DNA of 64,000 bases, taken from Bryoerythrophyllum caledonicum (Eukaryota; Streptophyta; Bryopsida; Pottiales; Pottiaceae). The position numbers and the translations under genes were made by a program. Below, piece after piece: positions 1 through 64,000 of this stretch (its first letter is position 1; every line of letters starts with the position of its first letter). The stretch covers positions 5,721,519-5,785,518 of the forward strand of contig OZ020521.1 of assembly GCA_963971425.1 (NCBI GenBank), written 5' to 3'. Below the pieces are notes generated by a model. That model made no database searches. It saw only the letters and a list, made by a program, of their open reading frames with translations, and was not told where the DNA came from.

Positions 1-622
1 ACTTTTTGAGACAGTCAATGACACTAAGACTATCTGAAGTACGGTGAGGAAGTGGAGGCTTGCCACTAGAGAGACATGGTGATTGAGAGGGCTGAGATAG
101 ATGAGATGGGACAGGTTGGACCACGATATGCGACACAGGAGATAGGGGAGTTGGAGTGTCATCACCAGAGTCATCACTAAGAAGATGGATTGGTTCAAGC
201 CCTGGCTCTATCTTTACTCTCTGGACACATGGTGAGTTGAGCGTGGAAGTAGCTGATTGTCTGGAAGTAAGAATTTCAGTTGATGCAGCAGTGAGGGAGT
301 CAGACAGACCATACAATCTGAACCTTCCTGGCGGTAGTCGCCAGAACTTAACACCATCATTCAGATAGGAGAGTTGACTGACTGTATGGGTGAGCTCACT
401 AGAGGCATCGTCAAATATCTCCTGATCGATCTGCATAGACTCCTCTAGGAATTGAAATCTAAGACTCAATCGAAAGGCTGTCACAATGCAAAATCCTTCG
501 TTGGCAATGGGAAACGAGACAGGTATCCCATGCCCATTAGCATGTATGAATGCCATTGGAAAAGCAGATTGTGCAAGCTTGGTTGAAACACTGAGCAATG
601 ACATACACGTTTTAGAGGGCAT
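1..622 (-). CDS. Hypothetical protein, N-terminal part (runs off window)
   Basis: Reading the minus strand from the ATG at 622-620, the frame is open for 207 codons to the window edge with no stop. I do not recognise the protein. The first half is mixed and could be folded (a run reading FPMAFIHANGHGIPVSFPIA and later VKFWRLPPGRFRLYGL). The second half is rich in Ser, Pro and Thr and looks disordered, with an acidic LLSDDSGDD stretch. A VKIE tetrapeptide fits the psi-K-x-E sumoylation consensus, which hints at a nuclear protein, but that is inference only. The gene diverges from the 13-exon gene starting at 1586, with about 960 bp between the two starts. An unseen intron boundary inside the frame cannot be excluded. 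The start is the first in-frame ATG; upstream in-frame sequence was not tested for another exon. Confidence 0.55.
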   Translation of the reverse strand, partial: MPSKTCMSLLSVSTKLAQSAFPMAFIHANGHGIPVSFPIANEGFCIVTAFRLSLRFQFLEESMQIDQEIFDDASSELTHTVSQLSYLNDGVKFWRLPPGRFRLYGLSDSLTAASTEILTSRQSATSTLNSPCVQRVKIEPGLEPIHLLSDDSGDDTPTPLSPVSHIVVQPVPSHLSQPSQSPCLSSGKPPLPHRTSDSLSVIDCLKK

Positions 623-1585
623 TGTGATTCACTAACAAGTATTAACGAAACATTTACAACCAACCAAGCTATGGTTATTCATAAACATTTAATATTTAGC
701 AATTACCGTTGGATTCATTAAATGTACAATGAGGAGAAATTATATCGGTTGCAGTACAAAAGACAAACCAAATAATTGACAAGGCTATCCACGAGCTGCA
801 TCGTAGATAATAGAAAGGGAATTGGCTGTAACCAAATTCAAATAAAAACAAAATAGTGAGTAAATTAGTTACAGCCGATATGCAAAAAATTTATTACACT
901 TAATATAGTGTAGTGGTTCAAACCATTTATAATTGAAGCGCCAATTTCCATGTGCATTTACGAAAAGCACTGCCCAAAAATTTATTTAACATACCCAAGT
1001 ACATGACCCTAAACCAATTTTACTTGAATCCCAATGCTAGTAACAGAAAATTGAAAATGGATTCTGACACTACCAGTTTGACACCTCCATTAATATGTTC
1101 TGTTAAAATTTAGGGATTCTGGCAATAGCTAGTGGATATAGAAGAGCTTAGTTGTCAATTCGTATAATTTGTATGATAAAGCTTGGTGGTCTTCAAACTG
1201 ATGTGGCAACTCCTTCTCCATCTAATTTGGTGCATAATGAGTTGCACCATGATTTAAAAGACCAACAAGGTCTACTATACTTAAAAAGGACAGAGAATCG
1301 AGTTATATTAGAGGAAGCAGCTGTTGAGATTCAAAATTCTATTGGGTCCTAATGTGTCAGGCACCTAATTTATTATTTTAAAAATGAATAAAGCATCCGT
1401 GATTGCGTTCACTAATAACATTTAATATGATTTCATAAGGTTGATCTTTCTCGCTATAAGAATGCACATCGGAAGCGCGTATTAATGAGTAAGGTACATT
1501 GTGTTTGAGGTGATACGTATATCTTAGAAGTGAGGTGCTAGTTGTTGAAAGTAGTGTATGTGTGCAGAGATGAATCTTTGACTAT
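623..1585. promoter_or_regulatory. Intergenic spacer between divergent genes, presumed promoters
   Basis: AT-rich spacer between the minus-strand start at 622 and the plus-strand ATG at 1586. A 66-codon plus-strand open frame at 1152-1352 has no recognisable content. No clear TATA box or other motif can be assigned by eye. It should contain both promoters and 5' leaders if the two gene models are right. Confidence 0.35.
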
Positions 1586-4500
1586 ATGCAGCTAGCAAAC
1601 GACAGTGTAGATCATATTTGTGTTGCTAACAGGAAGAGAAGGAAAAAACGCCCGGCGATATATTTCTCCTCTGCAAAAGCCCTTAGAAGATCCAGAATGA
1701 AACAAAAGAAAGTGGTATGCAAAATAGGGGGGTCATCACTTGGAGAAGTACGGAAAACGTTGCGGTTTGCGGGAGGAACAAGCAGCGGAGATGTTGCCAC
1801 AGTCAATGCATTAAATGATGGACAGTCAAACGTGCAAGAGAGCACAGTCGACAAGCACAATGAAAGAACGGAAGTCATTGAGGTAAGTGTCCATTCATCA
1901 ACTGTCGTAGGTAGATTTCAAAGTTGTTAGACATTTATAGAGGATTAATATTTACGGTATGAATTATTTTTCAGAAATATGACTGTGCATTCAATTGATT
2001 AGAACCAGTCAATAAGATCCACTATGAAATTAATATAATGGAAACTTTAGCCGTCTTTGTCGAAAGCTTCAGTTAGGAATTTGATACAGAGTTCTTTAGG
2101 TCGGGTCTAAACCCGAATGGAAGGACTCCTAAACCCGAATGGATGACTCCAAAACCCAAATGGATGGAACTGCAAACCTAGTATGAAGAGTCGTCACCGA
2201 CAGAAGATTCCATTTCGCCTTTGGTGGCGTATGAGGGTTTGGGAGAGTTGGGATTGAGGGTTGCGGCAAGGCGAGTGAGCGTTTCGACCATGAGGGATTC
2301 TTTGCAGAATGTTTTGGCGAATGAGGAATCGATGAGGAGTACGCGGAGTCGGTCGAGGGGGGAGCCGGACGACCAAGCCGACGAGGACGTGAGTTTGAAG
2401 ATGGGGAGGACAATCAAACGGACTAAGGTGTGCTCAAACTCATCATTCTATCTCTGCGTTGTGTGAAACGTGTTTGAGTCTGCTTGGGTTTGAAGGAACT
2501 TGTCGATTGAAGTGGAATCTCAATCGGTGGCTGTATTCTTCTCTCGGATCCGAGAGGACTGTTACTTCTCTTTCGGTATGAAGTGGTTGTTGGTGCAAGA
2601 GTCTCTACGTTGTGCGAAACTTGTGAAAGTCTGTTGGGGTATGGGGGAACTGGTCGATCGATGGGGAATCTCAATCGGTGTCTCAATAGTTATCTCGGAT
2701 TCGAGAAGACAATATTTCTGTTTAGGGAACTAGTGGCTGCTGGTGCACTATTATTGGAGGCCATCATGTCGATGATGAGAGTCACCTAATTTTCAAGAGA
2801 AACTCTGAGCGGATGGGGATTGTAACAATCATTGTGAGTGACGAACTCACCCATTCGATAGCCTTATCTTCAAGTATGCCTATTCAATCAACGGCATCTC
2901 GCCAATCACGCTTTTGAATACCTGCTGAGCTTCCCTTCCATCAAGTTCGCGGCGTGCGAAGACTGTTTTGGACATACTGCGCAGAGGGTTTGACCAAACT
3001 TAATTGAAAGAAACAGCCACTTGTAAGTGACCAGTTAGGAGCTATTCTTTGGGAACTTTCGGGAACGGGATGGTGCGGAGGGGTGAGTTGGTGCCATCTC
3101 GGATCCGATAACACCAAAAGTTACGTGGAGAAGTGTCCACAGTATCGAAAGTTTTGAGTTCGGGTTCTTACGTTCGTCCGAAGGGTTCATACGTACGTGC
3201 ACTAATTGTTTCACTCAAATAGCTCAAATGAGAGCAATTTCTGATTTGCTGTGAGATAGTGCAAGATCGGAATGCGAGTCGCTTAATGGGCCAAAGAAGA
3301 CGTTATAATTTCAGTGTTAAGTGATAGGCTCAAGAGGACGTGTTCAGTGCAAGTCTAGAGTTCGTTATGAATATGTTGAATTGAGGCCGTTCATGCGAGT
3401 CACTTATCGGATCCGATAAAGAATTTTTCAGTGTGTCAGGGTGAGATCAACGTCGTCTCGGAGCCGAGATTAAGTTTCTCGTTGAGTACCAGCTGATGTT
3501 GAGTTTGGAAGACTCAGCCGGAAGAGAAGATAGTGATTCACATGTGTCAGATTCGTCGGTGTGAGGGGTGCCGTCTCGGATCCGAGACTCGATAAAGAGT
3601 AGTGATCGATGATGGACAAAGATGAGTCATGATATGATGCACTACACTTTCCAGGTGCACTTCACTGCACTACACTTACACTCAAGAGAAGAATATGTGC
3701 TGACTACATTGTACATATCGTGATGGATTCCCAATATCAATTTAGAAGGCTGATTACTGGTCGTTGCTGGAGAATGATTCACCATGTGGTATAATGACCT
3801 GGGACTACGATGATATTATTGGTTCGTAGTCGTGAGATAAAAGTCGTCTCGGATCCGAGATCCACCGTCACGTAGTGTGGTGGTCCGGTGATGGCCTTGG
3901 GGGACGAATTCGGTTTCTGGGTGAATGATTAGCCTGGTATGTTAATTTTGGCATGTTATGAAATATTTGGTGTAGAGGGATGAAATTTTTGCCTTCTCGG
4001 ATCCGATAAGGCCTTGACGAGCACATGAAATGAACGAGCACATGTATCCTGTAAGCCCGTCAGCATTTGATTGTAGTATCGAGCTGGATATTTGGTCTTA
4101 CAATAGCTAACTCTTCATACTCGGTCAAACTGAATAGCTGGTTTCTTAGATTCTATGGTCGGTCAGGATACCTGCATACTTGGATACATGGATTCTTGGA
4201 TACTCGGCCATTCTGCATACCGGCCATAGTGAGTTACGTTCCAGCCTTCAGATGTAGCCTGTCTCGGAACCGAGAATCGTTGAAGGTGAATTGATTTACC
4301 AAACTGTTCTAGGTTCGAGGAATTTTCATACATAGAAACTCAGATAAAGTGGAGTCATGATGTGGTGGACTGCATGTTTGAGTCCAGGCTGCACTTTCAC
4401 GACCTCTTGATCCAGACTGCAGTGCACTTACACCCACGAGGTGATCCTGTATGGATCCTGACTGCATTGAACTTATCATCATTAGATATTCATCGTCTTG

Positions 4501-7500
4501 GATACTCGTTATCGATTCAGAAGGAAAATTTCCGGTCGAGGCAAGAAAATATTGGATCACCCTGGGGGTGAATGATCAACCAGGTGGTTTATTGAACTTC
4601 GACTGTGATGATCTTATTGGTTCGGAGGGATGACGTTGAAGTCGTCTCGGATCCGAGATATGATTATCGTGGTCCGGTGTTGGCCGCGGAGGACGAAGTC
4701 GGTTTGGGTGTGAATGATTCACCTGGTATGTTTATCGTGGCTTGATTTGAGTTCTTCGATGCGGAGGGGTGATATCCAAGTCGTCTCGGATCCGATAAGG
4801 CATTTGCGAGCTAATGTAACGGACGAGCACATGTACCCTGCAAGTCCTTCAGCGTTAGAATCAAGTATCGATTGATAATTAGTCGTGCTCTGGACCGCAC
4901 TTCATACTCGTTCAAGCGATTCCTGGTTTCTGGTTGGGCTAGATTCTTGCATACTGGATTCCTACATCCTGGTTTACGATATTCAAGCTGGATTCTGGTC
5001 GGGCTGGATTCCAGCATACTTGGATACCTGGAAAACAGTCGAGCTGCATAGTGGCCATTATGAGCTGAATATCTGCCTTCAAATGAAGCTGTCTAGGATC
5101 CGAGACATGCATTGCGGTGATCGATATACCTAGTGGTTCCAAGTTCCAGGAACAATCATGTACAGAACTCTCATGCACAGATACACTATTCAAGTTGATT
5201 ACAGTGTGACGTTATGCTCATGTAATTGGACTTTTTGATTGAGTTGTTGGAGTGGCCGGAGCAGGCGATATTAGGTGCACACTGGATAGTGTTACTAGTA
5301 ATTTTCGGAGGGCGGTCACATCATGTACTAAAGTTTAGACTGCATGCCAGTAGCATTTCCAACCTAGAGCTGCAGGCTCTATAAGTTTGGATCTTGCCTT
5401 TTAACAGTACCACTAAACTGTAGAATATGATCCTCTCTGACAAGATATTTGATTTTGCGACGTATGCTTCTCGGATCCGAGAACAGTCTACAAAAGTGCC
5501 TGATCAGCTTTCAGATTTGGTACCTCAATTATAGTTGTCGTAGTGGTACCTGATTAAATGTACAATATGCTGCCTCGTCGCATGTTTCAAAGATCCAAGA
5601 TACATCCTGTTCTAGACCCATTTCCCCCAACTTTGGAGTGATTTATGATTTGTGGTGCATAATTTTATCATTGTCTTATTTTTCATGATTTGATTTCTTT
5701 GTTGTAGAAGATGCTTCCGATCATCAATGACGGTATCTCATCAGGATCTGAGCCCCCTCAAAAGGATTCAGTTCATGGAGCTCAAGTTCCTCCAACTCTT
5801 GAGGTCTCCGATGATTCGTCTTCACAGGAGGCTCCTGGAGCTGCAAATGTATGTTGAATTCTTTCATGTTTACGATCAGGGTGCACGTTTAATGACGTTT
5901 GATGAATTGCATGCAATCTCTATAACTGAAATATTTTGGAGGTATAATTTAGTGAGTTCACGGCGGAATTGCACTAGTGATATTTGTGAGGGCTATTCAT
6001 TCCTTGCTATGTCCTTATGTGAGGGAAAAAGATCTCCTCCATGATTCAGAGATGTGATTTGTGATGCTACTTCTACTCCTTGGACCATACTGGTTTGAGT
6101 GATAATTAATTTGATTTATATTTTTGGAAGGAAATTGAATGTACTACTCGCTGAGAAGTCTTGACATTAAATCTTTCCTCGTGGTCTGTTCAATGTAAAA
6201 TTTTCTACTCATGATTAATTGTGATAATCTTAGTACTTATGATTATGTAATGACAATCGCAGGAAAATGCGTCACCTACGACTCTATCTCAAGGGCACCA
6301 GGATGATGGCACTCCTGGAACTGATGAGATTGCCCAACCCGAATTTGGAGGTCAGACGGATGATGGTGAACTTGAAGGACCGGTTGATGAAGGTCTTGAG
6401 AATGAAGAGAAGGAGTTGTTTGAATATGACTTGCGTCGCCTCCAGAAAGTGGATTCCGTGACTTCAATCTCCTCATTAAGAATGAAGCCTGAGCACATAT
6501 TCCGCCTTCGCATCCCCCTGTGCAGACTGGTGTCTATGCCAATGGTAAGACCAACTCTTTCGTGCGACATCGTGAAACTTGAACAAGAATTTGTTCATGG
6601 ATATCGAGATGGGGCTGCAGTATTTTATGTCTCCACCACTAACGAGGCGGGAGTGTGCATGGAGTTCACGGCGGATGAGATTTTAAATTTTGGAACACTA
6701 TGGAAGAAGGAGAATGACGTATTTGAAAACCATGTAAGTTCAATACCCGAACTCAACTTCCTGAAGAATGCAAAAATTTTTGTTTGCGATGGCAATCACC
6801 GGCTTCTAGCTTGGATGAACCACATTTCCAGGCTTCATTCAGCTGATCCCTCCTGGCACATCGCCGTTGACTGCATCGTGTTGGAGACAAGGGGACGGAT
6901 TGAATTGGTCATGCAAATTATGCATGATATAAACAAGTGAGTTTTTGGCAGTCACTGAATTTTGAGATCATTTTGTCATTTGGTTTCTTGCTTTTAATTC
7001 TACAGTATTATAATCTTTTTAACCTCAGTTTTGGTATCACCTCCAGGTCCACTGAGGACTCCCACGTGAAAACCAACTTGGTTCACACACTGTACCGGGT
7101 TCAGAAGTATGGTCTTATGCCCCTGGAGAAGTTTTGTGACGTACTCAGACCATCAGAGAGGAGACGGTGTTCAGTGCAGTTGCCTCGCAAAACTTGGTAT
7201 TTACTACCAGTTGATGTCTTCACTGCATTTATTTTCAGGGTGAAACATATTACATGTTGACTTTCAATTAACAATTATATTTTATATTTTTGTTGAATTT
7301 TATTTCAAAAGTTTCATTAATGGAGACAGTGCTTGATTCTTGTAGCAAGAAATTGCAGCCGCATCAGATGCCGCACTTCGACAATACCATGCGAACACAC
7401 CAACTGATGAAAAAACAGACGACGGTATTGCGGATGCTATGAGACTAGGAGCTAAAGAGAAGTCCACGAAATTATATCAGAAGATGCACAAATTACTCAC

Positions 7501-10500
7501 TGTTGCTAATCCTGCTCTTGGTCCTGGATTTCTTGAAGAGGTTAGTTCTCCACATCGCTTCAATCCCTTTCAGTCATTTTCATGTTATGCATTTGATTAT
7601 ATGATAATTCCCTCTCCTGGACTTATTATCAGGTGGAGAGTCATTGGAGCTCTAACGAAGTTCCAGAGATGACCTTGGAGAAACTCCAGATGGTAGCTAC
7701 ATGTTCCACTACTCCGTACCACAAGATTAAGTTTCTTCAGTGGTGGAACTCATCCATGCCATCTCGTGATGCTAGGCATTTTCCGCCCAAGCCTGTTTCG
7801 GAGCTCCATCTTGGTCCATTTCTGAACAAATGCGTTTGGTATGCCGGGGTAAGTTTACCACTACTCATAGCAATTAAATTTCATACTTAACAATATTAAA
7901 TTTCTGGATACATAATTAATTAAAAAAATTCCGTTGCAATCTTGTAGATCGAAGATGCTGCTGTTGAGTTCCTTGATATGGTCGTGAAGAAGGACAAAAT
8001 CCCAATCAATATGAACGTACCACTCAAGCCTGAGCCTTTAAATGTTTACGTGGAAGGGTGGAGGCGCAAAATTTGGGATCACGGTTTTTGGGCAGTTATT
8101 AAAGGAGCGAATCATTTCAAAAAGATTGACAATTTCAAGACTTTTGAAGGTTCAGGGCAGGCATTGCAAAGAGTAATTTTCAGGTTTGATTTTCCTGACA
8201 TTTCATTGTAAATTTTGAATCATTTTAATGCTTTTCATATCCACACGGACATTAATTAGTTGCTTTGTGTAAAATGGGCTTATTGTTGAAGTGCATTGTT
8301 TTGAGTATTTATGTGAAATTCTTATACTGACTCTTTTTATTGTTGATTCCATTACTCTAGGTACTTCAAGTACGAGTTGGAACCAAAAGGTGCAATGGCT
8401 CATACAGATTTTCCACCTTTCTTGTCGTCTTGGTTGGACCGTAGTTCCAAGGAGTGTATGTTTTCTCCTATTCAATTCCGCACCTTTACGACAGCCCACC
8501 TTAGTGGTGGAGGGTGGTACTTGGATTGCAATGTTACTTTCACCCATCCATCAGAGGTGGAGCTGAGGAAATCCTTTGATGGACTAGGTGCTATCACTAT
8601 GGATTTTGACGAGTATGTCGGCCTTACTGAGAAACAAAAGAAGAGAGCCATTGCCAAAAGGGACGCCACTGATAAGAAGAAGGAGGAACGTCTCCAAGAG
8701 ATTGTAACTTCAAAGGCAAAGAAAGAAGAGGAACGCTTGGCGAAGAAAGAATTGGAACGCTTGGCAAAGGTAGCAGAGAAGGAAAGAGTGAAGGACAAAG
8801 GTAAGAAGGCTGATATGGGAGTCCCAATTCCAGCTTCTTCGATAGTGGACAGTGGCTCTCAGATGCTTGGTGGTTCTTACAGTGGTGTGATGAGGCCGGC
8901 TGCACTTCCTGAGTTCTCCGAAGATGTGATTACTCATGGGACACAAGTGATTGTCCTTGATGAAGAGAATATGGAATACTTTGGAGGATTAATTCTTAAT
9001 ATCTCCATCTCAGAGTTGTTGGAAAACATGGACGCTATGACACCGATAACATATAGTGAGGTTTCCCAATTTCTGAAGAAGGTAATTTTTTTTAATATCA
9101 CTTGCATAACGTAAACTATTGAATGTCCATGGACATTTTGCATAATTTACTAACTGATTTACTCTTGTCATTTTTCTCTGCAGTTTTCTGGAGATAAGTC
9201 TCGAAAGATCAATGGTGTGGCAGCTATCAAGCCAGCCGTGGACCTAATTCTTTTTGACTGTCAGGAGAATTTGCCTGTACCAGGGGTGTCTGTACCAACG
9301 ACTATGGTACCAACTTGGAATGAAGACAAAGAGTATGAAGATCTTCAATCAGCTTTTGCATTTGCTGAACTCCATCTTCAAGACGATGGTTGTATGATAG
9401 TGTTCCATTCGTTCTCTGCTATTTCAAAAGGAAATATTATTGGACTTTGTGAGACATATCAGATGTTGAAGAAGAAGGAATGGTTGGGCATGAATCGTCT
9501 TCACTTGACTTCGGCATTGGATGTTACTACCACCGTGAGTTTTTTATAGTGTTCTTTATTTTTAATTGATACGTTACTGAAAGTGTCTTTTATCTTCTTG
9601 ATGTTGATGTTGTTTGTAAATTGACAGACGCAGAAGTTTGGAATCAGCCTCCTTGTGAAAGACCTCGGCCCGAAAGGTAAATCCAGCTTTTCTTTCAAAC
9701 GGTCAACCACAATGAAGAATGCAAGTGTCGACATCGGGCGAGACGACATGTTGATTAATTACACCACCGATCGAGACTTGGCGATGAATGGTGATATTCC
9801 GTGGCGAGGACCTCGTCAGAAGGATCCTCGATTTTTCCAGCTCTTTTTGGAAGGCACGACTGTTGCTGGAGACGTGGTACTAGATTGCACTGCAGCTACA
9901 GGTGCGTAATCAACTATTTGGTTGTGTGTTTCAATTTCCATCCTCAAATTTATCTATATATTTATTTATCTAAGGTTTTGTTCTGCAAATCTAGGTGCGT
10001 CGATTACCGCCTGTCATGGTCTTCATCGACAAATCGTGGCTTTAGAGAAGGACACCGATTTGTTTGATGCCCTTCTGAAGCCCATGGAGGTGGCCCCTCC
10101 TGCCATCAAATCGTCTGAACCCAAAGCCGTGGAGGTGGCATCTGAAGATCCTGATGCCATGGTTGTCGTGCCTCGCAAATTCAGTCGGAAGGCTAGATTC
10201 AGTAAGTGAGTGTTTACCTTTTATTTTCTTTCGTATGATTATCTTTTTCTATCTTTTGTTCTAAATATTCTTATTGTACAATATTAATGTGCAGCCGTTC
10301 AGGATTGACGTTAGCCACAACATTGGTGAAGAATCAGGGTCTTCTTCTAAGCCCGGTGAAGTCATACGATCTGCCAATGTATGCGGAGAAGATGGCAACG
10401 GCATTTGTGGAGTTTGGTTGCTCTAAACCAAAATCCAAGAAGTATGATGATAATGTTTTGAAGTATATAGATGGTTCAGCAGCTGAGGATAGAGAGCCAT

Positions 10501-10565
10501 CAGAGTCATTTACGAGTGATGATTTTATGTTAGAGGTTTCTTCAACTGAGTCTTCATCGTCTTAA
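1586..10565 (+). CDS. 13-exon gene: ParB/Srx-like domain plus degenerate N4/N6 DNA methyltransferase
   Basis: Proposed exons: 1586-1882, 2182-2427, 5708-5848, 6263-6936, 7047-7209, 7346-7540, 7633-7848, 7948-8183, 8361-9081, 9184-9534, 9628-9901, 9995-10205, 10295-10565. All introns are GT-AG and all junctions keep one frame, giving about 1331 codons ending in TAA. The N-terminus is basic (RKRRKKRP, then RRSRMKQKK) and NLS-like. Around residue 400 a CDGNHRLLAW motif matches the GxHR box of ParB/sulfiredoxin-fold domains. Residues about 811-875 are a Lys/Glu-rich helix. Residues about 964-1190 look like a beta-class (permuted) N4/N6 methyltransferase: the motif IV region (VDLILFDCQEN) comes first, then a DDGCMIVFHSF strand, then motifs X and I (GDVVLDCTAATGAS). 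Motif IV has DCQE where DPPY or SPPY is expected, so catalysis is doubtful. Weak points are exons 1-2 and the exon 5 donor at 7210. The start is the first in-frame ATG of exon 1; ATG 2290 is an alternative. Confidence 0.72.
2098..2176 (+). repeat. Short tandem repeat AAACCCGAATGGA
   Basis: Three imperfect copies of an approximately 24-bp unit containing TAAACCCGAATGGA with a trailing ACTCC lie just before exon 2 of the 13-exon gene, inside its first intron. Confidence 0.6.
2541..5483. repeat. Array of 13 dispersed palindromes, core CGGATCCG
   Basis: The consensus is TCTCGGATCCGAGA. Copies lie at 2541-2556, 2693-2706, 3097-3110, 3404-3419, 3456-3469, 3573-3588, 3847-3860, 3995-4008, 4262-4275, 4645-4658, 4784-4797, 5091-5106 and 5468-5483. 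Four extend to 16-bp perfect palindromes with different but matching end pairs: CTCTC...GAGAG, TTATC...GATAA, GTCTC...GAGAC and TTCTC...GAGAA. Three are hybrids of a TCTC arm with a GATA arm. Two have only the central AT changed (to AG or AA), leaving the arms complementary. I saw no copy elsewhere in the window. Confidence 0.9.
3625..5210 (+). repeat. Diverged tandem duplication inside the intron
   Basis: Sequence from about 3625 to 4360 is repeated in the same order at about 4355 to 5210. Shared landmarks are a GTCGTCTCGGATCCGAGAT palindrome followed by GTGGTCCGGTG, a GGACGAA(T/G)TCGGTTT run, GTGAATGATT, a TCTCGGATCCGATAAGGC palindrome, and CGAGCACATGTA(T/C)CCTG. The copies are clearly diverged, with indels. 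Each carries three or four palindromes, so part of the array arose by duplication. Confidence 0.75.
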
Positions 10566-10900
10566 ACTCCTAGATTTTTTAGAAATCTTGGATATTTTGT
10601 ATTGATTTTATTATGATTGGATTTGTGTGCTTTATGGCTATATAACTGGGTGATGTCTTGTTGATAATCATGTTATTCATCACATTCTTTACAGCAAACC
10701 ATATACATTTGATAAATGTAATATATCCATTGAAATAATTTTTGTTGATGCTCCAACAATAACTATATAATCACAAGAGAATTTAACAATTTCGAACTCT
10801 TCTAATCTCACGGTAATAGGTCTACCACTATTTTTTCTTTATAAAATGGTACATAAATCTTCTCATGTCCTACCAATTTTTTTTGTCAAGGCTTAAAAAA
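10566..10900. other. 3' flank of the 13-exon gene
   Basis: AT-rich sequence after the TAA. No canonical AATAAA is obvious. TGTAA occurs in GATAAATGTAATA near 10717 and could serve as an algal-type poly(A) signal, but this is speculative. No gene seen. Confidence 0.3.
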
Positions 10901-10903
10901 TTC

Positions 10904-11130
10904 AGCTCACCGCTCACCGCTCACTGCTCACGGCTCACCGCTCACTGCTCTAGGCTCACATAATAGCATTCCCCGGCAGGGTCTCATACATCCCGGGGGA
11001 CATCATATAGCCCTGGGGAGGTCATACACCCCAGAGGAGGTCTTATATTCCTCGGAGGGGATTTTATACTCCTCGGGGGGGTCTTATACTCCCTTGGAGT
11101 GAGATCTTATATTCTTCGGAGCAAGGGAGA
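10904..11130. repeat. Two adjacent tandem repeat blocks (GCTCACC, then CTCGGGG)
   Basis: From 10904 to about 10959 the sequence is repeats of GCTCAC(C/T)G. It is followed at about 10965-11125 by around six imperfect units of 25-30 bp containing GGTCTTATA(C/T)TCCTCGG(A/G)GG. G- and C-runs are conspicuous in this otherwise AT-rich sequence. Confidence 0.75.
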
Positions 11131-12540
11131 GACTTTGAGCTAATAATATGGGCTTTTGTCCTCAAGTTGATCAATTTCTTGTCCAATTTGTAGAATCATA
11201 CTCATCGCATCATCCGATCAAGCTCATCTTCATCACCATCCAACACGAGTGGTTTGTCCCGTAAGGGTCCGCGTCCACCTCCAATACTATAATGTAAAGT
11301 TCCATCATTGCCAACTTCATTTGTCCTATTATCTGCATGTTTGGCAGCTGGCTATTGCTAGGCCATTTTCATCACCATATCCAAGTCAACAACTTCTATC
11401 CAATAAATTTCGTAGTTGGATAAATGGCTTTCATCCTTTGTTGAAATGTGTAGTGGAAATCTTGAACGTAAAAATAATTTTATCATCCTCTTGCAGGAAT
11501 AGACTCTCGGCACGAACGCCAGTCACGTGCCTTACAATCAGTTACAACCATACACACGTGCAAAACAGTTGCCGCCTAGATAATTGAGGATGAAGTCCTT
11601 TGTGGCAACCGTAGACTCTACAACCCAAGTGTATATGTTGTTGTCATGCACTTTATTAAAGTGCATCAAAATGGCTTATAATTAGGTTACTAGTCTATTT
11701 ATGGGGGTGATATTTATGCAAAATTTTATAAACATTTGAGTGAGATAGAGTAAACTTTGTTGCCTTGGTTGATTATTCAATCTTTGAAGTTATATACTTC
11801 AAAGATACCAACCCGGGTATCTTTGTTTATGTGTATAGAGGACTTTAGGCTTTCAAGGAGCTATTGCGTACAAGAATTGGAGCTAGAAAGGGAGAAATAT
11901 GGGCATTTTGGCATGAAGGATTTAGAGGGTTGTGGCGGAGGCCACTTTCAAGCGTGATTTGGATTTTCCCTTGCCAATTCTTTTTTTTACTTTCTTTCAA
12001 TGAGATTTTGGCAACCAATAGTTTTTAAGGCTACAACAATGGCAACATTGAAGTGTAGTATGGGTATCTCTTTACTACAAACTTGTTATTTATTATTATC
12101 TTTTTAGATTTTGAATCAAGCCAGATTATGTTGTTAGAATTTTAAAAAGCCCTTACAACCGGACATTGGAGCAAGTACAAAGAAGACATCAATATTTTGA
12201 GGGCTGCCATAGCGGCAACTTTCAAATCTTTCTTCTTTTGAATTTTGAGCTTTGTCCTCTTGATTTATGTCTAGTAGTTTTGGAATTCTAATATTTTTAA
12301 CTTAAGTTTCTTACTCTCTAATGAGACAAATTTCATCACTTTTCAAGCAATATTGAAAAAGTAATGAACATTTGAATCTTAAAAGGTTGGAGGCATTTAG
12401 TTTTAGTTAGAATTTGGATATGATCAAAGATTCGGGTGGAGGGTTGGGTGCATTTAAGAACTAAAGGTGCATCTTGACATTATACCAAGCCTCTTGGCAA
12501 TATTTAGAAAAATTGTGCTTTTATTTTTAATACTGTGATC
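11131..12540. other. No recognisable gene
   Basis: Short open frames at 11249-11587 and 11757-11957 have no recognisable protein content. Nothing else can be supported. Confidence 0.4.
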
Positions 12541-12719
12541 CAATAGCAGCCATGGACCCGAGTTCTTTAGATACCACTCCTTCTCATGACTCTATTTTTG
12601 AAACATTTTTACACGCAATATACTACAAACCTCGTCCGTGCCACTTAGGTGGGCTCTCCGAGGTACATTATTACCCCCAGTGTGAGCCTAACTCTTGGTT
12701 CACATTATTTTTTTAGACC

Positions 12720-13270
12720 AACTTGTTAGAATATTAGTGGATTAGTAGGAAGTTAGCAATTATATGTAGTTAGCAATAGTGAAGCTCCGAGGTATTCATT
12801 GAGTTTGTTGGTAGAAGAATTAGATGTGCGGGAAGTTGAAGAGACAGAAAGAGACCTAAGTTAAAGTGCAGCTGGTGAAAGGAGGATAATTAGTATTAGT
12901 AGTGGAGAAATTTAAAGAAGTTAGTTATAGTTAGAAGTATAAAAACTAGGCTAGTTAGGAGGTTAGAAGTATAAAAATCATGTGGTTTTAAAAAATTAGT
13001 GTGGAGGATGATTAATATTAAAATTTGTGGTAGTGAGAATTAGTGGATTTAAGATAATAAGGAAATTAGTAGTAGAACAACTAGTGGTTGAGATTTAGTA
13101 GTGAAATACTAGTATTAGAGAAAATAGTTGGTTGTAAACCACATGTCTAGTAGTGGAAAAATTATGGAAAAAATTAAACAAAATTAAGTTTAAGAAAAAG
13201 AGAAGGGGGGAGGAAGATAACGAAATGATATCCTTTTGACGTGTATCTATAGATAAGGGTTATCAGCTGA
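12720..13270. repeat. Low-complexity TTAGTAGT-rich stretch
   Basis: A long purine-rich run with frequent TTAGTAG, GTTAG and AGAAGT words. A related stretch lies at about 19195-19600, sharing AGTTATA(G/A)TTAGAAGT followed by AAAA. The two are likely diverged copies of one repeat. Confidence 0.5.
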
Positions 13271-13299
13271 TTGGGGGTAGGGTGGTCATGGTATAACCC

Positions 13300-14380
13300 A
13301 AAGCCGGTTCTTAACCGGCCGTGTATGGTAGGCAGACAACGAAGGAGGAGATTCCGTCAATGGAGTTTGAAGGGTAGTTAGGGTATGGAGCGGAGCTGAG
13401 GTGATTGAGTAGTAGGTGGCTGCGACTCGACGTTAGAATGATGCAAAGGGCTCTAAGCGGGGGCAAGTCGCAACGTGTAATGCTACGAGTAGTGTAGCCG
13501 AAGAGTCGGCCACAACGGCTCATTCCAGGAAAGCAGACAACGTGCAACAAATGGGTGATAGAGAAGTGTGGACGTCGCGGGCGTGGAGGAATTAGAGATA
13601 GGTGCGCCAAGGTGGTGGACGGTGACAAACATCTTGTGCACAAGAAGACGGGTAGAAGACGGCGCAAAAAATAACAAGAGAGAATAGTTGGGTTGAGGAG
13701 TGCTAGTAAGTTGCACGACGTGCAACGTGCGCGTGGCGGAAGCACGGAGACGCGGTCCCGGATGCGAAGTTTGCAGGCTTGCGGCACTAGGGGTACTTGC
13801 CAGTGGTCAGACAATGTTGTCTTCTCCAAATTTTTTAGACAAGTCCCGGTTGACAGCAGAGGAGATGGATGATGAGTCTGAGAGCTACAGCGGAGAGGGC
13901 TTGGTGGTGCTAGCTTGAGCTGGTGTGTGTAGGCGCTAGGGCATGGTTTTAATCACGTGCTAGAGCAATAGTAAAAAGTCAATGAGTTGGTGTATGTGTG
14001 GAGTGGCGTCCGTGCTAGAAATTAATGTTATCTTTCCCGCTCGAGTCAAGAAGGTGCAACAAGTGGGAGGCGGGAGCAGAAGTGAATGTGTGACCCGGGC
14101 CAAGTGGGGCTTGGGATGTGGAGTGATACGATAGAGTCCCAAGAGTGAGTTTTGGAGGAGTGCGAGGAGGCCCCGAGGGTCCTGTGCACATACTATGGCT
14201 CTCGGTGCAGTTTGTGTATGGCGAGCTCGGAGGAGAATGGAGAGCGGTTTGTCACGGGTGTGGGAGCCATGGTAGTCGCAGTCAGGGGTCGGGCGGTGCC
14301 TTTCTTGCTCGTTGAATTTTCCAATGAGAGATTCATGCTCTATTCTAATGGAAATTCTTCCATCATGTAGATATAAATAT
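13300..14380. other. Relatively GC-richer segment, no supported gene
   Basis: Base composition rises compared with its surroundings. Open frames exist on both strands (172 codons minus at 13829-13311, others shorter) but show no domain and no similarity to each other or to known families. Overlapping frames on both strands fit chance opening in GC-richer DNA. Confidence 0.35.
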
Positions 14381-14399
14381 TAAGCTTGATATGTTTGGA

Positions 14400-16670
14400 T
14401 TTTAAAAAGCTAGGAGTTGAGGCAAAAAGAGTTGATTGTGGTGAGAACCACAGTTTGAGGGTAACAAAGCGGTCGTTAGCATGCGGATGTTGCACCGCTC
14501 TTGTCACATGCAGAGCTCAGGGGTAAGTAGTAGGTTCGTTGTTCCAATTTTCTACCTCATTATCGAGCCAAGTCGTGGGCTGCTCAAGCCGCTCGATGAG
14601 CTCAATGAATTTTAAACCCGGCCCGGCGAACAACCAATGACCACCGCATCTCCAGCCAACCAAGTCTACGACTTAGCAATCGAGATTTGGAATTTAACGC
14701 TTTTATGTATTGATGAGAGGGGGTGGCTACTCTATGGTGATTTTTGTAATGTCTATCTATTTTAGTTTTATTTATCTAGATGTTTAGAAGGTCCATGTAT
14801 TTTGCCTTTTAATTAAGTAAAATCACTAAGGGATTTAGGTGGTTCGGGAAGTGTGTATAGGAAAGGAATAAGAATCTTTGGTGCAGCTTAGGTAGGGGAG
14901 CATGGGCTGATGTGCTCCACCTCCACTTTAGATAGGAGAAGAGATTAGAGTGGGGCTTCTATAATCAAAGTTTGTGTGTGTTTTGAGGGTTTCAAGCCGA
15001 TTTTTGACTGAATGTAGCTCATTCAGCAAGAATCTGTTAGAATTGAAACATGAGGAGATTGTTTTTTCTATTGAGACCTTTCCAAATTGTGTTTGCAAGT
15101 TGGATTTGGAGTTGAATTGCAAACGTTATGAAAGTTTGAAGTTGTGAAGATCCGAGGCCATAGATTGAGAGGCTAGAGGTTTCGATAAGCCATAACTTTT
15201 GTTTTGTTTTTCATCTTGCATTGAGTTTTGGAGGGCCTATATACAATTTTAGAGGGCGTGGATATCATTGTTATAACTCTTTAGAAAGTTATTACAATTG
15301 AGATTTGAAGCTTCAAGGAAGAAGTTATGGAGAACTGAATATCAAGAGGAGAACAAAACTTTGAACGTCTATAACTTTTCGACAATAGTTTGAAATGATT
15401 TAAAAAATTTCAGATTATTAGTTGATTGCATCAACTTATCAAAAAGCTATTACACTTAGCATTTGGAGGTTTTAGCCATCGGTGGCGTTAATTTGAAATT
15501 CACAACTAGTGTAGAAGTTATTTTTTGGGAGCTTATTTGTGTTTTGAAGACTTGAAGACAAGAAGATTCAAAGTCTGAAGGTCAGAAGACATGAAAACTT
15601 GTGTGTTGTGGCTTGTAGCTTATTATTCCTAGCCGGCTTTAGAGGCTTGTTGTCTTTATTTGTTATTCCTAGCCGGTTTTAAAGGCTAATTGTTTTCAAT
15701 TTTGTTTAGTAAATATTGTTGCGGCAAAGTGGAATTAATCATCCACATGGTCCTATTATATGTTGTTCCTATTGGTGAGGCACGGTTGCTGGTCATTGTG
15801 GATTTGAAATTTAGGAGTCATCTTTCGGATGGTTTCAACTTGCGGTCTGGCCATCCCATTTCACATGTCCAAAGCCCATGGGTTCTTAATTCCTCATCCT
15901 TACCTGAAACTTGTTTAGAGCAATTACATGATAGTCCAAAGAAAAGCAACTGAAGACTTTAAGATCAAAAGATTACAAGACTTCAAGACCAGAATAATTG
16001 ATGACACAATAGAAGTCCCCAGCCATCTATTCCTAGTCACACTCAGATTCCGTATGAATTTTCAAAGCGCACTCATCTATATTCGATAGTGCGAGGGAGC
16101 ATGTGGATGAAAAATTGCATAGTTGTGAGGTGGTGAATGCAAATTGTGTGTGAGATTGGAAAGGCCGAGGACATGTGTGGTATACCTGTGGGGGATAGGG
16201 TTGTGTGTGCAAATTTGGATTGTTGAGGCTGCGAGGGAAGAAGCGCGGTTTTTACCGCGGTAGTGGATCAATCTTCAAATGTCATTGTTTTTTGTTGTTG
16301 TATGATTTCCTTGTTTGTTTACATTGTGGGCGGTTGTGTGCCATTACATTGGCTATCTATGTGGTTTGATGTGGGGAGAACTTGGACAGAAAGGAAGAGT
16401 TGGTGGCACGGCTATGGAATTTGGAAGCTCTAGGTAGGATGTGCTCTTGCCAACACGTTGTTACTGCCGGCTGATGTAACGTTGCTATGGAGCGGATTCG
16501 CCGGAATTCCATCCATTGTTTGTGATAAGAGTTTTTCTTGAATTGAGTGCGCAGCGGCGATGTGATCGCGGTTGGAAGGTTATTGTTGCTATGACGTTGG
16601 GTGAGACGCCGCAATTCGGAATTGGCTTGCCCGTGTGTACTTTGTGAGAGCGTCTGGTGTCCGTTGCAGA
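14400..16670. other. Probable repeat DNA; small CCTAGCCGG duplication
   Basis: No coding frame of note. A TTATTCCTAGCCGG(C/T)TTTA unit is duplicated at about 15624-15690. The texture (many short GAAGTT/TATAACT words) is like that of LTR DNA, but no partner copy was found in the window. Confidence 0.3.
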
Positions 16671-16677
16671 AGGAACC

Positions 16678-17815
16678 CGTAGAGCCAAAGTGCAAAAATT
16701 ATTAAATTTCAAAAAATTAGAGCTAAAAGAGCTATAGAAACAAATAAAAATAGGAAGGTCAAAGTTAAAAGTTAAAGTTAAAGTTTAAATAAATATAAAA
16801 GATAAAATTAATTTTAAAAAATAAATAGAATTAGAATTAGAAAGGTGTGAAGAAAAGACACAACTTTTAATTACATGAAAAAAACTTAAGTGTAAGAAAT
16901 TATGTGAGTCCTAACTTGAAGCTAGTTTGTGTAAAACTTACAAATTGGTTGTAAGAATTCTTTATAATAATATATTATATTATTTGAGTTAAATTGAATG
17001 TTGTATGTTGTAAAGAATCTCACACTTGTGTATGGTGTGATTCAATTCTAAAAAACAAATATAAATTGCTTATTTATAAACACTTAAATTGTTAAAGCAA
17101 TTGTGAGGAAACTAATGTTGAACTTAAAAAGTGAGTTGCTTTAGCAATTAAATAAATTGTCATTGGAAATTGAATAGTTCTTATATAAATTCTTAGAAAA
17201 TTTAAACATTTTTAAACTAAAGGATTTATTCAAAGAAGAGAATAACTATCAATTGCGAGATTGGTTAGAATTAATCAATAGTGGAATTGATTACTTTGAA
17301 TAGAATTTGAAACAAAAATTAATACTAACTCTTAACAAGTGGATGTGATTTGTGAGTTAATGTGTGTAATTGTTTAAGTAAAAACGCCCACGTGAAGCTA
17401 GAGATTAGCAGTGGACGGACGAGAATAAAGAAGGAGCAAATTGCTAAAAGGTTAGCATTGAATTAGAAGAAATGGCAATGAAGCTAAATGGATAGAATCC
17501 ATTATCCAAGTGGGTTAAGATTAGAAGTAGTCAAACACTCACAAAGTTGAAGACATTGAGCAAGGCTCATGTCATAATTTCACATGTTTGGTGAACTTGC
17601 ATTCATAAGTTTAATATCTTAGAAAGTGTACATTGGAGTGTATTGTTCTTACTTCTAGATGATAGAATACTTGAGAATTGGGTAAACTCCTTATTTTAAC
17701 ATAGATATTTGAAAGAACTACCTTAAGATTGGACGCCAGATCATCCCCTAGAACAAACTTAGCTTTGGATGAATCCTGGGTGTTTTGTAAGTTGACCCAA
17801 GTTAAAACCTTACAA
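16678..17815 (+). mobile_element. Solo LTR, copy 1
   Basis: It begins CGTAGAGCCAAAGTGC and ends AAACCTTACAA. It matches the segment at 48380-50065 over its start, its end and several internal blocks (for example GAAAGGTGTGAAGAAAAGAC and TGAGCAAGGCTCA). It is flanked by a 4-bp direct repeat AACC at 16674-16677 and 17816-17819. No internal coding region lies next to it, so it looks like the product of LTR-LTR recombination. The first base is C where copy 2 has T, so TG...CA termini are inferred. Confidence 0.72.
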
Positions 17816-17819
17816 AACC

Positions 17820-18780
17820 CCTTCCAACCAACTTCCGTTGCCTGCGCTCATATTCCGGTAGCCAAGGATTAGATACGAGAAAGATCTATGGTTGAGGTGG
17901 AAATTAAAGGTTGTGAGGTTGGCCGAGCTAGTGGTTGGCCAAAATCGCTTTGTGATTACTCTCTACGCTTGTTTTGGTTGGCTTCCGCATACGGAAGTTG
18001 CGCCAAATTTAAGCGAAGATCATAGCTGGAAACTTTAGCTCTCCACCACTCAAACCCTAGTTAGTTGTGGATCTTGTGTGGATTGATGTAGTGCATTGTA
18101 TACCATGGACTTGTGTAGTGGTGGAAAGACCTTCATTCATTGTGTCATACCTTTTGTTCAGAGTTTCCAACTTGCGAAAGTCGTTGTAAGTGTATTGGTG
18201 ATTATTTGTTGTTGGATTGAAAGATTGTACACAAGGAAGCTCCGGCCTTAGTGCACGGTTTGAGTAACATTATTGGGTTAATTAAAACGCACAATTGATA
18301 TCATAAGACTCGCATGGTCAATTAAATATCATAATTTATGTTATAGTGGGTTTGAGTTGTGGATGTTAATTGCAATAGTAGTGGTCTAATAACTCAAGAC
18401 TCAACTCGGAGATGTGATATAAAGTAATACAAAGTAAAACCAAAAGTTAAAGTGAGATTAGAAGTAAAAGTCCAACTTATCTATGTGAACCAAAAGTTAC
18501 TTGAGTTAAATTTAGGTTATTTTAGTTACTATTGGTTAAAACTCAAGTTATTTAGAGTGAATTTAATTTACGTTATAGTTGATTTAAATTACGTGAGGTA
18601 AGTTTTTCTTTTGTTCAATTTGGTTTTACTTTTAGGTTCATTTTAGTCACTTTTATCAAAGATAATCAATTCATTTAATTTTTATTTATTGGGATTTAGG
18701 TTAAATTAATTCAAATAGAGTTAATTATTGGTTAAAATCTTGGTTTTGGTGGGAAATTGAGTTGTAATTCCTTGCCTTGT
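17820..18780. other. No recognisable gene
   Basis: AT-rich sequence, with repeated AAGTTA and TTAGGTTA words towards its right end. Nothing further supported. Confidence 0.35.
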
Positions 18781-18806
18781 AGTGATGATGATGTTGTTCA
18801 TACAAT

Positions 18807-18866
18807 GTGAGCGACATTACACCCCATCTACTAATCGCAATTAAGGGGTGGTGAAATATCGCTCAC
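18807..18866. repeat. Imperfect hairpin, also seen at about 19603-19657
   Basis: Arms GTGAGCGACATTACACCCC and the complement of GGGGTGGTGAAATATCGCTCAC surround a 19-bp loop ending CGCAATTAA. A related hairpin with the same loop word and GGGGTGGTAAAATACC lies about 800 bp downstream in the same orientation. The pair may bound a small element. Confidence 0.5.
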
Positions 18867-19194
18867 AGCCACACAAACAGCTGACATCGTGGTGTTGTCA
18901 TATATCCGGAGCAATATAGGCAAGCAAAAAAGGGTATGCAACAAGGCGCACTTTGACCTACGCTGACAAGACCCACGCATGTCAGAATAAATATAGTGAC
19001 TATGTCCACAACTACTCCAATCGTTTGAAGTCTATAATAAAAATTTATTTGGTCCCCTCATCAAACTTATGCTCTCCATTCTACTTGCTCTTGACTCGTC
19101 CTATAACACCCAATCCAAAGATCCTATGAACAACTCCTACTTAAAAATCTCACACGTCCATGGATACATATGAGCCCAAAATTTGATTCACATT

Positions 19195-19600
19195 TGGAAT
19201 TAGACTAAACAATTCAAAATTAGTGGTTATCGGTAGAAATTAGTGTTAGAGTTAGTTAGTAGTGTGTTGGTGATAATCGAAAATTTTGGTGTTAGTAGAA
19301 GAATATCATAAGTGTGGGAAGTTAGAGGAGAAAGAAGATTAATTAGTGATGCGACGTAGTAAAAAGCAAGAAATTTAGAGTTAGTGTTAGAAGAATGTGG
19401 AAGAATTAGTTATAATTAGAAGTGCAAAAATTAGGTTTGGGTAGAAAATTAGATGTTCAAAAATTGCTGATAGTTAAAGTGGTTGAAGTGAAGAGGTTAG
19501 GAAAAAAAAATAGAATTAGGAATTAGTAGTGGAAATTAGTGGCAGAAGAATTAGTAAGAAAGATGTGGTAAAAGTACTAAAGGAAAAATTGTAAAAGAAA
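19195..19600. repeat. Second TTAGTGTTAG-rich low-complexity stretch
   Basis: Related to 12720-13270 (shared words described there). It sits between the two hairpins at 18807 and 19603. Confidence 0.45.
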
Positions 19601-19839
19601 AAATATTTTATACTAAACCCTCTACTACTAAACGCAATTAAGGGGTGGTAAAATACCAATTACAATACAACAATTAATAAACCTAAATAATATTGTTTTG
19701 CTATCACAAGGGGCTGCTTAATTATAGTCCTAAAAAAAACCAAATTAATATGAACACCTGTTACCATTTTGGAATTTTACAATGAGAGTTTCAATATGGC
19801 ATATTTTATAAGAATCTCATCAAATACCTAAAAGAAATT

Positions 19840-20420
19840 CATTTTACCATCAACATGGACAATGGGAGAACAATAGACTTTCATCGAGATTCTTCCGTCA
19901 ATTATACCAAAGTTATTGTTGAAGGAGATGCAATGACCATGGTTGTCTACGTTTTAGGGTATTGTAGATCCATCATAAAAGCTCCTATCCTAAATTTCAA
20001 AACAAAAATATCATTCATTCCATTTGTGGAGTAGAGGATTCTATTCCTAGAATTTGTTACCGTATAGGTTTAAAAGGTTATATGGATCAACCTATTTTTT
20101 TGCAATACTTTGAAAAACCACATGCTTATCAATCGGACATGTTTAACGGCACTAAATATATTTGGGTAGATAATTGTACGGGGCACAACATCACGCCTAC
20201 GTTAGCGGCGGTTTTAACTCCAAAAAAATCATGTTAAAGTATTTTCTCTTGTGTATAACTCACCTCTATCCACCGGCAAACAAATTTATCATTTCCAAGT
20301 TCAAAAAAACTTAGACAACGCAATAGAAGACAAAGAAATCCAAATGCAATTAAGACGATGTTTGGCAGAACAATCCTCCCGTTGATGGTCAATGGTTTGA
20401 CAACTTTCTAATATGGATAA
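19840..20420 (+). pseudogene. Decayed DDE (pogo/CENP-B-like) transposase fragment
   Basis: Reading across plus-strand frames, segments match the order expected of the DDE_1 superfamily endonuclease. They include a strand followed by IIKAPILNFK, then RICYRIGLKGYMDQPIF, then IWVDNCTGHN. The last has the aspartate of a DNxxGHN box, typical of the second catalytic block. Several frameshifts and stops separate them, so the gene is dead. No terminal repeats were identified around it. The superfamily call rests on motif order only. Confidence 0.6.
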
Positions 20421-21081
20421 GTAGTTATTTCTTTAATTAGCAAGAGATGCAAATAAAAATGTCAATCGGCTAGTCAATTGTCATGTTTATTTTATTTTTC
20501 ATTTATAAAGTTGCAACTTCATTTTCTTCTCATAGATAAGTTCTTATTTTATCAATCTTTCTGCTGCAAATGTTCTTTTTTCTTAAAAGTTGTAATTTCA
20601 CTTTCCTTTCATATCTAAGTTCTTATTTTTTCCAATCTTTGCTTGCAAATTATCGATATCTTAAATGTATTCAAAATCTCCTCCACTTTTATACTCTACA
20701 CCAGTAGTCCACATGTATTAAAAATTATATTGCAATCTTTTCTCAAATTGACAAATAATGTTGTAGTTGGCATTTGGTGTACATTTTTGTCACTACACTA
20801 AATGCTTAGTATGCAATTAGTGTACGGGTTTCCACTTAGTGTATACTACACTAAACATCACTTTTAGTGTAGTTTGAGCAATGGTATGCTACACCATTCA
20901 CTTAATGTAGTGTGAACTAGAGTAGTTGGAATTTTTCTACTAATTAGAAGTTGACATGCAATCATTGATTTGCTCACATTTGCTTGAAAATCAATGTAAT
21001 ATATTTCTCTAACAAATTGACATGCATGTGCTTAATATAAAATAGTGTTGATGATCCACATCACTTATGAATCCACACTAT
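20421..21081. other. No gene; TTAGTGTA-type short repeats
   Basis: The segment at about 20785-20905 repeats the words ACTACACTAAA and TTAGTGTA in both orientations, resembling ends of the small element at 24245-24589. No coding frame seen. Confidence 0.4.
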
Positions 21082-21085
21082 TTAA

Positions 21086-22028
21086 CCCCTAGAGGCCCAA
21101 GGCATTTTCACACCAAAAACACTACAAAACTACTCCTTCTAGTGCAATGAGTAAGGAAGGAAACTTAAATGATTTCGTTCTTCATCTAACCGTAGGTTCT
21201 AAATGAAGACATAATAATTAGTGTCCTTATAAATTTTAATAAACTTTGACCTCACAGATTGAAAGATAATAGTGTTTGAAGTAGAGAAAACCGTTCTTTA
21301 TATTCCCTGCGTTTAGTGGATCAGCAGACTTTAACTTCACTTGGTGTCAAGTTTTGGTAGTATACAAGGTCTAAATTCATTACCATCATGTTAATCATGA
21401 TGTTAGTTCTTTGTACACCAATTTTTAAAGGAAGAAAAGGGGTGTAGCATAATATTCAAAACAGGTGTGCAAGTAGTGGAGGTTCAAAGATCGCCAATTC
21501 ATGTTATATTTTTTTGTGAACTAAATACGCTGTAAAATGAGAGTCCAAACTGTCGATAAGGAGATTTACACCACATCTTGTAGTAGAAAAAATCAAATGT
21601 GAAACGTATGAAGATCTCTAAGTTTTATGTAGAAAAGAAGAAGTTTTTTTGGTACCTTGGCCGACAAAGTGAGACAATGTGTACAAATGTTTGGTTTGGG
21701 TTAATATGTTATTTTTCACTAAAGACAAGAATTTTTTTTTGACGATATAAAATGAAATAATATTAATTGTTGTTATGGAAAATCTCACATTTGATAGAGT
21801 GTTCTAGCAAAAGTTTTTGAGTTGCCCGATGTGCTCGCTCTCCCCGTTTGAAATTCAAAACCCTATAACTTTTTCATTTAATGCGGAATTGGGGAAAAAA
21901 TTGGACTCACAAGAAGCTTTTAATAATGTCCATCTACTACCATTCAAAGAAGAAAGTTATAAATTGACACAATAGGAACAAGCCTTAACGTTCAAGAGTC
22001 CTTGAGGGGACTCTTGGGCCTTTAAGGG
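21086..22028 (-). mobile_element. PiggyBac-like MITE E (about 943 bp)
   Basis: TTAA (21082-21085) precedes CCCCTAGAGGCCCAAG. The far end is the complement of CCCTTAAAGGCCCAAG and is followed by TCAA, a mutated TTAA. The interior is the reverse complement of elements B and C, with the conserved CACACCAAAAACAC and TAGTGCAATGAGTAAGGAAGG blocks next to the terminus. No transposase is encoded. Confidence 0.75.
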
Positions 22029-22295
22029 TCAAGGTGAACATAGTAATGGATTGGAGGAACAATCAACTTTGATGGGAGTCACTTCTATGGAATAAGATAG
22101 AAAAAGGACAACATATCAAGAGACATATGCACTCCCCTTTTTACTCTTGTGTTTCCTTGATTAATATACGTGAGGACTATTTTTTTTGAATTTGGCAGTG
22201 GTTCTAGAATGTGGGTGCTTTGTACCATTAGGTGGTAACAAGTCTTTACTTGCATGGATTTGAAATCATTTATTAATCCCTAACAACACATTTAA

Positions 22296-23196
22296 TCCTA
22301 GGGGGACGTTTTTCATTTCGGGCAGGTTTCTAAAATTAGAAAAAAATCATTTCCTTTTGAAATTTTTATACTAGAGTGTCCCTGATAAGATCTTTGTGGA
22401 ATTTTTTTTCAATGTTTTTTGGAGTCATAATATGAAAGTTATTAGCCTTCAAAGTCAAATTAGGGACTCCGGGCAGCACCAAAATGTTTTGCTAGAATTT
22501 TCTATTAACATTGAGATTTTTCCTACACATAGAGAATATTATCTTCTTTGGAGATGTCAAACAAATTCTTGTCTTTAGTGGAATTTTTTTTTTTAACCCA
22601 AGTCAAACATCTTCACACATTGTCAAGCAAGGTACCAAAAAAGCTTCTTCTTTTCTACATAGAACCTAGAGAACTTCATATTTTTCACTTTTTTTTTGTT
22701 GGCAACATGTAGTGAAGACCTTATTGACCATTTGGATTATCATTTTAAAACATATTGAGTTCATAATAAAATGAAACGTAAACTGGTAGTTTTTGGACCT
22801 CAACTTCTTGCATACTTGTTTTGAATATGCTACATCCCTTCTCTACCTCTAAAAATTGGTGCATAAGGTTAAAGGGACTAACATCATGCTTAACACAATG
22901 GTAAAGGATTTAGACCATGTGTAGTGCAAAAATTTGACACCAAGCGAAGTCAAAGGTTGCCGATTCATTCAACATAGGAAAGAAAATGAACCATTTTCTT
23001 GACTTTAAACTCCAGAACCTTCATATCCGTGTGATGGATTGTAGCCAAAAAAATGGTAGGTTTATATAGAAGTCTATGTAAAGATCTTAAAATCAAAAGT
23101 CCAAAATTGTACATAAAATCTAGATTTCATTGCTACTTGTTGATAGTGGCAGTTTTGAAGTGTTTCTTTAGGGAAAATGCCTTTGGCTCTTAGGGG
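22296..23196 (+). mobile_element. PiggyBac-like MITE F (about 901 bp)
   Basis: TTAA at 22292-22295 and 23197-23200 bracket sequence starting TCCTAGGGGGACG and ending GGCTCTTAGGGG. Its start resembles element D (GGGCAGGTT(T/C)CTAAAATT follows shortly). The left terminus has decayed. Confidence 0.6.
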
Positions 23197-23200
23197 TTAA

Positions 23201-24244
23201 TTGCACACAAGGATGAAGCACTTTTCATGTGGCAGACAAACCTTTTTAAGTACTACTTACAATTATTTCCTATAGAACCATGACTCAATTTCACTAAACC
23301 ATTCCAAAATAGTCTCTTTAAGATGGCATGTTATGAAAAGTATCTAAGCATAGTTCTAACTCTTTTCAACCATAGGATCTTGAAGTTTGATACTATATGA
23401 AGACACTCAAAACATTTGATACTACAAGAAGACACGTAAAATCCTGAGTGATGGATTGTAAGATACATGCATTTGAAGAGCGCAATATAGTTGTTCTCTA
23501 CCTTGCATATACAAGGTCATGATTCATTGTTCTTTGACTCAAAATGGTAGCTTAATTTTCCAAAATACATTTCATAACTTTTATAAAACCATGTTTTACC
23601 TTGTGTCAACTCATGGGACACCAAAAATTGCAAGTAGTGGTGGGCTTTAGAATAAGGGAAACATTCTTGCAATGTCTAAGGGTATAAAATGCGGCCATTT
23701 CTTTAACATGGCAATTTTTTTCATAGATAAATAGTATTTGGATCTCAAACCAAATGGTAAATGAAATCACCATTCTTGAAAATCAATGAAACCCTTGATT
23801 TCTATGTCATATCTATATGTTAAAAGTAAAAACATAAAGGGTTACAAAGAAATGTATTCTACTACTACCAACCTCTAAAAAAGCTCAACGGTACCATGCC
23901 TAGATATCCCAAAATCCAACTTTTGATGTTTGAACACCATAAAATTTTCCTATAATCCAAATTTTATATTAAAAATATATATGCCCACAAAGCTTTTAAA
24001 AATGATGTATGTTCTCAATGAAAATTTCAAAAACTAATTTTCAAGTATAGATTTTTAGGAACATACCCAAAGTGTCAAATTTCCCTCAATTTACAAAATG
24101 TCCTTTAGGGGTCAAAGGAGGCCTTCATGCATGATTACAAACATGAACTCCTACAAATCTAAAAGCTACTTTTAAAATAATGTATTAAAGTACAAACCTC
24201 GCTCTCCCCTCACTTATATCTCCAGCTTATCTCGCCCATACATG
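23201..24244. other. Repeat remnants, no gene
   Basis: AT-rich sequence with an isolated piggyBac-like end, TCCTTTAGGGG followed by TCAA, at about 24101-24114 and no clear partner. No coding frame. Confidence 0.4.
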
Positions 24245-24589
24245 TACACTAATTTTGAAATTTAGTGTACCATACACTAATTACGAAACCTAACACTATA
24301 TGTCAACAACACCGATAATGTTACAACACTAAATGTCAATATCAACACTAAATGCAAAGAAATGTAATTTTGGAATTTTACTACCTTTACAATCAATGTT
24401 ATTAATGAAGAAATCATTTGTAGAAAATCAAGAAATAACAAAATATTAAAAAGTGTACAAAAAGTGATAAAAGAAATCTTGTCGATGAAGTGGAACATTC
24501 ATTTTCTTGAGAAACATAATTAGAGTCATGTGGTGAAGAGAGGTTAGAACATTAAATGTAGTGTAACACTAAATATCAAAATTAGTGTA
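24245..24589. mobile_element. Small MITE with TACACTAATTTTGA termini
   Basis: TACACTAATTTTGA at 24245-24258 is exactly inverted at 24576-24589. The interior repeats AACACTAAATGTCAA. Target duplication is not clear. Related words occur at 20785-20905. Confidence 0.6.
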
Positions 24590-25062
24590 GTGATAGCAAT
24601 AACTTAGTTTTCATGGATTATCTATCATCAATGGAATCCCAACGGTGAGAACATCAAAATTTGTAGCCCCATGCACCGCCAACTCTAATAGGTTTGGACC
24701 TATTTGTGCGAACAGGGCAGAAGAGTGGTTAGGAATCTCAATTGTCCCAATTCCCAAAATTCTTCTTGGGTACGGCAGTTGCTTCCTTGGCCGCCACATT
24801 GTCATTTGGATATTTTTTAGATTCTTCTTTTAGCATATAACAATGAGTGGTAACTTGTCAATTGAAAGCAAGGAAGTAATGTACGCATGATGGCATGCAA
24901 CATGCTCATTGCTACTCTACTGCTCTCGTCCCTGGAATCAGTCACCACTGCAAGGGTCACTACATCAATCCGCAAGTACACCCTATCTACACACTCTTGA
25001 CCCTTCAGGGCATCCACACCCTTGGGACGGCCAGTAAAGTAAGCCCTCCTAAAACCGACAAG
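24590..25062. other. No recognisable gene
   Basis: Short overlapping frames on both strands (60-80 codons) without family signals. Confidence 0.35.
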
Positions 25063-25066
25063 TTAA

Positions 25067-25896
25067 CCCCTAAAGTCGAAAGCCCTCAAAACTGCCAAAA
25101 ACCCTCAAAACTGCCCTCTTTCAATGCAAGGTGAAAATTTTTAACTTTTGACAAATTTTCGAGTATGTAACCGTAAGATCTAGTACCTAACTTGTACATG
25201 TACATGCACACCGAATCTTAGATTCAAACTCCTCTCCATTTGTGAGATCGTAATGTTCAAAGTTGAAAAAAAAGATTTTTTCCTTGTTGTAGAATGGAAA
25301 ACTAATGTTTTGGGGGCCAAAAAAACCAATTTTGAAAGGAAATTTGACATGAGGCTCTTCAAATTCTTGTTCCTATGTGAGTTAGGAATATGTCCATATA
25401 ATTTTTACCCTCATAGGACCTATAAAACCTAAAGAAATGCTTAATTTTTCACATGGAGGTATGCTGAAATACAAATACAAATGCCCATTTTCAACAATTA
25501 AAAAGGCATGTAAAATATTATCTGATTGAAAATCCAAATGGTGAGATCATGCTTTACTACTTCTTTTACATTTACGAAAAACAAAATTTGAAAAAAAGTA
25601 AAATCTCAATTTTTGGTGAATTTTTGAAGTTACTGCGATCTAATTGATTTTGGGCAGATTTTGAGAATACCGCAGTTCTGGGCAGATTTCAGCATGCCCT
25701 AACAGTGTTTTCAAACTTTGACCGTGAATATCTCCTAAAGTATGAGGAATTTTGAAGCATGAATGGTGTCATTTTAAAGGTATGGGAAAACTCTACAACC
25801 TTCTCGAAATTTCAACTTCATACGATCTAAATTTAGTAACTGAGAGCCTGACCAGAGTCCGATCGACCACATTCTGGTCGATTTCGACTTTAGGGG
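25067..25896. mobile_element. PiggyBac-like MITE A (830 bp, perfect 15-bp ends)
   Basis: TTAA at 25063-25066 and at 25897-25900. The ends CCCCTAAAGTCGAAA and its exact reverse complement make a perfect 15-bp inverted repeat. The right TTAA is shared with the left end of element B, so two elements abut at a single TTAA. The interior has a CCCTCAAAACTGCC(A/C) duplication near the left end. Confidence 0.85.
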
Positions 25897-25900
25897 TTAA

Positions 25901-26838
25901 CCCCTAAAGAACCAAGTGTCATAAATGGGCGTTTGGAAAGTTCAATTTGGTTTCTATGGTGTCAATATCCAACATTCCACTCTGAAATTTTTATTGCAGA
26001 TGGGCATTACTAAGACTTCAATGCGAGAACAACTTTTTCCTAAATCCGACATTTATTGAATAAGTTATAGGGTTTTGAATTTCAAATGGGGAGAGCAGGC
26101 ACTTTGGGCACCTGCAAAAACTTTTGCTAGGACACTCTATTGCATGCGAGATTTTTCATACTAGCAAGTAATATTATTTACCTTCTTATTGTCAAAAAAA
26201 ATCTTGTCTTTAGTGAAAAATAGCATATCAACCCAAGTCAAACATTTTCACACATTGTCACACATTGTTGGGCAAGGTACCAAAAAACCTTCTTCTTTTC
26301 CACATAAAACTTAGAGATCTTCATATTATTACTTTTCATTTTCCCCACGGCATTATGTGATGTAAACCTTTCCATTGACCATTTGGATTCTTATTTTGAA
26401 ACATATTAAGTTCACAAAAAATTAAAACGTGAACTGGCAAATCTTGAACAGTCACTCCTTACAAGCTTGTTTTGAGTATGCTACACCCGTCCTCTACCTC
26501 TAAAAATGGCATATAAAGAGCTAACATCATCATTAACACAATGATAATGGATTTAGACCTTGTTTAGTGCAAAAATTTGACACCAAGTGAAGTCAAAGTC
26601 TGCGGCACTGAACGCAGGGAAGAAAATGACCCATTTGCTTGCCTTCAAACACTATAATCTTTCAATCCATACGGTCAAAGTGTATGAAATTTTGTGAGCA
26701 TGTTACTTAATAAGTCTTATTTGAGATCCTACAATCAAAACTAGAAATAAAACTCCTTGTATCCTTTTTCATTCATTGCACTAGAACCCAACAATTTTGA
26801 AGTTTTTTTAATGTGAAACTTTCACGGTACCTCAGGGA
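25901..26838 (+). mobile_element. PiggyBac-like MITE B (938 bp)
   Basis: Begins right after TTAA 25897-25900 with CCCCTAAAGAACCAAGTGTC and ends CACGGTACCTCAGGGA before TTAA 26839-26842. It aligns with element C over its length and, reversed, with E, H, I and J. The terminal inverted repeat has decayed to about 10 of 16 matches. Confidence 0.78.
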
Positions 26839-27005
26839 TTAAGGAATGTGCATATATGGAGAGAGGAGATAATTATACTATCATTTTGCAGTGATAGCCA
26901 ATAGAATTACAATTCCAACCATGGTGATTTCATGTTTTTCCGAAGAAAATAGAATTGGTTATGAATTTTCAAAGTATGAAGCCATGTTTAGTGGGTGACC
27001 AACAA

Positions 27006-27165
27006 TAGGTACCCCCCATAACCACGACCAAAAGTAAGGGTCTTGACTAATAGCAAACCTCCATTTGGAGTTGAGTTGGTGGTAATCGGATGGGAGAGGG
27101 TTGGATATACCCCAATTTTATAGGCCTTGGTTATGGATTTTGGTTGGTTATGGGGGGCTTACCTT
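27006..27165. mobile_element. Small inverted-repeat element, CCCCCCATAACCA ends
   Basis: GGTACCCCCCATAACCA near 27009 is mirrored by TGGTTATGGGGGGCTTACC ending near 27163. This is an about 160-bp MITE-like unit. Target duplication is unclear. Confidence 0.5.
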
Positions 27166-28130
27166 AGATATAGGGAACATTGTTTGCCTTGATGAACATT
27201 CTTCTCTTTCTTCCTTCTCGGGCCCAACCCCGCATCCATGCAGGATGACCGTCCATGGCATCCTATACTATGTTTTAAAAGGCACATGTGGCCAATGTTG
27301 ATTGAAACACCACCGCATCAACCTTTCACCTCATCTTCAAGTCGGTCAACCACAAAGAATCTATTGTGGTAATTGTGTTTTAGTGCCATTGCAAACTCCA
27401 AACTTGCCTATGTTGGAGGCTTATTTTGTAGGGCCCAACTACCTAAAGGACGTTGGCTGAGTATTGTTGCAGAATATTATTGAGGTTGGATCATTCTCAA
27501 TCCAAATTCAATTTGGGTCTCAACTTTGAAATTTTGAGGCCATGCAACAATCACCATGCCTCAATAGGGCCTTATCAAGGTCTTTGTTATTAAAGACCCG
27601 CCAAATTTTCCTCTCACACGCCATATTTGGCGATCTTTGGAAGTCCTTCAAGTGACTGTAATCATTATTAGAGATAGTTTTGGCTCAAATAAAAAAAAAT
27701 TGTTATACCACACACTTAATTCATTGCAATCATCAAAGAGAAGGTGTTGTCACACGGCGCACAAAGGGTGCGTAAATCCAAGTTGGGGCTAGTTTAGAGG
27801 TTAGAGGTTGAAATGTGAAGGCCTTCAAGTAGCTCATGATTTATTTAGACTCTCTTATTAGTCCTTTCTATTGAAGTTCATGGCCTAAATGTAGGGTATG
27901 AGTTGAGGATGCTCTTAGGCCCACCCAATGACCCAATCCCATGTTGGCCAAGCGAAGGATATTGATGCTCTTAGAGATCACATAACCATATTTTGTTGGT
28001 CTCTGCATGTGTTAAATCTTAGTTTGCATGAAACCATAAGGAACTAGATAGTAAACTCCAAAATTTAGATTTGGACACAAATTATACAAACACTTTTGAA
28101 GAAATGGATCATGATTTGGACTTGTAGAAT

Positions 28131-28190
28131 ACTTGGAATACCTTGGAATACCTTGGAATACCTTGGAATACATTGGAATACCTTGGAATA
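28131..28190. repeat. 10-bp tandem repeat CCTTGGAATA, six copies
   Basis: Six head-to-tail copies, with only the first and fifth differing from the consensus. The near-perfect units suggest recent expansion. Confidence 0.95.
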
Positions 28191-28600
28191 AATTGCCAAA
28201 TACACCAAATATACTTAAATACGATAAAAACATACCGTCGCAAAGCCACATACTATGTCCTACTTCATTCACATGTGAAATAATTTTGGTCTAAAACTAT
28301 GATTGAAACTTGTTTCTAAGAGACTCTCCAATATTTTGTGAATGTTGATCTCCATGATCCCACAAAATAAGAATTGTTTAGATTTGTATTAGTTCGAGAA
28401 CATCTTTGTATACAACAAGTAGACAAAAGATGGAAATTCATTTGAAAGCATGCATAAATGTTTACGTCACCGGTTGTATGTCAATGCAAAGCTATCAACA
28501 TAGTGCACTTACTATGAATCTTGTTGGTTTAAGGTATGAATTGTTCTAAAAAGAGTGTATTGGTTGGTAAAGTAGTACACCTTCCAAATTAACAATTTAA

Positions 28601-29526
28601 CCCCTAAAGGACCAGAGTCTCCTTCGGGGGGATTTCTGATTTTGGGCAGGTTCCTAAAATTCGAAAAAAAATCCTTTTTCTCTGAAATTTTTATTCTAGA
28701 TTGCCTCTAATAAGAGCTTCGTGGACATATTTTTATTTTATTTTTTGGATTTGTGGTTTGAAAGTTAGTACCACTTAAAGCCAAAAGTGGGGAGATCGGG
28801 CACCTCCAAAATTTTTGACAAAAGTTTCTATTGACATTGAGATTTTTCACACACATAAAGAATATTTCCTTTTTTGTAAATTTTCAAAAAAAATTCTTGT
28901 CTTTAGTATAAAAAGGCATTATATTCCAAGTCAAACATTTTCACACATTGTCGGGCAACTGGGGAAAAAAACTTCATCTTTTCTACATAAAACCTAGAGA
29001 TCTTCATATTTTTCACTTTTTATTTTTTCAAAAACAATATATGGTGCAAACCTTCTTATTGACCGTTTGGATTATCATTTGGATACATACGTAGTTCACA
29101 AAAAATAAAACGTGAAATGACAATTTTTGAACCTCCACTCCTTGCACACTTGTTTTGAATATGCTACACCCCTTTTTTACCTCTAAAAATTGGTGTGCTG
29201 GGAAATAACATCATGCTTAAGACAATGGTATAAGATTTAGACCTTGTACAATGCAAAAATTTGATACAAAGTGAAGTCAAAGTCTGCTGATCTACTCAAC
29301 GCAGGGAAGAACTTGAACTATTGTTTTGACTTCAAACACAAAAATCTATCAATCCGTGCGGTGGATTGCAACCAAAATTTTTACGGCATGTTTATATAGA
29401 TGTCTATTTTAAGAACTTACGGTTGAAAATCCAAAATTCACTTTAAGATGTGATTTTCATGTCTCTTTTTGGGAGTGGCAGTTTTGGACTGGTTTTAGAG
29501 CGAAAGTGGTCGTGGTCCTTTAGGGG
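28601..29526 (+). mobile_element. PiggyBac-like MITE D (926 bp)
   Basis: TTAA at 28597-28600 and 29527-29530. The ends CCCCTAAAGGACCA and its exact complement give a 14-bp perfect terminal inverted repeat. The interior shares middle blocks with B/C (CACATTGTCGGGCAA, TAGAGATCTTCATATTTTTCAC) but has a different left part (GATTTTGGGCAGGTTCCTAA). Confidence 0.85.
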
Positions 29527-29530
29527 TTAA

Positions 29531-30037
29531 AGTGCCAATAAACACTGACTTCAAACACTGTAATCTAATCCATCAACCGTTGGATGTTGTCTAAATTTTT
29601 GCCAAGTTTAGATTACGGATTAAGTTCACTCTTGTAAGATAGGATTTTAAGTTCACTCTTGTCACGTTGGATGCTAGTAATATACATCAACTATTCCATC
29701 AGAAGCGACTCAAAAGAAAATAAATCAATGCAATTTTCAGATTGTTAGAAAAGTCTCTGGTTGTTGGGATGCATACAAAGTTACAACCTGTAAAAGTGTT
29801 TCTGGAAATGAACAACCAAAATCATGCTAATGACACTCTTTCATTTCACAAAAATATTTAACTTTGCTGTAAGGTGGAGCAACCTGTATCTGCTTTTTTT
29901 TGTTTTAAAAATGTAGATGAGGAAAAAAATCACATTGCATGTCACATGAAACTATGTACAAAGATGAAGAAACAGGAATGAAGCTCATCTAGCAACTTTT
30001 TTAATTTAATCTCATAGGATCCAAATTGATACAGAAT
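29531..30037. other. No gene; remnant repeat
   Basis: The start (ACTTCAAACACTGTAATCT) resembles an internal block of the 940-bp elements. The remainder is unassigned. Confidence 0.35.
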
Positions 30038-30173
30038 TTAACCCCCAAAAGACCGTGACAATTTCACACCAAAAAACTCTTCAAAATTTCTTATTCTAGT
30101 GCAATGAGTAAGGAAGGAAATGAGAAGTGTTATTTCTAGTGTCGACCGCAGGATCTCAATTAAGACTTATTAA

Positions 30174-30244
30174 CCCCTAAATTCCCAAGAATCCCCCAAG
30201 GAGACTCTCACAGTCTTCCAAAGGGACTTTTGGGAATTTAGAGG
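30174..30244. mobile_element. Miniature 71-bp TTAA element
   Basis: TTAA at 30170-30173 and 30245-30248. Ends CCCCTAAATTCCCAA and the complement of CCTCTAAATTCCCAA match at 14 of 15 positions. Related copies near 35100 lack it and read through the site, which supports insertion into element H. Confidence 0.78.
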
Positions 30245-30698
30245 TTAAGTCATAAACTCACAAAGTTTTATGATCTTTGACCCCATGGATTGAGAGCTTA
30301 TAGTGTTGAAGTAGAAAAAACAATTCTTTTTTCCCCCTGCATTTAGTGGATCAACAGACTTTAACTTCACTTGGTGTCAAGTTTTTGCACTACACAAGGT
30401 CTAAATCCATTACCATCATGTTGAGCATGATATTAGTTCTTAAATTACCAAAGTTTAAAGGTAGAAAAGGGGTGCAGCATATTCAAAACAATTGTGCAAC
30501 GAGTGGAGGTTCAAAAAAATTCAATTCACGTTTTACTGTATTGTGAACGTAATATGTTTTAGATTGTTAATCCGAATGGTCTTTGAGAAGGTTTACACCA
30601 CATATTGTTGTAGAAATACTCAAATATATGACAATCTCTTAGTCTTATGTGGAAAAGAAGAAGTTTTTTTGGTGCCTTGCCCAACAATGTGTGACAAT

Positions 30699-31127
30699 TG
30701 AGTTATTTGTAAAGGGAACCGGTCTTTTGTCCTCCTTTTTTCATGCAAAAGAGAATCTAACCTGTATTTGAGTGTAGCCGCAAAGTAATCCTGTGAAAAA
30801 ATTCAGGGTTTGAGGGTTTTGAGGAGGTGTTATTTATGGCACAAGTGGCACAAATCTCCCAAAAAAAAACAAGAACAATCATGAATGTCATGACACTCTG
30901 GCATGTATCCTACATCCTAGAGTTGTGCATGATGTGAAGGGTCAATGATTGCTTAAAATAATAGCCAGGCACAAACTCGAGTTTGGGAATTCTAAGGCTC
31001 AAAAACTAGTCTATCCAGTGTTCTATTCTAGGTCTACAGTGAAACCCTGCCAGTGGACTCGGCGACCCTGGCTTTTCCATTTTACAGGTTAGAAACTGAG
31101 GATTTGGGGTACTTTGCGGATAACTCT
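30699..31127. mobile_element. 429-bp MITE of another family inside element H
   Basis: It interrupts the family block TGTGACAAT/GTGTGAAAATG, which is continuous in elements I and C. Ends TGAGTTATTTGTAAAG and the complement AGAGTTATCCGCAAAG form an imperfect inverted repeat, flanked by AAT (30696-30698 and 31128-31130). The superfamily is not clear. Confidence 0.62.
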
Positions 31128-31598
31128 AATGTGTGAAAATGCTTGACTTGGGATTAGTATGCTATTTTTGGGCAAGGACAAGAATTATTTTTGTTGACAA
31201 TAGAAAAGGAAATAATGTTACATACTAGCATTGAAAATCTCACATTTATTAGAATATCCTAGCAAGTGATATTAAAGTTGCCCAACGTGCCCTCCCTCCG
31301 TGTTTGAAATTCAAAATCTTATAATTTTTTCATTGATAGTCACGCTTAGAAAACAACTGTACTCCCACCAAGGTTCTAGTAATGCCTATCTACAATAAAT
31401 ACCTTGAAGCAAAATGTTATAAATTGACACCATAGGAACTTTCACCGGACCTTCAAAAAACCCATTTTGGGACACTTGGTCCTTTACGGGGTTAAAAGCC
31501 CAAAATCCACTAGATCCCTTAGTCGCAACGTAGAATATCTGGTACTTGTCACAGATCACGTCAAAGTTTTGTTCCCCCTCCTTGTCCAATGCTTTTAA

Positions 31599-32543
31599 CG
31601 CCTAAATTTCTTTGACAATTTCACACCAAAAACATTTCAAAATTGTTAATTCTAGTGCAATGAGTAAGGAAGGAAACAAAGAATTGTATTTCTAACTTAA
31701 ATTGTAGGATTTCATTTAACACTTAATAATAACATACTCACAAAATTTCATCACCTTTGACCCCACAAATTGAAAGATTATTGTATTTGAAGTAGAACAA
31801 ATGGTTCATTTTCATCCTTGCGTTGAGTGGATCAAGAGACTTTGGCTTCACTTGGTGTCAAATTTTTGTAGTACACAAGGTCTAATTTTTATGTAATCAT
31901 GTTGACCATGATATTAACTCCATATACACTAATTTTTAGAGGTAGAGAAGGGGTGTAGCATATTCAAAGAAATTGTGCAAGGAGTGGAGGTTTGAAAAGA
32001 GCCAATTCACGTTTTAATTTTTTGGGAACAAAACATGTTTTAGAAGGATAATTCAAATGGGCAATAAGAGGGTTTACACAACACCTTGTAACAAAAAGAA
32101 TTTAAAAATTGCAAAGTATGAAGATCTCTAAAATTTATGTGGAAAAGAAGAAGTTTTTTTTGGTTCCTTGCCGGACAATGTGTGGCAATGTGTGAAAATA
32201 ATTGACTTGGGATAAAATGCATTTTTTAACTAAAGACAATAAATTTTTTTGACAGTAAGAAAGGAAATAATATTACTTGCTAGTATTGAAATCTCAAATT
32301 TACTTAAGTGTTGTAGCAAAAGTTTTTGGAGTTGCATGATGTGCGCGCACTTGATAATTCTTTCTTTAAGATGGCATATCTTTTTTTCCATATGTCCAAT
32401 GAGAATAAAAATCATACTCTTACATACCTCTTGTCTTCTTGCGTCTTTGTACAAAATTTCAAGAATTACAAATATAAATTGCAACCATGGGAACGTGCCC
32501 AAGATTTGCAAAAGCCCACCTCGGGACTTTTTTCATTTAGAGG
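31599..32543 (-). mobile_element. PiggyBac-like MITE I (945 bp)
   Basis: TTAA at 31595-31598 and 32544-32547. The left end, CGCCTAAATTTC, leads into GACAATTTCACACCAAAAAC and TAGTGCAATGAGTAAGGAAGG as in E, H and J. The right end is CATTTAGAGG. The length agrees with B, C and E. Confidence 0.75.
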
Positions 32544-32785
32544 TTAAGAGCTCTTGAATAAAAGAGAGAAAGCATGCCATGCACAACCAAGACATACATA
32601 ACCCAAAATCAGAGCGGCGTGTTCAGAATTCTGAGCAATGCCATCAATGACTAGCTTGCATAAAAAAATTAAATTTCAACTTGTTACACTAGAATGGGCT
32701 ATTTTAAGTGATTTTGTTCAAAAAAGAGTCAAGGATTTGTAGAGGTTTAACATGTCATGTTTTCTTTATAAAAAACTGAAATTAA

Positions 32786-33728
32786 CCCCTACAGGACCAA
32801 GTGTCAAAAATGGGCTTTTTGAAAGTTCGGTCAGGTTCCTATGGTGTCAATTTCCAACATTCTTCTTTGAAACTTTTACTATAAAAAGACATTACCAAGA
32901 CCTTAGTGGGCAAACAATTTTTTCCTAAGTTGGGACATTTGATGAAAAAATTATGGGGTTTTGAATTTCAAATGGGGAGAGTGGGCACCTTGGGCACCCC
33001 CAAAAACTTTTGCTAGGACATTGTATTGCATGTGAGATTTTCAATACTCGCAAGTAATGTATTTTCCCTTTATATTGTCAAAAAAAATTCTTGTCTTTAG
33101 TGAAAAATAGCATATCAACCCAAGTCAAACATTTTCACACATTGTCACTCATTGTCGGGCAAGGTACCAAAAAACTTCTTCATTTCGACATAAAACCTAG
33201 ATATCTTTATATTTTTCACTTTTCATTTTCCCACAACAATATGTGGTGTAAACCTTCTAATTGACCATCCGGGTTATCAATCTAAAACATATTAAGTTCA
33301 CAAAATATTAAAGTGTGAATTGGCAAATTTTGAACCTCCACCCCTTGCACAATTGTTTTGAATATGCTACATCCATCCTCTACCTCTAAAAATTGGTGTA
33401 CGGGGAACTAACGACATGCTTAACAAGATGGTTATGGATTTAGACCTTGTGTAGTGCACAAATTTGACACCAAGTGAAGTCAAAGTCTGTTGATCCACTG
33501 CATTCAGGGAAGAAAATGAACCATTTGCTTGACTTCAAATACTATAATCTTTCTATATGTGCGGTCAAGGTGTATGAAATTTTGTATATATATTACTTAA
33601 TAAGTCTTAATAGAGATCTTACGGTCAAAACTAGAAATCAAAATTTTTGTTTCCTTCTCTCTTCATTGCACTAGAATTCAACTATTTTGAAGTGTTTTTG
33701 GTGTAAAACTGTCATGGTACTTCAGGGG
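32786..33728 (+). mobile_element. PiggyBac-like MITE C (943 bp)
   Basis: TTAA 32782-32785, then CCCCTACAGGACCAAGTGTC. It ends GTCATGGTACTTCAGGGG before ATAA (mutated TTAA). It is collinear with element B. Confidence 0.78.
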
Positions 33729-33732
33729 ATAA

Positions 33733-34399
33733 GATATAAGAATGCATGGGTAGATATAATATGTGAATGTAACATCAATTTTTGGCGGCACTGCAATTGA
33801 AAATGCATAATATTTTGTCTACTTCTAGAACATTTAGAACCTCATATGACATCTAGAACATACCATATTCCTTCATCCGGAATCATTGTCAAACTACTTT
33901 CTTCCTGCATTGCGTGAAAGCCATGTTCATCAGTAAACAAGCCATACTCAAACTTTGAGCATGGGCAAATTAATATTCTATTAAAGTCAAAAGCGTTTCA
34001 GTTGAATAGATTCTTCCGGTAAGGAGAGAGAACATGAGGAATTTCTCACTCCTTATTTTTGCACGACAATCAATGCTTTTGGATCCTACTCAATATAAGT
34101 TAATGTTGATAATGTTGATATCATATGTATTTCGTAGGTAATGATAACCTTGTTGTGTACACGGAACATGCACTTGTTTGTGAAAAAGAGAGTATCATTG
34201 AGGCTTGATCACTTGAAGCAGCCTGCCTGTGACACGTGTAGATGCCAACACATGTTATATTTTGTTTTACTTTATTTTGAAGGCGACCCCAACCCATCTG
34301 GCAGATTGTGTCATGACTCCTTGAGCACAGGCCATGCTCAGCAAATATACCTCAACTGATTGAAGATCTGAATGTGGGTCCAGCAACTACAGTTGTGAC
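33733..34399. other. No recognisable gene
   Basis: Unassigned AT-rich spacer between two MITEs. A 72-codon frame at 34141 shows nothing recognisable. Confidence 0.35.
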
Positions 34400-34402
34400 T
34401 TA

Positions 34403-34923
34403 GGGCGGTTTACACTACGGACCAAGAACTCCTCCCATGCACCTCTCAAATATGTGATTGGCTCCATCAACTCGTCCCAGGATGACTTGAGTTTACACTA
34501 CGAGGATAAAAGAAAAGTGACCAAAGGAGTTGAGGTCCTAAAAAGGCCTAGAAAAAGGCCTAGTGGATAATGTTGAAGGGTCCCCGGATTTTGCGGCGAG
34601 AGAGGCAAAAAGGGTTCTCTCATTGCTGAACGAGGAGACCATGGGCCTGAAATGCCGTTTTATTATTTTTAATTTATAAAATTTTGGAGGGGGCCCAACG
34701 TTACTGTAGATACAATGCCCTTTTTAGGCATTCATTAAAAAAATTAGCATGCCCACTTTTTAATACATGGTCATTCCTCCGGGTCCAAGTTCGGTTTACA
34801 CTTAGTGAGAGGCCCAAGGGCTTTAAAAATTACATTTTTCTGAAGTGTGACCATGGAAGTGTGACCATGGAATTAATCCATTTTCCTTGGTCATGGCTCT
34901 TGGTCTGTAGTGTAAACCGCCCC
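34403..34923. mobile_element. PIF/Harbinger-like MITE (about 521 bp)
   Basis: GGGCGGTTTACACTACGGAC at the left is inverted at the right end with one mismatch over 25 bp (the repeat continues CAAGA). It is flanked by TTA (34400-34402 and 34924-34926), or CTTA if the final C is counted in the target. GG-rich termini and a TTA target are typical of PIF/Harbinger. Internal copies of GGTTTACACT and GTTTACACTACG repeat the terminal word. No transposase. Confidence 0.75.
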
Positions 34924-34983
34924 TTAGCGGATCTATATATTTTGGTTGTACAAGCTTCTTTGGGGAGGTGGGCCTTGTCTTAA

Positions 34984-35918
34984 CCGTAAAGGCCCGTGAC
35001 AACTTCACAACAAAAACACTTCAAAATTATTGATTCTAGTGCAATGAGTAAGGAAGGAAATAAAACCTTATATTTATCCTTTTGACCACACCAGGATCTC
35101 TATTAAGACTTACTAAGTAACATACTCACAAAATTACATACACCTTGACCATACGGATGGAAAGATTACAGTATTTGAAGTCAAGCAAATGGTTCATTTT
35201 CTTCCCTGCGATGAGTGGATCAACAAACTTTGACTTCACTTGGTATCAAATTTTTGCACTAGACAAGGTCTAAATCTTTTACCGTTGTGGTAAGCATGAT
35301 GTTAGTTCTATATACACCAATTTTTAGAGATAGAGAAGGGGTGTAGCATATTAAAAACAAGTGTGCAAGGAGTGGAGGTTCAAAAATTGTCAATTCATGA
35401 TTTTTTTTTTTGAGAATTCAATATATTTTAGAATGATAATCTAAAAGGTCAATAAGAAGGTTTACACCACATATTGTTGTAGAGAAAATAAGAAGTGAAA
35501 ACTATGAAGATTTCTAGGTTTTACGTTGAAAAGATGAAGTTTTTTTCCCCGCTTGCTAGAAATGTGTAGCTGGAAATGTGTAAAAATGTTTGACTTGAGT
35601 TTAAATAGTTTTTCACACTAAAGACAAGATTTTTTTTGGAATTCTCAAAGAAGGTAATATTCTCTACATGTATGGAAAATCTCAATGTCAATGGAGACTT
35701 CTAGCAAAATTTTGGAGCTGCTCGGAGTCTAAATTTATAACTTTGAGTGGTATCAACTTTCAAACCATGAATCCAAAAAAACAAAAATAAAATATCTCCA
35801 TGGAGCTCTTGTCAAGGAAAATCTAATGTAAGAGATTAAAAAAACAGTTTTTTATTTATTTTAGGAATTTGCGCGAAATCAAAACCGTCCCTTCCACGAA
35901 CACTTCTACCTTTAGGGA
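34984..35918 (-). mobile_element. PiggyBac-like MITE J (935 bp)
   Basis: TTAA at 34980-34983 and 35919-35922. It starts CCGTAAAGGCCCGTGACAAC and ends ACCTTTAGGGA. The interior is collinear with E, H and I. Confidence 0.74.
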
Positions 35919-35922
35919 TTAA

Positions 35923-36688
35923 TGGCACCCTCTCAATTTTTTTGGCCCTTTTGTTTTAGGGGTCCAAAGGCTTTTTAAAGATTTTTTTTGGGCAAATTTG
36001 TGGCCTACGGCGCCAAATTAGTCTCATAGGCCCCCATTTGCTTTAAATAGTTCTCCCATCCAAAAAAAAATAGGGGCGTAGATTTACCCCACCCACGACC
36101 AAATTATAGAGATCCTGACATAGCTAGAATCTAGACTAATAACACCCAATTAAGCAATTTTCCCTCACCATTTAAAAGTGCACTTGAGTACAATGGTGGC
36201 CGTTGTGGGCAAAAATGTCAAAATTGCAAAAAAAAAATCTAATTTTAAATAAATAACCAAATTTGTGCAACAATATTGAGTACAGTCAATTTTTTTAACA
36301 TAAGAAGCTTCCTAATAACTTTTTCAACAACTTTTTGGTGCATAATGTTGATTTTATAAATATCTATTTAATACCATCGTGCAAATTTCAAAGATAAACT
36401 ATAAACATTGTAAGGTATAAAAAGATGCAATTACTAATAATGATACAATAAACAACAATTGCCAATTCATAAGAAGATATTCTACATAGTACATGATAAA
36501 CAAATCAAAGAAAATAAACATAGATGCATCTATACATGGACTTAGTGATGGAATTTATGAAAAATAAAAATCTCTTTTATCTGTAGAATTGCTCGACAAC
36601 GTCCTACATAACCCTTACAATATACTACCCTTGCACATGCACTAAATAGCAATTACTATACACAATACACTCATAATATATTCACTAT
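35923..36688. other. No recognisable gene
   Basis: Starts with T-rich sequence, including an isolated TTTTAGGGGTCCAAAGG near 35955 that resembles a piggyBac-like end. The rest is AT-rich and unassigned. It may include the end of the minus-strand transposon that follows. Confidence 0.35.
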
Positions 36689-39290
36689 CTACTCTGTAGC
36701 ATTCAAGGTTGCTTGCAAGCGGTCGTCGTCGATAGCTTTGGTTTGCACTACAATACACTCTAATATGTGAGCCTTAGCCGATTGAAGAATGTGAATCCTG
36801 CTTTCAACATGCATTCCAAATACATTGCGCTTTCTCCACCGACCAACACTAGTCATGGTTCTTTCCAATTCATCTACCCATGAAAAAATGCATGTATCTT
36901 TCTCTACCAACTATGGCTCTCACTAGATGGCTCCCACAATGAATCCATGCAATTTGCATACCGTTGTGTAGAGGACCTTGGCCCATCAACAACCCCCCTC
37001 CAGATGATGGGCCAATACTAACAAACCTTCATCTTCAATCTCCATCGGCCTTTTCCGCCTTCAATCACCTTTCCTACATAAAATTGTATATTACCTTTTA
37101 CTTCTACTCAATCAACACTCAAGACTACAAATTGTCCATAACCAATATCAGATTGTGGATTAAATGGTGGAAACAGGTCGTGGTTACCTTGATGCACTGT
37201 TCCTTTGGCTCGTTCCTCAACATGGTTGCATTCTGTTGGTTGTGTCGTACGCACTGCTTGATTTGATGGTCTTCCTCTACAAGGACCAAAGTATCCTCGA
37301 GCCTCGGCATTTGGAAACATAGCCACTATTTGGTCAACGGTAGAGATCTCGAGATTAACTTCACTTGGATTGTCCATTACATCCAAGGCTGCACTTTCAG
37401 CAAATGCGGTGTTGGAGACCTCTAAAGGCCAAAATGGTGAAGAACGATGTTCGTTGTTGCGGTTTTTGTGTGGAAATTCAACTAGATAGAGTTTCAACCT
37501 CTCGGCCTCCGCTTTTGCATCATGGTTCCTATCCTCATGCTGCAATCTTTGAATGCACCTTTGTTAATATGCAATGAAGTCATCCAAGGCCTTCAGTTCT
37601 CGCTCGTGTGCTTCAAATGCTTTTGCAAAAGCCAGTCGCTCATCTCTACTTGGAAACGACCTCAAAGTCTTTGTTCCTGTCTCTGGTCCCTATGGATCCT
37701 TGCAATAATGCTTGCGTTCTACTCGAACCTCATGAGTCCCCTCTCAATTATCCATGTAGAATCGCATGTGGTGCGGATATGTTATGCCAACCAATGAATT
37801 CAGACCTGTTAGTAAGTGAGGAATTATGAACAATTTTACTCCCAGACATTCTCTAAGAGTCGGGTGCTAACAACTGCCTCTGTAGGAAATGTTCCTCTTT
37901 CTATGAGACTAAGCATCTCCTTCAACGAGTCCATGTCCAACCTCTTCAACATACTTAATATACAGCTAAAGCGTTGATCAATATCTTCATGCATATGGCC
38001 CACTATAAGAAAAGAGAGTTCCACCTCCTGAAAAAAGCCTAATCCCACCAATGTAGCACATAGAGCAAACATGTATATGTTTTTATTCCCGCGTGTGTAG
38101 TTGTCTGCTTAAATGCGCAATGTTGGTGGCAAAAAGCCCTTCTTCCGCAACACATCTCCTCTCACGTACAACAATGTGCTCACAATCTGGTTGCTATCAT
38201 GTTTGTGGTGAGCTCCAAACCACACATTGCATAATAAACCAATTCCATGTACAAGGGCCCCACACAAATGGGTCTTCACAAACTGGTGCTTAATGTTCTC
38301 CACAGTTTGATGCATTCTCGGTACCATGGTTGTGTTTTGGTCCATGCCATCCACAATGATGCACATGTACAACTCAGGGCTAATATAACACGACCTTTTA
38401 AATATCCAATAGTGCACGCGTTCCTCCATCTGGTTGCGCAAATACAACATAAACAACTCTTACATCTCTATCCTTGCATCCACATTGGTGGTTCCCTCCA
38501 TGGTACATTTATACTTCCAACAATGATAACACTTTGAGAATCTTGAGAATGGAGGTACTTGGACGTGAGGATACCTGATGCGCCACATCCTCTGGAATGA
38601 GGTGATTGGTATGGTTTCCCCATTACAAATTCTCTTGACCTCATTGTTCACGTAATTGAATACATCAAACTTTACTATATTCATGGGAAGGAGAATAAGA
38701 GGCACAACTTTGTTGCCGCTCTTATGGCAAATAGAGCAATGAGGTTGAGGACAACCAGCTTCATTCACAAATGATTTAAAGCAGGCCTCTGCACCAGACA
38801 GTTTGGTACTCTCTCTTACTGGGTCTGAAGGGTATTTCCGTGAATCACCGCCACTCTTCCATATATTAATCTTCAATTGTTTCAAGTGGATTTGCGAATA
38901 TCCAACCCAAAGAGCGTAGCAGACATTGCAAACTTATTTTCCATCTAACTTTGTTACATATTATCCCAACGAGTTCCTTCCGTTCGTGTATAAAAAGAAA
39001 CAAACATCTATCTCATCCACGTACTTTGTATAGGAAACTTGGAAGCCCATGCACTGTATCACAAGTCCAAAAGATACCTTGCCAAAACTTCCTTCAAACA
39101 ATTCCATTTGCATCGTCCTTGTGCTACATCCCTTTGCTCACTTGTAAGGAATTGCTCACTTGTAAGGAATACCTTACTTTGTGCACCTTCTGTCAAAGAT
39201 GCCTCGCTTGGAAACTCCTCTTTTCCTATTATGCATAGAATATGGAGGATGCGTTGGTCTAACGTAAGCTAACACATCTACATGGAATAG
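36689..39290 (-). pseudogene. DUF7869-type transposase-like gene, C-terminal part (decayed)
   Basis: Minus-strand coding remnants in order: RCKWNCLKEVL near 39090; PQPHCSICHKSG and SKCYHCWKYKC (zinc-ligand-like cysteines) in 38885-38460; MCIIVDGMDQN in 38456-38109; then ADNYTRGNKN leading to VELSFLIVGHMHEDIDQRFS in 38072-37836; then a charged tail to 36689. The DGMDQ, DN..R.NKN and VGH.HEDIDQ.FS boxes are the hallmark of DUF7869 proteins. These proteins look like RNase H-fold DDE nucleases and are abundant as repeats in several eukaryotes; transposase function is inference. Several stops and frameshifts make this copy inactive. The 5' part lies beyond a retrotransposon, at 44744-45337. Confidence 0.7.
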
Positions 39291-39607
39291 TGTCAGAAAC
39301 ATGACCTCTGGAACCTTCTAGTTCCTTTTACTTTAGATGAGGCTTTAACTTTAGAGATCTTTTTATATTTATTTTACTTTAGAACTTGCTTTTACTTTAG
39401 AAATCCTTTCACTTTAGATTAGGAAATATATATAGGGATCGAGGCTGAAGAGTCTGTCAGTTGCGACAACGTATCTCCTGGAGCCATCGCTTATCCCTCT
39501 TGTTGTTTCGTGTACTCATCATGTTAATCCGAGTTCATATTACTTTTCCTCTTGAAACTTTTTTTAGTTTCTAGAGTTCTTGTATAGTATTCTTGTGTCC
39601 TTGACAG
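39291..39607 (+). repeat. 5' LTR of the broken gypsy element
   Basis: Starts TGTCAGAAACATGACC and ends GTCCTTGACAG. It has T-rich CTTTTACTTTAG repeats in its first third and TATATATAGGG (possible TATA region) at about 39429. About 195 bp of its right part matches 44547-44739. Confidence 0.82.
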
Positions 39608-39628
39608 TTTGTCATGACTAACGTTACT

Positions 39629-39643
39629 TGAGTATCAGAGTTA
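39629..39643 (+). promoter_or_regulatory. Probable tRNA-iMet primer-binding site
   Basis: TTGAGTATCAGAGTTAG resembles TGGTATCAGAGC, the complement of the plant initiator-Met tRNA 3' end. It lies about 22 bases after the LTR, farther than usual, and has mismatches at both ends. Confidence 0.5.
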
Positions 39644-40084
39644 GGCCCTTCTTGAGGTTGCGGTTTACCCCTTCATTTTTTAAGGTGTACTAATGATTTC
39701 AGAGGTTGCAATTACTCTTTTTAATATGATATCTCATTTTAATACAACATTGAGTCTTGTTCTTCTTGTGAGAGCAGCGGGCAATCCCTCTCCCTATAGA
39801 TTTGAAGGTTTAAAGGTTACAATTTATCCTCCAATGAGCCAAGATTTTATTTTCAATTATTACCGTATTTTATTATGGCTGGGACTTAGGACTTTATTAC
39901 GCCTGAATCCTCCGAGGCTAAGTTAGAAGCTATCTTTAATGCTATCAACCCATTATCGGTCCGGACCACAACAATTGAAGAAGTCATTGGTGGCTTTCAA
40001 CAACATCAATCTCTTGCCAACCTGGAGGAAGGAGCTCTCCAAATGATTCAACAAGATCCACCACCACAACGGAAGGAACCTTGC

Positions 40085-40850
40085 GTAAGCATGCTTGAGA
40101 AATTTGATGGTACACGCTCCAAGTTTTGAGGGTTTGTCAATCAAATTTGGTTAATAATCGCCTTACAATTGGAGCGCTACCCTACAGAAGAGTCACAAGT
40201 CGGATTGATTAAGACGTTGTTTACGGGACAAGCTTTATCATGGTTTGCTCCCTTGTTTGAGAAAGGTTTATCCATCTTGAACAACTATAACACGTTAATG
40301 GAGGTCTTTGCGGAAGCATTTGGAGAACATGACAACGCTTGTTGGGCAACAACAAAGATTCAGTCCTTATGGCAAGCGACACGTTCTGCATTGGCTTACG
40401 CCTCAGATTTTAGACAACTTGCGTGCGACATCAACTGGGATAAAACAATACTTGTAAGCCAATTCTATTTGGGCTTGAAGGATATTGTAAAGGATTTGTT
40501 GTTGTCACTCTGAAACCGCAAACGCTCAATGAGGCAATTAGTCAAGCGGTCAAGTGTGACAATCGGCTCTTCCAATGTCACCAGGACCAGAGCTCATGGA
40601 CTCTATCAAGAGAGCAGACGATCCAACAGACCTCATCTATGTTAGTGAGCAGTCCGAGTTCTCATTTGGAGGTTGCAGATATGCAAATCAATGCAATAGG
40701 TGTCAAACATCTTACTCCGGAAGAGAAAAAACGTCGGATGGAGGAAGGACTATGCTTGTATAGCGGCAAAGGAGGTCATAGAGTCCCCAATTACTCAAAA
40801 AAGCTGAATCAACATAATATTAAGATCAGAGCTCCCATAGTCTAGGAAAA
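40085..40850 (+). pseudogene. Gag remnant of the broken gypsy element
   Basis: A capsid-type segment (ALSWFAPLFEKG, AFGEHDNACWATTKI) in 40169-40513 is followed after a frameshift by a knuckle region reading CLYSGKGGHRVPNYSKK near 40750. The expected CX2CX4HX4C knuckle has lost its second and fourth cysteine (Ser and Tyr). Several frame changes. Confidence 0.75.
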
Positions 40851-41039
40851 TGAAGATGCCCAGCCACAATGGAAACCGTGCGGCTAGACAATTCACCTTT
40901 ACAACAACATTTAGGTTCCTCTCTTTCCGCTCAACATGCACATTGTTTTACAATTCCCTTTTTTTTTAGTCCTTAGAAGCTTAAAACCACCGTTTTGTTA
41001 GATTCATCAACATTAGCTTGTTTTTAAGATGAAGAATTT

Positions 41040-41480
41040 GTCAAGAGTCAGAGATTCCCTCTAGTCCAGAAATCTCAGCCCGTCCATGTAGAAGTGATAG
41101 ATGGACAACCTTTGTCTTCAGGCAGTGTTACCAATGAAACAATGCGTTTAGAAGTAACATTTGAAGGCCATAGTAGCTAAATTATCTTCAATGTCATTAG
41201 AACCCCATCAAATCCTATTATTCTTGGTCTCTCCTGGTTAGAAAAATACAACCCATCTATAGGCTGGAAGTTGAGAAAGATGACTTTCCCCTTCCTTTTG
41301 GAATATCCAGACAATAACCCTGTTAGAAAACCTGTTAGCAAACGTGTCAGAAAATCACAAATGAAGAAAACCCTCTTCAATAGTGCAAGGGCGTTCGTAA
41401 GGCCGTCCAAAGAAGGCACATCGTTTGTCATCTATGCGGCTCTAACTAGTGAAGAGAAGACCTCAGCAGCAAGTATTCCT
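41040..41480 (+). pseudogene. Protease region remnant
   Basis: Frames around 41090-41260 contain a block ending NPIILGLSWLEKYNPSIGW, the typical C-terminal end of a gypsy aspartic protease. The DSG/DTG active site is not clearly visible, and stops interrupt the frame. Confidence 0.6.
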
Positions 41481-42408
41481 GAGTAGTGTAAGGACTTTGA
41501 AGATGTGTTTTTGAAGAAGAATGCCGACATACTCCTGGAGCACCGTCCATATGATTGTGCAATTGATTTGGAAGAAGGAGCGCAACCGCCCTTTGGCCCG
41601 ATCTACAACCTATCGCAAACGGAGGTGGCGGAATGACGGAAGTATATTGACAAGAATTTGGCCAAGAACTTCATTCGCCACTCCAAGTCACCAGCTGCAG
41701 CGCCTATTCTATGTGTGAAGAAGAAGAATGGATCATTACAAATGTGCGTGGATTATCAAGATCTCAACAATGTAACAAAGAAGAATCACTATTTATTGCC
41801 TTGATTTCTGGACTTTTGGAACAACTTGGGAGTGCAAAGGTCTTTACCAAGATTGACTTGCGTGGAGCTTATAACCTTGTACAAATCAAGGAAGGAGACA
41901 AATAGAAGACATCTTTTTGTATAAGATATGGCCATTTCAAGTACAATGTCATGCCTTTTGGCCTTACAAATGCCCCAACCATTTTTTAGCATATGATGAA
42001 TGACATTTTTCGGGAGCACCTTGACGACTTTGTTGACATCTATTTAGATGATATTATGATATTTTTCAAGAATGAAGAAGATCATGAGAAGCACGTTCGT
42101 TTGGTCCTTGAAAAATTATGCAAGCGAGGACTCTACCGTAAGCCAAAGAAATGTGTATATCACCAAACCGAGATGGCGTTCTTGGGATTCATCGCAACTA
42201 CAGAAGATGGACCCAAAGAAGGTAGAAGCTATAGTATCTTGGGAAGTTCTGAAGATGGTTCAAGACATACAGTGTTTTCTTGGCTTTGCTAACTTCTATC
42301 AAATTTCATGAAGAATTATTCACTAGTGGCTACTCCGCTCAAGCTGTTGACATGCAAAGACAAGCTTGATTGGGGGTTGTCAGCAGACAAGGCATTTCAA
42401 GATCTTAA
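41480..42408 (+). pseudogene. Reverse transcriptase remnant, split from RNase H by a MITE
   Basis: Blocks in order: [41 protein letters not shown], then FGLTNAPT-like, then VDIYLDDIMIF. The last is the catalytic YxDD box, with L in place of the usual I/V. At least three frame changes. The frame reaches AFQDL at the TTAA where the MITE is inserted. Confidence 0.82.
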
Positions 42409-42785
42409 CCCCTAAAAGCCCAAGTGTATGTGGGGCGTACGTTTTGGATTTTGGGCACGTTCCTAAAATTTGAAAAATAATCCTTTTAAAAAAAAACTCT
42501 TACACTAGATTGTTCCTCATAAGAGCTCCATGGAGATATTTTTAATATTATTTTTGGATTCATGGTTTGAAAGTTAGTACCATTCCAAGTTAGAAATGGG
42601 GACTGCGGGCAATCCAAAATTTTGTTAGAAGCCTCTATTGACATTGAGATTTTCCATACATATAGAGAATTATATCTTCTTTGAGAATGCCACAAATATA
42701 AGGTTTTATTTCCCTCCTTAAACATTGCACTAGAATCAACAATTTGAAGTGTTTTTGGTGTGAAATTGTCACGGGCTTTTAGGAG
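42409..42785. mobile_element. 377-bp piggyBac-like MITE inside gypsy pol
   Basis: TTAA at 42405-42408 and 42786-42789. Ends CCCCTAAAAGCCC and the complement CTCCTAAAAGCCC match at 12 of 13 positions. The left half resembles element D (GATTTTGGGCACGTTCCTAA) and the right end resembles B (TTGCACTAGAATCAAC, GTGTTTTTGGTGTGAAATTG), so it is an internally deleted or recombinant form. The gypsy frame continues in phase from one side to the other if the element and one TTAA are ignored. Confidence 0.9.
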
Positions 42786-42789
42786 TTAA

Positions 42790-43260
42790 GACGGCATTTA
42801 CAACCGCGCCAAACTTGGTGCATCCGGATTTTATGAAGACATTCTATTTTGAGACTGATGCCTTGGGATTTTTCTTTGGGAGCTATACTTTTGCAGATGG
42901 GAGAGGACGAGAAGCTTCATCCAATTGCATTTTACTCTCAAAAGAATTATGCTACAAAGATTACTTATGAGATTCATGATAAGGAACTTCTTGCTATACT
43001 TTTCAAGAGTGGCGTCATTTTCTTGAAAGAGCTGCACATCCAGTGATTGTGTATACAGATCACAAAAATTTGGAGTATTTCATGTCATCTTGTGTTTTGA
43101 ATCGGCGCCAAGCTCAATGGAACATGTGGCTTTCCAATTTGATTTTGTTATCACTTATCAACCGGGGAAGCAACAAGGACTATCTGATGCTCTATCAAGG
43201 AGATCGTATCTTGCGCCCAAGGCTGGAGAGGCAGCATTTGATTGACACTATACAACTTTG
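42790..43260 (+). pseudogene. RNase H remnant of the broken gypsy element
   Basis: Begins AFTTAPNLVHPDF and FETDALG (the ETDAS box), then [16 protein letters not shown], the last catalytic block. Frameshifts lie between 42890 and 43040. Confidence 0.8.
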
Positions 43261-44546
43261 TTGAAGCCAAAATTATTTTGCCTTTGCGCTATTGTTATAT
43301 CAACACCTATTGATGTTGACTTCCTTGACCAAGTGCGCATCACAACCATTGAGGATCATGTGGCCCTCGACATCAAGCGTCACCTTGGTAAAGACGACAA
43401 ATTTAAGGTGGAGGGAGATCTGTTATACTTTGAAGAACATTTATTCATCCCAAAAGGTATGACACGACTTTGTGTTCTTCAATCTTGCCATGACTTCCGA
43501 GCTCGAGTCATTTTGGATACAACAAGTTTTCGGAACTTTTTTCTAGAGATTTTTGGTGGCGCAAGATGTGGGAGGATGTAAAGAATTTTGTTACCTGTTG
43601 TAACAGTTGTTCAAGGTCCAAAAATCCCCAGCATTGCCCTTATGGTCTCTTATAGCCATTGCCTATTCCACGCCGGTCATGGTCTTCGGTCCATATGGGC
43701 TTTAATACATATTTGGTGTCATCAAATTCATTTGACAACATTTTTGTTGTGGTGGATCGGTTTACAAAGATGGCGCACTTTGTCCCTTGTAAGAAGTCTT
43801 TGTCAAGTGAAGACACGGCAAGACTATTTCTTGATAATGTGTATTGATATCATGGTCCACCAGACGATATCGTATCTGATCGGGGAACTCAATTTGTATA
43901 AAAGTTTTGGGGATCTCTTTTTGAGATATTGAGAGTGGATATCAACCTCTCATCAGCTTTCCATCTTCAAATTGACGTTCAAACAAATGGGTTAATCAAG
44001 TTCTTGAGTAGTATTTACAATGCAGTATCAACTATTAGCAAGACAACTGGACGACATACTTGTTGCTAGCAGAGTTTGCTTACAACGATACTCTTCATGC
44101 TTCAACTCAACAAATGCCATTTTATTCCAATTATGGTTATCATCCAAAGCTTAATTTGTTGAGTTCACCGGCAAATAGTAACCCAACAACGGATGACTTT
44201 GCACGGCAACTATCGCAAATTTAAGATGTTCTAAAGCTTCAACTGCAAGCCGCCCAAGAGTCTTACAAGACATCTGCAGACAAATTTTGCAACCAAGCCC
44301 TTGCTTTTCAAGTTGGAGATAAAGTATGGCTTCTTCGACCAAAATTTAAAGACCAAGCAGCCTTATGAGAAGTTGGACTATCGGAGATTGAGACCATTCA
44401 TCATCCAGAAGCAAATCAATTTAATGGCATTTCGTCTTGAGCTGCTAATTTCCATGAAGGTACATCCAATCTTTCATGTCTCTCTTTTAGAACCTTATCG
44501 AGAGTCATCATTTCCAGGAAGAGTACGACAACCACCGCCTAATATC
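43260..44546 (+). pseudogene. Integrase remnant of the broken gypsy element
   Basis: Contains the core strand VVDRFTKMAHFVPCK (43740-43800), DIVSDRGTQF (43870, DxGxxF block), then a C-terminal KVWLLRPKF and KVHPIFHVSLLEPYRES tail (to 44540). The zinc-binding N-terminus near 43480-43600 is damaged. No chromodomain is visible before the LTR; the polypurine tract and LTR start are deleted there. Confidence 0.8.
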
Positions 44547-44739
44547 TAGATTAGGAAATATATATAGGGGTCGAGGCTGAAGAGTCCTTTAGTCTCAACA
44601 ACGCATCTCCTAGGGCCATTGCATACCCCTCTTGTTGTTTTGTGTACTCATCTTTTTAATCCGAGTTCATATCAGTTCTCCTCTCGAAACCTTTTCTAAT
44701 TTCCAGAGTTCTTGTTTAGTATTCTTGTGTCCGTGACAG
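44547..44739 (+). repeat. 3' LTR, truncated at its 5' side
   Basis: Matches 39414-39607 of the 5' LTR (about 85-90% by eye) and ends CCGTGACAG before ATAG. The first about 125 bp of the LTR and the polypurine tract are missing. Confidence 0.8.
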
Positions 44740-44743
44740 ATAG

Positions 44744-45337
44744 ATCTGAGATGTTGGCAGGAGTACATTGAGAGAATGGCAAATTCTCATCTATGGGGTT
44801 TGAAGCTTGACTAGAGTGCCGAGACCTCTCGGTGGATCCTAGTGTATTTAATTGCTCATGGAAATCAAATTTTGGGGCCATTATTTGTGTAGGTGATGCT
44901 TGAGATCCATCTTCACCATGGACATTTGTAATATCAGGTTTTATGGCCACAACACGTAGCAAAGACTGGTGCCAGCGAATGATTAAGCCCATGCACGTAC
45001 CAAGATGTTCTCCTACAACTTCTATGGTTGAATGCAAGGCATTGTCTACCTTAGTGATACGCACTGCCACCTCAAATGGAAACAACTTTGATTCATTCAA
45101 TTCTATGCCACTTTTTATTACATCCTCCTTGGTTCCCAAATCCACAACATCTCCTCTTTCCGAGAGCAATTGTACAGTCTTTCCCAATTCAAATGTAATG
45201 ATGCCAACAAATCTTTCTTGAGTTTGCGTTGCCCGTGCTGCTCATACTAGTCGGATTCCCACAAAGTTATTGGAAAAGACACTATTTCTTCGGATGTTTG
45301 GAGGTAGAAAAGAGGTCTGAAAAGCGTTTCTCTCCAT
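44744..45337 (-). pseudogene. DUF7869-type gene, N-terminal part (decayed)
   Basis: From the ATG at 45337 the minus frame reads MERNAFQTSFLPPN, meets a TGA at 45244-45242, and continues open (VGIITFELGKTVQLL and onward) to the gypsy insertion point. Across the LTR element the same frame can be followed for a further stretch at 39290-39180. The N-terminal region has no recognisable domain. Confidence 0.62.
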
Positions 45338-47680
45338 TGTCGCTATTGGTACAAAAAAACATATTAACGGTTCAAAGTTGGTCATATATATGTAGAAGTT
45401 AACCTCTAGAAAATCAATTCTCTTTTAAAATAGTTTGTTTTCTAACATGTACCTAGTGTGCTCTTCAAAATGATGATCAGTTTGAAGCATTCATTCAATA
45501 TCAAATAGAAATGATAATTAAAAAAAATAAAATGGCGCATCTAAATTCAATTCAAACAATTTCACACATCAACAAACAAGGTAACATATTTCCTTACATG
45601 ATTAATTTCAAATACAATGACAAAAATATATATCCTCTTTTCTATCTGAAAATTAATTCTATTTTTATTGTTTCTTGCAATTGATTTTGATAATGTGGTA
45701 TACACCTTCTTATTGACCGTTTAATATTCATATCAAAATCTATTGATTTAACAACAAATCAAGATAAACTACAGATAATATTTCAATGTTTACCTCAAAA
45801 AGTTGGTCCCTTAAACTTCACATGCTCTCTTTCCAAGGGCGAATGTTCCTTTGTGGTGCCCAAAATGATGTATGGTAGATTGTCATAAGTTTGTCTCTTC
45901 TTGCTTTGTCTTAGTAGTCCTAGTCAACTTTGTAGTTCTATGCGTACCCTTCATATATTGTGTGGTGATAATCATTAATGTACTCCAGATAATTTACCTA
46001 CAACAATACAATAATCCCAAATTCCCACAAGTTTGTTAAACTAGTAACCCCCAAAAATTGCCGCTCTTGGATGAGACGTTCTATGATTGATTCAACAACT
46101 TTTTATTATAATTTTCAATTGTAGGGAATTTAAATAACCGTAGTAAGATAAATAGTTAATTTAGAACTATTGGCAATTTTTTTTGGTTAAGTCATGAATA
46201 GTTACCAATAGGTTCTGGATTTGACACGTAGTTAGCCCCTTTATAATTAGTAAATATCCAATTGGTTGATTAGTAGCAATTCATCTCAATTGGTAGATGA
46301 AAAGGCAGATAAATAAAAGGGCAAATATCGATAGGAAGAGGTATGTAAGGAAGAAGACACCAATTGGAAGTTTCAGTCTTCATGCTAGTGATGCTGAAGC
46401 TCCTTCCTAGCCGATAGGAAGTTTTGATGTTTTGTGATTGAACTATGTGTTGATGTTGTGGAGACTAGATTGAGAACTGCGTTACTAGTTGGAAAATTGG
46501 TGTTGAACTGTAAATCCTCCCTGGAGAAAAGCCTATCATACTACTAAATTCATAAGCCTTGTCAGAAGTCAAATGTACTTTTATTTTTACTTTATGATTA
46601 ATTTTACTTTTAGAATTTCTTTTAATTTTAATCTCATTGTTACTGTAGTTTTGACTTTCGGGTTACTTTTATTTTACTTTTAATGTTATTGTAACTTTTA
46701 CTTTATGATTGCTTTTACTCTTACTTTTAGGGCTACTATTATTTCTACTTTTTGGGTTACTTTTACTTATACTTTTGTTTGATTGCAGCGTTATTTCTGC
46801 GTGGTTTTGAAATTTGAACGTTGAGTTTGTGGGTGTCTGCAATCCAAAGTTTGTGTTACAATTTGTGCTTATCCTAAACAAATTTGAAACTCTTGGTTAC
46901 AAATTTGACTTTCAAAATATTTTTGGATTGTGCACTTCAAGATTGAGTTGTAAATTGTGAATTATAAGTTGGAAGTTGTAAGTTGTAAAGTTGGAGTTGG
47001 AGTTGGTTGATTTAATCTTGGAGGTTTGGAATACAAAGTAGGAGTTGGAATTGGGGTTATAAAGTTCAAGTTGCGCATTGAGGCAAGAAATTTGAGGTGA
47101 GATTGCAATTTTTAAAAGATTGTGAATGTGACTAATTCTTGATGATTTTTGATTTTGGGTAATCATAAAATCAAGTTGAAATTTATTGGTTTTAATTGCA
47201 AAAACACAAAAAACTAAAAAATCAAGAAATAAAAAATAAGCAGCTATGTGCAGTTCTCTACTATGCACATTGCAGTAACTTGTACTTTTACTTTTTTAAA
47301 ATATTAAGCCATGGGAACGGTGAAGAACATTGTTTATCATGAGTTTTTCACATGACATTGTTGTATAAATTTCTATAATATTTTACACTTGAATTAGGTG
47401 AATGGAAAAGTTTAGAGTTTGTTTCAAACTCTACATCTTTAGGATTCACGCAGGCTTTGGCAATGTCCCCTTCCATCCAACTACATTCTTTTGGTGTTTA
47501 ATTATGTTGTCTCAACCAACCATATCAATAAATATCCAATGAATGGATATTTTCCAATGCATGCACCTTTAGATGCATTTTATTCCTAAAATTTATTACT
47601 TTATTCTATTCTATTACATCATTGCAATTCATGCATAGGTCATAAACACATATTTATATATGTAGATTGTTGTTGTTTTT
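45338..47680. other. No intact gene; T-rich repeats
   Basis: About 46565-46770 is a run of CTTTTACTTT(A/T) words. 46900-47100 has AAGTTG(T/G)A runs. The minus frame at 47268-46912 (118 codons) is Asn/Ile/Ser-rich low complexity and is not supported as a gene. Confidence 0.4.
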
Positions 47681-47687
47681 TTTTTGG

Positions 47688-48012
47688 TAATATACAAACT
47701 GCATTAAAATGGTTGGACTAATGCATTGCAAAGCAAGCGCCAACCGCTAGTTATACTACTAAAATCATAATCTACGCTGTGAACCACACAACAATCAACC
47801 ACGTAGTCAACCGTGCAGTAAACTGTAGAAATGTTGCAGTCAACCGCGCAGTTAATTGCCCAGTCAATTGTGCGGTGAAACTTTGTAGTCAACTGCGTAG
47901 TTAATTGCGCAGTCATCCGTGCAGTGAATCATGTCACCTTTTTTTGTATATATTTTATAATATAAAAACTACATTAAAATGGTTGGACTAAAGCAAGCGC
48001 CAATTGTTAGTA
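47688..48012. repeat. GCAGTCAACCGC tandem block between 60-bp direct repeats
   Basis: An about 60-bp sequence with CATTAAAATGGTTGGACTAA and AAGCAAGCGCCAA(C/T) occurs at 47700-47752 and again at 47972-48012. Between them, 47790-47935 holds about ten degenerate 13-15 bp units of the type G(T/C)GCAGT(C/T)AA(C/T)(C/T)G. Confidence 0.75.
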
Positions 48013-48379
48013 TAAATATAAATATATAATTACAAAATTGAAAATTGTGAATCACTGGTGCAAGTGTGTTAAGTGAATGAGATAAAGTGCGTTTTGAGTG
48101 TTGTGAACAGTGTGTGTAACTTGTGTGGAATCTGAGAACCAATTGGTAGAAATGTTGAGATGTGAGATGAGAATTGTATGTTGATAAAATGGCGATGTGA
48201 CCGATTTGGAAGAAAATCAGTGTTGGAAAAAGAACTAATTGGAAATAGTTGAATTAGTTGAATTAGTTAAATTAGTTAATTGGAAGTTGCATTGTCATCT
48301 ATTCAATTGGAGGAGTTAAAAATTGTGTGGAAAGCCAATGGACACATGATTGGAGAGAATACTTATTGATGGAAGTAAG

Positions 48380-50065
48380 TGTAGAGCCAAAGTGCAAAAA
48401 TTGTTAATTTCAAAAAATTAGAGCTAAAAGAACTATAGAAACAAATAAAAATAGGAAAGTTAAAGTTAAAGTTAAAGTATAAGCTTAAATAAATAAAAAA
48501 GACAACAATAATTTTAAAAAGTAAATAGAAATAGAATTAGAAAGGTGTGAAGAAAAGACACAACTTTTAATTACATGAAAAGGTTTAAGTAAAAAGGTGG
48601 AAAAACCTCTAGGAAGGTTGTGACTTTTCAAATTACTTAGTATATTGTATTAGAGAATAGAATTTTGTGAAGAATTCTCCACATTTGAAGAAATCATGTG
48701 CGTCCTAGCTAGGAGCTAGTTGTGGAATTCTTACAAATGGTTGTAAGAAACTTGATGAAATAAATTTATTTGTTTGAATTATGTATAAGTCTAAAAAGTG
48801 ATAGCTACATAATTGCATTCATTGTGTGTGTTTAGAGCATGTGTAAGGAGACACATTAAATGAGGAATAAACTCAAAATTGTGAACTATGAAAGTTGAAT
48901 TAGAAAGAGAATTGTGGTAAGATTACAGAATTTGCTAAAAAATAATTTTTGATAAATAAATAAAATTAGTGAAACTTGGAAGTAAAATTGGTTAGGGAAG
49001 TTATTGAATAACTACAGTACCAATAAGTGAGAAAATTGTGAAGCTAGAAAAATTAAATTAATTAAATATATAAACAAGAAACATGCAGGACAAATGATGC
49101 ATGGAAGTGAAGCAAAATTGATTGCAATATGAATTGGGATGAATTTGTGATGAGAAGGAATATGTTGAATGTATATGGATGGTGGTATGCATGTGATGAC
49201 ATTAACATGTGTTTTGGAATTTCTGTGTTTAGAAATAATTGGAGAACGGATTGTTCAAAGTTGAGCATGCAATTGTGGATGCAAGCTTGACTTGAATTTT
49301 AATTAATTAAATTGTGAATTTTTGACTGAGCAGCTTCTAAATTAAATTTCAAATCAGTCAAAAAGTAGAATCAATTAGTACCACGTCAAGGGAATATTAT
49401 TAGAATAGTGTGATATGTTGGCACAAACAATGGTATAGTATATAAGCTAAAATTGAACAAAGGACTAAGATATCATAAGAATTGAAAAGTGTAGGAAGTC
49501 TAATCAAGATAGAGATTAGTATAACTAGTTAGTTGAACTAGTAATTGGACTTAGCAATTTGAACCATGATTTGAACTAGTACATAACAAATACTTCTGTG
49601 TTGTTTGTGTTTTTAACTCGTTGTATTGAAGGTATATTTTGGAAAGTACCATGTGGAGGTGTGAGAAAGCTTGGAGCTTATTGCTTGAAGGTTAGATTGT
49701 GATTGATAAAATTAACTAATTAATGAACTAGCAATGAGTATGCAAATGGATTGTATCCATTTACCCATGAGGGTATAAATTAGAAGTCGTTGGACAATTC
49801 ACAAATCAATGACAATGAGCAAGGCTCACGTCACATTTATACATGCTTGTTGGGAAATGAATTAATAAAGAACAAAACCTTCAGAGTGTAGATTGTGGAC
49901 ATACTTTTACCTTCAAAAACCTAAATGCAAACAACAATGACACCTTTATTAGAGGAATTAGAGACAACTACCTTAAGATTGGACGCCAAATCATCCCCTA
50001 GAACAAACCTAACTTTGGGTGAATCCTGGGTGTTTTGTAAGTTGACCCAAGTTAAAATCTTACAA
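48380..50065 (+). mobile_element. Solo LTR, copy 2
   Basis: TGTAGAGCCAAAGTGC...AAATCTTACAA matches 16678-17815 at both ends and in internal blocks, including GAAAGGTGTGAAGAAAAGAC and TGTTTTGTAAGTTGACCCAA. It is flanked by TAAG at 48376-48379 and 50066-50069. It is about 550 bp longer than copy 1; the extra lies in the middle. Confidence 0.75.
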
Positions 50066-50069
50066 TAAG

Positions 50070-52150
50070 TAATTAAGAAGTGAGATAATTGGAAGCGACA
50101 CTAAATTATGAAAGCTTAGTATATTACAAAAAATCCGGACTTGGAATATGAGCCGATTGGCATGGATAAAAAAAATGATGTGGCATGATATGAGAATGGT
50201 ATGTTGCCTATGTATTGAGTGTGATTGATTGTGCACTCAGACCCTAATTGGAAAATGAATTGCTCGTGCTTAATGGGAGCATGAATTGAGCAAAACCCGA
50301 TTGGTTTGACTACGTGATTAATAAATAAACCAATTAAAAATAAATTAAGAAATGAGAGTCGTTGTAATAATTGGGGATTCTGAATGGGGTATCATTGTGG
50401 ATTACCAATTGGGATAATATGCGAGGGAGAAGATTAATAGATGTGCAATTACAAGAAAAATTGAGAATTTTATTGAAGCAAAAATATGGTTGTATTTATT
50501 ATTTGGAGGAGTTGTCACCAACAATAAATTTGGAAGATTGTAGCAACGATTTCTGAAGAAATTGAGATTTTAATAAAGTTAAATTAAGGTACATCAATTT
50601 GAGTAGCATTGGTTGAGGATAATCTTGCCCCGCATTATAATACGCTGACCTACCGGTCTGGAATAATAATCAAACCCTGCAGCTTGGAGATTGCTATGTT
50701 TTAGAGGTTGGGTGAATATTGTGAAGGCGTTGATATGGATGTTGAATTGGATGATTATTGGAAGAATACCGGTTTGAAGATTCAAAGTTTAGAATATTGA
50801 TTTGTGATTATACAATTGGTAAGGAAGCTATTATGATAAAATTGGCTTTGTAAGGCCACATACAACCTTTAAGTGAATCAAAGTAGTTCAATTACTCAAA
50901 TGTGACACCCTATTGGATATCATATAATCTACCTCCCCAGTGAACAAACTTAACCCTACTGTGTTAATTTACAACTTGGATAAAAATACTATTTAACAAT
51001 AACTACTATTGGAAGACACTTAAATATTTTGATAACCTTTAATCCCACGAATCATAAGTTACATGTTTAAATAATGCATTTCGGTTTTTATATTTCTTGT
51101 GTGGACATTGTTAGGGTATTTTGAATAAAATTAATGGCATATTTGTCCAGTAAACATTGCCTAAATTTTATGCATGTATATTCTAACTTGTATTAAGTCA
51201 TTGCATGCCAAAAAGTCACACGTAATAGAGGTGTTTAGGATGACAAAAGTGGGATTGCAATGACTAGCACTCTAGAAAGTACTCATTTCATAGGAAAATA
51301 ATTAACTTCTATAACAAGAAAATAATAGTAGTTTGCCTTGTCCAAACGGTGGATAGAATCATGATTCTTGCTTTTAGTATAATTGAAAAATATCTTCAAG
51401 TATAATATAATCTTTCATTTATATTTTTTAAAAGTAAATTTAATGATGATTGCCAATACCTATCTATCACTGCTTTCCACCTCAAAAAATTCACTGCTGA
51501 ACTCTACAGTACTACTTTTGAAAACAAATGTGAGGTTTTCTCACCTGTGGTATATTGCAGATTTTTGTTGGGCAATCGCTGGAATTGGATAGCGTTGAAC
51601 TTTTGATGCCCGTGCTGGTGCTATTGGTGGTGATGTACTTCAGCTTGTGCAAAAACACCTACATGGATTGTGGATATTTCAATTGGAGCTCTGCCAAAAA
51701 CATTGGATGAAAGTTCCAAGTGTATACTGCCTAAGGTCTCCAATACTAACCATTTCAATACTTGTATGTTGAAACTGATCACAAGTATGATATTGAAGTT
51801 GTAAGCGATGAAAACGTCATCATATTTATATGTAGCACAATTTTTTTATAGAAGTGCAAAATTATCAAACAAAATGGAAAAAAGAAAAGTTTCATAGATA
51901 TCATGGAAAGAGAAAAGTAAACAATGTCATAAACTTGGAGTTAGACTTGTTATTAACCTTTCTTACGCGGCCTATTGCCATGCAGTTCTAATGGAAATAT
52001 AAGTGGCGAGAGCATACAAAACATGGTTTCTTTTATGGATGGACCTTACTAACATTTGTAAGCATTCATATTTCCCCTATTGATTGAGAATATGTATGTG
52101 CATCACATAACAATATTATTACATTTTTTTGCATGATTATCGATCTCCGC
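50070..52150. other. No recognisable gene
   Basis: AT-rich sequence with scattered 60-70 codon frames and no family signals. Confidence 0.35.
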
Positions 52151-52154
52151 ATGA

Positions 52155-52925
52155 ATTCTGCATGATTATACATTATTTTTTGAAATTTTTATTGTAGATA
52201 GACATTACTAAAAGCTTTGTGTGAGTCCAATTTAATGAAAAAGTTATAAGATTTTGAAGTTCAAATGGAAAGAGCGGGCATGTCGGGCAACTCTAAAAAC
52301 TTTTGCAATAACACTCTATTGAATGTGAGATTTCCAATAACAACAAATAATATTATTTATTTTCATGTTGTCAAAAAAATCTCTTGTCTTTAGTGGCATA
52401 TAGCATATTAATCCAAGTCAAACATTTTCACACATTGTTGCACATTGTCAGGCTAGTTACCAAAAAATCTTCTTCCTTTCCACAGAAAACTTTGAGATCT
52501 TCATGATTTTTACTTTTTATTTTCTCCACAACATAATGTGGCGTAAACCTTTTCATTGACCATTCGGATTCTTATTCTAAAACATATTAAGTTCACAAAA
52601 AAATAATACGTGAATTGACAATTTTTGAACCTCCATTCCTTGCACAATGTTTTTGAATATGCTAAATCCTTTGTTACCTCTAAAAATTGGTGCACAAGGA
52701 ACTAATATCATACTTAACATGGTGGTAATAAGTTTAGATCTTATGTAGTGCAAAAATTGGACACCAAGTGGAGTCTAAGTCTGATGTTCCACTAAACATA
52801 GGAAAGAAAATGAACCCTTTTCTGTACTTCAAACATTATAATATTTCAATCTGTGCGGTCAATCCATGAAATCTCATGAGTGTGTTCCTGAAGAAGTCTT
52901 AATTGAGATCCTACGGTTCAAAGTA
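52155..52925 (+). mobile_element. Truncated piggyBac-like 940-bp element
   Basis: Collinear with the interior of B and C from TTGAAATTTTTATTGTAGAT to TTGAGATCCTACGGTT. Neither CCCCTAAA terminus is present. Confidence 0.65.
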
Positions 52926-52939
52926 AATTGACATAACAT

Positions 52940-53825
52940 AATTAGTCATGTGTGCGAATCATACAATTTTTGGTACATGTTCTGCTAAGCTGATACTGCT
53001 CTTGATTTGACTTGAACACCTACTTAACATGACATTGAGCAGTCCACGTAGATCACTCCAGCATTGCCTAAGGTCAAGCAGTCCACGTCGAGTAATAGCT
53101 CAATCATCCTTTGTAGACTGCTGACGACCTGGAGGATGGGGTGATGTAGGCATGTCAATGGATGCGATGGAATGTTGGTCCTCACGCCTATGCCTCTCCC
53201 CTGCTGGTTGTCAATCCAATTGTGGCCGATGTGCAAGAACATGATAACTTGGTTCCGTCTTTTCTGGTTTCGTTGGTAGAGCTTGAGCTACTATACATGT
53301 TGGATCCATTGCCCGTGATGCCTCATATCTAATATGCTCATTCATATTCCCCTTAGCCTACAACACCATTGCTGGCAATAACGCTAGGCAGACCAAAATG
53401 TTATTGTGCCCAGCCGTACGTACCGTAGGATATACGCTCAGCCAAAACGTTTGCAGTGATTTGAGTAATTTTACTTCCCATGGATTCTAGATGAGATTTG
53501 CAGCAATAGGTGCTAAAAGCAACTTCTTAGAAAGAAAAAACTTCACCGGTGTTGTATCAAGATTTGATACCAATGTCACATATACCATATTATCAGGTCC
53601 GCCAAAAATTGCTTGGATTTTGCTGCAAAGTCTTTCCAATCCTAATGAACGCTTCGTTAGTTGAAAGGAATAATTTGTCACCCACAAGAATGGCTTAAAC
53701 GGCTCCACTTTTGCAATCCACCAACCGTAGCTCTCCCAGTCCTTGTCAATATTAGGTGCCATAATGCCACACTCTAAAAACCTGAATGTCATTACCACAT
53801 AATAGAAATTCTTAACATGGTGCAA
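52940..53825 (-). pseudogene. Unidentified decayed coding sequence
   Basis: A 112-codon minus frame at 53825-53487 has an ordinary protein-like composition (CGIMAPNIDKDWESYGWWIA, then ERLCSKIQAIFGGPDN). Protein-like segments seem to continue after it with frame changes, towards 53024. I do not recognise the family. It sits between two piggyBac-like element remnants, so it may be transposon cargo, a transposon gene or a captured gene fragment. Confidence 0.4.
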
Positions 53826-53879
53826 AACATATTTTTGCTTGCATAGTTTTTTAATGTAAAAGATAATTAAAAAATAGCT

Positions 53880-54496
53880 TGCAAATCCAAGTCAAACATT
53901 TTGGCACATTGTTGTACATTGTCGAGCAAGGTACCAAAAATTCTTCTCCCTTTCTACATAATACTTTGAGATCTTCATGATTTTTTATTTTTATTTTCCC
54001 CATGACATTATGTGGAGTAAACCTTCTTATTGATCATTTGGATTATCATTATAAAGCATATTAAGTTCACAAAAAAATAAAATGTGAATTGACAATTTTT
54101 GAACCTCCAATCCTTGAACAATTTTGTTGAATACGCTACACCATTTGTTTACCTCTAAAAATTGGTGTACAAGGAACTCATATCATGCTTAACATGATGG
54201 TAATGAATTTAGACCTTGTGTATTGCAAAAATTGGACACCAAGTGAAGTCAAAGTTTGCTGATCCACTTAACGCAGTGAAGAAAATGAATCCTTTTCTGT
54301 ACTCCAAATACTAATATCTTTCAATCCGTTCGATCAAAGTCTTTGAAATTTTGTGACTATGGTGTCAATAAGTCTTAATTGAGATCCTACGGTTAAAGCT
54401 AGAAATAAAACCTTTGATTTTCTTCCTTATTCATTGCACTGAGACAAGCAGTTTTGAAGTATTTTTAGTTTGAAAATGGCTTGGTAATGTAAGGAT
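53880..54496 (+). mobile_element. Piggybac-like 940-bp element, right two thirds
   Basis: Runs from CCAAGTCAAACATTTT to the right terminus, ending GGTAATGTAAGGA before TTAA 54497-54500. Collinear with B and C; the left third is absent. Confidence 0.65.
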
Positions 54497-54569
54497 TTAA
54501 CTTTAATTTTTTAGAACCGCAAAATTATCTAACTTTACAAGTTGGTGTGTATGCCCTTCAAGTGAACTG

Positions 54570-54785
54570 ACATATAAATGAAATAACCTCAAAATGAAAT
54601 GACTTCCAAATAAAATGACCTCCAAATGAAATTACCTCAAAATGAAATTATCTCTAAGTAAAGATGACCTTGAGATAAAATTACCTCCTAGTGAAAGATG
54701 GCTTCTAGATGAAACGACCTCAAAATAAAATGATCTCCGATTGAAAGATGACCTCTACAGAAAATGACTTGTAAATGAAAGAACT
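54570..54785. repeat. Degenerate tandem repeat AAATGACCTCCA
   Basis: About eleven units of 18-21 bp with the consensus (A/T)AATGAAATGACCTC(C/A)AAA, diverged by substitutions and small indels. Confidence 0.85.
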
Positions 54786-54789
54786 TTGT

Positions 54790-56327
54790 TGATAAATCTT
54801 CAATCCAAACATGTGAAAACACATAAATACAAATATTGTAGGTTAATCCTTACACACAAGAAGAACACGCAATTAAACAATGATGCACTTAGCCAAGTGC
54901 ACTGATTGCTGGTAGAAAGCCGCATGTCACGTTAGTTGATGGCAGGTGGTTGTTAGGCTCTATATGGCTTGTTAAGAGTCAATAGTAGACTTAGTATAGC
55001 CAAGACGGCCATGTATTGGCTATTGGGGGGCTAGACTAGTGTTTTTAGACTGTTAGAGGTGTGAACGGAGCTATTATGGGGCTCTTTTGGGGTGGTTGTA
55101 ACCCTTGGCCGCCCCCTTGCTTCTTCATTCTCTTCAAGTCTTGCATGTTCTTGTAGTTTGAGTTGATAGGAGTTGGAGCATGTTGTTGTAGATGATGGTT
55201 GGTGCTTTGCCAATCTTTTCACAAAGTGCTACTCCTTTTCTCAAGCGTTTTTGTGAGACTAATCCCATTGAGACAAAGTAGGAGTTTTCTTGGAGTTTGA
55301 GGAAGCTTATTACTTGAAGAGAATGGATTAGGTGCTGAAATTGTAGCCTTAGAGTTGTTAAGTAGCTTTAGTGTGTTGCTTTGGTGCTAAAGGCGTTGGA
55401 TTTGAAGTTCAAAAGTGTTGCCAAGTTGAAGTTGGGTGCACAAAGCTATGGAGGTGCTGATTTGGACAAGGAGGGTATTGGGGAGCTTGGGGAGTTGACA
55501 AGAAGAACTTGGAAGAAGCCCTTAAGCTCAAACAACCATCTCCAAGTCGTTTCGGCGAATTCTGATACATAACAAGAAAAATATGTGAGTTTTAGTTTTG
55601 CTACCGAAACCCCAATGTGTGCTGGACCAAACTAACAAGAGTGCTGTTTTGGTGTTTTGGGGTCATTTTAGTGCTTATTTGGTGTTAGAAAGACCACAAA
55701 TTGTATAAGCTTTCCGAAGACTCCTAAATTGTCAAAAACCGCCAAGAATTGCAAAAGTTATGGAGTTTTGAAAATTTGTGCAAGGGTTTGTTTTTGGAAG
55801 AGCTTGTGGTGGTTGTTGTTGATGTTTTTCGAGCGTTGATAGCTTGGCAAAACGAGAGAGACGAAGACCGGTTGACTTTTGCAAGTTACCAAGATATTTA
55901 TTGGGGTAATTTTGGAAGTTACTGGGATATTACTAGGGTAAATTTGGAAGTTACTGGGATATTTACCGGGATAATTTTGGAAGTTACCAGGGTATTTACT
56001 AGGGTAATTTTGGAAGTTACCGAGGTATTTACGAGGGTAATTTAGGAAGTTACCAAGGTATTTACTAGGGTAAATTTGGAAGTTACCAAGATAATTTCTG
56101 GAGTAATTTGGGAAGTTATCAAAGTTATTTTTTGGGGTAATTTGGAAGTTATCAATTTTCACCGACGATACCGTCCCATATTCTGTGGTTCCTTATTCTT
56201 ACCTTGGAATTTAATCCAACCTTAGAGCCCGCAACAGGATAGGCAAACAAAGAGTGGACGCCAGTGTTGTGAAAGATTCAAAGTCCGATAATAGGTCTAT
56301 TGAAGATTTAATGTTCGAAGTTCGCCT
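54790..56327. other. Upstream flank of the methyltransferase retrotransposon, possible 5' LTR
   Basis: No gene supported. The segment just before the gag ATG should contain the 5' LTR and leader of the element, but no second LTR copy exists in the window for comparison. TGGACGCCAGTG at about 56257 is a possible primer-binding site, unconfirmed. The minisatellite at 55882-56155 lies here. Confidence 0.35.
55882..56155. repeat. 33-bp minisatellite upstream of gag
   Basis: About eight units of consensus GGTAATTTTGGAAGTTACC plus AGGGTATTTACTAG, 31-34 bp each. Because most units are 33 bp, the frame stays open on both strands over most of the block (plus to 56042), giving a misleading repeated peptide. 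Confidence 0.9.
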
Positions 56328-57677
56328 ATGGTACAAACACGTACTCGCGACTACAACGTTGTACATGAGGTTGAAATTGGTGGTGAGGAGGAAATAAAGG
56401 AGCTACCTCTACCATTGGTGAGAGTTAATCCACTCAATTGTTGGAGGATTAGCACCTTTGGCAATATGGACGACCATGGTGGCGGATCTATGGTTCGTGA
56501 CCGCTACTCGGGGAGAGCTGAGGGTGTTGCCTTCAATGACTGGAAGACTAGATTTCGATCATGGCAACGGACACAGAGACAACGCAATCCATTATTCAAT
56601 GATTGGTGGGCTTTTGAGCAATTGCCTAATCATCTAGAGTTTGAGTCGCTGCAAGCTTATGATTCTTGGTTTGAGGATCATAGAATTGAGCTTGAGGAGG
56701 TGGAGGACTACTGGGCTCGGAGAGTAGAATTGGTTACGGCGTTGAAGGAGGGAGCTGCAACTCCAGCAGCTGTGGCCTCGAGGACCGGTGATGGAGATGA
56801 TGAACAAGGAGAGGAGGTTACCTCGGGTCCTGATGTGGCAAGAGTTGCAAGACTAAGATCAAGAGCTGCTGTTAGTAGCTCCGAGGGGCCAACACCCACA
56901 TTCATATCCCGATTGTCTAGGGCGTCAACTGAGGCCATAGCCACTATTGGTCCACCTCCCGTGTTTGATCCTCTCCGATTGTTCTTTGAACATTTGGAGG
57001 TGGAGTTTGGTGGCATCCGGCGAGATCGCATGCGTCACATCCAGGACTTCAAGAAGGAGGTTGGAGACACCCCCCGCATCATGTATGCAAGGCTTTCAAA
57101 ATTTGCACGTGAGAGCGGAGATGCGTTCACTGAACGCCAATTGGTGGAATTTTACATGGGGAAGCAAGACAAGAAGCTTCGAGATATGGCCCATCCACAT
57201 ATGTTATTGGCATATGGAGGCCGAGCAACTTTGGCTCAAGCTTTTGCCCTTGCGGAACAATTTGATCGAGCTCTATGTGTAGAAGAGGCTGGTAGAATGT
57301 CATCTGTCATGACTTCAACAACAAGCCAAAATAAGGTTATTGTTGGTGGATCTAGTAAGAGCCAAGGGGGTACAAAATCTTCCAAACAAGTTGCAATGGC
57401 AGCCGAAGTAGAAGTCACGGCTAATCCTCATATGCGATGTTGGGATTGTGGAGAACCATGCCACAGTAAGAAAAATTGTCCTACCAACTCATCATCAAAA
57501 GGCAAGGAAGGGACACAATCTTCTTCTAACAAGGCCAATGTAGTTGGGACAAACAAAGGACAACAGAAGAAAGCACAAGCTGGAAGCACACCACCAAAGT
57601 CTTCTCATGGACCTTGTGGTAGAATTGGCCATACAGAGGCTCAGTGTTGGATGAAGAATCCACAACTGAGGCCTTAG
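56328..57677 (+). CDS. Gag polyprotein with CCHC zinc knuckle
   Basis: 449 codons from the ATG at 56328 to a TAG. The N-terminal part is charged. Residues about 205-320 resemble a gypsy capsid (DPLRLFFEHLEVEFGG, then FARESGDAFTERQLVEFYMG). A CCHC knuckle (CWDCGEPCHSKKNC, about residues 368-381) fits CX2CX4HX4C. A second knuckle near the end (GPCGRIGHTEAQC) lacks its first cysteine. The frame continues in phase after the TAG, so the stop is probably a mutation rather than the natural Gag end, although gypsy elements with stop-codon suppression exist. It would package the element RNA into particles. Confidence 0.85.
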   Translation: MVQTRTRDYNVVHEVEIGGEEEIKELPLPLVRVNPLNCWRISTFGNMDDHGGGSMVRDRYSGRAEGVAFNDWKTRFRSWQRTQRQRNPLFNDWWAFEQLPNHLEFESLQAYDSWFEDHRIELEEVEDYWARRVELVTALKEGAATPAAVASRTGDGDDEQGEEVTSGPDVARVARLRSRAAVSSSEGPTPTFISRLSRASTEAIATIGPPPVFDPLRLFFEHLEVEFGGIRRDRMRHIQDFKKEVGDTPRIMYARLSKFARESGDAFTERQLVEFYMGKQDKKLRDMAHPHMLLAYGGRATLAQAFALAEQFDRALCVEEAGRMSSVMTSTTSQNKVIVGGSSKSQGGTKSSKQVAMAAEVEVTANPHMRCWDCGEPCHSKKNCPTNSSSKGKEGTQSSSNKANVVGTNKGQQKKAQAGSTPPKSSHGPCGRIGHTEAQCWMKNPQLRP

Positions 57678-58373
57678 TCATTTACTCCACAAGTTGCTGA
57701 TGGAGGTGCATCAAACCGTAAAGGCAACAATCTAGAGGCACGTATGGGGTAGTTGCAAAATACACTTGCACTCCTTTTTGCAGCCAGAGCAAATATTACT
57801 CCAACACCATCTAATTCTAAGCCTGGACAAGATAGGTTTGAATACGGTGCTCTGGGTGAAGTAGTTGCTGCAGTGGCTACTAGATCACAAGCTCAACCTA
57901 TATCAGGTGCACCCACCGTGGGAGAGACTTCAGCTTCTTTAGGTGGGCCTAATATTCGCCACCAAGGGCCTCATGATAACATAGGGCAATCAAGATTGCC
58001 TATGACATTTGGCTTGGCGGACGTAGTGAATGATCCATCGATTGGAGTAACTTCTAATGAACAAGATTTATTAAAGAAGGGAGATATGGTAAAGAGTTTG
58101 GCGCTTAAACTCTTAGAGGTTCCACTATTTTCAGAGGTCCAATTCTTGAGTGGCAACTTTGATGCGGCTGCCGTATATCATATGGCAGGGAAGATGATGC
58201 AAGATACAGTTCAAGTGCCTGCCGATTCAGCCATGATAGAAATGGAAAAGCCTCCATGTGTTAATGGTGAAGAAGTCTCAAGGAATGATGCTGCTAATGA
58301 AGCAGCAAACGCCTTGCAATGTTGAAAAGGGTGGCAAAAATAATCTCTTTTATCAGCTGAGTTTGAAAGCGGC
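57678..58373 (+). pseudogene. Gag-protease linker, same frame with four stops
   Basis: The frame of the upstream gag continues through TAG at 57675 and 57750, an open stretch of 190 codons (57753-58325), then TGA 58323 and TAA about 58338, before the protease. Content is Pro/Gly/Thr-rich followed by acidic helices (VVNDPSIGVTSNEQDLLKKG); no domain recognised. Confidence 0.6.
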
Positions 58374-59229
58374 TTGACTTCAACTGCAGGGGCTGCCAAT
58401 GATGTTGAAGTTGCCACAAGCTATCTGGCAACAGTTCCAGCTCGGACAACTCGGGAGCGATTACAAGTTAAACCTGGAGTAGTGCATTTGGCCATTTCAG
58501 GCCATGTATTTGCTGTGGCTCGGGGTGATGCATCTCAAATGTTTCCAGAGAAGGTACTACTTGATACAGGAGCTCAACCGGTTATGCTAGGCAAATTATT
58601 AGCTCAGAGTTTGGGGCTTTTGGTTGGCGACCTGGAGCCATGTCTTTTTACCATAGCTACATCGCTTGGAGGCACAGAACAACCTACAAGACTTACCGAG
58701 GAACCCTTACGACTTCGGTTCAAAGTAGGCACTGATGCGTACACTCACATTTATGTTAGGTGTGTTGTAACAAGTGCTACAAGCTATGACATTCTTTTGG
58801 GGCAGCAAACATTGTATCCCATTGATTTTGGTCATGATTCTTGGACTGAAGAAGCATGGTTCCGACCGGGGTGGTCACAAGTGGATGGACGGAAGGAAGT
58901 AATTCCTGTCACCTTCGGTGTTTTTGTTGGTGTGGTTGAGGGATTGGTGGCAGTATATGGATGTGCTGCGGAATGGTTTTTAACTGGAGATTTATTGCTA
59001 GAGGGCAACATGTCTTCTACAGACTCACCTCCAGAGTTGGCAATGCAAGCACATAGCAAAATCAAGTCGTTTGAACAACATCCCAAGGATCCTATACCAC
59101 CATGGATTTCACCAGAAAATTTAACTCAGCAATGTGAAGAGTTAGTGGAGGGGGTTCCTCCACAATTTTGGAAACCTCAATCCACACCACCACCACTACA
59201 ACAACTCGTAGATCTTCACAATGACTCTG
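58374..59229 (+). CDS. Aspartic protease domain of the methyltransferase retrotransposon
   Basis: Within the open frame 58374-59771. The block VLLDTGAQPVMLGK near 58554 carries the DTGA active site, and SYDILLGQQTLY near 58781-58816 is the hydrophobic strand preceding the flap/C-terminal part of retropepsins. It would cleave the polyprotein. The first codon used here is not ATG; this is an internal part of a polyprotein, so no separate start is expected. Confidence 0.85.
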
Positions 59230-60614
59230 GGGGCATAATTTTAGTGGAGCTATTTGCTGGACTTGGTACTGGTTTGGCTGTTGCATTGGAGGCCGGATTG
59301 TCTATACGAAGTTATACATATGTAGACAATAATATTGTGGTGAGCAGGGCTGCCAAACATCATTTAGAGATGTTGAGGCTTCAATATCCAACACAGCTTC
59401 CCGCAAGCGCCATTCAAGGTTGTATGTCTCGAGTTCCTTCAGATATTGCCTTGATTGGAGAAGAGGATCTTCGAAGGTTGGGTAGAGTAGACCTTGTGAT
59501 GGCTGGATGGCCTTGCCAAGGTCATTCCCGGGCTGGATCTGGCCAAGGACTCCAAGACCCCCGCTCAGGTTTATTTTGGGAGCTCTTGCGCTTGTTACAT
59601 TGGTGGCAAAAAGAGCAGGCTACAAGTATGGCCTATATCCTTGAGAATGTGCCTCCACTACAAGATATTAGAGCCCAAATTCACGAGGATGTCAAAGTGG
59701 TATGTCACCACTTAGGTGACCCGGTGGCTGTAGATGCTGCAGCTCTTGGTTCCTACGCCCATCGTTTATGATGGAAATGGACTAATTTGGCCCATGGGCT
59801 AGGAATTTCAGCTGTATTACATCGCACAACACGCCCTGAGGGAAGACACCTTGATGACATCTTGGAGGAGGGACGGTCTACTCAAGCGGTGGTGCAAGAT
59901 GATCAGCCACCTTTGGCTATTGTTAACCGTATTGGAATGCCTCGATTGGCATTTCCTACTTTGATGAGTTATCCTCGGTCGTTTGCTTTCCGCAATGGTG
60001 GAACCGGCTTGGTGTTTGACGCTACTTCTATGCGATTGGAGGAGCCATGCGCTAATGAACGAGAGCGAGCTATGGGATTTCGGACCGGTGCCACAAGTGG
60101 GCCTGGTTTGACAGAGTCTCAACGGCGACATTGCCTTGGGCAAGCCATGGACTTGACTTCTATGGTTTGGTTCTTTGGAATATGTCTTGCAGCTCAACGG
60201 CACAAAAGATTTGGCATTGACAACCATCTGGGGGCAGATGCTTCAAGCGAGGGGGCAAAGATAGTTGTGCCTCTAACTGTGGAGAAGATGAATTCTCTAC
60301 ATGCCAAGGCTTGGCATGATGGTCGACAAGCTTGGAACCAAGCACTTGAGAAGAGAAGGGCCGAAGATGCTGTGGAGTGGCTTGTACTAGATGAGTTAAG
60401 AGGACAACGTGTGTTGTCAGCATTGGCCCAAGACCTAGGCATGGAAGATGCCAGGGAGAAGTTCAAAAGGGTGTTTCTTACGAAGGAAAATCCTTATTTC
60501 ATTACATCATCTCATTCTAAAGATGGTGTTGATGGTGATTCAGTTGGAATAGCAATGAGTGATGATGCATCTATTGTCCTGGACAAGGGCGATGGTGCAA
60601 GCTCGTCCAATTAG
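59230..60614 (+). pseudogene. Cytosine-C5 DNA methyltransferase domain in retrotransposon pol
   Basis: All key C5-methyltransferase motifs appear in standard order. Motif I is LVELFAGLGTGLAVALEAG (59241). Motif IV is GWPCQGHSRAGSG, with the catalytic Cys codon at 59514-59516. Motif VI is YILENVP (59635). Motif VIII is LGSYAHR, one stop codon, then WKWTN (59745-59790). A target-recognition segment follows, then ANERERAMGF and the motif X-like RRHCLGQAMD (60125). The protein would transfer methyl groups from S-adenosylmethionine to C5 of cytosine. A TGA at 59769 splits the domain inside motif VIII at a position where related enzymes have Arg. It lies between protease and RT, in the same frame as both. 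The origin looks like a eukaryotic DNMT3-like capture, but the subfamily needs a tree. Confidence 0.88.
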
Positions 60615-61085
60615 CAACCAGAGTTGGTGCTAGCACCGGCCAAGGAGCCCCTAAAGAAGAACATAGTTGTGCCAATGTCAATGAACAAGGATTGGGAAAT
60701 GGATATAGGCATGGGGCTCACTTGTACAAAGGCATGGAAAGTGCGAGCTTTCATACGCTCGTACAAGGCTTGCTTTGCTTTTAAACTTACTGACTTGGAG
60801 GACTATATAGGCAAGCCAGTAAGGATACAATTAGAAGATGACCATCTAGTATTTAGACACCCATATAAGCTCAGCCTTTCTGAAAGAGATGGAGTCAAAT
60901 TGAGATGCAAAGAATTATTGGACGCCGGATTGGTAGAACTCTCAGATGGAGAGTATGCATGTGCCACGGTGATGCCAACAAAGAAAGATATTCTTGGAAA
61001 TTGGATGGAGAAGCGGATGTGTGGAGATTACCGTCCTATAAACAAAAAGACAAAAATCGGATTGATATCCTATGCCAACACCTGA
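60615..61085 (+). pseudogene. Reverse transcriptase, N-terminal part
   Basis: Contains SYKACFAFKLTDLEDYIG, then FRHPYKLSLSERDGVKLRCK, the fingers region DAGLVELSDGEYACATVMPTKK, and CGDYRPINKKTK. A one-base shift plus a TGA near 61055-61065 separates it from the palm domain, where the frame moves to the one starting at 61072. Confidence 0.82.
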
Positions 61086-62232
61086 GGAGATATTTGATGC
61101 AGTTGGAAAGGCAAAAGTTTTAAGTACTTTGGATCTCAGGTCTGGGTACCATCAATTGCCATTGAGACTGGAAGATAGGGTGAAGATGACATTTTGGGGG
61201 GTAGATGATGATGAAAGAGATATGCTTTTCCATTGGAAGTTTTTACCTTTTGGCTTGAAGAATGCTCCGGCGGAGTTTCAACGTGTAATGGATCAAGTCT
61301 TAAAGGGGTTACCATTTGCTCGGTGTTACATAGATGATGTAATCATCTTTAGTAATACACCAGAGGAACATGTAAGACATTTACAACAAGTCTTTGATAG
61401 GCTACAAGCTTGGGGTCTTTGCTTACATCCTAGAAAATGTAAATTTTTCCATGACAAGTTGCCTTACTTGGGGCACATGATTACACGAGGAGGATTGGGA
61501 GTACAGGAGGCGAAGGTAGAAGCTTTGAAGAGCATACCAATTCCTAGGGATGTATCAAGGTTGAGAGCATTTATGGGACTAGCTAACTATTATCGACGAT
61601 TTGTTCGTGGGTTTAGTCTCTTAGCCAAACCTTTGACCCAATTGACTCGAATTGATCAAGAATGGATATGGGGTCCTCATCAAGAAAATGCATTTGAGGC
61701 TTTGAAGGGAGCACTTGGTTCAGCACCAATGTTGAGGCGGCCCAATGCTCAACGGCCTTTCCAGCTCCATACAGATTGGAGTATGTTAGGAATTGGTGCC
61801 GTGTTAACTCAAAAAGATGATGATGGCAAGGAGTATGTCATTGCGTACGCTTCACGAAGCAACAATGATGTAGAGGCCAAGTATTCATCATATGAAGGGG
61901 AGTGCTTAGCAGTTGTGTGGGCCGTTGCCCACTTTCGCCCATATATTTACGGCCAGAGCTTTATCCTTGTGACAGATCATCAACCTTTAAAATGGTTGAT
62001 GGAATCTGATAAACTTATAGGAAAGTTGACTAGATGGGCCTTGCTATTACAAGAGTATGATTTTGAAGTAGTCCACAAGGCGGGATTGCAAAACTTAGAT
62101 GCTGATGGCTTGAGCCGCAATCCAAGTCCGTTGGAAGAGGACTTGGCTGGTGCCAGGTGGCATGGTACTTGTGATCAGGAAGTAGTGCCTGGGTGGCATG
62201 CTTCATCTTATTTGGCATGGATGAAAGGATGA
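61072..62232 (+). CDS. Reverse transcriptase palm and RNase H
   Basis: 386 open codons. RT motifs: STLDLRSGYHQLPL (first catalytic Asp), FLPFGLKNAPAEFQRVMDQV, and CYIDDVIIFS (YxDD box), then LGHMI and LRAFMGLANYYRRFV of the thumb. RNase H: FQLHTDWSMLGIGAVL (first Asp), SSYEGECLAVVWAV (Glu), ILVTDHQPLKWL (Asp), and NLDADGLSRNP (last Asp). Complete and apparently competent on motifs alone. It converts the element RNA to DNA. Confidence 0.93.
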   Translation: MPTPEEIFDAVGKAKVLSTLDLRSGYHQLPLRLEDRVKMTFWGVDDDERDMLFHWKFLPFGLKNAPAEFQRVMDQVLKGLPFARCYIDDVIIFSNTPEEHVRHLQQVFDRLQAWGLCLHPRKCKFFHDKLPYLGHMITRGGLGVQEAKVEALKSIPIPRDVSRLRAFMGLANYYRRFVRGFSLLAKPLTQLTRIDQEWIWGPHQENAFEALKGALGSAPMLRRPNAQRPFQLHTDWSMLGIGAVLTQKDDDGKEYVIAYASRSNNDVEAKYSSYEGECLAVVWAVAHFRPYIYGQSFILVTDHQPLKWLMESDKLIGKLTRWALLLQEYDFEVVHKAGLQNLDADGLSRNPSPLEEDLAGARWHGTCDQEVVPGWHASSYLAWMKG

Positions 62233-63273
62233 TCTGGCCAAGATATAGGAGGAACTGGACTGGATGTTGTTGATGAAGACTTGGATGCAAAAGGACCTCG
62301 AGTCACCATTGATGTGTGGAAGAACCAAGGAATTCTACATCGTCTTCAACATGGGGAGTTTTTGCCTAATACCACACCTCAAGAAAGAGACCGGATAGCT
62401 CATTGTTTGGCTAGGTTTCATTGGGAGAGTGGACTTATATTCCGAATATGGCCGGATGGAACACGAAAGGTTGTGCATAGGCCGGACCAACGTCTTCAAC
62501 TAATACGTCAAGTTCATGAAGAGTTGGGCCATTTTGGAGTACGTCGGACATATTCAATGTTACGTGGTTTATATTGGTGGATGGGCATGCAACAAGAGGT
62601 GGAAATCTATGTAGGAAGGTGTGAAGTGTGCGATTGAGTGAGATCAAGCTTCAACACTCTAACTCCTCAATTATGGCCTTTATCAATCATGGGTTTGGGT
62701 TATAGATGGAGTCTTGACTTTGCTGGACCATTAATAACCACATCACGAGGTGCCAAGTATGTACTTGTGATGGTAGAGCACTTCAGCAAATGGATTGAGT
62801 AGGTAGCACTACCACAAAATTCTACAGAACTAGCAGCAGCAACATTCCTAGACCGTGTATTGGCTAGATTTGGAACTCCAGCTGAAGTGTTGATAGACCA
62901 AGGAAGAGAATTTTTGGGAGCATTTGAAGAGCTTTGTACTAAGGCTTTGATTGATCACCGTACTACATCGAGAAATCATCCAGAGGCTGATGGATTGGCA
63001 GAGAGGGTGGTTCAAACAGTCAAACGCGGGCTACGCAAATACGGGTTGTTGGCAGGCAATCATCAAGATTGGGATTTGAAGTTGCCATGGATAGCAATGG
63101 GCTATCGTTTTAATCGACAAGCCTCTCTTGCATCATATAGTCCTTACCAGCTATTGTATGGCAGAGAGTCAATATTACCATCGGCACTAAGGGAGAAATT
63201 GGATTCTGTAGTGGACTTGGATGACCCTGGAGTTTGGGCAGAGGTGCTACGAGATCGAGCCGAGTATTTCTAG
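62233..63273 (+). pseudogene. Integrase, zinc-binding and catalytic domains
   Basis: The HHCC domain is intact at about 62509-62635 (QVHEELGHFGVRR with two His, then GRCEVCD with two Cys). The catalytic core shows LDFAGPL (first Asp, near 62715), VLIDQGREFLGAF (second Asp, 62885), and NHPEADGLAERVVQTVKRG (Glu, 62975). In-frame stops at 62230, 62635, 62803 and 63271 interrupt it. It inserts the DNA copy into the genome. Confidence 0.88.
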
Positions 63274-63279
63274 AGAGCC

Positions 63280-63753
63280 ATGCCAATAGCTATGGAAAAT
63301 TTGGCAATAGTGCAACACAGAGATACTTTGAGATATGCACGTATTAGAAGTGGGGCTTATAAGCCTCAACTTCGTCGATTTAAGGTTGGAGATTACGTTT
63401 ATTTACAACGTGAGACACCAACAACCTTGGATGTTCGGGCAGGGAGGACCATTTTAAGGGTCAAGGCAATTTTGCCCAGTGGAGTACTTCTTTTGGAGGG
63501 AAAAGATGGACAAGAGTGCAGAGATAACACAAAAAATTGTGCTCCTTGTCATCTGCCAATTGAAGGGACTGTAAATCCAAAATTGGCAGTAGTTCCATCT
63601 GGATACAAATGTTTTGTTTGTAGAGAAAGCAAGGGTGCTGCAACTATGTTACTATGCGATTTGTGTCAACGTGGTTGGCATTTGGCGTGCCTTCGGCCGC
63701 CATTAGTTGTTCTCCCTACTGGACGTTGGACTTGTCCCCGTTGTAGGGAGTAA
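63280..63753 (+). CDS. Integrase C-terminal domain with PHD finger
   Basis: 157 codons. The first part (FKVGDYVYLQRETP, then GVLLLEGKDGQECR) is the SH3-like/GPY-type tail that follows gypsy integrases. Residues about 109-157 are a PHD finger: C-x2-C, 11 residues, C-x2-C, 4 residues, H-x2-C, then W-x-C-x2-C (CFVC, CDLC, HLAC, WTCPRC). PHD fingers read the H3 tail, often H3K4me3, or unmodified H3. In this position many plant gypsy elements have a chromodomain, so a role in choosing integration sites is the natural inference. The frame ends in TAG at 63751-63753. Confidence 0.9.
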   Translation: MPIAMENLAIVQHRDTLRYARIRSGAYKPQLRRFKVGDYVYLQRETPTTLDVRAGRTILRVKAILPSGVLLLEGKDGQECRDNTKNCAPCHLPIEGTVNPKLAVVPSGYKCFVCRESKGAATMLLCDLCQRGWHLACLRPPLVVLPTGRWTCPRCRE

Positions 63754-64000
63754 TCCATTGATACTACTTTTCAAAGTAGTTGTTGATGATTTTTCCTAAT
63801 AACGGAAGATGCAAACACTTATGTCATTCTATGTTGGAGCATGACCGGTGGCTCTTGATATTGTAGCTTGGAGAAAGAATTTGTGGAGTCAAACTAAAAG
63901 TTGGAAGCGATTGAGGATGGGGCTCAAATGCACCCAGCTTACCCCTTCACTGATGATTGATTCAAGCCTAGCTATGGACAGGGCTTGTCGCATGTCTTCT
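63754..64000. other. 3' flank of the methyltransferase retrotransposon
   Basis: No coding frame. Contains GGAGAAAGAA and AAAAGTTGGAAG purine stretches that could be a polypurine tract, but no LTR start can be shown because the matching 5' LTR is unknown. Confidence 0.35.

Follow-up and report, generated by a model that had tools for sequence, protein, structure and literature searches.

Gypsy retrotransposons with a built-in DNA methyltransferase (DNMT) form a class that is already known from KnitGypsy-Dnmt3 of Klebsormidium nitens (2018), and the statement in the initial annotation of the present locus, that captured DNMTs occur in retrotransposons of charophyte algae and of dinoflagellates, agrees with what is described (PMC5890265). 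According to that description, KnitGypsy-Dnmt3 unites Gypsy domains, repeats "the same as that of a DIRS retrotransposon" and a DNMT3-related, unrearranged, intronless DNMT, which is reported as part of the Pol ORF and has a Ka/Ks below 0.2; the isolated enzyme gave no methylation in yeast, a result that its authors deem inconclusive. Of the dinoflagellate elements, SymbioDIRS-Dnmt3 has A-coding-B-A-B repeats and a tyrosine recombinase, and SymbioLINE-Dnmt carries its DNMT in an upstream ORF and lacks LTRs (PMC5890265). A statement in a 2019 paper has land plants "such as tracheophytes" without such elements. DNA methylation normally has retrotransposons as its targets, and a retrotransposon in which strong selection preserves a methylase turns this relation around. 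Here, such an element is described from the moss Bryoerythrophyllum caledonicum, in a window (the whole stretch of contig OZ020521.1 that was analyzed) of 64,000 nucleotides.

Organization of the element

The element extends from 54925 to 233 bp beyond the window end (64233 in window numbering), i.e., over 9309 bp, with every reported domain on the + strand. Its features are as follows:

54921-54924, unstranded: left copy of the 4-bp target-site duplication, CGCA (CGCA, then TGTCACGTTAG ... ACACAACA, then CGCA)
54925-55311, +: repeat A, left end of the element, starting TGTCACG; identity of 96% to the sister copy L104 and of 97% to L107
55312-56327, +: leader, with 33-bp tandem repeats at about 55832-56160
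56328-60614, +: ORF1, gag-protease-DNMT, interrupted by five stops and ending at the native TAG 60612-60614
57438-57479, +: CCHC zinc knuckle of gag, CWDCGEPCHSKKNC, read from the translation
58551-58805, +: aspartic protease, with LLDTGAQ at 58557-58577 (PF13650, E 2.1e-4; 22.3 bits, below the Pfam cut-off of 24.3, in a position that fits a protease)
59232-60209, +: C5 DNMT core, DNMT3-like, canonical motif order (PF00145, E 9.1e-12; 45.5 bits, above the Pfam cut-off of 22)
59244-59273, +: DNMT motif I, VELFAGLGTG
59505-59528, +: DNMT motif IV, catalytic cysteine, GWPCQGHS
59640-59657, +: DNMT motif VI, LENVPP
59757-59771, +: DNMT motif VIII, broken in the window copy by TGA at 59769-59771
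60060-60155, +: DNMT motifs IX and X, RERAMGF and LGQAMDL
60612-60620, +: native stop and putative readthrough context, TAG CAACCA (CARYYA)
60615-63753, +: ORF2, RT-RNase H-integrase-PHD, starting in frame with ORF1
61066-62232, +: reverse transcriptase (RT) and RNase H (PF00078, E 8.6e-30; PF17917, E 2.1e-38; PF17919)
62485-62631, +: integrase zinc-binding domain H2C2 (PF17921, E 7.8e-17)
62803-63273, +: part of the integrase catalytic core, rve (PF00665, E 1.3e-5; 25.9 bits, below the Pfam cut-off of 32.6, in a fitting position)
63610-63744, +: C-terminal PHD finger of the integrase (PF00628, E 3.8e-11)
63754-64000, +: 3' untranslated region
just beyond the window: purine tract (from 64098), repeat B and right end (64233)
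234-237 bp beyond the window end: right copy of the target-site duplication, CGCA

The order of the Pfam domains bears out the initial reading that a C5 DNMT sits between the protease and the RT of a Ty3/Gypsy element with a PHD tail, the latter placed after the integrase. The protease, RT, RNase H and DDE integrase stand in Gypsy order, the best solved-structure match of the RT is that of Ty3 (4ol8, E 1e-65), the target-site duplication is short and the ends are of the TG...CA type. The integrase is 83% identical to that of the copy L017 over 156 aa; Gag has no Pfam match, its CCHC knuckles being read from the translation. Motifs I, IV, VI, VIII and X, named at the outset, could all be located, but in this copy VIII is the one broken by the TGA. 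Likewise, the DNMT lies in frame in a Gypsy polyprotein insofar as a single frame (56304-61085) leads from Gag through the DNMT to the start of the RT, but a native TAG intervenes before the latter. The start and end of ORF1 match those of the unbroken homologues P0034-P0038.

Decay and unusual ends

The window copy is a dead, old and decayed member of a Ty3/Gypsy family that is also represented by young copies elsewhere in this genome. Its ORF1 has in-frame stops at 57675, 57750, 58323, 58341 and 59769, and its ORF2 has a frame change near 61050, followed by stops at 62230, 62635, 62800 and 63271. Deamination to TAG or TGA cannot account for every stop, that at 58341 being TAA.

No ordinary LTR pair was found in the window. 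The window copy has an A-coding-B layout, two of the three copies of its subfamily with the 3' end read terminate in B alone, and five of seven young copies have DIRS-like split repeats, A-coding-B-A-B; a standard two-LTR element is therefore not what is seen. The ends are TGTC...GACA, with AACA for GACA in the window copy, and 4-bp target-site duplications flank six of the seven copies with both ends seen. No primer-binding site was recognized by eye 3' of repeat A in L074 and L017. Thus, the element is Gypsy by its proteins but has unusual ends. DIRS elements share the split direct repeats of the young copies but have a tyrosine recombinase and are not known to make target-site duplications; with an rve integrase and such duplications present, this is no true DIRS element. 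In sum, the initial annotation was right about a DNMT-Gypsy element but overlooked its decay, its unusual ends and the native, leaky-type stop.

Elsewhere in the window, a second Gypsy element, without a DNMT, occupies 41562-44003. Among nine other window ORFs scanned, the sole pass of a Pfam cut-off is a Gypsy gag, and no second DNMT copy was found within the window.

A family of copies and its relatives

At least 92 scored matches to a protease-DNMT query, the window's own counted, occur in the 437-Mb genome, of which 89 extend into the DNMT and three cover the protease side alone, two of the latter with a DNMT piece listed alongside. In addition, for one young subfamily the ORF1/ORF2 junction has 375 matching sites in the genome, against 0 for the reversed control. 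These copy counts show that the DNMT belongs to the element family and refute the view that a host DNMT gene landed by chance in a single Gypsy copy, a next to impossible reading that has the rarity of the class in its favor and nothing more; the liverwort and Sphagnum homologues and the intronless state of the DNMT also speak against it. As for descent from a host gene family, the two host DRM-like genes examined have a rearranged motif order and are split over exons, in contrast to the unrearranged, intronless DNMT of the element; 150 of 475 candidates, mostly element copies, were scored in this host scan, and an unrearranged host DNMT3 is possible beyond these.

Homologues are named from Marchantia polymorpha, Calypogeia fissa and Sphagnum, which places DNMT-Gypsy elements in bryophytes and hence in land plants, a finding that appears new relative to the 2019 statement; no account of bryophyte elements of this kind was found in the literature listings and passages searched. 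Klebsormidium is absent from the named homologue rows, most rows carrying no name. Searches of viral contigs gave no relatives apart from 16 loci whose matches span short stretches of the query; these loci are read as phage or bacterial methylases.

Affinity of the DNMT and selection upon it

Among solved structures, the best match to a profile of 21 relatives is DNMT3A (E 1e-19), followed by HaeIII (2.9e-7) and 4onj (3.3e-7), labelled a DNA methyltransferase and taken by us to be tobacco DRM; no DNMT1 or CMT chain is among the best 60 of the 103 chains matched. This match and the canonical motif order are features of the DNMT3 family. In a tree of 42 of 43 chosen rows (P0072 was dropped by the length rule), built without DNMT1, CMT or DRM rows, DNMT3A has a branch length of 2.49 changes per column and falls beside the bacterial rows, the bacterial and DNMT3A rows being short.

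Between a young copy and L017, dN/dS is 0.055 for the DNMT core, 0.018 for RT-RNase H, 0.153 for gag and 0.335 for the tail. The DNMT is thus under purifying selection in young relatives of the window copy, which is a new result, and the related copies, including those of mosses and liverworts, suggest that natural selection keeps the enzyme working. It might instead be retained for binding or for RNA methylation within the Gag product, as its joining to a zinc-knuckle Gag rather than to the RT in this lineage and the negative yeast result for the Klebsormidium domain (PMC5890265) would allow; this is unlikely, however, given that WPCQ and ENV are invariant across the 21 rows of the DNMT alignment (A2) and that the core is so constrained.

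The copies show an excess of C-to-T changes in CG, CHG and then CHH contexts, which suggests that they are methylated, by whatever agent. Such an excess would also be expected if the DNMT acted after insertion, methylating the element or its neighborhood so that it hides in silent chromatin with less harm to the host, its production at Gag level being incidental. Insertion-site effects and slower spread are discussed by de Mendoza et al. in PMC5890265. The nearest solved chains to the PHD finger are those of CHD4, PHF12, KMT2C, PHF21A and Lid. The finger resembles those of silencing proteins, in line with such a role. Against it, de novo-type enzymes are already encoded by the host (the two DRM-like genes), the Gypsy element at 41562-44003 does without a DNMT, and little selection would act on the copy that had made the enzyme. 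A post-insertion role can be regarded as a serious but rather improbable alternative.

A stop codon between the DNMT and the RT

UAG followed by CARYYA is the type I readthrough signal, the leaky-stop context of tobamoviruses (PMC5382211). This sequence, with ORF2 continuing in frame beyond it, occurs at 45 of the 57 junctions read, from four lineages of the genome and one outside contig, the others being CAACGA (four, with no fit to CARYYA), TAA (two) or not found (six). The residue after the Gln varies (Pro, Leu or Ser) while the nucleotides remain YYA, and as a measure of chance, the window contains 1833 TAG triplets, of which 8, including that of the element, are followed by CARYYA. These patterns indicate that the TAG is native rather than decay, again a new result.

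That the stop is instead decay or a fixed loss, with ORF2 made from another start or message, is very unlikely. The further stops of the window copy, a Met at residue 21 of its ORF2 that would permit an internal start, the four junctions without an exact CARYYA, and the Marchantia gene models P0017, P0020 and P0043, in which the DNMT continues into the RT, all lean that way; the continuity in these models is probably a predicted intron, and in one further relative, P0046, the DNMT runs into the RT without a stop. Yet the stop is kept in four lineages, L017 and L074 have it although their frames are unbroken, ORF2 remains in frame, and that of L017 has no Met before residue 117. A native stop of this type suggests that Gag-protease-DNMT might be the bulk product and RT-integrase-PHD its putative readthrough extension.

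A proposed life cycle

Overall, we moderately favor a Gypsy family with a DNMT3-like enzyme made at Gag level by a leaky stop, methylation of the cDNA, a cut at the B/A junction and integration. Most ribosomes would halt at the TAG, yielding Gag-protease-DNMT, and a methylase in the bulk product would therefore be packed into the particle at Gag level; the few that read through would make RT-integrase-PHD. The DNMT may then methylate the cDNA inside the particle or soon after nuclear entry, a circular or permuted DNA form may be cut at the B/A junction (GACA-GC-TGTC), and the integrase would join the cut DNA to chromatin. The PHD finger may help by binding unmodified tails of histone H3, and its nearest solved chains, listed above, count in favor of this overall scheme. 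A wider reading is tentative and on balance doubtful: a widespread Gypsy lineage that uses a virus-like leaky stop to make the DNMT within the capsid precursor, every particle serving as a chamber for methylation of its own cDNA, and in which a DDE integrase cuts a circle within the repeat before insertion, a mixed DIRS-Gypsy life cycle. The leaky stop predicts both the amount and the location of the enzyme, and self-methylation is therefore testable in bryophytes such as Marchantia. The split repeats together with a DDE integrase raise the question of how such elements integrate.

Comparison with known systems

KnitGypsy-Dnmt3, compared by its published description, resembles the present family in its Gypsy domains, its DNMT, its DIRS-type repeats and its low Ka/Ks, which the dN/dS of the DNMT core parallels; the DNMT of KnitGypsy-Dnmt3 is reported in the Pol ORF, the DNMT here follows the protease, shares an ORF with Gag and is separated from the RT by a leaky-type stop, and the words PHD, protease and readthrough are absent from the main text of PMC5890265. 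SymbioDIRS-Dnmt3 and SymbioLINE-Dnmt are alike in having a DNMT within a retrotransposon, and the former also in its repeats, but the former's tyrosine recombinase is replaced here by a DDE integrase with 4-bp duplications, and the latter differs in its separate ORF and lack of LTRs (PMC5890265). The combination of split repeats with a DDE integrase and 4-bp duplications is new here. Polyproteins from metagenomes (group B, within P0022-P0023 and P0047-P0116) share a related DNMT (about 31-42% identity over the matched part), RT, integrase and PHD, but the four scanned (P0047, P0050, P0054 and P0056) have the order RT-RNase H-DNMT-integrase-PHD in one frame, the DNMT of P0047 having been placed by a separate analysis. 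Finally, the junction parallels the tobamovirus type I signal (PMC5382211), one lineage of the present family reading CAA-TAG-CAA-CCA, whereas the candidate leaky stop lies here between the Gag-protease-DNMT and the RT of a nuclear retrotransposon.

Architecture and Decay of the Window Copy

On the plus strand at the right end of the window lie, in order, gag, protease, C5 DNA methyltransferase (DNMT), RT, RNase H, integrase and PHD domains. In translation, a single frame (56304-61085) spans gag, protease, DNMT and the start of RT, bearing out the initial annotation's placement of the DNMT in frame between a gypsy protease and RT, although stops interrupt it at 57675, 57750, 58323, 58341, 59769 and 60612; the PHD tail it described is likewise present after the integrase. 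The frame shifts near 61050, and ORF2 (RT-RNase H-integrase-PHD) has further stops at 62230, 62635, 62800 and 63271; this copy is dead. Protease and integrase core score slightly below Pfam cut-offs, and gag is without a match in the Pfam scan of the element. Under the motif names that we assign to the DNMT blocks, I, IV (PCQ), VI (ENV), IX and X are retained, whereas VIII, earlier listed as present with I, IV, VI and X, is interrupted by the TGA at 59769. The span first proposed, 56328..63753, captures the coding part; the element itself, with ends set by stretches of two sister copies (L104 with L105; L107) that are 93-97% identical, is 9309 bp long, with CGCA on either flank.

Features of the element
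54925, + strand: left end, TGTCACG (from sister copies)
55832-56160: 33-bp tandem repeats in the leader
233 bp beyond the window end, + strand: right end, ACACAACA (from sister copies)

A run of 16-bp repeats (54551-54795) lies directly to the left. The window also holds a second Gypsy remnant (40130-44003) with a Retrotrans_gag domain (PF03732) and RT and integrase pieces showing 28-31% identity to ORF2 of L017, an element on a contig from outside this genome; no DNMT match was found in this remnant.

Copies, Host Genes and Selection

A genome search for further copies, as the initial annotation had proposed, shows that the DNMT is not confined to one copy. In this genome (437,360,962 bases, 894 contigs; the window is C9:5721519-5785518), a protease-DNMT query gave at least 92 scored match rows, which form three tiers and several of which hold a 1353-aa open frame; the young junction 27-mer (up to three mismatches) occurs at 375 sites, against none in a reversed control. 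PF00145 has 123 scored matches; of eight such loci retrieved, seven belong to a second lineage and one is bacterial-looking. The latter (L088, C14:16016358-16017317) is a 370-aa unbroken C5 methyltransferase frame within a 22-Mb contig, and might reflect transfer, contamination or a misjoin. Two host methyltransferase genes examined on C3 (L102, L103) are DRM-like, with motif blocks rearranged in order and spread over exons.

L017 (CADCWO010000201.1), a 9285-bp contig filed in a cyanobacterial (Synechococcales) MAG, carries a whole eukaryotic DNMT-Gypsy element with 89% DNA identity over 6400 bp to a young copy of the moss genome. For one pair, young copy L074/L075 versus L017, a Nei-Gojobori script gave dN/dS of 0.018 for RT-RNase H, 0.020 for integrase (240 codons), 0.055 for the DNMT core (326 codons), 0.064 for protease, 0.121 for PHD (55 codons), 0.153 for gag and 0.335 for the 91-codon tail that follows the DNMT.

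A Native Stop with a Readthrough Context

Five unbroken homologous ORF1 proteins (P0034-P0038; 1427-1451 aa) match the start of the window's ORF1 and end in ...SSSN or ...PSTN, identical or similar to its end at TAG 60612, past which the same frame continues into RT. At the L017 junction (AAG TAG CAA TCA), the first Met of ORF2 comes no earlier than residue 117; the window's ORF2 has one at residue 21. We inspected 56 junctions in this genome, and L017 as the 57th.

Stop contexts at the ORF1/ORF2 junction
Own subfamily (window included; L022-L025, L049): TAG CAACCA 4/5; TAA 1
Middle tier (L026-L048, L050, L051): TAG CAACTA 17/25; TAG CAACGA 4; TAA 1; not found 3
Young tier (L054-L073, excluding the one-base slip L067): TAG CAATCA 18/19; not found 1
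Second, Marchantia-like lineage (L089-L095): CAA TAG CAACCA 5/7; not found 2

Thus TAG-CARYYA stands at 45 of the 57 junctions, L017 counted; because copies within a tier are kin, the independent support comes down to five types of junction, and a single genome supplies four of these. Only 8 of the 1833 TAG triplets on both strands of the window have this context, the element's own included. The codon after CAA varies by lineage (CCA, CTA, TCA), as does the residue, and the letters remain YYA. UAG followed by CARYYA is the tobamovirus type I readthrough signal, according to passages of PMC5382211. These sequence patterns are strong evidence for selection on a predicted readthrough at the ORF1/ORF2 junction.

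Ends and Integration

A young copy (C9:13.29 Mb) runs A1 (365 bp), coding region, B1 (108 bp), A2, B2, with A2 99.2% like A1 and B2 100% like B1. Among seven young copies, B-A-B stands at the 3' end of five (B2 being partial in one of them), B alone stands in another, and in the last neither repeat was found there; in the window's subfamily, one of three 3' ends is B-A-B and two (the window, C2:20.34 Mb) are B only. The four young copies compared show 99.2-99.7% identity between A1 and A2, so those insertions are young. The outer ends read TGTC...GACA and the inner B|A junction GACA-GC-TGTC. Six of seven copies with both ends read have 4-bp duplications (TTTT, CATT, TCTA, AGCA, TAGC, CGCA), the seventh (C9:13.29 Mb) showing GAGA versus GCGA flanks. 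Since a purine tract adjoins B1 and the leader adjoins A1, reverse transcription should give B-A ends; in the inserted form the cut falls between B and A, for which a circular or permuted DNA form would account. B-only copies might derive from circles with a single repeat or from B1/B2 recombination.

Relatives and Kind of DNMT

Searching protein collections with the window's DNMT region, another step suggested at the outset, returned 24 proteins; two further searches seeded by relatives returned 45 and 65, query proteins counted in. The closest protein found is P0035, 81% identical across a 349-aa stretch of the DNMT core. Homologues named Marchantia polymorpha, Calypogeia fissa and Sphagnum show 31-48% identity over the matched part. 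The relatives fall into two architectures: group A, including the window element, with the DNMT between protease and RT, and group B, with RT-RNase H-DNMT-integrase-PHD within one frame (domain scan of four proteins, and motif script) and DNMTs about 31-42% identical to the window's. In P0046, an A-type protein, the DNMT passes into RT without a stop. Group B polyproteins (P0047-P0116) measure 1900-3300 aa, many continuing for hundreds of residues beyond the PHD. A DNMT tree of 42 rows unites group B (98/91) but not group A; a node with 82/94, short of the starred level, holds A, B and the protein P0025 together.

When 21 group A proteins were combined into a profile, it matched 103 chains of solved structures, the best 60 including DNMT3A (E 1e-19), HaeIII (2.9e-7), 4onj (3.3e-7; which we take to be tobacco DRM) and HhaI (1e-4), and no DNMT1 or CMT chain was among these best 60. 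With the first part of the window DNMT as a single sequence, HaeIII was the sole match (E 1e-4).

Probable Methylation Traces and the PHD Finger

Single-row C-to-T changes per column at 22 middle-tier loci were 0.54 in CG, 0.40 in CHG and 0.29 in CHH, against 0.11 for T-to-C at A/T sites; at 18 young junctions they were 0.23, 0.19 and 0.10, against 0.03. Given this excess, the copies probably carry methylation in plant-like contexts, whichever enzyme placed it.

The solved chains nearest to the PHD finger include CHD4, PHF12, KMT2C, PHF21A and Lid, and further KMT2D, WSTF, ATXR5, BAZ2 and AIRE, some of these identities being presumed from printed names. Several of these proteins bind unmodified H3K4, and the tryptophan that H3K4me3 readers typically carry is absent from the window's finger; a role as reader of unmodified H3K4 may be offered as a lead only.

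Comparison with Known Elements

The initial annotation had credited this class to charophyte algae and dinoflagellates; passages of PMC5890265 place DNMT-Gypsy elements in one charophyte alga, whereas dinoflagellates have DNMTs in other element types. Passages of a 2019 paper describe such transposons as absent from land plants, such as tracheophytes. Within the literature searched, the homologues in named bryophytes are new, as are the second architecture in metagenomes (group B), the putative leaky-stop layout with the DNMT on the Gag side, and the combination of split repeats with a DDE integrase that leaves 4-bp duplications. The A-coding-B-A-B order of the young copies is itself that of DIRS elements, and the repeat order of KnitGypsy-Dnmt3 from Klebsormidium nitens is likewise DIRS-like, according to a figure legend of de Mendoza et al. 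(2018; PMC5890265).
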